Notes under the pieces: model-generated
Told to the model about the DNA's origin: nothing
What the model saw: the letters and a program-made list of their open reading frames with translations, nothing else
The model's database searches: none
Position numbers and translations under genes: made by a program
DNA from: Centroberyx gerrardi
Taxonomy: Eukaryota > Chordata > Actinopteri > Beryciformes > Berycidae
DNA length: 64,000 nucleotides
Direction of reading: 5' to 3'
Assembly: GCF_048128805.1 (NCBI RefSeq)
Contig: NC_136013.1
Coordinates: 4,822,602-4,886,601, forward strand
In this document: in pieces, positions 1 through 64,000 of the stretch
Layout of the letters: each line of letters opens with the position of its first letter
Position numbering within the stretch: the stretch's first letter is position 1

Positions 1-497
1 CACTTCAAAACAGCAGTGGCACTGATGGCATTTCCATTGCGCCAACAGCCAATAAATCCTTTATTATTTTTGGCTGATTTGTCTCCATACCTTCCAATTA
101 CACGCCTAGATACTTGTGAGGTATTGTCGCTGCTTAATGAGACTCTGTGGCCAACACACTGCTGGATGTTGGATAGCTGAAATAACTCTGTAATTGAGTT
201 TGACATCTTATATTTCGGCGACCTGAAGCAGCTTCGTAACCCGAGCTCTGCAGACCTGAGGAATGTCAAAAATGTCATTCACTGAAGCTGAGACTACAGT
301 ACCTTACCTTACAGAAATGTGTGTGTGTGTGTGTGTGTGCAAAATGCGTGTATGCGTTTCTGTCAACTGTGTGTGTGTAAGTGCATGTTTGTGCGTGCGA
401 CACAGAGACAGTGTGTGTATATACATAGCATGTGTGTGTGTGTGCATGTAGTGTCTCCCCCTGTATGTGATGGAATTTGGCTGTTTCACCGTTGCAG
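1..497. other. loxl3 intron with GT microsatellites
   Basis: Intronic sequence to the left of candidate exon A. It contains (GT)n at 319-339 and more GT-rich sequence to about 446. No further exon is seen. Confidence 0.6.
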
Positions 498-563
498 ACG
501 TCTGAAAAAGCGAGCAGCAGAGAAGGTCTCCAGGCCAAAGGTTAATGTTTCGGCCGGTGGAAG
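498..563 (+). CDS. loxl3: Candidate basic cassette exon A of loxl3
   Basis: 66-bp open segment between an acceptor (ttgcag, ending 497) and a donor (gtatac, from 564). Read with two bases supplied upstream it encodes about 22 residues, including [14 protein letters not shown]. It ends in AG, which joins the G at 2569 or the G at 3874 to give an Arg codon. Length is a multiple of three and phase is 2-2, so inclusion or skipping keeps the frame. It sits beside a CA/GT microsatellite. The phase match and basic character are seen directly; exon status is inference. Confidence 0.5.
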
Positions 564-3500
564 GTATACTGTAGCGGGACAACCCACCGTCGATCGACAC
601 CCCACCCCCCCACCCCCACCCCCACCCCCCCGCACACTGTATTTCTGACAGTGGGTTTCCTGTAGAAGTAGAAAATAACCATTTCACTCCTGTTTTCAAG
701 CTAGTCCCCCTTCCTCCCTCCTTTCTAATATTGTATTATTAATGTGTGCAGCATGTGAATGGGTTGCGTAGTTTCGTTTTATCCAGTTATAATTCATGGT
801 TGTCTTGTCTGGAGGTTCAGTTTTCTTTTTATGTCTGTTTTGGGGGTGTTTTCTTCTTCTTCTTTCACATTTCCACTCACATGGCACAGATTGTACAGGC
901 TGACACCTGATCAATGGCATATACATAAATATTTCTTACGTTTTCTAACTAGTACATCTAATGCGCAAACCAGTTAAAATTTGAGATTTGTTAATTGGCA
1001 AGTACAATAAATATACAAGAATTTGTATATAGAGATATTATCAGCAGAGAAAAGGTTGATTGGGTGTTTTTTATGATTTGGATCCTTAGCTAATGGCGTT
1101 TTGATGGGACAGATGTCGTCAATCTGTGCTGCGTGAGTGACCGGGGCTTCATTTTTCCATGGATTAGTGTCTGTCTAATCTAATGCAACAGCTGGAAATC
1201 CCATTCCCTATCATGGCATGCTTTTTTGGACGAGGTCAATAACTTAACACCCTGGGTTCTTAAACTAAAATGGTCACAGGCCGGAGTCTTCTGAGTCCAC
1301 ATGACAAGAACAAATAATCCTCAGCATTTGTTTTAGCCTGCTTGGAGCACCAGATGGGTGGGGTTTGCCACGTGGGACAATGAGAGTCACAAAGTTTTGG
1401 CAATCACAGGAAAGAAGAGACTATTTGTTAATCCATTTGTTTCTGTGATTGACAGCTTACATGGCACTATCTGGATTGTCCTGATATAGTAAAACCCCAC
1501 CCATCAGGGGCTGTAAGGAGACGAAAACAAACCAATAATGATAACGAATAGTAAGGATTACTTTCTCTGAATATAGAGGTTAAAAATCAGACGACTGTAG
1601 TGTGAAGACTTTGACAAAAATATACTTCAACATGGGTTCAGGAGGGGCAGCTGGGCCGACGACCCGGGCACCTGAACAGCCTCAAAACTGAAAACATCCT
1701 GTTAGAATCTGATAAAATGCTAAATCCTCACATTTCTTTCTAGAACATTAAGAACCACTAACTTCCCCAGGCCTGGCAGCCATGTTGACTTCCTGATGTC
1801 TTTGCTCCAATTCGATTAAAGCAAAAGATAATAATAATAATTTGCAAATTCAAATTGAACCAGGTCTGGACAAGAGTAGCAGCATGATTTAGGTCTTGTC
1901 TCAGGATGAGAGGCTAAATTTCTCATTTGGGTCCTGTGCTCAAAAAGTTTAAGAACCTGCTGACTTAGACTGTACAGTAATAAAGTAATAAAGTAATAAA
2001 GCTTTATTATATGACCATCATGCTTTGATTATTAGGCCTATATAGGGATCTTCCAGCTCTGTGCCAACATCCCACCCAAAAATAAAAAGAAATGCCATAA
2101 GGGAACAAAGTTGATGTGGGAACTCGAGGTTCACATTTGTTCACATGACACTTCTTGCATCTCATAGTTCAATCAGAGTAACATAGTTTGTACTAATCAA
2201 CATGTTAATAATTATCCTGTAATTAATGTGTAAGTAATGTGATTCTCTGTCATAGTTTGTGTTTTGTATGCACTCTTAAGGAGGATTTGTCTTTTCAACA
2301 CATCTGTGTGTCTAGTTGGGGCAAAACATCTGTTACTTTTCAACACAGTATATTTTTTTTTAGCATATTTTGAGCTGAAAAGTGGCACCAGTGTAGATGG
2401 ATGTTTAACATGGATGTGTTGAAAATGCCCCGTCCCTTTAAAGAGTGCAGTTACAGTTTTCCAATGTCTGTGTGTGCATCATGTAACCTTTGTTACTAAG
2501 ATTTGTCACTGTTTGTCAGCTCATTTGCTTTCTCTAACTGTGCAGTCTAACCAGTGTTTACCTTGCAGGCAGACATCCAAAGCTAAAGCTAACTCTAAGT
2601 CTAAACAGAGCGGCTCTGGCAAAAGGTAAACTGAGGAGAAACAATTCAGCGGGTAAATTCATATGGGGAGAATGAACCGTCTGAAAAGAGACACACACAG
2701 TCACACACAGTCACACACACACACGCTGCTTCCACATGCCTCACAAATTCAGTAATTTCATCTGATGGAAACCTGCGCTGGATTAGACACAGAGTTATTT
2801 GTTTGCTGGGTTATTTTAGCCAAAAAGTAAAAGTACATATTTTATTGTTGTGCAGAATAGCCTGTGTGCATGTACCACACACATTACCCAAGCATTTTTG
2901 TTTGATTTCAAAGAACCATTTTGCTACAGGCTTTGAATAAATGTTTTCACAGATTGAATTAATTTCTAGATTTGTTTATTCTTCCACTTTATTGAACACA
3001 GATTTAGTGGCGATCCCCACTCCACTCCAGGTCATATGTTTGGCTTCTCAGATATAACAGTGAATATTTCTTATTGTCCAGCAGTACTGGTGACATTACT
3101 TTGATGTTTTTGCCAACTGAGACAATATCTGTGATATTCTGTGTGAACCTGAGTGACACTCAGATATTTTAACTAGCAACATGGATTGATGGGTGTGTGT
3201 TGTGTTGACCTGAAACAAACCCAAAACATTTTCAGAAGCAAGCAAACGTGTTCAGTTTTACTTTGTAGAGCAGAAGAATTGTGTATTCCTGGTTTCGTTC
3301 ATTCATTCATTCATTCATTCATTCATTCATTCATTCAATCGGTTATTCATTTGTTCATCCATTCATTCATGTATTCTTTCATTCGTCCACTGATTCATTC
3401 ATTCATTCAATCAGTTATTCATTTGTTCATCCATTCATTCATGTATTCTTTTATTTGTTCACTCATTCATTCATTCATTCATTCATTCATTCATTCTTTC

Positions 3501-6500
3501 ATTCATTCTTTCATTCGTTCATTCATTCTGAGGCAGGCCAATGAAAAATATAATTTTTATGTGCACTTTAAAAAAAACAGTTACATCTCAGCATACTGTC
3601 ATGCTTTTGATTTTCACTGTTTAAACACAAGTGAAGTATTCATTCATTCATTCAATCATTCATTCATTCATTTATTCATTCATTTGTTTATCCATTAATT
3701 CATGCATTCATTCATTCTGAGAAGGGCCAGTGAAAATATAATTCTTGTGTGCACTTTCACATCTCAGCATGCTGACGTGTTTTTGATTTTCACTGTATAA
3801 GTAAAACTGAAGTATTCATCCATTCAATACTCACTCGTTCATGACCTCCCCCGCCCCTGTCTCCGCCCTGCAGGCTGTATTTGGAGCGTCAGAAGAACCA
3901 CTTCCACCTGCACTCTGTGTCCTGTCTGGGCACGGAGGTTCACCTGGCCGCCTGTCCGCTGGAGTTCACCAAGCCCAACTCCACCTCGGCCTGCGCGGGC
4001 GGCATGCCGGCCGTGGTCAGCTGCATGCCTGGGCCGCAGTACACGCAGAACAGCGCCTTGAAGAAGAAAATGAAAACTTCGGTAAAGTATCTCTTAATTA
4101 CAGGGCGGCTGAATTAAGTCGTCCTCAAGGGCTGAATAGGAATTAGGGGTTTTTCTGCGCTTAGCTATTAGTGAGGAAAGTAACATTAACCCAGACTCCA
4201 CAGGCAATAATCCTCATTATCTTCATGCTAGATGCTTCACTTACTTCATAGTTGTATATGTTTCAAATAGGATTCGACCATTATATCGGTAAAGCGGTAT
4301 ATCGGGCCAGTAAATGTCAGGTATCAGCCAGTCATGTCGTCTACCACCGATACGCTGCAAAAACTGTCTGGATACAAGATAAAATAACTTAAGTTATTTT
4401 ATCTTGTATCCAGACTTATCAAGCTTATTTTAGGATTTTTTTTGTGAAATTATCGTACTGCACTTGCAGATAATGTTACCTATTTAAACAATTTTGACTT
4501 CTTTTTTCAGGATAATGTAACTTGTTTCAGGACATTTACTTGGTAAAAGTGAAATTGTCTTGGAGAAAGTTTCTTGTTTCAAGATTTTCTGATGTTTTCT
4601 TGAAAGAAGTCATATTGGCATGTATCAAGTGAGATTTATTGAAACCAGCAAGATTATCTGCCAGTGCAGTGAGATAATGAAATATGAAATATCATGAAAT
4701 AAGCTTGATAGGTCTGGAAACAAGTTAAAATCACTTGAGAACTTGTCATTTTTTGCAGTGTATGATGGAGGTTCCTCCCTGACCGCAGCTACACAAATAC
4801 AGTCTGGAAAACCTGCAATGGAATTTTATTTGCACAATTTACTCATTCATTTCATGTTCTTTGTAAATTAGTTCTTAATTTAAAGGCAGTAACGTATCCC
4901 AGAGTTTCCCCTAGCATCGAATAGGAGAAACTCTGGAGCTGCTAACCCAACTAGGTTTCAATGGAGAGTTTTAGTGTCCCATGATGGTCTAAAAGCTGTT
5001 TCAGAGGCTTTTCCACACTGACAAGAATAAAACTCTTGGGGAAACACTTAATATTTGTAATTTTGGCATGAAAATGGTCAAAATTTAAACTGATACTGAT
5101 TTTCACACAAAGGGTTAGGGATAGGATTGGTTGGTATTTAGCAGTCCAATAGACAAAGCACAGAAATGGCAGGCATCTCTATGTTCTCTTGTTCCACCCT
5201 TGGATTAAAAACGTGATGTTCTGCGTCTCTGTGTCGTCCAGAGCAACGTGAGGCTGAAGGGCGGAGCCAAGCTGGGCGAGGGCCGGGTGGAGGTGCTGAA
5301 GAACAGCGAGTGGGGGACGGTGTGCGACGACCGCTGGAGCCTGCAGTCGGCCAGCGTCGTCTGCAGGGAGCTGGGCTTCGGCAGCGCCAAGGAGGCTCTT
5401 ACCGGAGCCCGCATGGGACAAGGTCAGGAGAGTCCACTGTTCACTGTTCTGTCAAACACCTCAGGAATGACAACCTACTGAAAATACACTGTTTAACAAA
5501 GATATATTCGTTTTTTCCAACTATATCAGGAATTGAAAATTGTTATCTACTCAAACCCATCTCTGACATCCAAGCCAGGTTTATAATAATAATAATTAAA
5601 CTAATAATAAAACTACAACTACTCAATATGACTGAACCTGGGGAAAGTGTGTTTCTACTGTTAGATATCCGATAATAGCATCAGATGTTCACTTTGAGAC
5701 ATGATAAAGAACCACTAGGTGCAAAAACATCGTCTTTTTTGTGTATTGTTTCTGTTTAGGAGCATAATAAGGTGGATTCTGTGATTTTTCTTGTATGGAA
5801 TCCCTCTGAACCCAAACACCTGAGACAAGCCGCGCTCATAACTATCTTCAGACAGCGGTTCAGTCATCAGCTGTCCGCATGCTGCCTGTCTAATCTCTCA
5901 GGTCATCTCTGACAATCTGACCTCAATAAAGTCCACATTCCTGCAAGGATTCCTCATTTGGAGCCCGTTTTAAGAAGTAAAGGAATGCTGTGTGGAGAGA
6001 GAGAAAGAAAGAAAGAAAGAAAGAAACCCACCAAAATTTACAGAAAAATAAGGCATTTTTTGGACCCAGTTATTATTATTATTGAATAGACAGATTTTCA
6101 TGTTACATTACTCGGTCTAATACCACTTGCCATCACTTATCTATTAATTCATATTGGAGATTCATTTCATTTTATAATAGTGAGTGAAATGAAAAGGTGT
6201 CTAAACTGAGATTAGGTGTGTTTACCCTCCACTACATCTCTGATTATAAAATGGGAAAATGATTCTCTGGTATTGTTCTCCATTCATTAGTACATAGTTT
6301 TTCAGAGTATTTGTGATTCCTGAGTATCAGTGAGGCGTTTCTGAGAGCAGAGAGCCATCTGTGTTATTGAAGCTATAGGCTGTGGATCATTTCACTTGAA
6401 AATGGTGCAGTGTATTTAATAAGTTCAGCTTGTGCCTTAAAGAGCCGCCTGGCCTCCACATGAGTGACAGGTCATCTATTTTAAGATGAAAATGACTTTT

Positions 6501-6786
6501 TCTGGCCATTTTACACTGAGGTGAGTGGAAATTAAAGACTCTACTCCAAAAGTTTATATATCCATTTTGAGAATAAATTACTATCTAATGTTCACTAAAT
6601 ATTTTAAAAACACAGTTGATTACATTCTCTAAAGGTAAGAATTCATTATAGTCACAAAAACGCAATAAAATTCAATGGTGAGTTTTATCTTTCATTCCAG
6701 CTGTATTAGTAGGTGATTTTTCCTTTTAGAGCAAAACTCTTCAATTCATCTTTTAGCTTATCCCTCCTGGACACACACACGCACGC

Positions 6787-6829
<43 letters not shown>

Positions 6830-6960
6830 CGCCCACATATTAATTTCTTCATTTGGTTGGAAACAGCTTAGAAATTTGGCTGAAAAGCCATTCTGGCTCA
6901 AATTCCTGAGTGAATGTTGGCTGAAAGCAGACAGGATGGGAACCCTAAAGCTGAATGAAG

Positions 6961-7019
<59 letters not shown>

Positions 7020-10000
7020 AGTGGCTGTGCAGACATCTGCTTGTGAATGAATTATACCTGTATTAGGCTTGCTTTTAAACTTCTGACAACCGTATAGTCA
7101 TTTTTCAGAAACCTGTTTGAAAGTGTGTGTTTGTCTGCGTACATGCGTGTGTGTGTGTGTGTGTACATGTGTACAGCTGCATGTCTAGCCGTTAGAGAGG
7201 TTGTCCCGTCCCCAAAAGCTAGATTCGATCCCATGTGTCCTGCTTAAGTGTCCCAGAACAAGACACTGAATCTCGTCCTGTTCGCTGTAACTCACTCAGC
7301 TAAATGCCTAAAATGTGAAGTGTTTATGTTTGTGTGTGTGTTCCTCATTACTTATTCTCCCCAAGAACATAGAGGTGTGTACGGTATTTTGCCTCGAGAT
7401 CCCCGTCCGCGGAAAAACAAGCGGCCTTTTGAAGGGCAGTTCTCCGAAACGATGTCCGCCGTCGTGTTTGTACATTACGTTTCCGACCGCAGAGGAAGTG
7501 GGCCGGGCGGACTCATCACAGAATCTCTTTGAGGCGGCGGCGTGCCTGCTGTGCACGTAGAGGGATTTCAGACCGACCACCCCCGCTGCGGCGTTTTTAT
7601 ACATTTTCAGGCTCGGAAACATTCCCAGACGTCACCGAAGCTGGAAACGTACGTGTGCCGCTGAAGGAATTCCTTTCACGGGAATTGTATAATGCATCGT
7701 CCCGAGGTGCCGAGGTGCCGCGACTCCTAGTTATGGAGTGAGAGCAGAGTGAAATGTAAACCAGGGTGATGCTGACAAAGAGCATGCATGTTCAGTAAAC
7801 CTGCCTTGGATGAATAAAGCTTGAAAAATACACTATGTATTCGTTTCAAGAGGTACGAGTAATTTGAAAGGCATTCCTATACAAGATTGGATACATAACT
7901 ACCAGTTCTGTATATGAAAACAAGAGAAAATTTAACAAGAATCACACAAATATCACAGCCAAGTTCTATGCATCCAACACTAGACCAAGTGTGTATCTTG
8001 TGTATTTAGTCATAGTTAGTTTTCTTATCTTTAAAGTAATAATCTGTGACATTTTCATATAAATAAATGTCCTTTGCTACCCTCTATTGAGTGATATAAC
8101 ACAATAGTGATTAAATCTATATCCAGTTCATGAAAGCTTTTGTATTAGCGGTTCTAAACACCCGGAAGTGATGTGTTTTACATTTCTAGTTTGTTCGGAA
8201 CAAACAGAAGAAGAAGAACTGGGTAGTTAGCATGAGCAGCGATAGCCACCATGGCTGAACAGACAAAGAAAAGAGAAACTCAAACTGCATCAACTAGAAA
8301 ATCCAAGAAAAAAGACGTCACAGTCCCGCCCACACTGTTTGATTGACAGGTGATCTCTGGGAAGTGCAGTGCAGAAACACCACAGCAGTGATGGAGACAA
8401 AAAAAGGGTTTATGCATCTGGGTTTATGTGTCTCTCTTCTGTCCAGGAATGGGTCCGATCTACATGAACGAGGTGAAGTGCCTCGGTCAGGAGAAGTCCA
8501 TCTGGAACTGCCCCTTTAAAAACATCACGGCGGAGGACTGTCAGCACACGGAGGACGCCGCGGTCCGCTGCAACGTGCCGTACATGGGACTGGAGAACTC
8601 GGTCAGAGCTGAACCTGCTTACTCACATGTTACATTCATTTTAAAAGTGTGTTGACAGCTCCAGGAAAAGTTAGAGAGTCGATTTAATTGTTTTATACTG
8701 AATTTATTGCACTGATCTATATGTGAAAATAGGGCTGCATAGGTTTACTGCATCACCTTTGTTTTTGGTTTGTACTGATAACTGCACAACTGTAGCATAG
8801 GAAAGAACTTGTATTTATTGCATTACCCTCCATCTGTTCAGTTATTTTTTTGTTTACTGCTCTAACTTTCTTTGCTGGTTGTACAAAGATGTGAGATTTA
8901 GAGCTAACAAGTACAGTTTCACTGTGCAGAAATCTCACATCTTCACTCTCAACCAACATTTCTTCCAGACCAGACAATTGCTGCTGTCATGAAAAAAGAG
9001 CAACTGCAATCTCTGTGTTTTTATTTTCTCTATTTGAATAGAAAGTTTACATTGTTATGTATGTGTTGACTTTCATTCTTGGGCCATTGAAACCTGCTAA
9101 AACCCCACTGTATAGTTTGAAAAACACAGTGAGAAAATAAGCATTCTTTTTTATTTTCCTGAAAAACTCATTTTTTGCTGATATGTTTTTTTTATGACAA
9201 CAGCAATATGCCTTTAACAGACAGTATGCCTGGTTGTACAGTTTGTATTTTACCAGATCATACTCTTCCATGTTCCCTATAGATACACACAGAGAGGCCG
9301 GGCTAAGTGGGATAAAAACTCTAGCAAGATCCACTCCCTCTCCTGTTTATAGTTTCCAATCCAAGTCACATATTTTTAACTTGCCAGTGAATGAAATCTA
9401 AAAATCTGTATTTGATTAGCTTTTCATGTCGACTTTAAGATATTTGGCTGTGCAAAATCATAAGAATTAAAGACTTTGTAATGCTAACAGACATAAAGAC
9501 AGAGTTTTTACCCCACAAGTCCCTGCCTGGCCCTTGTGTATCTATGCTTTGCTTTGTGCCTCCTAACCCTTCTGCCCGACACAGATCCGGACCACGGGCG
9601 GACGCACTCGTTACGAGGGTCGTGTGGAGGTGATGGGCTCCGACTCTAACGGGACCCAGAGCTGGGGCCTGATCTGTGGAGAGGGCTGGGGCACCAAGGA
9701 GGCCATGGTGGTCTGCAGGCAGATGGGCCTGGGCTACGCTAACCACGGCCTGCAAGTAGGTCATTAACCCCACTAAGAGCAGAGCAGAGCCCTGACCAGG
9801 GGGATTGCCTTTTGCCGTATTTGACATATGCAAATATAATATACTGACATGTACACTCAGTGGCCGCTTTATTAGGTCAGCTAGCTAAAATGAAAATCCC
9901 AGGAGGTCGGCTGTGTCTGAGATGCCAGAACCAGCCCCTCTGGCACGAAAATCATGACACGGTCAGTGGCACTTCAGTTACACATCTTACCCATTTTAAC

Positions 10001-13000
10001 ATTTAGTTGAACAGTAACTGAACCTCTTGACCCTTTCTGTACGCTTTATTTAGATGTGACTCTGTCTGGAGGAGCTGTCTGCATAAACAGAGAGGTGTAC
10101 CTAATAAAGTGGCCACTGTGTGTATACAGATTTTTTTTTTTTTAAATACCAAACATACATGTGCATCTACGTTCAAATATATTCCAAAAATAATATGTGT
10201 TTGTATGTTTAAACATGAATATATTATTTTGATAAATATAATGAATATATTTACATTTACATGTTTTTTACTAATACTAAATTGTTTCTAGTATTGGTAA
10301 AACATTTAAATATATTCCTTAAATATATTTATCATGCTAATATACAGTATATTCCACAATGGTGTGTTTATTTTTGGATTATACTTGAACATGCATGCAT
10401 GTGTTCAATACATGACAGTATATTATAATTGTCATTTGGAGTAGAGGTTTGGTTTACATGGGAGGATCAGATACTGTTCTGGTCTGTTCCACATGGATAG
10501 ACCAGCCATACACCAAACCTCTAATAAAACTCAAAGCCATTCACCACCAGGCCAAGCGGTGACTTCATCTGGAAACCATGTTGACGTTCACCTCAGCTAC
10601 AGACTAACCCCACTGCTGCTTCAACAACAAAACTGAAAAACAGTAGAATCAGCCCAGACAGTTCAGAGACAGGACAGGAGGTGTGTGTCCCCCCCTCACT
10701 GACTTCCAGCAGGACATTTCTGCAGATCCGGATAGTGGGCGGCCGGACCACTTATGAGGGCCGGGTGCAGGTTCAGGTTGGGTCCAAGTGGGGCACAGTG
10801 TGCAGCGCAGGCTGGACCACAAAGGAAGCCATGGTGGTTTGCAGGCAGCTAGGGCTGGGCTACTCCATGCATGCCATCACTGTAAGTAGGACCAAAGATA
10901 TACATGAAGAGCTTTGTTCCAAAATTAGATATCCACCTTTGGAAAAAGTGACGCTCTATTCTTTAGTTTTGTGCTTTAAAATGATTTATAGCACAACATG
11001 AAAGCAAAATATTGTACTTTGTAAAGGAAAAATCCACAATAAAACCCTTTAACACTTAAAAAGAACAGCTATTGGTGATGTACTTTGCATTTGTGGGCCC
11101 ATTTTGTTGTTTGGTGTATTTTTCTTATTCCAGTGGATCACTTCGAGATATTTCCAGTTGTTGAAAGGCATTCTGGGAAACGTAGGAAATCACTGACTCA
11201 AATAGAAGTAGATGACTGAGGCAGGTTGAGGGAAAGTGGGTACATCAATAAATTACAGCACTTCATTATAAACTTATATTATAACTCTTAGAATGGATTG
11301 AACATCACAGATCGATGATATAAAACAGTGTAAGAGTATCTGAGTGTGGATTTTTCCTTTCAGGGGTACTTGATGACTTATGAGATATTCAGTGATGAAC
11401 TTCACTGATAATGTTAATGATGTTTTACAAAATAGATATATAGCATTTTGGAAATGAACTCTTCAAATATCTAAAGTAATGGAATACTTATCTTTAAGGA
11501 TTGCAAGAAACTGAATGCCAAACACTGATCATGATAGGAAATACATTCTGTGTAAGAAACATACAGTGTCCAGTGGTCAGCTGATCTATTTATACTAATT
11601 CTATGTGTAATTTTATAGTGGCCTCTCAATAGTCATCTAGCCAACAGGCAACAGGATTATTCAGTCGCCTTCTGTATGTGAACAAAGTTATTGCTCTCCA
11701 GTGATCATAAACTCTTCATCACATTGTGTCCTCAGCGAACAGCCAACATGAGTCATGAACATCTGTTTTTCAGGATGAAATCATCACATTTAACTCTTTT
11801 GTAGCTCCATTTGTGAACGATCATCTCCTGATAGATACATGTTCTGTGTTTCTTTGTGTGTCTGTGTGTTTTTCTTTTTCTAAGGAAACCTGGTACTGGG
11901 ACAGCAGCAACGTGACAGAGATGGTTATGAGCGGAGTGAAGTGCACAGGCAGCGAGATGTCTCTGAGCCAGTGCCAGCATCACAAAACCGTCAGCTGTCA
12001 GAAAGCAGCGGCAAAGTTCGCCGCTGGGGTCATCTGCTCCGAGAGTGAGTAACAACAACTGTAGTGAAGGACTCACACAAGTCATATAACATAAGACAGG
12101 TAGAGCAAGGCACTAATGCTGCCAGGATTAGGGTTGTAGAAGCAGAGCAGGGGTTTCTGGCACAACTTCACCTACTTCCAAGGTGCATGGAGAAGGGAAA
12201 AAGGTCTAAAAAGGTCAAAAGTCCAGCAACACTTAGTATATAGAACGTATGTAGTATATAGAACAACTTTATTGTTAGACCAACGCATTTCGGCTTGTGG
12301 CCTGACCCTGATGAAGCCCACAAGCCAGGATTAGAGTTCCCATTTCTTGGAATGGAAGAAAAGAGGAGAAAAAAAAAAGAAATACAAACTATTCTGAGAC
12401 AATGAATCTCCAAGGGCCTTATAAAAACATCTCACCCCAAGAGAGAGAGAGAAAATAAATAAATAACAAGATTAAACATGACCATATTAAGTTTATTAAC
12501 AATTTTAAGAGAGAAATCACTGAGTGAAACAACAGAGGGGCTTTTTTAAAAGTTGGATTTATTAACCACTGCTGGCTCAAATCAGACTTTTTGTCCCTAA
12601 TGTGGCTAAGAGATAACATTTCCCTTGCTGCAAAAACAAAGAAATATCAGATTCCTTGTGTTTTATATGTTTTTACAGCAACAAAAGGCAACTGATAATG
12701 TGATAACTTGTCAAAATGTAATAAAAATTCCCCTCTACGTGGGTCCAAAATGTAATAAAAACCTGTTAATAAATTGCTGGAAAATGTTCCAAGTAACACA
12801 TTTCACTGATGCTGTAATAATAATATTGACTAAGAATGTAATAACTCGAGTTATTATATTATCAATCAATATTATTGTTGCATCTTCAGTTAAAAATGTT
12901 ACACCCCTTATGAAATAATAATCACCAGTTCATATAATAATGTGCTGTTATTGCATTATGTGGCGATTTATTACATTGTTTGATGACATTTTAGAACCAT

Positions 13001-16000
13001 TTAGAGGGTAATTTTATACATTTTGACACATTACATTATCTGGCAGGTATTACATTATCGTTGTTACAGGTCTGATCTGTGTCACATAGGTGGAAAAATC
13101 TGATTTTGAGCCGTCAGTGTCGTGTAAATCCAGCTGATGCAAGTCATCCACCACCGCTAAAAGTTGATGTGGCTGTGCTATCCTTTCCATTACTGTTTAT
13201 AGTCAGTTGTATATAGTTTGTGTTCCTTTGTACTTGTTGCCCTTGTATGATTTGTCAGTATGCAATATAAAACTCTGTAGGTTGTCAATGTTTCTGCAGC
13301 AATCCCACAAAGACAAATTCCTGCACATTTACTGGACTTAAAGTGGTTCTGATTCTGATATATTACCACAGTGAGAATAGGAGAAGCATAATTCAGCATT
13401 TCTATATTCACTGTACGGCCACAAATAGATGACGACGATATGAAACCGATTTCTTGTGATTTAAGCGATCCTAATTGTGACTCTGCACAGCGGCCTCTGA
13501 CCTGGTCCTGAACGCCCCGCTGGTCCAGCAGACGGTTTACATCGAGGACCGCCCTCTGCACATGCTCTACTGCGCCGCCGAGGAGGACTGCCTGTCCAAA
13601 TCTGCTGCCAAGGCCAACTGGCCCTACGGACACCGGCGCCTGCTCCGCTTCTCCTCCCAGATCCATAACATCGGCCGGTCTGACTTCAGACCCAAGGCTG
13701 GGAGGCACTCCTGGGTCTGGCACGCCTGCCATGGGTAAGGGGCAAAATATAATACTAACATGGGGAGGGGAGGGATGTCTTGCCATCATTAGGAGGCAAG
13801 ACTTTTAATTTTTTACCATAGTTTTTAACACAGTTTCAGGAGGAGACTAAACTGATTCAACTTTAATCAGCTGAACTCCTTCACCCTGGTTTTAGCAGAT
13901 TGAGTTTTAGTAATACAAACATTCCTGGGAAGCAGAGCTGCTCTGGAGGCAGAAATAATGTCATTGATTGAGTCTGAGAAATCAAATGTTTGTGCGAACT
14001 AAAACTCCAATTTGCCTGATTGTAATGCACATGTGGTAGGAACTGTACCATCATGCCAAAGTTTAAAAATAAAGTTTATTGATCCCTGAAGGGAAATTGG
14101 GTCGTTGTTGCAAAAAACAATAGAGTATAGATGAAAATACAATAAATAATAAATATTTAAAGATTAAAGATACATGTTCATCATCCACACTGAAGAAGGC
14201 ACTAGCCAAAACATTTCTGAATGATGTTTCTTCTGCATTTATAAATAAATTAAAAATTAAAAATAGCATACTGAGAACTCAAAAGGTTTGGGAAAACCTA
14301 CTGCTTTTTGAGTGCAAACCATCTTTTTTCTACTGAAGATCATTCAAAATACAGAAAAACTGCTGCTATGATCACTATTGACAGATTTACACATTTACAG
14401 TCCAGCATGAGACTATATATTCTGCAGGGTGTGCGAATCTGCATCACTGGCTATTCACTCATCTGCCATTTATACCTTCCCCACGTCTCATTATCTAGTA
14501 TCAACTCTATTTAATGTATAAGCTGCTACTTTCCTGTCTTCCTTCATTCTGGACATCTCTCACATCCCGACACGACCCCAATCTCCTCCCTCAAAGTTCT
14601 GTCCAGCAGATCTCCTCCCATCCATTTTTACCCTCTGAGGCAGTTGATAAAGAAGCAGTTTCAAACTAGTGGGAAGAGAACTGGCAAGTTTAACCTCCTG
14701 CGTCATTCTTTAGCCTCTCAGACAGCTCAGCGATGATAGGAGAGGAGAAATATGTGTAACAGCTGTTCTGGAAATTGCATCAGTTAGTTTTGGAATTAAA
14801 TAAATGAGTATCTGGAGGATGAGATTTAAAAGCCTGCAGTGGATATGAGTCTGCTGAGTGTTTAGCCGCTGTAAAGTTATGACAGCACATTCATTTGAAG
14901 AGTTATATTCCAAAACACTACATATCCATTTTGAAAAATAAAAAAACAACATTTTCTGAAATTCATCATTCAATATCTCTAAAATATAGAGGATCCACTC
15001 TGCAAAAGTATTACCTTACCTTCTATCATCTTCTCAAAATGTACCTTTGTGTACTTTAAGTAACTTGTTTTGTGCTCTCGGTCATCTTATAAGAGTAGAT
15101 ATCACTTTCAAATGACGGATTATCTAATTATCTAATGAAGCTCTTTGTGGTTCATTATGAGTTGTTCCCTTGTGTTTTACAGCCACTACCACAGCATGGA
15201 TATTTTCACCCACTACGACCTGATGAACGCCAACGGCAGCAAAGTGGCCGAGGGACACAAAGCCAGTTTCTGCCTGGAGGACACAGACTGCCAAGAGGGT
15301 GAGTCTGACGTGCTGCTGTGGCCTTTCAGATTGTGGGTTTGTTTTCTTCTGTTTGGAGCACCAGATGGGTGGAGTTTGACACGTAGCACAGTGCGATGAG
15401 CGCCAGAAAGTTTGGATAATCACAGGAGTATTTGAAACGCAATTTTAGTGTTAATTTAATGTTTTTTTGTGATTCCCAACTTACCTGACACTATCTGAGT
15501 TGTCCTGACATAGTGAACTCCACCTATCTGGAACGCCAAGCAGATTAAATCAAACATTACAAATGACATAGGTAAAGGTTCAAGGATTGCTTCTCTGGGT
15601 GTTATGCTGAATCGATACTCTTTGGCTATCAGATTACAATGTGGGCCAAAAGGTGGAGGTCAGTTGCCTCAAAAAATGACATTTTTTTTCTCAGGTGGTC
15701 TTGGTGGCTCAGTTGGCTAAGGTCCATATTATGTACTCACATTGTCCTGGGTTGAATGAATGAATTTATTTGACAATTTAATAATTTGAATCTGCCCTGG
15801 GACGTTTGTAGCATGTTCTCCCTCTGTTTCATCCTTTCTGTCTCTCCATTGTAAACAGTCCAGTAAAGCAAAAAAAACAAATCAAACAGTTGAAATTCAG
15901 GTGTTAAAAGTTATCTGCAAGTATTACTTTACATCTGCATATTCAGAAATGTACTAGTTTTTGGTTGTTTTTTAAGTTGTTGTATTCTAAATACAGGATA

Positions 16001-17231
16001 TAGCATTATCTATGTAGACTCATTCATGCAGTACTAAATCTATCTTTCATCTGTTCCCCAGGAGTGTCTAAGCGGTATGAGTGCGCCAACTTCGGTGACC
16101 AAGGCATCACCGTGGGCTGCTGGGATTTGTACCGTCACGACATCGACTGCCAGTGGATCGACATCACGGACGTCAAGCCTGGAAACTACATTCTGCAGGT
16201 GAGCAGCAGCACGGCACCAACACCGCCAGGGACGGAGAGGAAAACAACAACAAACACAAACTGCATGGGTGAAACAGAGAAACACCCAAGGGCCTATAAA
16301 AACATCTCACTTTTCCCTATTGTTGCCCAGTGGGTCGGGGTTTGACACTAGGCTTGGGCGATATATGATATTATCACCATTTTTATTTTATTTCTTCTAA
16401 ATTACATCAAATTTCTTGCCACCCACTGGGAGTCACACACACCCATACTGACCCATACTAAAAGTCTTGTGCTAATATAAGGCACTTTGTGAAATTTAAT
16501 TATTTTTAGCTTCTCAGATATGTATGATTTCATGTCACTTGCCCATCGGCAGGAAACAAAAACATTGTGCCGAAAGACTGGAAATTGCAGCAGATAGTGT
16601 GTGTGGAATTGGCCACTGGTACCTTAAGTGCAAATAAAATGAAGTGCTTGTTTGTCTCGTAAGGCTGGATTTATACAAACATTAAAAAAAAACAGATTAT
16701 TAACTATCTAACCCAGGTCTAACATTTAAACTGCTGGTTAAACATGGAAAAATCCATCACTGGATCACTGAGTAATGCATGTGTGTCGAGGGCTTATTCA
16801 CTTCCTGTTGGGTTAAAAATCTGCTGTCACGTTTTTTTAACCGTCTGTGATCATTCATCCTGTTATAGAAACCAATTCTTGTGTGTGTCTCACTCTTCAG
16901 ATTGTGATAAATCCAAATTACGAAGTGGCCGAGAGCGACTTCACCAATAACGCCATGAAATGCAACTGCAAATACGACGGTCATCGTATCTGGCTCCATA
17001 ACTGCCACATCGGTAAGCAGTCAGAAAACAGTAAAAAGTACCGGATTGTATTCTCAGTTTCGCCATTCACATCATCTAGTTGTTTTGTTTACTGCTTTAT
17101 TCATTGTTTTTAATATACGATTACTTACTGGGACTCAATTGTTGCTTTTCCCTCCAGGCGATGCCTTCAGTGAGGAGGCGGAGAGGAGGTTTGAGAAATA
17201 CCCCGGACAGCTGAATAACCAGATTTCTTAA
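498..17231 (+). CDS. loxl3: Lysyl oxidase homolog 3 (3' part, multi-exon)
   Basis: Secreted copper- and LTQ-dependent amine oxidase that oxidises peptidyl lysine in collagen and elastin for cross-linking. Coding exons I can place: 498-563, 2569-2625, 3874-4081, 5242-5422, 8447-8601, 9585-9755 or 10726-10881, 11885-12044, 13491-13734, 15183-15298, 16062-16198, 16901-17012 and 17158-17231 (stop TAA 17229-17231). Phases join without a break, giving about 560 codons here. In order: end of SRCR2, SRCR3 (starts [16 protein letters not shown]), SRCR4, then the catalytic domain with the copper motif [14 protein letters not shown], the LTQ lysine in [12 protein letters not shown] and the LTQ tyrosine in [14 protein letters not shown]. 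The C-terminal residues [18 protein letters not shown] match LOXL3 and not LOXL2 (GGSFSEETEKKF) or LOXL4. NITAEDC in SRCR3 and YANHGLQETWYWDS in SRCR4 are also LOXL3-like. Signal peptide, SRCR1 and early SRCR2 lie left of the window. Whether this is the a or b fish paralogue is not decidable here. Confidence 0.93.
1348..1512. mobile_element. Foldback element, family F1 copy 1
   Basis: Begins CACCAGATGGGTGGGGTTTG and ends with the inverse (AAACCCCACCCATC), about 160 bp. Internal AATCACAGG and GTGATTGACAGC also occur in copies at 15358-15535 and 33795-33970. It looks like a non-autonomous inverted-repeat DNA element. No coding capacity. Confidence 0.65.
2275..2435. repeat. Dispersed repeat fragment (family F5)
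   Basis: The stretch CACATCTGTGTGTCTAGTTG with GGGGCAAAACATCTGTTACTT and ATGTGTTGAAAATGCC recurs inverted at 54110-54240 (TTTTGCCCCAAACTAGACACA). A shared dispersed element, type unknown. Confidence 0.5.
2569..2625 (+). CDS. loxl3: Candidate basic cassette exon B of loxl3
   Basis: 57-bp open segment flanked by ccttgcag and gtaaac. In the frame dictated by the next exon it reads [18 protein letters not shown] followed by a split Arg codon (AG/G) that continues into [15 protein letters not shown]. Phase 2-2 and a length divisible by three make it skippable. Remembered human LOXL3 runs AAFYRLLAQRQQHSF across this junction with no insert, so this exon adds a lysine/serine-rich loop inside SRCR2. 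Splice sites are good; expression is unknown. Confidence 0.6.
3296..3717. repeat. ATTC tetranucleotide repeat, interrupted
   Basis: Long imperfect (ATTC)n array at 3296-3530 with a second block at 3640-3717, separated by unique sequence. A similar unit containing GCACTTT...ACATCTCAGCAT follows each block (3560-3600 and 3755-3775), so a larger segment seems to have been duplicated. Open frames of Ile-His-Ser repeats across it are artefacts of the microsatellite. Confidence 0.9.
3874..4081 (+). CDS. loxl3: loxl3 exon, second half of SRCR2 and linker
   Basis: 208 bp, acceptor ctgcag, donor gtaaag. It encodes [19 protein letters not shown], a CP-containing stretch, [17 protein letters not shown] and the lysine-rich linker KKKMKTS. 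The cysteines of HSVSC, AACPL, SACAGG and VVSC are the SRCR2 C-terminal disulfide set. An N-linked sequon (NST) is present. The exon follows an ATTC-repeat tract and ends in phase 0. Confidence 0.9.
4353..4760. mobile_element. 408-bp foldback MITE with TA target duplication
   Basis: Ends are inverted repeats: CGCTGCAAAAAC at the left, TTTTTTGCAGTG at the right. Similarity between the two arms continues inward for nearly 200 bp (for example TATCAAGCTTATTT and its inverse). TA occurs on both sides (4351-4352 and 4761-4762). The paralogous repeat near 44155 has the single TA (GATATGATGG), which is an empty site and proves the insertion and its 2-bp duplication. TA duplication fits a Tc1/mariner-type mobiliser. 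No ORF. Confidence 0.8.
4366..4415. repeat. Perfect 50-bp palindrome
   Basis: The 25-base arm GTCTGGATACAAGATAAAAT plus AACTT is followed without spacer by its exact reverse complement, centre between 4390 and 4391. It lies at the outer end of the MITE at 4353-4760. Such a spacerless inverted repeat is prone to cruciform formation and assembly or replication errors. Confidence 0.95.
5242..5422 (+). CDS. loxl3: loxl3 exon, first half of SRCR3
   Basis: 181 bp from cag/AGC to CAAG/gtcagg. It encodes [18 protein letters not shown], then WGTVCDDRW and [14 protein letters not shown] and ends in ARMGQG. These are standard SRCR landmarks and close to vertebrate LOXL3. The split Gly codon (G/GA) joins 8447. 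Confidence 0.93.
6791..7014. repeat. Facing (AC)n and (GT)n microsatellites
   Basis: (AC)n at 6791-6827 and (GT)n at 6963-7014, about 135 bases apart in loxl3 intron sequence. They are complementary and could pair as a long inverted repeat. Confidence 0.95.
7180..7320 (+). mobile_element. SINE-like fragment
   Basis: Contains GCCGTTAGAGAGGTTGTCCC, a box-B-like GATTCGATCC, and ends with the tail CAGCTAAATGCCTAAAATG, which is shared with the SINEs near 20990, 32490, 38610, 55385 and 59185. Likely a tRNA-derived SINE. Confidence 0.5.
7375..7740. other. GC/CpG-rich island inside loxl3 intron
   Basis: CpG-dense block (CCTCGAGATCCCCGTCCGCG, CGAGGTGCCGAGGTGCCGCG) unlike the AT-rich introns around it, open in several frames on both strands. 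None of the translations resembles a known protein. It could be an internal CpG island, alternative promoter, enhancer or a repeat piece. Confidence 0.5.
8029..8398 (+). repeat. Dispersed repeat F2 copy 1
   Basis: About 370 bp, directly upstream of a loxl3 exon. Same orientation and high similarity as copies at 23296-23740 and 36617-37020. Contains GCGATAGCCACCATGGCTGA (Kozak-perfect ATG) and TGTTTGATTGACAGGTGATC. In this copy the ATG opens a 31-codon frame ([20 protein letters not shown] then ...TLFD). Confidence 0.85.
8447..8601 (+). CDS. loxl3: loxl3 exon, second half of SRCR3
   Basis: 155 bp, acceptor gtccag, donor gtcaga. It encodes [30 protein letters not shown] and [18 protein letters not shown] is a sequon conserved in LOXL3. 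It ends in phase 0, so either SRCR4 first-half exon (9585 or 10726) can follow directly. Confidence 0.93.
9585..9755 (+). CDS. loxl3: loxl3 SRCR4 first-half exon, copy 1 (canonical)
   Basis: 171 bp (57 codons), phase 0-0, acceptor gacacag, donor gtaggt. It starts [16 protein letters not shown], continues [19 protein letters not shown] and ends LGYANHGLQ. The ending fits the following exon (ETWYWDS) exactly as in vertebrate LOXL3. It carries an N-glycosylation sequon (SDSNGTQS) that copy 2 lacks. Both SRCR cysteines expected for this half-domain are present. Confidence 0.92.
9851..10116. mobile_element. Inverted-repeat DNA element (CAGTGGCCRCTTTATTAGG type)
   Basis: Left end TACACTCAGTGGCCGCTTTA with TTAGG and right end CCTAATAAAGTGGCCACTGTGTGTA are inverted repeats of about 25-28 bp. 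Around 265 bp, no coding capacity. A familiar, widely dispersed fish MITE. It sits in the intron between the two alternative SRCR4 exons. Confidence 0.8.
10726..10881 (+). CDS. loxl3: loxl3 SRCR4 first-half exon, copy 2 (duplicate, probably mutually exclusive)
   Basis: 156 bp (52 codons), phase 0-0, acceptor ttctgcag, donor gtaagt (better than copy 1's gtaggt). It starts [16 protein letters not shown], continues [19 protein letters not shown] and ends LGYSMHAIT. It is clearly a paralogue of the exon at 9585, five codons shorter in the loop before WG, with both cysteines kept and no stop. Using both exons together would give two tandem SRCR half-domains and is structurally unlikely, so one-or-the-other splicing is inferred. 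Confidence 0.82.
10915..11480 (+). repeat. Dispersed repeat F3 copy 1 (internally deleted)
   Basis: Matches 50155-51105 in order: AAAATGATT..., GGAAAAATCCAC, GTGTATTTTTCTTATT, GAGATATTTCCAGT, then GTTGAAAGGCATTCTGG and GGCAGGTTGAGGGAAAGTGG. About 430 bases present in the 50 kb copy are missing between GATATTTCCAGT and TTGTTGAAAGG. Inverted copy at 42785-43335; end fragments near 6540-6640 and 14900-15000. Confidence 0.7.
11885..12044 (+). CDS. loxl3: loxl3 exon, second half of SRCR4
   Basis: 160 bp, acceptor ttctaag, donor gtgagt. It encodes [33 protein letters not shown] and AGVICSE. The NVT sequon corresponds to the NIT of human LOXL3. It is shared by whichever first-half exon is used. It ends in phase 1 (A), continued by CG at 13491 to give Thr. 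Confidence 0.93.
12045..13490. other. loxl3 intron with two element remnants
   Basis: 12230-12330 has the dispersed-repeat signature TTATTGTTAGACCAACGCATTTCGG...CCTGATGAAG. 12690-13070 has scattered inverted TGTAATAAAA/TTTTATTACA-like blocks around the palindrome TAATAACTCGAGTTATTATA, suggesting a decayed foldback element. No exon. Confidence 0.5.
13491..17231 (+). CDS. loxl3: loxl3 catalytic lysyl-oxidase domain exons
   Basis: Five exons (13491-13734, 15183-15298, 16062-16198, 16901-17012, 17158-17231) code the amine oxidase domain. Seen directly: [36 protein letters not shown], the histidine-rich copper motif split across two exons (WVWHACHG, then HYHSMD), the LTQ lysine (EGHKASF), the LTQ tyrosine ([10 protein letters not shown]), the cytokine-receptor-like stretch [18 protein letters not shown] and the C-terminus ending in NNQIS. 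All residues needed for catalysis that I can recognise are present, so the enzyme should be active. Confidence 0.93.
13905..14000. repeat. Fragment of foldback element F4
   Basis: TTTTAGTAATACAAACATTC with GCAGAGCTGCTCTGGAGGCAG and AAATAATGTCATTGATTGAG matches the terminal arms of the element at 41570-42125. Confidence 0.55.
15358..15535. mobile_element. Foldback element, family F1 copy 2
   Basis: GCACCAGATGGGTGGAGTTTG at the left and GTGAACTCCACCTATCTGG at the right are inverted ends, with CCTGACACTATCTGAGTTGTCCTGACATAG inside in blocks shared with 1348-1512. Confidence 0.7.
15690..15885 (+). mobile_element. tRNA-derived SINE (diverged)
   Basis: Box A-like TGGCTCAGTTGGCTAAGG, box B-like CTGGGTTGAATGAA, then CCTCTGTTTCATCCTTTCTG and a tail GTAAACAGTCCAGTAAAGC with A-rich end. 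Same family as the SINE at 33213-33453. Confidence 0.65.
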
Positions 17232-18255
17232 TTAACAATCATTTCACAACAACGTGAGAACCAAAGCGGGGGTCGTATGTATAAAGAACAAGCCTCTCTA
17301 GCTCCAAAAGAGAGACACATACCCCTCGGCTGACAGCTACCTACAGTATATGGATCCCCCCCACCCACCCCAAATCCCATCTGATCGCATCTGATCAATC
17401 AAGTTGTTTGGAAGGAGCCAAGTCCCAGTATTATCTCCTCTGATGAATGTGTTGTGTGCCTGAGTTATTATACTTGAATATTCGAGTGCTAATCTTTCTC
17501 TGGACGTTTTTTTATCTCGGTCAACTGTCTTTTTAAACAGTCTGTCGTACAATTTGTCTTTTTGTATGACAGAAATGTACAGCCTCCTAATGAATGTTTT
17601 TGTTCCGAGTTATGAATGGAGTGTTATTTTTTATAGCCGGTTTTATTTTTACTTGGAGCAAGCAGGTTCAGAACTACCTGAAGTGTTAAGACTTGTTAAC
17701 ACATGAAAAACTAACAAAAAAAAAAAAAAAAACCTGAGGCATTTGCACGAACAACCATCCGTTTCTGATGCAGCTCTGTGGAAGTCTTACTGGTCTTGAG
17801 TGCAGGTTCATACTGGACATTATGGGCTGCAGGGAGGTTAGAGGTTATGGAGTTAATACCTGAAATGTAAACGAGCCTAAAATGTAAATGAGCGTGTTGC
17901 CCAAGAGAAAAGATTTTCACACCGATCGTTATCCATTTTACTGCCGTCTGGACCGCTCGGTCAAACTATGATGTGCCTGCCTCCACTCACACAATCATTT
18001 ATTTTGTGAATGTATTTATTGCCAATATCAAGGTGCTTAAAGACAGTACATGTCAATGATAGTTTTTTGTTCACTAGCTTTATTGTCAGTATGAAATGCT
18101 TTGGAACCGGTTTGAAGTCATCTGTAGCTTTAGTCTGTATCTATTTTAAGAGGCTTTTAAGGCCAAGACACAGAGATTATTGGACAAAGACAAAACACTA
18201 CAGTTACCCAAATGAATTGCTGTATGTACGCCAATCTAACCACACCGCTGCACCA

Positions 18256-18261
18256 AATAAA
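18256..18261 (+). other. Candidate poly(A) signal of loxl3
   Basis: AATAAA about 1.0 kb after the loxl3 stop, in otherwise gene-free sequence. It would give a 3' UTR of about 1 kb. An internal A-run lies at 17716-17732. No transcript end could be verified. Confidence 0.4.
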
Positions 18262-18567
18262 AGGAAAGAAATAATGACTGTGGTGTATCTAAGAGACTTG
18301 TTTATTTGATCAGAAATACTTCATTGTATAACGTCACATCCTGCAAGGTTTCATGAGTTAACAGAAATAAGTAAGTAAGAAATAAGGAATTATGAATGAA
18401 TTATTTGCACCAAAGTATTTCCCTATGTATCATGACCTTTAGGACTGTTGATATATTACAGAAGGCTGCTGTATTTTCACAAAATAATACAGATAATTAT
18501 AATGCCCCCTTTTTGAAACAAAGATGTAAAATATTATAATCTTAGTGTCTTGAACAATGGGTTGGGA

Positions 18568-18940
18568 ATAGTGCTGAAACTCGATTAGTCGGTTGACAGA
18601 AAATTAATCAGTTATAATTTTGATAATCGAATAATCATTTTAGTTATTTATCAAGTAAAAATACCAAACATTTGCTGGTTACAGCTTTACAAATGCTAAG
18701 ATTTGCCGCTTTTCTCTGTTTCATATCATTAGAAAATGAATGCTTTGGGTTTTTAGGCTGCTGGTCAGACAGAGTAAGAAATTTGAAGAATCACTTTGGG
18801 CTGTGGGAACTTGTGATGGGCATTTGTCATTATTTTTGACATTTTATAGACTAAATGATTAATCAGTTACTCTAAAAAAATAAACGATAGATTCATCAAT
18901 AATGAAAATAAACAGTATAAATAGTCGCAGCCCTAGTTGA
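18568..18940. mobile_element. Non-autonomous hAT-like element
   Basis: Left end AGTGCTGAAACTCGATTAGTC and right end GTCGCAGCCCT are the diverged inverted termini of the common fish GGGCTGCAAC element; the interior has characteristic GATTAGTCGGTTGACAGAAA and GCTGGTTACAGC. No transposase. Confidence 0.7.
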
Positions 18941-19053
18941 GAAGAAAAATGAGTTGCAGGTCCTTCATGAAAAGACAAGAATTTGTTTTCTTGAGTCAGG
19001 CTGAAACATTTTATTTCTCTTCTGAGTCCTGCTTGGCTGGAAAAGTTGAAGAA

Positions 19054-19152
19054 TCCATGTTGCTGACTGAAAGCCAACACACTGACCACACACACTGACT
19101 GAAAGCCAACACACTGACCACACACACTGACTGAAAGCCAACACACTGACCG
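19054..19152. repeat. 32-bp minisatellite, about 2.7 copies
   Basis: The unit TGACTGAAAGCCAACACACT plus GACCACACACAC recurs essentially unchanged. Confidence 0.9.
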
Positions 19153-20872
19153 TGACACTCTGTTAGCAACAGTCTCCAGCTGTCTGTTGATGAGCTGAGA
19201 GTTCATCATCTCTATCTGCTCAGGAGTTTGACCGCTAATCTCGACCTTCAGTGCCACAGTTAAACAATCCTATTAACCTCAGTCACCAGTCACATTAACA
19301 GTGAGCACAGCATTAGACCAGCTGGCTTCACATCCCGTGATCTAGATCACTAAAGCCAATATACAGCATTACTTATGTAGTGGTGAATCAAAAGGTGGGT
19401 AAACTCTGACCTCCTGACAGTGATCATCATGAGGAACAACCACCAGTATAAAAAAACAAAACAAAACAATATTACCCATTCAGAAAGTGATTAATCTATG
19501 ATTTCCCCATCTTTTTTTTCATCTAATCATCCTATGAACTACAACAGTGGGAGTGTTTGGACAGGTGAAAACCATGGTACCTTATTGATTTCAGTTAAAA
19601 TCTACATCATTTATGAAGAGGAGGGCAGGAGAGACCGAGATTTCTTTTCTATCAAGTCTAAAAAAAAAAATCTACATGACACAGTTTTCTTTAAAAATCC
19701 ATTATGTACTGAAGTGAATCTCAAACCAACATTATCAGTTGATGCCTTGTGTCTCGCTGCCCCCTCCTCACCATCCTGCTCCAGATCTCCTGGTGGATTT
19801 CCTCTGAGGTCTTCACCTCACTCGGCTGATCTTCATCATGTCACCTGCCTGCCTGACCTGACAGGAGGATTACAGCGGATCAGCTGCACGTTGTCATACA
19901 GGAGACGCTTAGCACCTATCTTACAGGAAACACTCAAAACAAGGTGGGACCCTGCCCACGCTGCCTCCTAGAGGACAGAAGACAGTTTGTATTTGAATAT
20001 ATAAGAATGGCATTTTTGATCACAGGTTTCCAAGCATGGAGGTGACTTATTACATGTATTCATGTTACTGTAAATGAGTATCTTTTTTGTGTACTTGTAC
20101 CTTTTTGAGTATTTTTTAAAGTTAGTAATTTTACTTTTACTTAAGTATGTGTTTAAATTAAGTATTGTACTTCACTACATTTTAAATCACATCCATTACA
20201 GAGTACAGATGTTGTGTCTCCATAAGCAACAGAAACTGGACAGTGGTAAATTGACAAATTGTGGAGCGATTCAGTGAACGATCAGTCAGCAAAGAAGAGA
20301 AGAGTAATCTGGCTTTACTTTGTTTTTGCACTTCCAAATTTTCTATTGAAATTCATCTAGTTTGAACTCTGTCCTCTCCTTTTAGAATCACATAGAAAAG
20401 AATGTTTTCTTTTCTAAAAGGTAACTCAGTAACTTTTACTCTACGTCATTTTTACGTCATTGAAGGAATTCCTGACAGTACAAAAAAGTAGTCTTTTGTT
20501 CTCAAACACACACACACACACACAGTGTACAAACATTAGGAAGACCTTCCTAGTATCCTATCTATGCTCTGGTTAAGAAAGTTCAACTCTGTATTGATAA
20601 TATTAATAATTTACCCAACTTTCCTAATGGGATCAAGTTTTCATCTAATCCAAAATGACTCGAGTGCTGCAGTGGAAACAGCAGTATACATTAATTTATT
20701 TTACATACAGTTACATATCATGAGCTGACAGCAATGGTGAAAAAGCTAAACTGAAAACATATCAGACAATAAAGTTCTTGTATGAAACAGCACTTACAGG
20801 TTGTGGTTTGGTTAAAGCAGTCAAATCACAAAGAAGCTAAAGCAACTCTGTTTGTACAGAAAAATTAAAAAT

Positions 20873-20995
20873 GATGGCAAGAGTGGCTTTGTGGTTAAAC
20901 TGTGCGTCCCATAACTGAGCGTCACAGGTACGACCTCTACCTGCAAGTTATTCTGGATAAGAGCGTCAGCTAAATGCCTAAAATGTCATGTAAAG
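20873..20995 (+). mobile_element. tRNA-derived SINE
   Basis: Box A-like GAGTGGCTTTGTGGTTAAAC, box B-like CAGGTACGACCTC, and the tail GGATAAGAGCGTCAGCTAAA then TGCCTAAAATG typical of fish SINEs with a LINE-shared 3' end. Confidence 0.65.
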
Positions 20996-21630
20996 GCTTT
21001 ATTTCAATATGCTAACATGTTTTTGAATTTCCACATCTTCATCATTATACTTTCACTGTACACAACAGCAGGTGTTTTGGCTTCTCTGTGGTCTTTAACG
21101 CCAACCAGTTGCTCCCTGGAGCCCAAAAGATTTCTGACCAAAGCCAAACCGAACCCAAGAGATAATTGCTAATACTTTTCCAATGATGAACTGGTGATAA
21201 CTGTATTTTTAACAATATATTGTCGAGTGAAGCTCAACCCAAACCCCAAGGGATGTAGTGAGAGCTTCTGTCAGGTTTGGGCATAAATGTCAAACTCTGA
21301 ACATGACATCAAAGGTGACAAGGAGCTTTACATCAAATACAACCAATTTCAGTTCAATTTCAATTCAAAATGTATACAAAAACTCCAACTCATCTGCTGA
21401 TGAACGAGCATCCAATCTCAAATATTTCCTAGTATGATGGATAGGACAACCTTCTCATGTCAAATGTTTTTCAGTATTTGAAGAGAATCCACTTCCTGGA
21501 TCCATTCGGTTGAAGCCGGACCACAGTGCAGAGTACAACAACGCAGTTCATTTGATGAGGTGGACCGAGTCTGTCCAGTCTGGTGTGTTTTTAATCTTCT
21601 GGGACACACACACAGCTCAGCCTGTTTGTT

Positions 21631-24600
21631 TCACTCCAGCACCGTCTGCCTGACCACTCTGCCTTCTCGGTCGATGGCAAAGTTGTAATTCTTTGGATTG
21701 TCCAGAGCCTCTTCGATACGCTGATCCAAGTTCTCCAAGGTGATGAAGTTCTTGGCTTCCTCCTGTAACATGTGGAAAGTAGACGGTTAAAGTTGCGCCA
21801 AAAGAAAAAAACGTCAAAGTGAGCCCAAGATCTGATTTGTGATCCAACCAATAACTTAGCACTTTGACGTGCAGTTATTGAGCAACACAACCAGGAGGGG
21901 AATTTATTTGCTCTACACACCACAGTGGTAGCTGAATTTCAAAATTTCACTGCTCCCTTTTATCAGCTGTGTTTCACTACAACAGATCTTCCATAGACTT
22001 CAAAAACACACGAAAAGTAGCTTATCAGTCACCAGCCAAACTTTACCTGCACTTTGGCTGAAATGATTTCCCACCATGAAAACAACTTTCAGCTTCCTTC
22101 ACCAGTTTCAACTTTTACAGTTTCTTATAGTTTTTTACAGTTTCAACTTAAAAAACCTCTGTCCTTTCCACATTTGCACTTGATTTCTATATTCTCCTGA
22201 CTGGATTTGGAATCTCTAAGTGCTTCTTAAAGGGGCAGTAAGTCAGATTTTTACTGTCCCGTTGCACAAAATGATCATAATACATCAGCCGGGGTTTGAT
22301 AGGGTTGTTGATCAATACCAATGACTTGGCGATTATTTCATCAGCTTTTCAGCTCGAACTCTGTTTTGGAACAAAAACTCCAATAAAGGACGGTGTTACG
22401 AGCGAGCAACATCACAACACATTTCAGCTGTGAAGGCTAAAAAGCCTCGTTCTCAAGCCAAAAAAGCAAATGACAAAGCCATTTGATCATTCCAGTATTT
22501 AGCATGGTGAAATATTACCTCTTCACTAAATGTTTCTGCTGGATCTCTGCTCTAATTAGCTAGCTTACTGCTCTCTATTGTGAAAAATTGACTTTATTGT
22601 GTCAGTTACAGACCGCCGTCTCTCAAGGGAACAGCAGAGAGGGGGTTGGCTTGTTTGTACACTGTATTCCATCATTTTGTTTTGTGATTGGCTGTGGATT
22701 AGTTAGATTTATGAAGGTTTGTTCTTTGTAAAGTCCTTTGAGACATGCTTTTATGTTGAAGGGGTCTAGAAAGAAACCTGATTTGACTTGACTATCAGTT
22801 TTGCTGCAGTTCCCCCTGGTCACCAATAGAGGTCGATAAAGATCATAGATAAGTGTGATAGTGAGTTACTGTCCCACAGAAGTCTCCTTCCAGTTTTGGG
22901 AAAAGACCACACAGGCAGGAAGTAAACACAAAGCTGTTAAACATCATACCTGCAGCTGCAAAATCTCCCTCTCTTTTTCTTTGATCAGTTCTTGCATTGC
23001 TTGCTCTCGTTGAACGACCGCTTCTTTCTTCTTCAGCTCAGCCTCTTCCATTTCTTTCTGGACCCTCACTTGTCTAAAAAACACAGAGGAGAGCTGAGTA
23101 ACATCTGACATCATCATCAGATACAGAACCAGGAGCAATCAGGATACTGCTGACAAAGAGAAAGTAGAATACATAAATAACACGTGTTCATCCCAAAGCC
23201 CATATCTTAGAATAGTGATAGTGATTGTGTTTTAAATTTGAATTTGTTTACAACCTCTTATTGCTTCATGAAGAACTTTGTGAGAACTTGTTTTGTTTGA
23301 AGTAATAATCTGTTACATTTTTATTAAAATAAATGTGTGTTTTGCTGCTATCGATTCTCAACCTATACCCAGTTCATGAAAGCTTTTACATTTGCTGTTT
23401 TAAACACCCGGTATCTGGTAGGTCTTCCTGGGGAAAAATCCTCTGGAGCACAGAAAGTGATGTGTTTTATATTTCCAGCAGCGACGACAGCGGTTTGTTT
23501 GGAATAAACAGAAGAAGAACTGGGTAGTGAGCATGAGCAGCGATAGCCACCATGGCTGAATAGACAAAGAAAAGAGCAGCATCTGCAGAAACTCAAACTG
23601 CATCAAACAGAAAATCGAAGGAAAAAGACGTCACAGTCCCGCCCACACTGTTTGATTGACAGGTGATCTCTGGGAAGTGCAGTGCAGAAACACCACAGCA
23701 ATGAGCGCTGAGCACCAAGGATGTCACCAAAATAATAATAATAAAAAAAAGAAGATTTGACTTTCTCCTCACCTGAGTGTGAGCAGGCGCAGGTTCTCCT
23801 GCTGGTTCCAGGCCATGAGGGAGCGATGCTCCTCCTCCTCCTGCCTGGCTCGCTCCTCGGCCAGCGAGCCCGTCTCCTCCTCGTACCTCTTCCTCAGCAT
23901 CTCCTCCTTGAACTCCAGACTGAGAGACACAGAGAAGAGGGCCGGGTTAGAGTAGTGGTCAATTCAATCAATTTAATCAATTCAAAATCTAAAAGAAATG
24001 ACAATTCTTTGCTGAAGAAACAGTGCTCACTCTCAATTATTTATGACATTTTTTATTAAATCATATTTGAGTGGCAGTTAGGCTTCCACTGAGGCCTTTT
24101 TGCAAGACAGTTTCTTTAAAAACTTCAGCCAGTGATGGTCGTCCATCTATTGGCATTTCTCAAGCTGTCTGACAAAGCACCGGCCTTTTCTAAAGGCTGC
24201 AGAATTGAATTCCTTATTAAGAGAGATCTTAGCAGAATTTAATTGATTAGAAGAAAGAAAAGGGCTGGAAGGAAGGCTGGCATGAAGGAAAGAAGGAAGC
24301 AACTCAAACTTTGCATGAAAGGTCAGGGAGCTGATTGGGACAACTCTAAAATTGGGAAATAATAGGTTAAAAAAACAGGAAAATTCATCATAAATGTGAG
24401 GGAGTTCTGCACCTCAAAACAGTGAAATCATAGAGAACCCAGAAAAATAAAACATCTGTGCAGCCTGAAATATTGAAATATTTTACTGGGCAGCTCCAAG
24501 GTGGGATTGACATTCACTCCCTCTCTCCAGCCTGATTCCAACAGGTGTTGTGCCAAAATTTGTATGCCTTAAAAATGTGTGTCCCTTGGCAGTGTGTTGT

Positions 24601-25303
24601 ACTCGGTGTGTGATGTTGTTTAATTGCCAAATTATGGTGGGGGAAATGTTCTTAATAAATGACAAGTAGACTACTATATAGCCTGCAAACTTCCTTGTAT
24701 AATGAATGAATACTTGTGGTTTGAGATCAACAAGACAAAAAACAAACGTGATTTTAGTTCGTTAGCTAACTAGCTACATGGCAACTAGGCTAGTTAGCTT
24801 CCAGTAGGCTTCTTTAATACTTTGTAATGCCGTGAAATGTTTTTAAAACGGTGTGTTGCCATTCTGAAAAGCCAGCGATGGGAAAACAATCCACAAACAT
24901 TTAGCTTAATGATACTGTCATTTTCTTCCCTGGCATAAAAATCAAGACGAAGACACCGCCAGCGGAAACACAATTTTAACTGATAGATACAAATTTTGTC
25001 AAAACACCAGGCGACCTTCCACCTGCGGTAACGTTAGAGAAGTGACCGTTATTTTAACTAACAGCCGTTGGTGTTCACGTACCGAAGCGCCCGCATGATC
25101 AAGTCGTACTCGGTGAATCTTTCCCTCAGGACCACCATCTCCACCGGGTCGACGGGAGGAGGAACTTTGATTCGCCCCTCTTTGGACTTGGCCGGCGGGT
25201 CGCTGCGGGACTTTCTGCCCCTGACAGCCTCGACCAGCACGGCGGCCCGGGGTGCGAGGAGGCGGACCGCGGGCACGCTCCTCCCGCTGATTACCTGAAA
25301 CAT
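21631..25303 (-). CDS. mrps26: Small ribosomal subunit protein mS26, mitochondrial
   Basis: Component of the mitochondrial 28S ribosomal subunit. Four exons on the minus strand: 25303-25083, 23919-23773, 23073-22950 and 21762-21631, giving 207 residues (human MRPS26 has 205). The arginine-rich, acid-poor N-terminus, [20 protein letters not shown], suits a mitochondrial targeting peptide. The diagnostic block [13 protein letters not shown] and then [16 protein letters not shown] follow. The middle is a long charged helix ([35 protein letters not shown]), and the end, [16 protein letters not shown] then [10 protein letters not shown], matches the vertebrate family. All junction phases fit. The gene is convergent with loxl3. 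ATTAAA on the minus strand at 21590-21595 is a possible poly(A) signal. Confidence 0.93.
22223..22880. repeat. Dispersed repeat F7 copy 1
   Basis: In the last intron of mrps26. AAAGGGGCAGTAAGTCAGAT, GGCTAAAAAGCCTCGTTCTC and ATCTCTGCTCTAATTAGCTA recur in the same order at 32740-33600, where a SINE has inserted. The segment 22728-22792 (CCTTTGAGACATGC...GACTTGACT) is a separate retro-derived tail. Confidence 0.75.
23296..23740 (+). repeat. Dispersed repeat F2 copy 2
   Basis: About 445 bp in an mrps26 intron. The most complete copy, including GGTAGGTCTTCCTGGGGAAA, absent from copy 1. The Kozak ATG is kept but the fourth codon is TAG. Confidence 0.85.
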
Positions 25304-25997
25304 GACGACGTCGAAAAGCGATAAAATAAACAGTCACCAGATGAAACGGTTAGTCAGACTGCATGCAAGCCTCGCATTTGGGTTGAATTTTGACATGTAA
25401 CTGTAACATTGAGGCAGAGTGTTTTCACGACCAGGCGGCGGCCATGTTGGTGTCCTCTGACCTACAGGATGTGATTAGTAAGTCCCAAAACCTCTTTGCT
25501 CTACTGCCATCTGCAGGTTCTAAATTAAATTCAGCTCAGACCAGACCAGTCCAGTCCCGTTTGATCCAATCCAATTCAATTCAACAAGCTTTATTGGCAT
25601 GACTGTTTTAATACATTGCCAAAGCAAATGTGCACTGACAGCTCATCAAGAAAAACTAAAGAAAGGCAAACGGTCTCACAAACTACAGAAATCCACTGTG
25701 ACATGTAACCACAAATGAACATCAGTAGAAACAGTTGGATCTGGAGAGTCTGGCTAAAATCAGTCTGGAGTAATTTTATGCTAATCTTTTTTTTTTTTGG
25801 AACTCTACAGAACCAGGACTCGGACACTTCACTTATTTTGGAGAAGGCTGCTACAGAGCAATGCTAGCTAACTGGCTGTGTGTTATGTGGACATACAAAC
25901 TTCATCAGTGTTTCCACTGACATGAGGGTGAGTATAGATAATGATTTTTATTTTTGGGTGAACTATTCCTTTAAACTCAAGACACCACTTAATCTGA

Positions 25998-26338
25998 ACC
26001 AGTGGTTCTCAATGTGGGGTCCGGGGGGACCACCAGGGGTCCTTGAGGGGGTTCCAGGGGGTCCCAGGCAAATTGATGAATTGTTAAACTTCAATATTGT
26101 TTCATTTACAAGAAGTTAACGCAATTAGAGAATGTAGAAGAATGACTGTTTTGATCATAGTTTCACTGTTATCTCTCTACCCACAATACAGATAGTCATG
26201 GGATTCTGGACAAAATCATATCTAACAATAAAAATGTTCTCAGATTTGGGTTCAAGAGACAAAATCTCATCAAATGGGGGTCTGTGGCCCAAATGTGTAT
26301 TAAATTAGGGGTCCTTGATATGAAAAAGGAATCACTGA
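25998..26338. mobile_element. hAT-like element (CAGTGGTTCTCAA type)
   Basis: Left terminus CCAGTGGTTCTCAATGTGGG, followed by GGGGTCC-rich sequence, and right terminus ending GGAATCACTG; GGGGTCCTTGA recurs near both ends. A familiar non-autonomous fish hAT element. Confidence 0.7.
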
Positions 26339-27199
26339 TCTAAAGTATGAATACTGAATCACCACAAAATGTCTTGTAGTGTCTAGCTATAACCCATTAT
26401 ATAATTGTTGTGTTAATTGCTATGTTGAAATTAATAGATAAATAAATAAAGACGCCAAAGCTGAGTTGAATCCAATCTGGTGAATTCAAGTTAATTCTCA
26501 ATTTAATGTAGTTATTAATGTAATTTTCAAAGCCTGTAACCGCTAGTGTATTTCTAATGATGTGGAAACCTCTCTTAGTAAACTCACTTAGTATTTGCCG
26601 CCCTTTCACACACACACACATACGCACACATACACACACAGAAACGCTTCATGTTGTGTATGACAAGTTATCACTTTGCACAATATATATGCTCTCAAAA
26701 TTACAGCTGAAAACTCCTGTGCATATGAATGATATTTCCTCAGGGTGTGAGCGCGGTTTCATTTGGACGCCTGGCTTCATCTTGCTGACTGGATATCCTG
26801 CTGAGGCAAGGCACCAACACATTACAGCTAGAGTCAGCTTGCCAGGAAGATGGAATTATGGGATATGGTGCAGTGCCGCTCTGTGTGTTGTTCACCTGAC
26901 ATTGAGAGCTGTAGGTAAGGAGCGATTTAAGGGGGATGTTGGCTCGAACGATGAAATGCCTGCATCGCTATTAATCAATTTCAGAGAGAAAAGGAGCACA
27001 CCAGCCTCCAAACAAATCACAAGCCACACATGCCAATTATTCACTGTTCTCATCAATCTCAGCTTCAGCTTGTCAGGTCACAGATGGAGACTATAATTCC
27101 CTCTTCACTCTTCACTATTAATAATAATCCTAATAATACTTAACCTATATTTATATTTTGCCTTTATCACCAAAATTTACAAATACATCTATTAGTTTA

Positions 27200-27410
27200 T
27201 CCAGAAAGAAAAAAATCCAAGGCACACTCCCTTACGTACAAAAATTAAAAAGCCTTTATTAATGTGGCTTATGCATGGCAAGAATTTAAAAAACGCACTA
27301 ATTCTTGCCATGGATCAGTGTGCCTTGAATTTTTTTCTTTCTGGATAATCTTGCATGTGCACCCCGTTTTCCAACGAGCACCTCTCCGCTGCACTTTGGG
27401 TGATTTTTAT
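27200..27410. repeat. Foldback repeat F8 copy 1
   Basis: TTATCCAGAAAGAAAAAAAT with CCAAGGCACAC at left is inverted at right as GTGTGCCTTGAATTTTTTTC and TTTCTGGATAA. A relative is at 60356-60550. Confidence 0.7.
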
Positions 27411-28773
27411 GGTTTTACCTGATTTAAAGGTTCACCCGGTTTATCGCAGCAAATTTCATGACCCAAGTGCCATTGAAACCCATTCAAAACCCATGATCAA
27501 TTAACCATCAATCTGAAAATATTGTCTGTTTTGATCTGTTCTGCTTTGAAAAGTTAAATTGTTGATGATAGCCATGACAAATGTGTCCCAAATATCCTGA
27601 GAGAGTGAATGAATGGAATGAAAACAAGACATACACACTGATTTGCAGGTCAGTTATGTATTTATTCAGCATGTTGCCGGCTCTTACAGGTACACCAAGC
27701 ATAAAGGTGCAGACTTTGTATTAGTTTCACGGATGTAAAGCACCATTTAGATCTAAGATCAGCATACGAACAACATGGAGCTCCTGTTTCCACACAAGTT
27801 GCAGTTACCTTTTTGTTTCATTGTTTCATTGTTTAGCTTGAAGGCTGAATGAACTCACAGAACAGAAAAACTCTAATGCAGATAGGCTGATAGATACACT
27901 GCATGTTTATAAGGAGAAACCAGTAACAATTAGTCTTCCATGGCATTTCCATATCCAGGTTTTGCAAGGAAAAACAGCTTTATTAGAAATTTAGATAAAC
28001 AAATAACCAGCCAAATAGAAAGACCAGAACTGACTCCCATTTGAAACCAACCAAAGCTTGTGGCATTAGTGTATATGCAAATGCCAAGGAAGAATAACTA
28101 AAAAGGAGACAAATGGCTCTCTAATATAATGAACATAAACGTTTAAGGTTACTGGTTCGCTGACGACTACTACAGAACCAGGGGTGCAGGACAATACATA
28201 ATCGATTGGTCGAGTTCCCGATCAATAATGCTGCAGGTTTCTTGCGTCACTTCAAACACAGATAAAGTCCAAGCATCAAGAGATAAAAGGAAATTTTTCT
28301 CCTCCTTGACAAACAATTGGTTAAATGTTTGCACAACGGGGGTCAGAGAGAGTCGAATGGTAATCCTGCTGCTTGGACTTTAGCAGAGACGACAGAGAGG
28401 AACTCAGCCAAAGGAATATTGCAGTCCGGCATTGCTACTTAACTAATGCAGTGCAGCCACTCTGCATTTTACAGTTTGCCATCTTCTTGATGTATGGTGT
28501 CAGAACGTGTGTAGAAGAAGGGGGACTTCCTGGTGGACCTCTTGTATAGAACAAGGGCGCATCTGTCTTAGGACGAATGAGCTTTGGTTTGAGGTTTGGG
28601 TCGGGTCGGGAGGGGTAAACAAGGTTTTGGGGAGTATTAGGGGGCAAGAGATGAGAGAGGGTAGAATGTAAAAAAGTTGAGGCATTGGAGGGGTTAGAGG
28701 AGATGAGAAGGTCTGGGAAGGGGTGTGAAGTATTCAGGTTTATGCCAGACTAGTGGCATTTAGGTTTTAGATC

Positions 28774-31263
28774 TTAGTTTAGGGCGGGTAGAGACGGGTA
28801 GGCCAGCCGAAACTCTTCCCCCTCCAGCAGTTTCCTGAAAAGAAAAAGAAAACACAACATACTACAGTTAAGTCTTATAACGCATGTAGAAGAGTGACAA
28901 AATACAAATTATATAGATATAAAACAAGCTCTTATAAAAACATCTCGTCCCTGAGAAAGAGGCAAAAAATATCAAGGTGACAAATAAAAACACAGCTGAT
29001 TTGGTGACATGACAGCAAGACAAGTTGGAATTGTGCATTAGATATTATAGATAGATAGATCATTAGATATTATTTTAATTAAAGATTACCTGTACGCGGC
29101 TATTTCAATGTCCAGGGCCATCTTCACATTGAGAAGGTCTTGGTACTCTCTCAGGTAGCGCGCCATCTCCTGCTTGGCTTCAGAGATATCCCTCTCCAGT
29201 TCACTTATCCTCATCTATGAAAGCAAAAAAAAAAAAAACATTGCCCATTTGTCATCAAATATCACAGTTACCGATGCTAAAAATAACAAGGACTGGTATA
29301 AAGGTGACATGAGACATTTATCAGGCTTAAAATATCAGTGAGAGTATTGAGTTTTGCTTCAAAATGAGACCATTTGGAAAGCAAAATTATAACAAAAGAT
29401 GGTGTTTTGTAAATGATGAGTTGACAAAATGAGACCACCTTTACAAGTGAATTCTTAATATTTTAAAAATATTAAATGATGAACTTGAAGTAATGTTTTT
29501 TGGAAATCTCATTTGTGTTTGTTGTGTTCTCTCAGTTGACTCACAGACAGTAACCTTGCGGACTATCACCTCTGCTGTGAGCCTCCCGTCATGTCCTGCT
29601 GAGCGCTAGAGCAGAGTGTGTGTGTGTGTGCGTTTGTGTGTGTGTGTGTGTGTGTGTGGAAGGGGGGGGGGGGGGGGGGGGGGGGGGTCAGCTACTGCAG
29701 AGAATATTTTACATGTCGTCTCATAGCAAAAAAAAGAGCCTGCTGTGTTCTCAGAAGGTTTCCCGCTGTGCTTACTGTTCCTCTGCTTTCTGCTTGAAGA
29801 GTCTTTTCTTTTTCATTCAGAGTGGTAATTGTTGATGTTTTCAGTCACATTAGCTAAAGTATATTCTGGTTGGTTCTCAGCTTATCTGTGTCCAACCTTT
29901 AGGCCAAACAAGTTTATAGGCTACATTATGCACTCTAAAAAAAAAAAATCACTGCCTGAATGCATGTCTACACTTGTGACGTCATGGTTTTGAATCTGAA
30001 TCACAGCCTTTGTCACATCTTTCCATCTTTCATCTTTCCTGCCACTTTCCACTGTATACTATTTTATAAAGAGGAAAGGCTCTAAAAAATCTTCAAAAAA
30101 TAATTGGATTGCAGATCTGAGACCAGAATGCTTCTTAAATTATAGTGGAGCTATAATGATCAGATAACCTGACCGGGCACTGTAGGTCAGCACTCATTTT
30201 CTTACAGCCCTAATCTTCATGCATACCAGACCAGGATCCAGAACCCGTCATTCACCTGGTACTTTGCCACCTCTTTCCCCTGCGTCTCCTCCAGCTCCTC
30301 CAGTTGTTTGTTCAGGGAGTCGATGACGTTCCGGAGGGCCTCGATCTCCGAGGATCGGGACTGAAGCAGCCTCCGGTACTCCATGGTCTCCTCCCGGATG
30401 GCGTGCACCGCCTCATTGTTTTTGCTGGCCATCTCCGCCACACTCGCGAACTTGTTCTTGTACCAGTCCTCGGCGGCTTGCATGTTCTTGTTCGCCAGCC
30501 GCTCGTACTGCGACCGGATGTCTCGGAGGGCGGCGGAGAGGTCGGGCCGGGACACGTCCACATCCACGCTGATGTTGGCCATCTGCAGCTGGGCCTGCAG
30601 CTCCACTTGCTCCTCTGCGAAGACTTTCTTCAGGAACACGATCTCCTCGGACAGGGAGACCACGCTGGCCTCGGCGTCGCAGTTGGACACCGTGGCCCTG
30701 CTGGCCTCCTCCCTGGCCCTCTGCAGCGCCTCCTCGGCATCCATCCGCAGCCTGGCCTCGTCCTCGTAGCGCTCCTTCAGCTGCTCGTACACGTCACGCA
30801 GGTAGTCCCTCTCCGCCTCCATCCGCATCTTCTCCCCGCTCTCCGAGTCGATCATGGCCCTCAGACTCCGCGCCTCCCCCTCGTAGAGCGCCTGCAGGCG
30901 GGACGGATCGCTCCGCCGCCTCCTCAGCGCCTCCAGCTCGGCCAGCAGGGCTCGGTTCTGCAGCTCCAGGTGCCTCACCTTCTCGATGTAGGTGGCGAAG
31001 CGGTCGTTCAGATCCACCAGCTGCTCCCTCTCCTGGGAACGCAGGCCCAGCAGCTCTGTGTTGAGGGAGCTGGCCTGAGCCAGGTCCATCCGCTCAGAGC
31101 CGTCCGGCAGCGGAGAGGAGCCCAGCCTCAGGATCCTCTTCCCGGACGGAGGAGCTCGGGGAGAAGAGTAGAGGGAGGAAGACATGGAGGATTTGGCGGT
31201 GGACCGGGAGCCTCTGTAGCTGTCCCAAGGACGCCGGTAGGAGATGTAGGAATCGTAGCTCAT
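28774..31263 (-). CDS. Type IV (neuronal) intermediate filament protein, nearly tailless
   Basis: Cytoskeletal filament subunit. Exons 31263-30256 (1008 bp), 29214-29090 (125 bp) and 28834-28774 (61 bp) give 397 residues. Head about 1-80 (Ser/Arg/Tyr-rich). Helix initiation motif [16 protein letters not shown] about 85-100. Rod with [16 protein letters not shown] and [20 protein letters not shown]. Termination motif [12 protein letters not shown] about 374-385. Two introns, the first after ...AKYQ and a 125-bp second exon, are the arrangement of type IV genes (alpha-internexin, NEFM); type III genes have about eight introns. The tail is only 12 residues ([12 protein letters not shown]), far shorter than alpha-internexin or the neurofilament proteins, unless an alternative last exon exists. 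I cannot say which fish paralogue (internexin-like or neurofilament-like) this is. Confidence 0.88.
29612..29687. repeat. (GT)n followed by a 26-base G run
   Basis: GT repeat 29616-29658, then uninterrupted G at 29662-29687. In the first intron of the filament gene, so the transcribed strand carries the complementary C run and the G run could form quadruplex DNA. Confidence 0.95.
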
Positions 31264-31430
31264 GATGAATTTTTTGTTGGTGGGTTTTTTTTTGTTTGTT
31301 TAAGAAAAGGATGTGGATGTTTTAGTTTCAGAAGGTTTTTTTTTTATGTCCCCCTTGTTCTGCACACCATCGGTGAGGATGAGCGGGCGTTTTTGCACTG
31401 CACCAGCTCAGTGATGCTGCAGATCCCTGC

Positions 31431-31438
31431 CTTTTATA
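31431..31438 (-). promoter_or_regulatory. TATA box of the intermediate filament gene
   Basis: On the minus strand the sequence reads TATAAAAG about 170 bases upstream of the start codon. This would place transcription start near 31400 with a 5' UTR of about 140 bases. C-runs follow at 31449-31475. A strong TATA box is common in intermediate filament genes. Assignment is by position and sequence only. Confidence 0.6.
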
Positions 31439-32486
31439 CAGTGAGGCTGCCCCCCCCCCACGTCACCCCCCCAACACAGAGAAACATCAGTGCTGTCAGC
31501 ATCCGCTCAGCCAATAGCAGACTGCTGCAGTGAAGAGAGGGGACGTTGGTTTTCAGACTCACTCTCAGCCGTGGCAAGCAGAGTAGATGTGGTAGAGCAG
31601 TTTTTTTTATCTGCTCTATTAATAGCACGGCAAATAATTACAATTCCATTCAGACTATGCATTTCTAGGAGCATATTTTGCTTCACTTGAAACCCTCCAT
31701 ACGTGTCCAGATGTGTCTTTCAAGCAAACCCAGATCATGAACGTATCCATCAAAGTGAGAAAAAACTAGAGCAAACCTTGTGACAGATGACTTGAAACAA
31801 GGTCTTTTCCTCAGCCCAGTGAGAGAGAATCGATAGATGATGCATAATGAAAGAGCGAGGGAGCATTTATTTATAACACCCAGTCATACTCAACGGTTTT
31901 AATTCTCTAAAAAGCAATACATTCATTAGTGCATAGATTGCACAGTGCTCAGGTAGATTTATGTGATAGATTTGTGTGTCTATTGATTTGTCTGAATACT
32001 AATATGAGGTATGGTTTCAACCTCTAACCTTATAGCCTACATACAAAAATCAAGACCTTTTCCTTGGAATTGGACATTAGACACATTTGAAAGTCCTCTA
32101 GTTGTCACTTCATAAAACAAGAAACAAATATTTTCCTTTTCAATCATCTCCTTTCTTCATTGTTGTCTGTATTGCTATGAATGTCCCTCGGTAGATACAC
32201 CGTTCTCCGATGCCCTGCAAAAACTGCAACTGTTTGTGCTCGCGGTGTCCCATCTATTTAGGCGTATCTATTTAATCTATTTAGAGAGCAAATTGATGAG
32301 TCACTGATGTTCTTCAGCTGTCCTGACAGAGTGTGGGAGACACTCTGCATGGGCATCGACACAGACACCGCTGAGGAGGAAGCTGCTATCTGTATCTGCT
32401 GACACAGACAAACACACCTACTGTTTAGGATCCAGACTGAACAGGACCTGCAAATCATCATTAGTATTTGTTTAAAAAAAAATAGG

Positions 32487-32650
32487 CATTAAGCTGATGC
32501 TCTTATCCTAGACAAGTAAGGAAGGATTTCAGTGTTTTGTTCAAGGATACTTCACAAGGACACATGGATGGTGACAGACACATTGGCTGTTGCAGGTTTC
32601 GAACTTGTGAGATTTTGTCTAAGCAGGATCTGTTTCCTTGCTGCACTGCC
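32487..32650 (-). mobile_element. tRNA-derived SINE, inverted
   Basis: Reading on the minus strand: promoter-like GTTCGAAACCTG (box B), CACCATCCATGTGTCC, and the tail TAAGAGCATCAGCTTAATGCC. Same family as 55382-55545. Confidence 0.6.
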
Positions 32651-33212
32651 AGCAGTCACTATCTGACCCTTTATATTGTGCATCTGCTCTGTCAAATATC
32701 CATCCAGGCAAATGGAATAGGTTTAGTCAGTATCAAATAGCTTAAAGGGGCAATAAGTCAGATTTTTTACTGTCCCATAGCACAAAGTGACCACAATATA
32801 TCTGCAGGGGGCTGATTGGGTTGTACCAATGACTCAATGATTACTTGGCCAGAGATTTCTGGCCTCAAAACTCACTTTCTGGTCCATACTTTTTAGAGTA
32901 AAAACTGGTTATGGTGTTTTTGAGCGAAAACTCCTGGCATTAAAATTTCAAGACACTCCCAATCCCCCCCCCCCCCTAACACCTATTGGCATTTTCATGG
33001 AGGATGGTTTTACAATAGAGCAACTGGCAGCAAGACATTTTCAGCTATGAAGGCTAAAAAGCCTCGTTCTCAAGCCAAAAAAGCAAATGCCAAAGCAGTG
33101 TTACTATCACAGTATTCTGCATGGTGATACATCACCTCTTCACTACATGTTTCTGTTGGATCTCTGCTCTAATTGGCTACGTTATTCGACTTTATTGTGA
33201 AAATGTGACTTT

Positions 33213-33453
33213 CTGGGGCGTCCTGGTGGCTCAGTGGGCTAAGGCACGTACCATGTCAAGCCCTTTGAGACATGCTTGTGATATATATAACTTGAATTGT
33301 CTTGACCATGTAAACGCAACATCCTGGGTTCAGATCCGGCCCAGGACCTTTATCACATGTCCACCACCTCTCCTCTACAACCCAGTCTTTGCTGTCCTCT
33401 CTCCACTTTGACCTGTCTAATAAAGGTGAAAATGCCAAAAATATAATCTTTAG
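33213..33453 (+). mobile_element. tRNA-derived SINE with target duplication and an internal insertion
   Basis: Box A TGGCTCAGTGG at 33227-33237, box B GGTTCAGATCC at 33327-33337, 3' part with CTCTCTCCACTTTGACCTG and AATAAAGGTGAAAATGCC. Flanked by imperfect 13-base duplications AAAATGTGACTTT (33200-33212) and AAAATATGACTTT (33454-33466). Box A and box B are abnormally far apart because 33257-33304 is a second insertion. Confidence 0.85.
33257..33304. mobile_element. 48-bp retro-fragment inserted in a SINE
   Basis: CAAGCCCTTTGAGACATGCT to CTTG, flanked by the exact 7-bp duplication ACCATGT (33250-33256 and 33305-33311). Resembles the CCTTTGAGACATGC segment near 22731. Confidence 0.75.
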
Positions 33454-33794
33454 AAAATATGACTTTATTGTCTTTATTGTTTGTGTCAATTACAGGCCAG
33501 AGACTTGTGTAGGAGGAGACAAGTTGTATCAATGTTGTTGCAATTCCTACTGGTTACCAATAGGGTTAAAGGGTCAAAGATCACCTAACCTTTAAGCAAA
33601 TTATACTAAATGTTACTCAATGCGTAACTATTGAAGATAACTGAGATAGAAATTGCTAATGCAAATTTGTTTGAGAATGCAAATTTACTGTTAAACTACA
33701 AATGTATCTACATGCAAACATGCTGGGGCTTTGGGGCCCTTGGTTGTCCGGGGTCCCGAGGCATTTAGAGCAAAATGTTTTCAGTCCTGCTGTC

Positions 33795-33970
33795 AGTAAC
33801 CAGACAGGTGGGGTTTAACACACTGGAACAGTTCAGGTAGTGTCCGGTATGTTTCCAATCACAGAGAAGTCTCTAAAACTGACTTTCAAAGACTTTCCTA
33901 TGATTCCCTGCCTTTTATTCTACTCACTGTATAGTCTTATGTGGTAAAAACCCATCCATTTGGTGCCTTT
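33795..33970. mobile_element. Foldback element, family F1 copy 3
   Basis: CAGACAGGTGGGGTTTAACAC at left and GTAAAAACCCATCCATTTGG at right, with TCCAATCACAG and TGATTCCCTGCC inside as in the other copies. Confidence 0.6.
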
Positions 33971-34435
33971 TTAAACCAAACCATAAAACTATTTACTATG
34001 AAATAGCCTACCCCTTGTCTCTTTGGTTCCTCAACACTTAATTATCAGTCTGTTCAGGGTGAAATATTAGCAAGTAAGTGTGCAAAATGAATTGCAGTAA
34101 GCTCAGTTTAAATTTTTTGTACACTGCATTAAATTGGATACTATGTTTTTTCTGTAACCCAGCGCTGAAATGTCTTATTTGTGACAGCATACCCACAGGA
34201 ATAAGATAAAGACAATAGAAAGCTTTAAATAGATTCTCTCAAGAGACATTGTCATGGAGAGTTTTGAGCACGAGGTGGCGCTGTCGCATCGCAGGACTGT
34301 AAATATTGCAGACGTTTTCAGATGAAACAGTTTAGGGGAAATGCTTTTCAGTTATGTTTTCATGTATGCATTTCAACTAAGTTAGTATGAAAAATCTGGT
34401 GTAGTCCCATAGTCAAAGCAAATGCAAATAACATG

Positions 34436-35523
34436 TTTATTCAGAGGCCATATACAGTGAATATATTTCCCAATGATACATAAGGTAAAAATAAGTACAT
34501 AAAACATTTCTATTGACGGATAAAGACTTTGGAATGTCAGGCTTTTCATAGCTAAAATTATTCACCCCTTTATTACATTTACAGAAATTGCAAATATACA
34601 CATTTCCACGTGAAATATGAGCGTCGAAAACCAAGTTAGTCTGTAGGCAACTGTGTTACTGAATTCATGACGGTGAATACAAATGATAAGAGATCAGATC
34701 ATTCTCTGCAAGTAGCCTGGACCTACTTTAACAACAGTGCAGGTCAACTGTATCTCAGATCTACCATCTTTTCTTTTACATTCAGGCGAAATCTGTAAAA
34801 TTCTGTAAAATAGGCTACTATCGAGAAGAAAGCACATAAAGAATAGAAGACATCCAACATATAAACAATACAGAAATTACTTTTTAGGCTAAGTTTCATT
34901 ACAAAAATGTACTCCTTTGGTAGAAAACATTTATCTCAGAAAAAAATGTGCTCGATATAAAGAAGTATATCTTGCATCTTGCACGGCCTATGACACTTCT
35001 TACATCCATAAGCCAATGAACTGTGGGACTAACATTCACTTCATATTAGGAACGCTGCATATTCATTTACGTTGGCATCTGACGAACCAAAAGCAGCCCG
35101 CTGACATGCACAACCTGGGCTGCTTTTACTGGCACTGCGCTTTGAAACGCAACGACTTCTGATTACAGTATGAAAGTGGTCATTCACATGTCGATCTATA
35201 CAGTAGCTTTGGTTCATTTGTTAAGTTATGGAGCAACATTTATGATCACCAAGTCCTCAGTGATGCTAAGGGGAAGCCTATTGCGCGCAATGCGTCCAAG
35301 TGTAAACTATGTGCCCATAGAATTACAAGATAGACGAAAACATTACAAATGAAACAGTGACACATAAAAAAATTAAACTCAATAAAAATCTTATTTTCTT
35401 AAAATCTTTTTAAGACTCTTTCCAGACTTGTCGTGTGCATGAATTGGGGCGAAATTACTGCCAAACACAATAGTAATTTCAATCTCAATCTCAAATCAAC
35501 TAAAACTTCATTCATTTCCTTGC
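34436..35523 (-). other. nanos1: Probable nanos1 3' UTR
   Basis: A-rich sequence downstream of the nanos1 stop without another gene or recognisable repeat. AATAAA on the minus strand at 34436-34441 is the best poly(A) signal I see, implying a 3' UTR of about 1.1 kb. Nanos 3' UTRs often carry translational control elements, but none could be identified by eye. Confidence 0.4.
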
Positions 35524-36204
35524 TTAGAATATTTTCAGCCTTTTGCCAATGGCTCTGCCCCCCTTCGCCACTCTTTGGCTCGGCTGGTCTTTAGAAAGCG
35601 GGCAGTACTTGATGGTGTGCGCATTGTCTCCGTTGGCACTGCAGAGCGGGCAGGTGTAAGCCCGGAGGATGGGGCACAGGACTCTGCCGTCCGCGGTCTT
35701 CAGGATGTGAGAGCCGTAAACCTCCTCCGGTGCCCCGTTATTCCGACAGAAGACGCACACCTTCGGCTCCGGCTTGCCCCTCTGAGTCTGTTTGCGCCTT
35801 CTGTCCATGGAGAGCAGGTCGAGGCCACCGAAGCTTCCCCTGTAGGCGGGTGAATCTCTGTCTGCCAGCGGTGAATCACCAGAAAGATGCTCATACGGCC
35901 TGAGAAGCGAGATGCGCTCCTTGAGATCGTAGATGGAGATCGGCGGGGAGCTCGGCGGCGCGCAGCAGCAGTCCAAGTGTCCGTCGCTGTCCCCGCCGTG
36001 CCCAATTACGCAGGAGCATTCCGGGGAATCGTCCAAACCCAGGGTCGCTTTGAGAGACTCTGTTATAGAGTTGGGGCTCAGGGACGGGCTGTGGATCTTA
36101 TTTTTGGCGACAAGTGTCGACAGACCGAGGTAATCGTTCCAAAAATTGAAGGTGTAATCATACGGAGACCGCGCGTCCAAGTAGCTGTGGTCTAAAAAAT
36201 CCAT
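35524..36204 (-). CDS. nanos1: Nanos homolog 1 (single exon)
   Basis: RNA-binding translational repressor that partners with Pumilio and recruits CCR4-NOT. Intronless, 226 residues. The N-terminus carries the NOT1-interacting motif [14 protein letters not shown] (about residues 20-33). The C-terminal zinc domain has two CCHC fingers: CVFC...H...C with spacing C-x2-C-x12-H-x10-C, and CPLC...H...C with C-x2-C-x7-H-x4-C. It ends in the basic tail GKRLKIF. Single-exon structure plus the NIM fits nanos1 rather than nanos2 or nanos3. The start at 36204 is the first ATG and opens with [19 protein letters not shown]. Confidence 0.94.
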
Positions 36205-36344
36205 CCTTCAGACTTGGAGAGCTGAGCGTCCACAGAAGTGAAATCTGGTTTTGGATAGTGTGTTTTTCAGCATGGGTCTGCGGGTGATCCGCTCTCTCCT
36301 CTTGCTCGGTCTTGTATGCAGAGCATTCAGCAGAGAGCCGCTGA

Positions 36345-36380
36345 TAAATTCTCCTAGAATAAAAAAGGGGGGCGTGGTTT
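36345..36380 (-). promoter_or_regulatory. nanos1: Putative nanos1 core promoter
   Basis: About 155-170 bases upstream of the nanos1 ATG the minus strand reads a CACGCCCCCC box followed immediately by an AT-rich TTTTTTATTC box and further downstream AATTTATC. A GC/KLF box next to an AT-rich element is a plausible core promoter; no canonical TATAAA is present. Confidence 0.35.
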
Positions 36381-36616
36381 GGTTCAAGTTGATTATCTCT
36401 CTGGCCCCAGAGGAGGCTGCTGAGCCAGAGCAGGGACTTATTGAGCTGGGAAAATGATTTTTTCCCTCCCAGAATATGACTCTATCACTGAAAGAGTTGT
36501 GGATGTTTAGGAGTGAATTATGAATCCTGCCTGATATCATCTCATATCATGATTATTTTTTTTAGGTTGTGTTTTGTTAAATGTCATTTTCCAATAGAAG
36601 GAGCTAGCTTGGAGAG

Positions 36617-37020
36617 TTAAAGTAATAATGTGCAACATTTTCATATAAATAAATGTCTGTTTTGCTACTCTCTATTTCTGATTCAAACTATATCCAGTTC
36701 ATGAAGGTTTTTGCTGTTCTAAACAGCCGGTGTCTGGTAGGTCTTTCCTGGGAAAAATCCTCTGGAGGAAGTGCTGCGTTTTACATTTGTTTGTAATAAA
36801 TAAAAGAAGAACTGGGTAGTTAGCATGAGCAGCGATAGCCACCATGGCTGAACAGACAAAGAGAAGAGCGCCACCTACAGAAACACAAACTTCACCAACA
36901 GAAAACCAAAGCTCCGCCCACGCTGTTTGATTGACAGGTGATCTCAGGGAAGTGCAGTGCAGGAACACCACAGCAGTGAGCGCTGAGCAACAAAGATGGA
37001 GACTAAATAATAAAAATAAC
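36617..37020 (+). repeat. Dispersed repeat F2 copy 3
   Basis: About 400 bp just upstream of nanos1. GCGATAGCCACCATGGCTGA is identical in copies 1-3. Here the ATG frame runs 28 codons with a different C-terminal part, so the frame is not conserved. Confidence 0.85.
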
Positions 37021-37728
37021 AAAATCAGGATCTGGTGGATTAGCACATTAAAAGCTCCCTTCCTGCACTGATGAACCTGTGGTGAGCCGGTCCTCCTGCA
37101 CCTGTTCTCCTTCCCCTGAGTCCAGGCTTTGTGCTCCGAACCAGCCTCCTCTGCTCCATTGTCTCCTCTCTACAGCGAGCCGTTTAACTTCATTAATATG
37201 CATTAAAACGGAGTGTGCCTTGTGCGTGTGTGCGTGTGTGTGTGTGTCAGTCAAGGCCCAGTAAGGCAGGCTCACAGACAGAGAGGTTGATAACTGACCT
37301 GACTGCTGGAACAATGATGATGTTACTATTTTTGTCACACACTCAGGTGAAATATTAAGGACAGTCAAAGTTAAGGGAAAAGTCATTTCTGTGTCTCATA
37401 CTTGAATATTGGAGCTAAGATCCCATTTTTGGATTATTCTGGAGTTTCTCATTCATATAATAGATCAATATCAGACTAGCACAGACTATGTAAACATGTC
37501 TATTTCCCTGCTTCAGAAAGGTCATTAAATATATCATGTAATTCTATGTTATAGGGAAATGAATCTGCTGAAAGTCTCAATCTGTAATTGTAGTACAGCT
37601 CCCTCTGTTGAAACACTGTCACCCCATTTCTGGCTTTGTTTATGTTTTGACTAAGTGGATTCAAAACATTTTTTTCCACACTCAAATTTATCACCACAAC
37701 TTTTTATACAAAGATGAATTTGATGTCT

Positions 37729-37816
37729 CAGTCTCAAAATACGTATACAACATGTCCTTAGATTACAAAGATAAATTTGATATCTAAGGACATGTTGTCC
37801 ACGTATTTTGAGACTG
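37729..37816. repeat. 35-bp stem hairpin
   Basis: Arms 37729-37763 and 37782-37816 are reverse complements with two mismatches (ACGTATACAAC versus the inverse ACGTGGACAAC), 18-base loop. Could be the ends of a tiny foldback element or a microRNA-like hairpin. Confidence 0.85.
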
Positions 37817-39059
37817 TAAAAGGTTTGTTTACAAGGACAATCTATGTAAAGATTGAAGTAAATCAGACCTGTATTTTGAGTTTACAATACAGGAAAAAAG
37901 TCAACATCTTCAAGAAAATATGTGAAAATACCCCCAAAAATTTGCATGACCAAATAAATCCTGGAACGGGGGCTTTGAAAAGGACGGGGGTGTATTTTAT
38001 TTGTTGAAGCTATAAAAGTTGCCGGTGATCTTAGATAACACAAAGCATGAGGAAAATCATGTCAGAGAGAGAGAGTGTCTTGTATGTGAGAATAAATTAT
38101 CATCAGAATACACCACATGGTCCATTTTCAAGGTCACCTCCAGCTCTGCATGCACAAAGGAAATCATGAGAGAGCATTTAAAAGATGAATGGCTGCCATA
38201 TCACAATAGATAAATTGCATGGGGGCCAATATGACATGTGGCTCTGCGGCGACAGCAGCGCCTATATTGCTCTTAAAGCAATACATGTTTGGCAGAAGAA
38301 AAGAAAGTATTGGTATTGAATATGAAGTACGTTTGCTTTTACATTTGAAGTGTTTCTTCCTCTTCCACCATTTGAAGAATGGCAGCTGTCTTACAGAATG
38401 ATGATGCTTGAATGAAAGTAATACACAGTATGGATTGCTATTGAAGTTGTCCATTGAAGTCCATTTAACACCTTTGCTTTCAAAATAGCTGTGTATTTGA
38501 AGAGAGAATCTGTTCCTGAAATAGTGAAATACTGCAGAATTTCAGTTAGTATTTTTCTCCAAAGTGGATATGTTGCAATATGGAATGAAACCCTTCATTT
38601 ACATTTTAGGCATTTAGCCGACGTTCTCAACCATAGCCACTTAAAATGAGTGCAACATAAGATTAACCTCGTAGCTGGACAACAGAACATGCAGCCAACA
38701 GTAAAGAGTTCAAAGGTCAAAGCCACAGCAGCCAGACAATAGCGGCAACAAATCTTCCCTTGTTCATACGATGTGTGACCAGTGTTTTCCTCTGGGTTTA
38801 CTTCCCGCTCTCCTCATGCTACAGAACTGGCACCTCACAGTTTCCCCATCTATACTCTGCAGTGAAAAAAACAGCAAATCTGGCTTCCGAAGGGTTAAAA
38901 ACCTTCATGTGTAAATACGGCTTCGGAGTGTGATGATCACACCCAGAGGTCTCCTACGCAGATTTAGCCAAGGCTGCGATGGGCAGACACCGCTGCCCCA
39001 TTCATCATTGTCAGGTTGAATAGAAAATTAACAAATCCCTTAATTAAAAGACCTCTCTA

Positions 39060-39194
39060 GACTCTGGTGTGTGTGTGTGTGTGGGTGTGTGTGTGTGTGT
39101 TTGTAGCACGTGCCAGCTGCACTTCTATATTGTGAAAACTACAACAGCCTGGCACGAGAGGGACACAACACCCCCTCCCCTCCCCTCCTCCCCT

Positions 39195-39232
<38 letters not shown>

Positions 39233-39235
39233 ACC
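39060..39235. repeat. GT and AC microsatellites
   Basis: (GT)n at 39068-39101 and (CA)n at 39196-39231 with a C-rich tract before it; complementary pair about 100 bases apart. Confidence 0.95.
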
Positions 39236-39710
39236 CACCACTCCTTCAGCCCCCTGCCATTCCTGTCCCTGCATTAATTGCATAAACTGCATAATGCAGC
39301 CGGCCGGAGCAGCGGTTAATTCGGGATCTCGGCTCCTCCCCAGACACAGAGCTGGGTGGGGAGTCAGTTGGGGGTTTGATCCCTGACCTCTGCCTCCTCT
39401 CTTGGGAGTATAGGCCTGCATCCCTAACGGTCCCTCCATCTGCACACACACACACCCCACACACACACACACACCCCGGCTCCTAGAGTCGACCCAGCCC
39501 CAGACACGTGTCACTGTCACCGGCAGCAATGGGGAATGCTAAACAAGCCGAGGTCAACCTGAAATTAGGGGGTGTCTTTCGGCCTGTCAAGTGCTCCGTC
39601 ACCACCACCGGCTCTCTGAATGCGGCTGAATTACTGAATTACTTACCCGAAAAACCCCACCCTCCCTCGCCGTGCATTCATGAATTCACACACGTTCATG
39701 TGCACACACA

Positions 39711-40168
39711 CACCAGTGGTGGAAAAAGTAATCAAATCCTTTACTTAAGTTAAAGTAGCAATACCATAATGGAAAAATACTCCAGTAAAAGTAAAAGTCC
39801 TGCATTCAAAAATCAGTTCAAAAAGTACTAATTCTGAAGAACAGTCTCTTTCAGAGTGTTAAATTATTGAAGCATTAACCTGTAAGAAGTATTTTAATGT
39901 TGTCGGTCTAACTGCTCCATATACCGTTGGGGAGTTTAAACTCTAACAATGCAACATATTTTATGAGCTTATCATATGTTTTGCATGTAAAACCTTATTC
40001 TGCAAAGTAACTAGTAACTCCAGCTGTCAGATAAATATAGTAAAGTAAAAAGTACCAGAATTCCCTCTGAAATGTAGTGGAGTAAAAGTATAAAGTCTCA
40101 CAAAATGGAAATACTCAAGTAAAGTGCCAGTACCTCAAAATTGTACTTAAGTGAAGTAGTTACTTTCC
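39711..40168. mobile_element. hAT-like MITE inserted into a CA repeat
   Basis: Left end CAGTGGTGGAAAAAGTAATC, right end AGTTACTTTCCACCTCTG, inverted. Interior has fish-typical ACTCCAGTAAAAGTAAAAGT and TACTTAAGTGAAG. CA repeat continues on both sides (39700-39710 and 40169-40196), so an 8-bp ACACACAC duplication is likely but cannot be separated from the microsatellite. Confidence 0.8.
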
Positions 40169-40869
40169 ACCTCTGACACACACACACACACACACAATAT
40201 CCTCTTGACAGCCTTCAAGTATTAAGACTGAAAGGAATGTTGATCGATGTCCAGATCTGCATCCAGTGGGAAAACTCTGAAAAACCTGAGTGCATACTTG
40301 AATATTAAGGCTGAAATGTTTTTTTAGCTCTTGATCTAGGCCAGGTCCATGTTAGAAACCTTTTAGAAAATCTTTCAGCCCTTGCCAATCGAAAAGCCTT
40401 TGAGTTATGCAAAACAACGAACTCTTGTTTCATTCAATATTTCAGTCACAAAATCGTTGTTTAAGGTTTCACCATTCTATGGGATTAGTATCAAAACAAA
40501 CTTTTCATGAGAACGCTTTCTGCAGACTGATAATCCCTCAGTATAAGAGCTCCCTCTCCCCTTCTCTAAGTTTTCTTTCTGTTAAATTACTTCTCAAAAC
40601 ACGTTTTAACACATAGACTTTAATTTGTTCTACCAATTTAATTCTCACTGTTTGTTTTATTCTTATGAAACCATTTTTAATTAATGTCTGGCATCTTTCA
40701 TTTGCATTTTGTGATTGTTACTGCTTGCAAAGCACACTAACACCCTTTTAAAAAGTGCTATATAAATTAAGTTTCTGATTGTTATCATGTGCGAAGGAAT
40801 TGTAATTCACTAGTGTGGCCAGTTGCTATAGCCAAACTTGTCACCGCAGCGAAGAGGGGAGAGAAGAAG

Positions 40870-40912
40870 AAGGAGGAGGAGGAGGAGGAGGAGGAGGAGG
40901 AGGAGGAGGAGG
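40870..40912. repeat. (GGA)n trinucleotide repeat
   Basis: About 14 uninterrupted GGA/GAG units. Confidence 0.95.
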
Positions 40913-41569
40913 GAAGTTGTGGGCCCATGGATCAGAAACTTGTTTAACTCACCCAGATCTGTGGAGATTAGAGCGGGAAGTGGTCAAAGGGCTTAGAGTG
41001 TATCGGTACAATGGGGCAGAGAGGATTAGAGGTGGATTCGCTGAGCTCCCATGATGCCCTTCATCTCTGGGGGTCCACAGCGAGAGCACCTTTGTTGGGT
41101 TAACTAACGGCACTTCCCATGAACGCAGCGAGCGGACCAATCCCTTTTTAATGATGCAGGGAAAATTCCATTGGCCCCGATTACCACAATGCTTTCGAGG
41201 ACGGCCATTGTCCCACACACCATGTTGAGCTTTTAAACTGTGCAGCCAGGCGAGCGGACCGCAAGAGTCTGGAAGTCTACTGGTGGTACTTTAGCCCAGC
41301 AGAAACAGAAAACAATGCTGACATGTGCATCTACAGTATGGTAGAGCATCACACTCACACTGCCGGTGCCACCAGGGTCACCCATGCTAAAAATGTATGC
41401 AGCGGTCCTATAGAGCTCAATGGGTTGTAACATATATGCTGCTTGAATGCACAATGCCATAAAGCAGTGAATGTGTACATGAAGAGTAAGAAGTGTATTC
41501 TGCCGTCCGCAGCAGATCTAGCACTGTCCCCTTGTGAGGCCTGTAGTTCTAGTGCAGTATGTCAGTTTG

Positions 41570-42125
41570 TGCTCTGCAGATTGTAGTTTTAGTTATACAA
41601 ATATGTTGTTGGGAGGCAGAAATAATCTCATTGGTTGAGTTAAACTTCAATGGGCGGAGCCAAAGAACCACAGTTTTTCAGAGCGCAAGTAACAAACTTG
41701 AATGACAAAGAAGGAACTCTGGTCAAAATATAAATAAAAAATATAAATGGTAACAACTTCTTTGTTTCATTCATTCATGACCATGGCATTCATGATGTTG
41801 AAGGTCAGCAGCTAGCTAACTAGCTTAGCTAGTTAGCTATAGGCTAGTATGGCTAGTTTGAACTTGGAAGGTCAGCTAGCTAACTAGCTAACCTAGATAA
41901 CTTAGTATGGATTAGGTTTTTTTTTTAAATTAGCAGCAGAGCACTAGGCTTATAATATTAGCTTCCTCCTCTCTTACCTCTTGTCTTTTTCCCTGGGCTT
42001 CAGTCTAAAGTTAGTCAAAAAAAATAATAATTGGCTCCGCCCATTGAGGTTTAACTCAACCAATGAGATTAATTTCTGCCTCCAGAGCAGCTCTGCCTCC
42101 AACAAATGTTTGTATAACTTAAACT
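41570..42125. mobile_element. Foldback element F4 with about 50-bp near-identical arms
   Basis: AGGCAGAAATAATCTCATTG with GTTGAGTTAAAC and CAATGGGCGGAGCCAA at 41616-41664 is inverted at 42031-42085, differing by only a few bases, with outer TTATACAAA blocks also inverted. The interior has repeated GCTAGCTAACTAGC palindromes (41806-41898). No ORF. Confidence 0.8.
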
Positions 42126-42669
42126 GTGATATGTATTACTCTGTACTTACTCTGCAACTCTATTGTGTCAGCTTCACCAAGACAATTCCCATAATTTACT
42201 TTCAGATTAAATCGATTCTGATGCATTGTTTGGATAATATTCACCATGTTTGCGTTCTATTAAACTGTACCTGTCTTCATTGTGTACGTCAGTGTTTGTG
42301 GTCTACTGCTAATGTGCAGTGAACTCCATGTAATTCTACCACAGAGCATTGGATCTCTGAAGCAGATGTGAGCGTCTCGTCTCACATTAGCTCATGCTTG
42401 GCTGTCTCTTGTGATCTTTCAGCTATGCAGCTGCTATCAACTCCACATTCCTCTCATCTCACAGTCAGCCCCCTGAAACTGAATTAAATAGAAACTAAAC
42501 ACTGTGGGACAACTCAACATATTTAAGCAAGTTGTCTACTCACACTATATGGCTGGTTGACAATCCCATTGTCTCATGTATTCTACAATACATCTACTTC
42601 CTCTAAATCCAATATTGTGACTGTTTGGGCAAAATCAAACTGTTGGCCTGTTTGTTTTAGTCTACTTTG

Positions 42670-43420
42670 GTGTCAGAGGGGTGGGGTTTCTCAAACAGGA
42701 CAATACAGAGGTTTAGGACTTCAGGAGGGGTTGGGGGTGAGGTTGACTACTGAATTTACCTTCAGGTGTAGTAATGATAATGCTAATAGAACAAATGTCC
42801 ACCCCTAGATACTCTTACACTGTTATATCTCATCAATTTGTGATGTTGTAATCTACTTTTTTGGTGAACCCACTTTCCCTCAGCCTGCCTTGTTAGTGAT
42901 TTCTTACGTTTCTCAGAATGACCCGCTCCCCTTATTCAAAATGCAACATGTCTTGTATTTGCATTGCATTCTGATTTATTGAGGCTACTGTCGGTGGAGA
43001 AATTGGTCTCTCTGCCTCTTCTACAATGGATTTCTCCCTGTAGGATTGTTGAACTTTAGTGCAAAACGGTGAGTCTAGAAAGAAGCCCTCGCTCTTTGAT
43101 TCTGAGGGACTGACACCAAAACCTGACGTTTACCGCTGATGTTTTAGATCGCTGAAACATTTTGCTGATCTGCTAAAACTCCTTTGTAGCTGTGCTGGAA
43201 ATATCTCAACTTGACATGATGTCTGCATTTGGCCAGCTATCTGTGGGAATAAGAAAAATAGACACCAAACAACAAAACAGGCGAAATGCAATGTGTTTTA
43301 GAGGGGATTTTTCCTTTAGGAAAATCACAAGAATGAATTTGAAAGTCAATTTTGCACACTTTGCTGCAATTGACAACTTTCCTGAAGCATCTTGATGCGG
43401 TAAACCCCACCCATCTGGTA
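42670..43420. mobile_element. Nested elements: F3 inserted in F1
   Basis: F1 ends are at 42672-42700 (GAGGGGTGGGGTTT) and 43398-43420 (GTAAACCCCACCCATCTGG). Between them 42785-43335 is an inverted F3 copy (CTCTTACACTGTTATATCTC; ATGGATTTCTCCCTGTAGGA), matching 50155-51105 on the other strand. Confidence 0.65.
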
Positions 43421-43489
43421 CTCCCGGCGGGTCAAAACAATCACAGAGAGTGATTTGCTGGTGCTGTTTGACCCCCTGTCCCATCTGCA

Positions 43490-43690
43490 GAACACACACA
43501 GACCGGTGGACCCATGTGCGGACCGGGACAGGCCTGGCGGTGGAACGGTCGATACCACACAGGACCACAGATGGGTCCTCGCGCCGCGGAGCCGGTGGCT
43601 GGCGCCGCGGCCTGGGCGCTGGCCAGATGGGCCACCCTGAGAGAGGCTCAGCCTGTCAGGCCCGAGCAGCCTGATCTTATTACTGTGGGC
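43490..43690. other. GC-rich unique block
   Basis: Strongly GC- and CpG-rich (CGCGCCGCGGAGCCGGTGGC) in AT-rich surroundings and open in several frames on both strands. No translation resembles a known protein and no splice pair is compelling. Could be regulatory or a CpG island. Confidence 0.4.
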
Positions 43691-43919
43691 CAAGACAGGA
43701 GTCTGGTTCCACACGCACCGTCAGGGGAGTCCGCATTATCATTCCTGACTGTCACAGGCTGGGTTCACCCTGAACAAGAAACGTGTGTGTGTGTGTTTTT
43801 TTTCACCTGTGCGGGGCGCGTCAGATCCTTTCATCGCCGTCCAAACCAGAAAAATCAGGTTCCATGTGGGTTTGTCATGTTTAGACAACAACAAATGAGA
43901 GGATCTGATCTGTTTTGGT

Positions 43920-43944
43920 AAAAAAAAAAAAAAAAAAAAAAAAA
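43920..43944. repeat. A25 homopolymer
   Basis: Uninterrupted A run. Confidence 0.95.
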
Positions 43945-44129
43945 TCTTATCCCAGGCAAATGGTGCACTCAGGTTTCTCAGCTACATAGTGCACTTCATA
44001 GGATTCAACCATTCAACCCATGGCTTTTGGAATATTTTTGTGTTGAAGCTGCAATAAATTGTGCCGTTATTCAAGTTCCTTAAATTTTCCTATTTTCATA
44101 CAAGAAATTAAAGTATCCAGTTTTTCCCT

Positions 44130-44255
44130 GAATGCGGTGAGGGAGGAACCTCCATCATATCAGAAGCGGACGACATTGACGATATCCGATATTTAATAAA
44201 AGGCCAATATCGGCCCAATATATCGGCAAGTCGATATATCAGTCTAACCCTTATT
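44130..44255 (-). repeat. Dispersed repeat F6, inverted copy with empty MITE site
   Basis: On the minus strand reads TATATCG...GGGCCGATATTGG...GATATGATGGAGGTTCCTCC, matching the flanks of the MITE at 4353-4760 without the insertion. Confidence 0.75.
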
Positions 44256-46968
44256 CCAACTTTAATGTTTTTCATTAATGTTATTAATAAAATCCATTCA
44301 AAAACAAGTATATATGTAGTTGCGAATGGGAATATTAGACAGATTTTAGCAATTCCTGCAAAATGGGTCAACCTGCCCATGAAAAAAAGCTCTAAAAACT
44401 CCTGGAGCTTCTCAGTAGCCAACAGTAGAAGACTGTGGTTGCAGAAAAACGACTCCCTGGATAAATAAAGGTTAAAAAAAAAAGTTGGATTTTTTTTTTT
44501 TTAGATGCAAGGTATGTATCTAACAGCAGTGCTACATTCCTGGTGTAGTGGAGTAGCAGGGTAACAGGAACAGCTGTCCATATGGAGTGCTATCTGCTTT
44601 CACCTAATGGCTGAACTCCATTTGCAGGTCATTTGCAGTTATTTTCTGTTTTCTGCATCATCTGTTGTTGTGTTTTTCTTCAGGAAGAGAAACAGAACCT
44701 GCACGCTATCAGGGAAAACAGGAGGATCTCCAAACAAAGGCTTATAATGCTAAAAAAAAAAGAAGAAAGTAATATCTATTTTTAAAGGGCGTTGATGTAC
44801 TCTGTTATTGTTATTTTTTCTTCTTGTCATCTTTGGAAAAAGTATTTGTTAGGGGCATAAACAAAATAGGGCAAATTAGGTATTTAAATTACAGTAATTG
44901 TGACTTGGCATTGGCTTGTAATTCCAGTTATAACAAAAAATGGGAGCCGTTGTAGTCAGTATTATATTTTACAAATGCCATATCAGATGTACTGAGTGGT
45001 TATTCATTCCAGCCCTTAATTTTCCAGTAGTAAATGATGCTTCCACAGTAATAGTGACAGACTTCTGCAGCACAGTTTAAAGTGATGTTGAACTTTGCTA
45101 GCATCTTGAGTTGTGCTTCTTCCTCCATGATAAAAACCCCCAAATCTGTGGTTCTCTGTTATCTGTTGCTCCGGTAGAGGAGATTGGAGAATTGTGTTTT
45201 TTTCTCTCTCCATTCACTGCCATTGTATGGAGGAATAGTCAGAAAATCACACTTCTAGCACATAAACAAATGCAAACAAAGCAGATTCTGACAATATATA
45301 AAAAAAAAACATCATGCTGCTGAATTGTGGTTAAGTGAATCACTTTCTTTATGTTTATTAAATGTCTTCTTCTTTCAGTTTGAACAAGTGTAACACCCAA
45401 ATCCGGTCGGAGGAAACGTATGCCAATGGAACAAAGACAACAGTACATTTACCAATAATTGTAAACAGGCAAAAAAAAGTAAGAGACTTGTTTTTTATAT
45501 TTGGCAGAATCTGCTTTTTCAAAGTCCTGTCTCCCGTCTTTTTTCGCCTATTTACAATTTCCAAAATGGATTTCCACTGCCATAGTGTCATTCACAGTAA
45601 TATAAACAGTCCTGGTCTTTGTCCTCAGAGTGACGGCTCTGAAACGGGACGAATTGAGAACCGTCTCCCAAGGCCAAGGTCACTGTTTGGGCTGATCTGG
45701 GCTGCGAGGCCACTCTTATTGTCAAAAGCATCTTCATTTGAAATTCACACAACATAAAGTCAGCTTTGAGTGGCAGAGCGAGCGAGGCACGTGGGGGTTG
45801 TAATATTCATAAGAGCGGAACAAGACGGATGGATAGGTTTCCCTACCGCACATTGATTTCCACATTTGGGTGATTAAGTTTATTATTTGGCCCGCGGCTA
45901 CATTAGCATGTGATTATCCTGGGTATCCTATGGAGAGAAGCAAATTTAACTTGGAGAACAAAGGAGGAAAATGAACACGGCGGTCACCTGGGTCTGCTTT
46001 GGATGTGGAAAAAAAAAAACGAAAACATACAAGTGTTCACCCTGGTTCCTTTGGCCCGGGACGCTGTTTGGCTCTGCGGTGCCACTCAGCCTCCCTCCCT
46101 CCCTCCTCTCCTCTCTTCCTCCCCTCCCTCCTTCCCTCTCTCTCTCTCTGTTTCCCCTTTCCTTTCTATCCCCTTGCAAACATTCTCCCCGACTCTTTTG
46201 TTTGCCAAGATCCAGGTTGCCATGGCTACCAACTGGCGCTTTATGAGCACCTCATCCCTCATCTAAATATTCCTAGTTATCTATGGTAATGAAATGCACA
46301 CACCATTATCTGGCTTAATGAAATACACTCTATTGTCTGTGATTAGGAGGAGAAAGCTTTATTTCTCCATGGTTTTGTGTACCGGTGTTCCTGTGCTGCG
46401 ATAACAAATGTACCATGGAGCTGTGAGCACTTTCATGCTCTATTCCGATATGAGCCATGGACAATAAAGCAACAATGTCCAGTTTCTGCTATGCAGCTAA
46501 TGTGCTACAGTGACAGTTTGATTGCACTAATTGTCCTGTCTCTACTCTCTTTCCCTTATGATGCACTCACTGCTGCTTCCAAACTAAAGCAGACCATAAA
46601 AAAAGGGGATAATGACTACATAAAATTTTGACAGTAGTTTTGGCAAGACAATAAAATACCACATTTAAAAAAAAGGCACATGCAAGCACAAATAGAATAT
46701 CGTTATCTAAATATCACTATCAACATCTGAATATCAACATCTTTGCCCCTTTTTGCAGTGGTTTTGGCCGACCAGTTCCTACCCATATAGGACCATTCAT
46801 CTTTCCAATTTTCCATAGTCTTTGAAATTCTTTGAAACATCAAGAGTATAATAAAACAGATATACCGTAAAATGTGCATCTGATATCACTTGTTCCCCCT
46901 CAGTGACTTCCTCCTCAGCGATAAAAAAAGAAAAAGAAAATAACAGAAAGCCAGTGTGTGTACTTTGT

Positions 46969-46972
<4 letters not shown>

Positions 46973-47011
<39 letters not shown>

Positions 47012-47013
47012 CG
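46973..47013. repeat. (GT)n(GA)n compound repeat
   Basis: GT run to 46997 followed by GAGAGAGA to 47011. Confidence 0.9.
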
Positions 47014-47029
47014 CGCCTGTGTCTATTTC

Positions 47030-47625
47030 CAATTCAGGCCGGGGTAATATCTGTAGATTGGGTGTTTAAGTCACTCTGCATTTCATGAGGCGGTCCTGTC
47101 ACTAACAGTTATCTCCTCACTGCCCTCTGAGGAGTTGTCTAGGTGAAATGATTCTCTGAAGCTCTGAATAATGCATGAAATTACGTAATGCAAATGGAGG
47201 CTTTATTTCCCCTGCCTCTCGCCGGCACCGGGCCCAGGCCACTGTATTATAGCAGCAAAGGAGAAACAGTGGGAGTCCCCCGAGTAAAGGAGCTACAGCA
47301 GAGAGGGAAAAGGTCAATGATAAACCCGGGGCTTCTCCTCACATGCGGCTTTATCAAGTACGAGGGAACGGCGGCGGGTTATTGCGCGCTGCACGCTCGA
47401 AATTGCCGTGCAGAGCGGGCGTTACTCACAGGACTATCATGGGAGGCTTATTGTGTGAAAGGCAGTGAAATATTCATTAAGCAACAGCAGCAGCCTGGCT
47501 GGTTTCCACACCGCCTGCCTGTAAACAGAGGCCCAATCAAAAAAATAAATAGTAACAGGAGAAGAGAGCGCCACTGTGGAGTTTTGCTGGATCAAGAAAT
47601 GCCACTCGTCTTATATGCACCAAAT
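47030..47625. promoter_or_regulatory. Candidate conserved non-coding region
   Basis: Unique sequence of mixed composition with several AT-rich homeodomain or POU-like motifs (AATGCATGAAATTACGTAAT, ATGCAAAT) next to CpG-containing stretches. No repeat similarity elsewhere in the window. Assignment is inference from composition only. Confidence 0.3.
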
Positions 47626-47714
47626 TAGGCTACACTAAACTGTTGTCAAGTCTCCGCTTCAACAAGTCGATGAGCCTTCCCACCATCTCTCCCTCTCTCT
47701 CTGTAGTGGGCAGC

Positions 47715-47760
47715 AGTGTGGAGCTGAATGGCATTAATTGCCCCCTAAGATGACGGGCAG
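47715..47760. promoter_or_regulatory. Homeodomain-type motif GCATTAATTGC
   Basis: The 11-mer at 47731-47741 also occurs at 39271-39281 in the same gene-free interval. TAATTG/TAATTA cores are bound by many homeodomain factors. Confidence 0.3.
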
Positions 47761-48704
47761 ATGAAAGGGAGGTGGTGGGCTGCTGTGGGACATGGGGGCC
47801 GCTTACAAAGAGAGGCTGAGGACGGCTGGCAGGTCTCACCGACTTCAAAAGCAGATAAAGGGCCTTTACACAAAGGATCCTCATTTTTTGTGCTTAATCT
47901 TTAGAGTTTAGGGGTTTTTTTTTGGTACCAGCCTCCTCGCCTTTGTCCACTTTGTGTCAGGTATTAACGCCAGCGGATTAAATTGCTGTTGCGGAAATCA
48001 TTGTTTGTGTTTTCTTCCGACCCACTGCCTCCCATTGTCCCGTAACATAATCGACTAGTCTCTAACAATATGAGAGGTCCATCTCTTCCCGTAGAGACAA
48101 ATGAACAACGGATGGATTTGGTCACCTTGCTTGTCTGAGGAAACAGTGGCACAGTATGTTGTTTTGTTTTGCTGAGGATCAGGCAAAGTGCTCTTAACTC
48201 CCTAAATAGCTTTTGAAGATGTGGGACAAGGAGGTCTTACTTGGAGGAGCCAAGTGAAAGAAAACACTGAGCTGCCATTGAATATAGCAAATGTGAGGAT
48301 TTTTTCTTTTTTTTTTTAATAGGGAAAAGGAGGTCGAACTCAGAGCCTTAGCAAATCAGAAAGAGGACACTGTGGCCCAAAAGGAATATATCAAACATAT
48401 TTAAGAGACAAGGGGGTCCTGACACACAAAGAACGCCTCGCTCCCTTTGGAAATAGCAATGTGAGGGGGAAAAAAAAAACCCCCAAACAAACGAGCGATG
48501 TTGTCTCTTTTCTAAGTCCTCTGTCAGGTCCTCTGCATCTCCTCGCTCTATCCACTTCTGTCCCTTCACCTCCAGCCCAGATTCCTGTCATTCTCCAGTG
48601 AAGGTATGGTCTCCAGCCGCTCAGCCAGCCCTCCATCTGCCCATGAATAGGACCAGTCACATTTCTGATAGCATTTAATGAAAAATCCGCCCGGGCTTTG
48701 GAGA

Positions 48705-48875
48705 AGAGGAGGAGGAGGAGGAGGAGGAGGGAGGGAGGGAGGGAGGGAGGGGGGGGCACTGCACAGGAGTGCTCAACAAAGAGTGCCTTTCACTGGAGTG
48801 GAAAGCCTAGATTGCTCCCTCTCCCTCCCCTCCTCTCTCCCTCCCTCCCTCCCTCTCTCCCTCTCTCTCTCTCGC
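48705..48875. repeat. Purine tract (GGA/GGGA)n and pyrimidine tract (CCCT/CTCT)n
   Basis: Purine-rich 48705-48756 and pyrimidine-rich 48821-48873 on the same strand can pair with each other or form triplex DNA. Confidence 0.85.
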
Positions 48876-50154
48876 TCATTTTGTCTTTTTTGATTCAACA
48901 TCAAAAATGTGCCAAATGACTGGGCAGAAACCCCCCGAGATTTTCTGTGTGTGTGTGTGTGTGTGGAAAGTGTCACACAAAGGGACAGGTGTCTTGCGGT
49001 TTAAGGTGGCAGTGATGTGGAGGACACAAAGGTAAAAGCAAAGAATCATTGAAAGGTGTGCGCCTTATCGCTTTAAGCCTGCATTGTTCAGTGCCGAAAT
49101 CAATGGAGGGCTCTGAAGCTTGTTATTTGCATTTGATAATCAATCACAAACCGGTCTAAACATTAATTTAGAGTTACTTCTAAGAGTACATACACAAATT
49201 TAGAAAGAAAAACCTGAAGAAATGATCATTCAATATCCCTAAAATAGTGCTTTTATTTTGTAGTATTCATCATTTTGTAAGTGTCACCTTTTTCAAAAGC
49301 TGGATATCGACAAGACTTTATTTCAGCATGCATTACGTGTTGGTAACATGCACAGAAATGTGACTGGCATCATACAGACAGTGTTTCTTTGTGATGAAAA
49401 AAACAAAAAAAAGAAAGAAAAATCAGAGCCCTTTTGATTTTTCCGAGTTATTCCCTGCATGCATGAATGTTTCTCCAGCGCTGGATGACGACATTGTCAG
49501 GACATTTTGTTCTGCAGCTCTTTCCACCTCTGTACACACAACCCAGCAGGTGGGAAACAAACTTCAGAAAAGCTTTCATCTCTCGTCTAACATCAGATAA
49601 CAGGCCGGCGCCCTCATCCATTTCTCATTTCCAGCAGACAGGACCCAAACGTCTTCAGCGCACTTTGCCATCATCATTACGATCACAGGATCTTTTCACC
49701 GAAAGAAAGCAAACATCACGACGGTCTTGTTTGAGTTCGTCTGAGCTCGCTTTCTTCTGCGTCGAAGAAGGTCGACCAGACAACAAGGATCTCAGCCTTG
49801 AAGCGGCGGCTTTATCTCCATTCAGATTGGGAATAACAAAGCACTAAGGGCACTTATCACTAATAGAACAGAACAGCACACATTGATCCTCTTCTTTGCC
49901 CATATCTAAAATGTTAATCAATGCACCTAGAGCTTCTGGCGGCTCTGCAGAGGCACGTGGGACGGTGAGCTGATCAAGACTGCTACTCAATTTCCATTAC
50001 TATCCTTCTCCATTCTTTCATCTGACTATTTGTTGACATTTAGCTCAATTCCCATGACCAGAATATGTCAGTGTCCGTGTTCAAATGTTCATTTTTCTTG
50101 TTGAATGGACGACTGGATGTTCCATTTTCTTTTGTGCAACTACAACTGAAGGGT

Positions 50155-50702
50155 TTCACTCCAAAACCATTTTAAAAAAGTGACACCTACTACTCTTACA
50201 AAATGATTCACAGCAGAAAATGAAAATAAACACTGTGTGGTGCTTTTTAAAAGGTAAGATTGGCATCGCAAAGGAAAAATCCACCCTAAAACACTTTCAT
50301 GCTGTTAAGACACAGCTGTGGGTGATGCACCTTGCATTTCTGGACCCATTTTGGTGTTTGGTGGTGTATTTTTCTTATTACCGAGGATAACTGGCCAAAC
50401 GTAGATGACATGACATCATGTTGAGATATTTCCAGTGCAGCTACAATGGAGTTTAATAGCAGAAACATTTCCAGCGATCTAAAACATCAACGGTAAACAT
50501 CAGGTTTTGGTGTCAGTCCCTCAGAAACAAAGAACAAGGGCTTCTTTCTAGACTCACTATTTGGCATCGACTTTCAACAACAATCACACAGGGAGAAATC
50601 CATCGTAGAAGAGGAAGAGATAACAATTTCTCCACCCACAGTAGCCTCAGTAGACCAGAATGCAATGAAAAGGAAGGGGAAAAAATTACTCCGCTGCTCT
50701 TA

Positions 50703-50733
<31 letters not shown>

Positions 50734-51105
50734 CACCTACATGTAAAACCCACAGCTGAATGCAACAAGTTCACGCCCGTTCTCTGGAGGTTGTTGAAAG
50801 GCATTCTGGCAAATTTAGGAAATCACTAACTCAAGTAGAAGCAGACGAGGCAGGTTGAGGGAAAGTGGGCACAACAAAAAAGTAAATTACAACACTTCAT
50901 CGCAAAATTACTCCTGGAATGCGCTGAACATCACAGACTGATGATATCTAACAGTGTAAGAGGATCCACGGGTCCTTGGTTGACAAATCACAACACTTTC
51001 ACCGACTGGACTGGATATTTTAGAGATATTGAATGATAAACTTAAAGTAATGTTTTTTTAAACTTCCAAAATGGATATGCAGCATTTGGAAATAAACTGT
51101 TCAGC
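50155..51105 (+). repeat. Dispersed repeat F3, longest copy
   Basis: About 950 bp. Shares ordered blocks with 10915-11480 (same strand) and 42785-43335 (inverted). Contains (CT)n at 50706-50732. No protein-coding frame recognised. Confidence 0.7.
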
Positions 51106-51769
51106 TCTCACTTGGACTTATGCAATCAGGAAATTTGGGTTATTATTATTCCTTCAAAAGTTAAGTAGATCTATCAGCAGCCAAGCTTCACAGTGAGTAT
51201 TATTTTCTGTATCTTTTCTGGGCCTGGAATACGCACATTTCAAATTCCATATGATTCCAGGTTTCCAGTGACAGCGGGACTCCTGCTTGATGAAGTTATC
51301 TATCTCAACATGTCCCCTCTGCTGAGGGAAGCCGCGATACAGATGGCCTCTTTCTGCTTGTTGCCCATGAAAATCATCCTTCATATAATCTGTCCATTAA
51401 TCACAATCATAAACGGCAGGTGAACAGTAGGCTCCGATAACTGTGTGACAGTGACAGCTGGGTAGCGGAGATGTTCGGAGGCTGCGGCGGCTTGTTTACT
51501 GGTTTCTGCAGGAGCCGCTGCACAACTGGAGCCGAATCTTACTGGACACAATTACTGAAACACTCGCGGTTTGGTTAGCAGAATAAAAAAAAAAAAGGCT
51601 TGTTTAGGTGCAGCAGGGATGCGGAGCTGCTGTTGGAAGGGGGAAACAGCAGTACAGGGGGGGGTAGATGTGCCTCTACATGGGAGCCGGTGAGGGCCCG
51701 TGGTCCATGTGCACGTCTGAATGATGATTAACTGTAATTACCTAAGCAGTACCTGGACTGCATGCCAGG

Positions 51770-53110
51770 AGGCAGCCCAAGATTAATGGGGCTCTGCTGA
51801 AAACGGAACAAAAGCTCACATTTCCGAGGTAATGAATCGCTCTGGTACTAAGGCGTCTTCACGTGGAGCGCCGGGCCCCCGGGGAGCTTCATTACAACAG
51901 CGGGGAGAGATGGATCCTCTGCAGCATTTTCAAACAGGCAGAGCGAGCAAGCAGGCAGAAGGAAGTCTTAAATCGTCCCAGACATCCTGCTTGCTGCACT
52001 ACCTCTATAACCAGCGGAGATAAACGCCCTCCTAAACGCTGCTTAAACGCGTGGTAAACATTACCCAGCAACCCGCCTTGTTTGCCTAGCCCGGCTGGTA
52101 CACAAGGTGTTTAAACAATAAGGCTTGGCGTGGCGCAAATTGTTTAAGTAATGAAGATAAATATGACTTCAACCGCGCCTTTAAGGTGTGAGTGACAAAG
52201 ATGAGCAGTGAAGTAAATTCCCGGGTCCGTGCATAAACACCAATCCTTTTTAATAGAAGAGTTTTACTAAGCTGACTGTAAAACCTGACATGCCATCACC
52301 GCTCAGCCCCTCGTGCCACTTGGCATTATCTGTATTAAAGGAAGCAGGTTTCATTTCTCCAGGAAGCGTGCAGTTTACAGCCTGGAGGGCAAAGTTTTAT
52401 TACAAATGTCTCCTGTTGTAAATCACTGTCCGCAGAATAACCCGCAGATTAATGGTGGTGTTATTTAGCTCGCTGTCGTAGAGGTTAATCTAGGGTTTTG
52501 AAAAATGAATGACACAAAACGGAAGGCTGCCATTGGACGATCTGCGAACGGAGCCCTGGGAATCCATGTAAGATTTTGCATAAGGAGTTTGGGAGGAATG
52601 AAGATTGGTGGCGCGTGGAAACGGGCATCAATTATTGGAAGTCCGACTCCTCGAGGCAACAATGAGAGGATTTACAGGCTGTAACATTTGTCGTGCCCTT
52701 GAACATGTTACCTCCAGGAATGCGGGTCGATAGCCAGATGAAATACAACCTGACCGGAGGTTTTAATGATTACAACGCACACAGGCCACATATTTCTTCC
52801 CCATTAAGTCACATAAATACTCGACGAAAACACAAGTTGAGGCATGCCCAGCTTTACATCATGTTGTGTACGGCGGAGCCTTGAAAACCCAAAGGCCTTT
52901 TGTTTACAGCCTTCTAATCATGTAAATGACAGTCTTTCCATATCGGCCATTTCTCAATCCGTCACACTTAGGAGACAAAATGTTGTGACACCACTCTGAA
53001 CTGGGCTGGTGCAAGTCTGAAGGAGATGAAAGAGATGCGAGATTCAACTTTTAACCTGCCATTTATCAGGGGAGACAACAAAGAGAGTCAATGTCGTTAT
53101 CCTCCCCATC
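51770..53110. promoter_or_regulatory. Candidate conserved non-coding region
   Basis: The longest transposon-free, unique stretch of the interval, with alternating AT-rich motifs (GCAAATTGTTTAAGTAATGA, GTGTTATTTAGC) and GC-rich segments. No exon recognised. Looks like vertebrate enhancer-type DNA; cross-species alignment would decide. Confidence 0.3.
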
Positions 53111-54109
53111 GCCCTGCAGTCTCTGTACACACACACACACACTTGAATCTTTTATTCGCATTACAAGAAACACAGGAATGTACACTAAAGATGGGATAAT
53201 TTTACTGAACTTACTGCTAAATATACACATAAACCATCCTGATAACAGGGGTGTTTAGATAATTTGATGTATCTTTTAAACATAAAAAACCGTTTCTCAA
53301 GCCATATGGAAAGGCAGAACAACTTGCTCTTGCTTTTATATCTGCTGCAGGTTTCTGTATAAGATCCACAGCAGATATTCTGGGATTTGTTCTTCAAGGG
53401 CAGAACAAAAGACTTTTCTCTTGCCCATTTCTGAGCAATAGATATTCCACAATCAGAAATGACAGTGTGGACAAAAGACTAGACATTAATTTATCTTCCC
53501 TATATGACCCTGATGCAAATGAGGAAAATGAAAGCAAGCAATCAATTCCCTAATTGGGTTTGCGCTATTTTAACTTGTTAAGGGGGCTTCTGTCTAGATT
53601 AAAGGGAAGGTCAATTTCTCATTGTGACAATTACTGTATAAATTTCACAATGCAACAAAGGGATCCAGCAAGGCTTGGGAAGAGGCTGCAACGAAGCAGA
53701 TGCTTCCCATTGTGTGAATCCACCATTACAAACATCTTGTTGATCTCAGTCATTACGCTCACTAACAATCTGCAGAGACAACATGTGGCTGTTCAAAATA
53801 AACAGTTTCGTTGCAAATATACACATTTGGAAAGAAATGAGAATTAAATGTTTGTTGGCAAGACAGTAAAGCACATTCTGAGTTTCTGTTTAAGTTATGG
53901 GTCATTTTACCATCTTTACTTATAAAAAAAAAAAGTTGTTTTTGAATATAGGCTCATCTGATTTTTTCCATCTGTTGAAAAATTCACATGAATTTCAGGT
54001 AGCAAAATGGGCATATGGCATTTTGGAATTAAAGCCTTCCAATGTTTTGTCCTATTCAAGAAAACTAAGGATTTGTCTAGTTGAGGAGGAAAGTTTGTGT
54101 TTATTTTGG

Positions 54110-54240
54110 TAGAACAAATGTTTGTTACTTTTCAGCAGAACATGTTGAAAACCCACTGACACAAAACATTACTGACGTGTAAATAAAAGTAACAAATATG
54201 TTTTGCCCCAAACTAGACACACTGATATGTTGAAAAAGGA
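54110..54240 (-). repeat. Dispersed repeat F5, inverted copy
   Basis: GTTACTTTTCAGCAGAACAT and TTTTGCCCCAAACTAGACAC relate to 2275-2435 on the opposite strand. Confidence 0.5.
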
Positions 54241-55381
54241 CAGAGTTATAAACAGCGGCCGTCCTGCTGAGGAGGTTATGAGTTTTGGGGACAGCTTGTA
54301 AGCTGAGCAGTTGCAAAGCTGCAGTCGAGCATTCATTTTGGCTTCCTGAGAAGCAAAACAGACTGTTGATATATGAGTCAGCTATTCCCTCATGTCACAT
54401 CAATATTTTATTTACCAGTAGAGAGAAACCACAGAATTAGAATAAAAATTATATTATGTATCCCTACGGTAAAAGCAATGCATTCAATTACTCCAACTGA
54501 AAACTTCTCTTGAGGGGGTGTGAGGAGGGTTTTTGCTGCAGAGCCATATATCAAAAAGTAAAGAATGGGAGAGCAACGTGGCATGTGTGGTGGTTAATTT
54601 CTGTTACTACGTTTACTTGTTCCTCCTGCTGGGAGGGCGAGAGAAAGAGAGAAAGAGAGAGAGAGAGATCTGTTAAAAGCTTTACAAACCACACAAGCCT
54701 TTTAAGAAGATGCACTTTATCTTCCCGGTGTTTGCTTTAGTTAAGAAAGGGGACCGGCTTTGTCCGGGCGCTCAGCGGCGGGAGGCCGATCCCAACCGGT
54801 TTGTGAACCCTAACCTCTTATCGGTCTTATCTGCGTTGAAGCGGGTTGCTAGCAAGGGGAAGCCGAGAGGACCAATAAGATTAAATATAGGCCCATTTTG
54901 CAAGTCGGTAATGTACCAACGGCGGGTCTCGGCGCTGCCTCCGGGTTCAAGCAGAGTTCATGTTATTAGTATTACAGCCCTTTCATGCTCTCAAATCTCA
55001 CACAGATCAAAAGGGCTTTGTCAGGTATGCCACCATCAGCCAATTAATGCCCACAAGTATAGCAGCTCTTCCTGTAAGGTCAACACTAAGCACTTTTCAC
55101 AGCTAACCGCCTCAACTTTCTCAATGTCGTTTTTTAAGTAATTATTGGTACGGGTTTTGTAATTCACACCCCAAACATTGCGTAACAAGGCTAAAAAAAA
55201 GAAAGACCTTGGAACTGCTTGAGTCAAATAGCAAACCTGCTGGGCTTTGAGCAGGGGGGGGATCTACACAAATCCCACCCACATTAATGGTGAGGAGACA
55301 CAGGCAGGAAGATTGAAGCGAGGCATTTTAGGCTTAAAAGGATCTCGTCTTTAGATAACATCCCAGGGACAACGCTTGCAT

Positions 55382-55545
55382 TTTAGGCATTTAGCTGACA
55401 CTCCCCCAGAAAGAGTGATGGAGGAGGGCTTCAGTGTTTTGCTCAAGGACAATGCAACAGAATACATAGCCGTTACCCGGATTGAACCTGTGACATTTTG
55501 GTTGCGGGACAGCGACTAACCACAAGGCCATCCTCCCTCCGATCT
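55382..55545 (-). mobile_element. tRNA-derived SINE, inverted
   Basis: On the minus strand: GGCCTTGTGGTTAGTCGCTG (box A region), ACAGGTTCAATCCGGG (box B), then CTTGAGCAAAACACTGAAGC and the tail GTCAGCTAAATGCCTAA. Clear head-to-tail SINE structure. Confidence 0.8.
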
Positions 55546-56994
55546 CGATTTGACGCCCAAAAATCACACCAGGATGCATGAAGCGTGCATTCTCAAGTTC
55601 ACAAATCATACTTCAGCCTTATGCGGCTCACCGTAAGGCCGACTTTATTATTCTTTGCAGTCTGTCATATTCACACTAATCTATAGCGCTCCACCTACAC
55701 AAAGTCTTTGGTCTTGTATAGATGAATGCACACAGCATGACACCAACACTGCCAGGGTTACGGCTGCAACTCCCACTGGGCCAAACCATGATAAAACACT
55801 CGAGCTGCTGAAAGGCACGTTGGATCAAAACATCCAACACTTGGCATATGATATGTAACACAGATTTCAAAAGATTCTCCAACTTTACACATAAACACTT
55901 TTCTATTTTTTTCTCAACACAATTGGACATGCCATCACAAAGTTTATACATAATGTTCATAACTACTGAACTGCACTATTACACCCCCCCACACCCTTTA
56001 AGAAATGTAGAGCAAATTTATGCCCAAGCAAATTTAATACAGAGCACAATTAGAAAATGAAACATGGCACAACAAAAGTACCAGTAGATTAACTGGTCAT
56101 GAATCACAGACCTTTAAAATGAAAAGAAAAGCAATTTGGTAGCCCCAAAGTAAAGGGCTCAAGTTCACACTGCCACCTAGTGGTCACTGGAAATCAACAG
56201 AAAGAAAATCTGTTAAATCAATTTTAAAATGTGTACAGTAAAAGGTAAAAGTAAACATCTAGAGATGTATGTCACTGTAGTGACATAAGCTACCAATATT
56301 TAAATAAAAAAGAAAAAGAAAAATCAAAGTGTTTCAACACAAGCTGTGCAAAGATTCGGTCATTTTTCCTTTTGGCTTTATTGTCAGGTCTTGTTTTGCC
56401 TTGTTGTTTATTGCTTCATTTCCTAAGCTAAAAGAGAAAGTGCAATTGCCTGAAAAAAAAAGTGAAACATTGAAATCCTTCTCAGGTGACGGATCCAGAA
56501 CTCAACTGGTGTCTTACTGGATGAGGACAAGCAGAGAGAGGAAAAGCAAAAAAAAACCAAACAGACTTGCACAATGAAGATCCCATTGCCAAGGAATGCT
56601 GAAAGCAGGGCGCATATCTTAAACTTATCTGTAAGGCACATGACCCATCTCTCCATCATTATGGTACAGTAGTATAATGCAATTCTGTGTGTGTCCTCTG
56701 TATTCATTCAGCAGTGGCGTGACATCACAGCGCGTCCTAATGTAAGTAAATGTCCTAATGTTACAGAATCTTATTTCTTTCTTTTTATTCCGACAATGTT
56801 TTCGAAAAAATACATATGTTTTTTTGGGTTTTTTTTGCAATGGAACCTTCACAAGAACCGTAACTGGGACCAAAACAAGATGTTCGATGTTCAACTAAAA
56901 CTGAAATGCCCACCACTGCGTTAAATTCCAGAGGAAACACTGTAAGGTTTTTTTCCATTTTTGATTTTCCTCCCCCAGGTGATCAGCTGCCAGT

Positions 56995-59389
56995 CTACAG
57001 TTTGACTTTGTCCCTGTCGATGTTCTTGTGCTCTGGGACGTGTCTGAAGATGCATTTGTCCTGCTTGGTGCAGCCCGTCGTCCTCCAGAAAAAGCACTCT
57101 TTTATATTCTTGCTACAACAGGAAAACAGTTTGTCAACTCGGGGGGGATTCACTTGTAGGGTTTTGTCAAAGTTTAAGAAGGTTTAATACTTCAAAAGCA
57201 CAGTTTTACTTTGGTATATTTTCCATTTTTAAGTTCAGGGAGTCGACCTCAAACATTATCAGCCTCTGGGATTCACTGACACCAGGCTTTTTTCTCAGCT
57301 CTCAAAATTAATAACAACAAATACACAAAATTACTACTTGAATTATAACCCTGGACACAACAAATAATATTAACTGTTGTATACTTTCTTTGCTGTATTT
57401 GTATGAGTTAGAGCTATGAATCTTTAGACTAGGTTTTCGAAACCTAAGTGAGTGAATATTGACAACTACGGGTCCTCAGAGTGGCCAATACTGCTGGTTA
57501 ACCATTCATTAAATACTACACACACACCAATAAGCTCCCTCTTTTCCTGTTATACTGCTTTCTTGTTGAATTTGGTCATTTCGTCTTAATATTTTTTATC
57601 TTTTTAAAGAGTCTGCTGTATTTTTTTAAATCTCACCTGTGCAATCTGCATTTTCCTGCTCTTCTCTCAGTGTTTTTATAATTTTATACATCCAAATAAG
57701 CAAAATGTAAACCCTAAGGTGAAACTAAATGTTCTACCAAAGTGAAATACTGCCTTAAAGTTATCATCACAGGGGGAATGAATGTTGTGTTCTTACCCAG
57801 AGGCTGTGACGGGGCGTGAAAACGCCTCGGTGACGGCTGTCTTGGACACACCGATTTCAGGGTGGATTTTATTGGGATATCGCACCGACAGAGGAGCCCC
57901 CTCTACCACCATACCCTGAGGAACAAGCACACAGTTCACTGCCAAGTAATGTACGGGGCAACAATTCATATAAGTATAGAAATCTATCTCCCCCCCCCCC
58001 CAGTGTACATTTGGAGAACTTCTGTTAGACAATTTTCTCACCAAGTACCGTTTGTGCACTTGGTGATCAAAGTGATTCTGATTGCTGTTGACATTAAAAG
58101 TTTCAAGCACAACCTGGACCCTATTTTCCCCATCATACAAATTTATTCTGACCAATATCTCATCAATTTCTTCACTATAGAGCGACTTGCGTCTTGGTTG
58201 CTGCATGTCTCTCCAATACAGTTCTATTAGGCCAATGGATACTCAAACTAATACATGAATAAAACTGACCCCAAAAACACCCGTGGCATGTCTTTATCCA
58301 ACATATCGACTCTCACTTTGTAAAGAGACGTGTACATATTTATTTTTCAGGTTATCCATGACCGGACAACTTTCACGGTTTATTCTGCATGACTTTACAC
58401 AGCGTTGTGTGCAGACGGGCAGCTGCAGCCGGCAAAGAGTCAACAAGGAAGTGCTGAAGCAGTGGGCCAAGATGGCATCAAAACCGTACAAGAAACGCTC
58501 GACTTAAGATGAGTCTCATTCACATCTTTTTACCAGCATATCTCATTACAGAGTGAGAAGTGAATATGTTGAAAAAGACATGCATTGGGAGATTAGGTTG
58601 TGTTTTTTTTTTTAGTATCCATTTGGCCCTATAGGACTGTATTGGAGAGCTGCACACCCCGGAAAGTGAGAAGCAGCTCTAGTCTATAGTGAAGCAACTA
58701 ATGTGATTTTAGAGAATCAGAATTGGTTGGCATGATTGAAAATGATGAGAAAATAGAGTCTAGGTCGAAAACTTTCGGAGTTATGCTGTGAAGCACGAAC
58801 AACTTTCCAGAAAGAAAAGAATTCCAATTTTTAGTTGCTGCTTTATATCTGCAGCTTTACACAGCACAATGAATTTCCCCATCTTCCTTCTTTATTTGCA
58901 CTTAATCTTACACTTGTCTTGTTAAAATATATAATATACTCTCTGGCTCATTTGTTCACTTTGCACTTTTCTATCTTCCAGGCTTTTTCTAGACCTTAAT
59001 TTCTTGGCTCCAATTGAAGATTTGGCTCGGCGTTGAATAAATATATGCTGATAGTAGCTGGGCAATATGCCTGTCAATTAGGTAACACAATCTATAACTG
59101 AAGATTATTCTAACAAACAAACAAACAACAAATATCCCAATATGTGACATGACGATGGGTCTATAACTATAATAAAATGTGCGATGAGCATCAGCTAAAT
59201 GCCTAAAATATAAAATGTAAATGTCACCGAGCAGCGAGCAGAAACTTACATTAATAAACTGGATGGCTCTCTCACAGTCTTCCTTCCTGGTGAAGTGCAC
59301 AAAGGCACACTGGTGATCCAGCAGCATCTTGATGCTGAAGACGGTGCCGGCTCTGAAAGAGGCGAAGCCAGAGAGAAACGAGGCGGGAG

Positions 59390-59426
<37 letters not shown>

Positions 59427-62400
59427 GGAAAGCACATGAGTAGAGCGCGGAGCAGACCGGAGTAAATCTTTAATATCCCTGCGGGGCAATTTGCTTTGCA
59501 GCTAGGAGTCAGTAAGAGCAAATATACAGAAACACATCAATTCAACAGAAATAATACATAACGAGGGGTGAGCCCAGAGCCGACACACTAACAGCCTGCT
59601 GATGGTCCAATGCCAAGAGCAGAGCGTCAGCATGTGCATATTGGAGTTTTTTTTTTCCTTTTTTTAAGATATCTGACGGAATATAACTCTAAGAACATAA
59701 GTCTATATAAGTCTGAAATGAAACTGGACATTCACAACACTTATCCTACAGCTGTAACCGCACAATGCTGCTTAAATATTTAATGAACACAGCTTGTGTG
59801 TGTGTGTATACGTGAAGAGTGATGTGTGTGGTCGACAGTCTATCTTGCTCTGTGCCTTTCCACTGTGTGTGCAGCCCTGTTAGCACCATGAGTCAGTTTC
59901 TGCTGTGAAACTCTGGCAGACGTCGATGTTTCTGCACCAATGAGACCAAGAAAAACAACATCCGATTCTGATGAAGCGTCGAAAGAGATCTTCAAACAGA
60001 AACAGGTTCACAGGGACGAAGGAGAGCAGAGTGTGTTACTTCACCTGCTGAAGAGGGTGTGGAGCGTTGTGTAAGTGACAGTAGGAGCCAAGGATCCAAC
60101 CCAAATGGGGAAAAGGTCCCTTTAAAAAAACCAGAAGAAATAAAACAATTAGTCCACAATGTTGTTTTCTACATAGGCACTCACCCATTTTCTATGACAC
60201 AGGAGACAGTCGCACTAAATCCACTAAATGTTGGTAAATATTAAATCACTAGCAATAATAATGATGTTGTAACCATGTTGCACATCGACTGCTCAATGTT
60301 TGAACCATTACTGCATACTTTACTAGGAATAATATCAAACTGATGATAACAATTGTAGAGGAAAAAAGAAGAAAAAGTCCAAGGCACTCTCCTCTGTATA
60401 AAGTTAAAAAGCCTTATTATTCTTGGCTATTTCATGTTAAAATGTTAGAAAAAGACACCAACTCTGCACCCTGAAGAAGGCCAAGAATAATAAAGGCTTT
60501 TTAACTTTATACAGGGGATTTTTTTATTCTTTCCTCTACATATGGACTCCCCATATTTACAATGAGCATCTCCAGTGGACACATTTGAAGCCCATGCAGC
60601 GTTCCTCATCTGATCAAGACTGATGATAAAAATGATTTGATTATGTGTAATGTAAAACACTGATCAATGGAGTTAAAATCCATTTCAAAACAAGACAGTA
60701 CTGTCTTTACAAGGATTCAACATGTATATTTAAAGTTAGTGGGTAGGACAGAGAAGTAGACACATGATAGATAACAGATAAACAGATGAACCAACAAATA
60801 GTTGCAGTACATCTGTGTGTATTTCAACATTCCCAAGATATGAATAGTTAATTCAAAAGTGAGATAAACACCAACTGGAAAATGTGAAACCTAGTTCTGC
60901 AAAATGACTGCTGGCATGTAAGAAAAACGTACTATTGATTATTATTGCGGTTGTTAGTTATCTGAAGACCTTGGCTAACAAAATAGTAACATTTTAGAAG
61001 ATATAATCAGATGTAAATAACATTTTGGAATGAAATCTCCCATTTAGAAATACGGATAAATGAGATCCAGCATCCTTACGGTTTGACCCAGTTCCTGGGC
61101 AGCGGGGTGGGGGACTGAGACTTCGGTCTGGTTTGGCCGGCAGCACCGGACTCTTTGACATGCTGCGCTCTCGGACGGCTTGTTGGTAGAACAATCCACT
61201 CTCCCTCCTCATCCTCCACTTCCTCCACCACTACTTGATTTGTGTTGTCATTACCGGCATGAGCGGCTAAAGAGAAGGTACCGAGCGGAGGGTCAGAGCG
61301 CTGAAACGCATCACAGATCTGAGCGTCATCTTTCCAGCTTTGGACTTGGGGAAACATTTTGCCACTTTTACCTCCTGGACCCGGTTTGCCTTCACCGCCA
61401 AAGAGCGCTTCAACAGCTTCTTCCAGAGTGGCGTGGGTTTTTAAGGCGTCGGAGCTCTGCGCCCAGCTGAATCCCATTTCCTAAAGGGAAAATCCAAAGA
61501 CAACCTCCTAAACTGACATGATACTAAGATACAGTTTTATTATCAGAATGGGAAATTAAAGCCACACAAAGCAAGATTTTCATGCAAGAATACACACATT
61601 TTAATCAGCCTAAATCATGAAGTGGGGCTGCAACAGAGAAGAGCGTCCCGTCCCTTCGAATTGAAACACTGTAGATTCGCCCTATTTCCCCAAATTAAAT
61701 TATGGTGTGGGATTTATACACTTCTCCACCCACAGGAAGTGACGAATCAAAACTTCAGAGTGAAATCCAATCTGTCTCCTAAACAGCAGTGAGCAGCGCT
61801 CCGCCCAGAGAAAGCTGGACTCACCAGCGTTAGATCTTCTCCTCTCTCGTCTCTTTGGTTTCTTTGGTATAAAGCATCACAGACCGGCCGGGTTGGTAAA
61901 CATGAGCGAGCTGTGTGACGTTTACTGACCTCACCGCGCAAGATTTCTGGGTATTTCAGTTAAAATTTCCTCTCGCTGCCATTGGGAGCCGCCAACGTGC
62001 GAAGTTGCCTTAGTGCAGCTTTAACACAAGCTACGTATCAGTTGTTGGATTTTACCAAACATTTCTACTCAATCTCAATCAGTTTTCCACCGTGGCAGTG
62101 GAGGTTCTTCCCTCCTCTAAAAAGAAAACCCCCATAAAATCATATTTGCCTGGTAAACTAGTGTTGCTGATGGATAGAAAAGTTAGCATTCTTGTGTTTT
62201 TATTACGCTCTTAGTTTTAACAGACGTTGCTTCTCCTACCATGAGGTGTAAGGTCTGCGCTCGCTTCAGCTCCTGTGTGGCTTCAGCGCTCGAGCTGTCC
62301 AGCCTCAGCACTTCCTTATAGATCAGCGAGGCCTCGTAGTACCTCTGCAGGGAAGCAAACAGAGAGGGAAGCAGCAGACAGCAGGTGAGGAAGTTAATAA

Positions 62401-63530
62401 ATTATAACCGGTAAATAATAAAACACTCTGTTGTAATGTTCATCTCCTACATTTCCAAAGTTACAGAGTGACTCCAGGGTTTTTTTTCTGGGACTGCTGA
62501 AACCAAAAATCCTTGACTTGCTAACAAAAATATACTTGCATATTTATTGATGATCTCACACCTATTTGTTCATACACCTTCCAAAAATCTATTTTATTCT
62601 GACCATTTTCAATATTTCTGATATAATCTTTATTTTTATAGCGCTTTTCCAAAAGTTTACAAAAGCTGCTTTACAGATAAAAGAACAAAGGAATAAAGCA
62701 ACAGAAATAGGAATAAGAGAATAAAAGGAAGATAATAAAAACAAAAATTGAGAGCATCAATACATGTATGAATAAAACTTGAATAAAACGTAAAAAACGT
62801 GGCATATCTATATCTACTTAGTCGTAAGTATTAGCTTGTTAAGTTTTACTAATACTATGGGTTTTATATAATATTAGGTGTGGTTTTGTCAAAATGTCAA
62901 GCCAGTTGCAACATTCAGATCAACTATCAATTTGAGGAAACATTACACAGTTGCAAGAATGACAAATATCTGGGAGCACTGATGATAAAAAAGTAAACAC
63001 AGTAGAAGCAGAATTAACTGGGAAACAAGAACAGTGATTTACCTTCAGCCCACAGAGAGCTTTCCCTTTCCTAAATAAACCTTTTATCCAGTTTGGCTGC
63101 ATGGAGAGTGCAAGGTCAGCATCCATAAGAGCGTTTCCATACTGCTGCATCCTCTCATAACAAAGGGACCGATTTCCAAATAACCTGAAACGAGGAGGAA
63201 ATATAATTCACGGTCATTAACGGTCACCGCTGGGTGCTTCACCAAGGCTGGAGGTCAATGTAAAGTCAAGTCTGTGTTCTCACTTATATTCCTTTGGGTT
63301 GTATTTAATGGCGTCAGTAAAGCATTTCACTGCCACCTCAAACTGTCCGGAAGCAGCCAAACGATTTCCGATACCTGGGAAAACAGGGGAAGGAAAAGTT
63401 GCGTCGGGTTCAGTACTTAAAGTTTTGGTTTCATTGTCATAATCACAGAGAAAATGTTAATGGAAAATATTATAAACTTACCGGCAAGTTCTCTGCTTCT
63501 TTTCTCAAAATCTTCTAAACTGGGCTCCAT
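56995..63530 (-). CDS. TPR-RRM-CCCH zinc finger protein
   Basis: Nine coding exons on the minus strand: 63530-63482, 63374-63284, 63184-63043, 62344-62240, 61480-61080, 60119-60045, 59352-59250, 57915-57797 and 57112-56995 (stop TAG 56995-56997). Total 1203 bp, 400 residues, all phases consistent. Residues 1-129: tetratricopeptide repeats (GIGNRLAASGQFEVAVKCF, LFGNRSLCYERMQQYGNAL, GLFRKGKALCGLKRYYEA). About 130-262: acidic/proline-rich linker (VVVEEVEDEEGEWIVLP). About 263-345: RNA recognition motif with RNP2 IWVGSL and RNP1-like CAFVHF. 368-386: one CCCH finger, CFFWRTTGC then KCIFRH, spacing C-x7-C-x5-C-x3-H. Presumably an RNA-binding adaptor whose TPRs may bind chaperone or other peptides. 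Possibly related to fish proteins annotated as TTC31-like; I do not name it. Confidence 0.85.
59393..59424. repeat. (GA)n repeat at the RRM exon boundary
   Basis: GA repeat 40-70 bases upstream (in gene direction) of the RRM exon at 59352, so on the transcribed sense strand it forms a CT-rich pyrimidine tract close to the 3' splice site. Confidence 0.9.
60356..60550. repeat. Foldback repeat F8 copy 2
   Basis: In an intron of the TPR-RRM-CCCH gene. AAAGTCCAAGGCACTCTCCT and TATAAAGTTAAAAAGCC at left; AGGCTTTTTAACTTTATACA at right, plus CCCTGAAGAAGGCC inside. Related to 27200-27410. Confidence 0.7.
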
Positions 63531-64000
63531 CGTTTTCTATAAAGATTAGTATTAGCACATTAGACAGTGATTAGGTTCAATCAGTAATGGACAATTCGAC
63601 TTGCCAAACATGACAGTTGAGACTTGAGTAAATTGAGTATTTCCTAAGAATTTGTCAACCATTTGATTTCTGCATTTTTGCACATTTTCACATGGAATTA
63701 GGTCAGATCTTTTTGTGGGTTGCAGTAGTTTGTAGAGGCAGTCTGAAATAATAAAATAAAAAAATAGTAACACCAAAGACTGGTGCTTCTCTCATGTTTG
63801 CTGGGTAAGGTAATCAAAGATGCAATCTTCGGATATGAAAAAGATTGATCGAGCTCTCTCTATCTCTCCCTCCTTCAGTGTTTACTAAAGGCATGTAGTC
63901 TTGTGTCTAACCCCCCAAATTATAATCATTTTGTTTTGAGTACACATATACATTAAAAACCGCACACATGATTCCCACAGTACCTCTTTTACGATGTTGT
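63531..64000 (-). other. Upstream of TPR-RRM-CCCH gene; possible split 5' UTR
   Basis: Six bases upstream of the ATG there is a good minus-strand acceptor (tttatag at 63537 and above), so the first coding exon probably begins at 63536 and a non-coding exon lies further right. The extreme right edge has a donor-like minus-strand AAAGAG/gtactg near 63980. No other gene is visible here. Confidence 0.35.

Follow-up and report, generated by a model that had tools for sequence, protein, structure and literature searches.

The window analysed here is a stretch of 64,000 nucleotides (positions 4822602-4886601) in the 779-Mb genome of the fish Centroberyx gerrardi, and its first 17 kb carry, on the + strand, a large part of a gene for an SRCR-type lysyl oxidase. 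Sequence matches place exons for SRCR1 and for the first half of SRCR2 of the same loxl3-like gene upstream of the window. The second half of SRCR3 is encoded by an exon at 8447..8601 (+), which ends in phase 0 with a complete codon (..MGLENS). The exon at 11885..12043 (+), for the second half of SRCR4, starts in phase 0, likewise with a complete codon (ETWYW..). Between these two constant exons lie two versions of the first-half exon of SRCR4, copy 1 at 9585..9755 (+) and copy 2 at 10726..10881 (+). The introns before, between and after the copies measure 983, 970 and 1003 nt. A repeat (9852..10128) with inverted ends at 9852-9877 and 10099-10124 lies between the copies, and its portion from about 9892 to 10128 recurs in at least 39 other places in the genome (40 candidates scored of the 411 found). 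The catalytic lysyl oxidase exons of the gene follow at 13493..17228 (+); they are open and collinear with human LOXL2 (PDB 5ZE3), and as matched they extend over 13493-13735, 15184-15300, 16064-16198, 16904-17011 and 17160-17228.

When the SRCR3, SRCR4 (copy 1) and catalytic exons were joined, the product aligned with human LOXL2 5ZE3 from end to end (E 5.8e-219, query 2-448 of 448). The gene encodes a catalytic lysyl oxidase domain with SRCR domains before it, the arrangement that defines the class, and by sequence comparison it is separate from two LOXL2-like and two LOXL4-like genes of the same genome. By its likeness to the human sequences it is a putative LOXL3 gene, and the assignment of two paralogues to LOXL4 is putative in the same way.

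The genomic comparisons cover this one fish genome and its own paralogues. A search of the genome with copy 1 found six places with E up to 1e-7 (all 142 candidates scored), and a search with the second half of SRCR4 found five with E up to 1e-5 (16 of 16 scored). There are six first-half exons in five LOXL genes, and only the loxl3-like gene has two; by sequence, the remaining four appear to be a pair of LOXL2 and a pair of LOXL4 genes. With copy 2 as the query, a less strict search matched at least 136 places, the LOXL genes included (150 scored of 195 candidates). One scan of IMG/VR for relatives gave 11 stretches with the pattern, none of which was confirmed.

Two versions of the first half of SRCR4

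The first-pass annotation had proposed that the first-half exon of SRCR4 is present twice, with either copy able to serve alone, and the exon structure agrees with this down to the exact boundaries. Copy 1 counts 171 nt (57 codons) and has the donor CAA/GTAGGT; copy 2 counts 156 nt (52 codons) and has the donor ACT/GTAAGT. Both are in phase 0, lack a stop, are preceded by AG and followed by GT, and keep two cysteines each. Since the constant exons have complete codons at their junctions (8601 and 11885), either copy fits between them. The pair consists of adjacent homologous exons of equal phase without a stop, and the likeness of the two is far above chance: in the alignment they share 101 of 156 bases and 32 of 52 residues, two ungapped stretches of DNA, of 50 and 75 nt, show 74% and 76% identity, and tblastn between the copies gives E 1.5e-18 and 1.8e-18 within the five-gene LOXL set. 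An origin of copy 2 from the SRCR3 exon was rejected, with 60% identity to copy 1 as against 47-48% to the SRCR3 of its own gene, and an assembly artefact is unlikely because the copies differ at 55 of 156 bases. The two copies are about equally distant from the LOXL2-like and LOXL4-like exons of the fish. Going by the human sequence, copy 1 may be the LOXL3-canonical version.

The differences between the copies that had been pointed out are also there. Copy 1 has an NGT sequon and copy 2 has none; the loop of copy 2 differs and is five residues shorter, and copy 2 ends in SMHAIT. The alignment of the copies and that with 5ZE3 indicate that the predicted isoforms differ in a surface loop and a sequon of SRCR4, whereas an NVT sequon in the exon at 11885..12043 is common to both. 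With the shared second half attached, either copy makes up a whole SRCR domain (Pfam PF00530, gathering score 26.1 bits), at 75.2 bits for copy 1 and 83.0 bits for copy 2.

In the alignment with 5ZE3 the Asn of the copy-1 NGT stands opposite a Gln of human LOXL2, at the position of N455. This Gln is presumably the N455Q mutation of the LOXL2 crystal, which is named in PMC6629125. The N-glycan sites of LOXL2 are given as Asn288, Asn455 and Asn644 (in the relevant section of PMC8699698), and its N-glycans are said to improve stability and secretion (PMC10380739, in part). Because the N455Q protein was crystallised, losing the N455 glycan need not block folding. As to the position of the domain, the best-fitting LOXL2 models take SRCR4 to be rigidly attached to the catalytic domain (modelling part of PMC6629125), and the LOXL2 crystal has a contact between two molecules via SRCR4 (structural part of PMC8699698). 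A BMP-1 site of human LOXL3, GDD at 446-448, is predicted in the fourth SRCR domain (PMC6678131, in part). A switch of this site between the copies was discarded, as GDD is found in neither fish copy (GEG and SAG). In the human sequence GDD 446-448 would fall within the exon that is duplicated in the fish.

Selection on copy 2 and age of the duplication

Selection was assessed with a codon likelihood model on the six first-half exons in nine settings, combining three alignments (two gap placements, and the loop removed) with three topologies. The copy-2 branch has an omega of 0.012-0.018, and omega = 1 is rejected on it in all nine settings (2dlnL 12.1-14.6), so copy 2 has long been under purifying selection. 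Making copy 1 neutral worsens the fit by 3.2 log units. A terminal neutral stretch on the copy-2 branch costs 1.35 log units at 0.2 substitutions per codon and 2.07 at 0.3, and a loss of copy-2 function within the last 0.2-0.3 neutral substitutions per codon or so may be compatible with the selection test. The codon branch lengths of the first fit were saturated and were not used as dates.

Neutral drift was simulated in 10,000 runs, 5,000 from each copy, with all 55 differences placed in one lineage; not one of these runs retained the 32 identical residues. With half of the differences in the neutral lineage the observed identity was common (P 0.90-0.92), and 0.36-0.39 of the runs had no stop; the drift simulation alone is indecisive, since this half-neutral case often reproduces the observed identity. 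Set against each of the four outgroup exons, the two copies have nearly the same number of unique changes, at 5:4, 5:4, 4:6 and 4:5 (chi2 0.11-0.40). The GC3 of copy 2 (0.75) lies inside the range of the eight other LOXL exons (0.75-0.90), and the introns have a GC content of 0.34-0.38. Copy 2 contains five CpGs and copy 1 eleven. Copy 2 is not a long-dead duplicate; most likely, as far as selection and intactness can tell, it is a working alternative exon of considerable age.

The proportion of silent differences (pS) between the copies is 0.56, within the range between LOXL3 and LOXL2 (0.53-0.61); it is 0.27 for the LOXL2-like pair and 0.40 for the LOXL4-like pair. Protein identity is 0.62 between the copies, 0.52-0.62 between the copies and the other genes, 0.95 for the LOXL2-like pair and 0.86 for the LOXL4-like pair. 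Between LOXL2-like and LOXL4-like genes pS is only 0.42-0.51, and as the silent sites are close to saturation these values give a rough order of age only. If both paralogue pairs date from the teleost genome duplication, the exon duplication would probably be older than that event. Likelihoods, compared without a formal test, prefer a grouping of the two copies by 1.4-2.2 log units over the two alternatives, and by 4.1 when the loop columns are left out, so the duplication most likely arose on the LOXL3 line. Human LOXL3 shares LICG and YANHGLQ with copy 1, and VCS is common to copy 2 and the LOXL2-like and LOXL4-like exons of the fish. These features would, as a lead, make the duplication older than the divergence of fishes and tetrapods.

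Predicted use of the two exons

None of the hard-wired devices that enforce the use of one exon at a time (short intron, U2/U12 mismatch or frameshift) is found here. The intron between the copies, at 970 nt, is too long for steric exclusion; both introns are GT-AG, with no U2/U12 mismatch at the level of the dinucleotides; and lengths of 171 and 156 nt, both multiples of three, give no frameshift on double inclusion. Such a device is not required and is absent in many clusters: steric interference applies to 9% of clusters, U2/U12 incompatibility to 0.79% and lengths not divisible by three to 60% (figures from part of PMC5740500). Pairing among the three introns was rejected as an exclusion device as well, the longest complementary runs, of 11-12 nt, being within those of Markov shuffles (P 0.11, 0.29 and 0.40). 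Control of the RBFOX type was likewise set aside: the middle intron contains two TGCATG sites (P 0.066) and copy 2 has one, and over the whole stretch three were seen against 1.64 expected (P 0.23). Both intron sites fall where an AT-rich palindromic stretch ends.

Donors were scored with an approximate matrix with a maximum of 8.65, on which the two copies score alike (2.93 and 2.85) and the donor at 8601 (TCG/GTCAGA) is low (-0.93). The acceptor of copy 2 has extra AGs at 10708-10709 and 10711-10712, 16 and 13 nt upstream, and use of either would lead to a stop after 14-15 codons; these AGs may point to a weakness that serves regulation, or to decay. Transcripts with both copies and transcripts with neither would keep the frame. 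PF00530 gives the double-inclusion form 117 bits, spread over two stretches; the form that skips both copies gets 30.8 bits over profile positions 54-100 only, still above the 26.1 cut-off. Pfam alone is compatible with both forms. Double inclusion adds an unpaired SRCR first half and two surplus cysteines, and skipping removes two SRCR4 cysteines. Folding arguments and the general pattern of such exons (PMC5740500, PMC9741552) favour the use of one or the other.

Three other readings compete with that of two old, working exons used one at a time. That copy 2 is a dead or dying duplicate, unspliced and intact only because its loss is recent, seems unlikely: the decoy AGs at its acceptor, its lower CpG count, the tolerance of a short neutral terminal segment (dlnL -1.35 at 0.2 neutral substitutions per codon) and the frequent survival of identity and of a stop-free frame under half-neutral drift would all suit a recent death, but a wholly neutral copy-2 branch is rejected in every setting, copy 2 is free of stops, frameshifts and lost splice dinucleotides, and its GC3 is that of an exon. 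We consider it no more likely that both exons are used non-exclusively, with copy 2 as an independent cassette and some transcripts carrying both copies or neither. Every combination is in frame with no steric, splice-dinucleotide or frameshift barrier, and the SRCR profile still finds a partial match in the forms with both copies or neither; nevertheless, the partnerless half-domain with its two surplus cysteines in the one form and the loss of two cysteines in the other speak against it as far as folding goes, and similar exons within folded domains have been argued to be used singly (PMC5740500, in the part concerned). Very improbable, finally, is a constitutive use of one copy everywhere with the other at trace level and devoid of a function of its own; the acceptor of copy 2 is the more ambiguous one, though the donors score alike, and what weighs against this reading is that the copy-2 branch and copy 1 have both long been under purifying selection.

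We give a probability of roughly 0.7 to an old tandem duplication that has left two functional versions of the first half of SRCR4, only one of which is used at a time. Both copies of this fish loxl3 gene would enter mRNA, each joined to the same two flanking exons. Copy 1 would yield an SRCR4 that has the longer loop, with an N-glycan sequon at the position of LOXL2 N455, and copy 2 one with a short, sequon-free loop and the SMHAIT end before the shared second half. Since no hard-wired exclusion mechanism was found, we propose that trans-acting splicing factors set the choice of copy, and exclusivity would need such regulation together with protein folding. The likely effect would be an altered glycosylation and surface of the domain that adjoins the catalytic one, which may affect stability, secretion, self-association or contact with substrates or partners rather than catalysis itself. 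A bolder and rather doubtful extension is that an early bony vertebrate already had both exons, which fishes retained and mammals lost. The SRCR4 of fish LOXL3 would then be switchable, with an N455-type glycan and the surface next to the catalytic part turned on or off by tissue, and fishes would have a regulated cross-linking enzyme of a kind that has disappeared from mammals.

Comparison with known systems

In the open-access literature no report of loxl3 or SRCR with mutually exclusive exons was found, nor did wider searches have one among the matches listed; the gene annotations of other fishes may already include both exons. LOXL and lysyl are not mentioned in the main text of PMC9741552 or PMC5740500, nor is SRCR in that of the former. 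In the part of PMC3927612 that names LOXL3, the gene is merely listed and "mutually exclusive" refers to kinds of homology. For the SRCR domains of LOXL2-4, PMC6629125 states that the functions "remain to be determined", and zebrafish without Loxl3b have craniofacial defects (work cited in part of PMC6678131).

Human LOXL3 has two variants, sv1 and sv2, which like the predicted fish isoforms differ in the SRCR region: sv1 has neither exons 1, 2, 3 and 5 nor the first three SRCR domains, and sv2 is without exons 4 and 5 (SRCR2). Unlike the fish pair, neither variant, in the part of PMC6678131 that describes them, swaps half of SRCR4 for a homologous exon. The SRCR4 of LOXL2 (5ZE3) is the same domain, with N455 at the position of the copy-1 sequon. 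Both LOXL2-like genes of the fish have the same two-exon split of SRCR4, but with a single first-half exon and no loop-less version.

A close parallel is with the tandem duplicated exon substitution events of vertebrates, which like the fish pair involve neighbouring homologous exons of similar length and equal phase within one folded domain, and which in human are mostly ancient (both from part of PMC9741552). Those events concern mutually exclusive homologous exons, whereas the fish pair is known here from the genomic sequence. A natural pair of SRCR4 domains on one enzyme, with and without loop and sequon, would be a ready-made experiment on the role of SRCR4 in secretion, self-association and the choice of substrate. 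Duplicated exons are a well-known phenomenon, and in this gene they would offer a clean handle on the question of what SRCR domains do.

Repeat with inverted ends between the exon copies

The intron that separates the two SRCR4 exon copies of the loxl3-like gene (9585-9755 and 10726-10881) contains a repeat with inverted ends at 9852-10128, the ends themselves lying at 9852-9877 and 10099-10124. Part of this repeat, from about 9892 to 10128, was found in at least 39 further places in the fish's own genome with 69-86% identity, 40 of the 411 candidates having been scored.

Other repetitive stretches

At 10162-10399 the sequence is AT-rich and matches its own reverse complement at approximately 68%. 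By eye, a stretch in a loxl3 intron (8170-8395) closely resembles one further downstream (23480-23705), and is apparently a dispersed repeat. Long ATTC-type tetranucleotide runs were likewise seen by eye (3295-3540 and 3630-3720) in the intron preceding the exon at 3872.

LOXL genes in the genome

The fish's own genome shows two LOXL2-like and two LOXL4-like genes (matched loci L009-L024 and L027-L028, on contigs C8, C5, C15 and C3), but only a single loxl3-like gene, named by sequence, the LOXL4 and LOXL3 labels being provisional ones based on human sequences.
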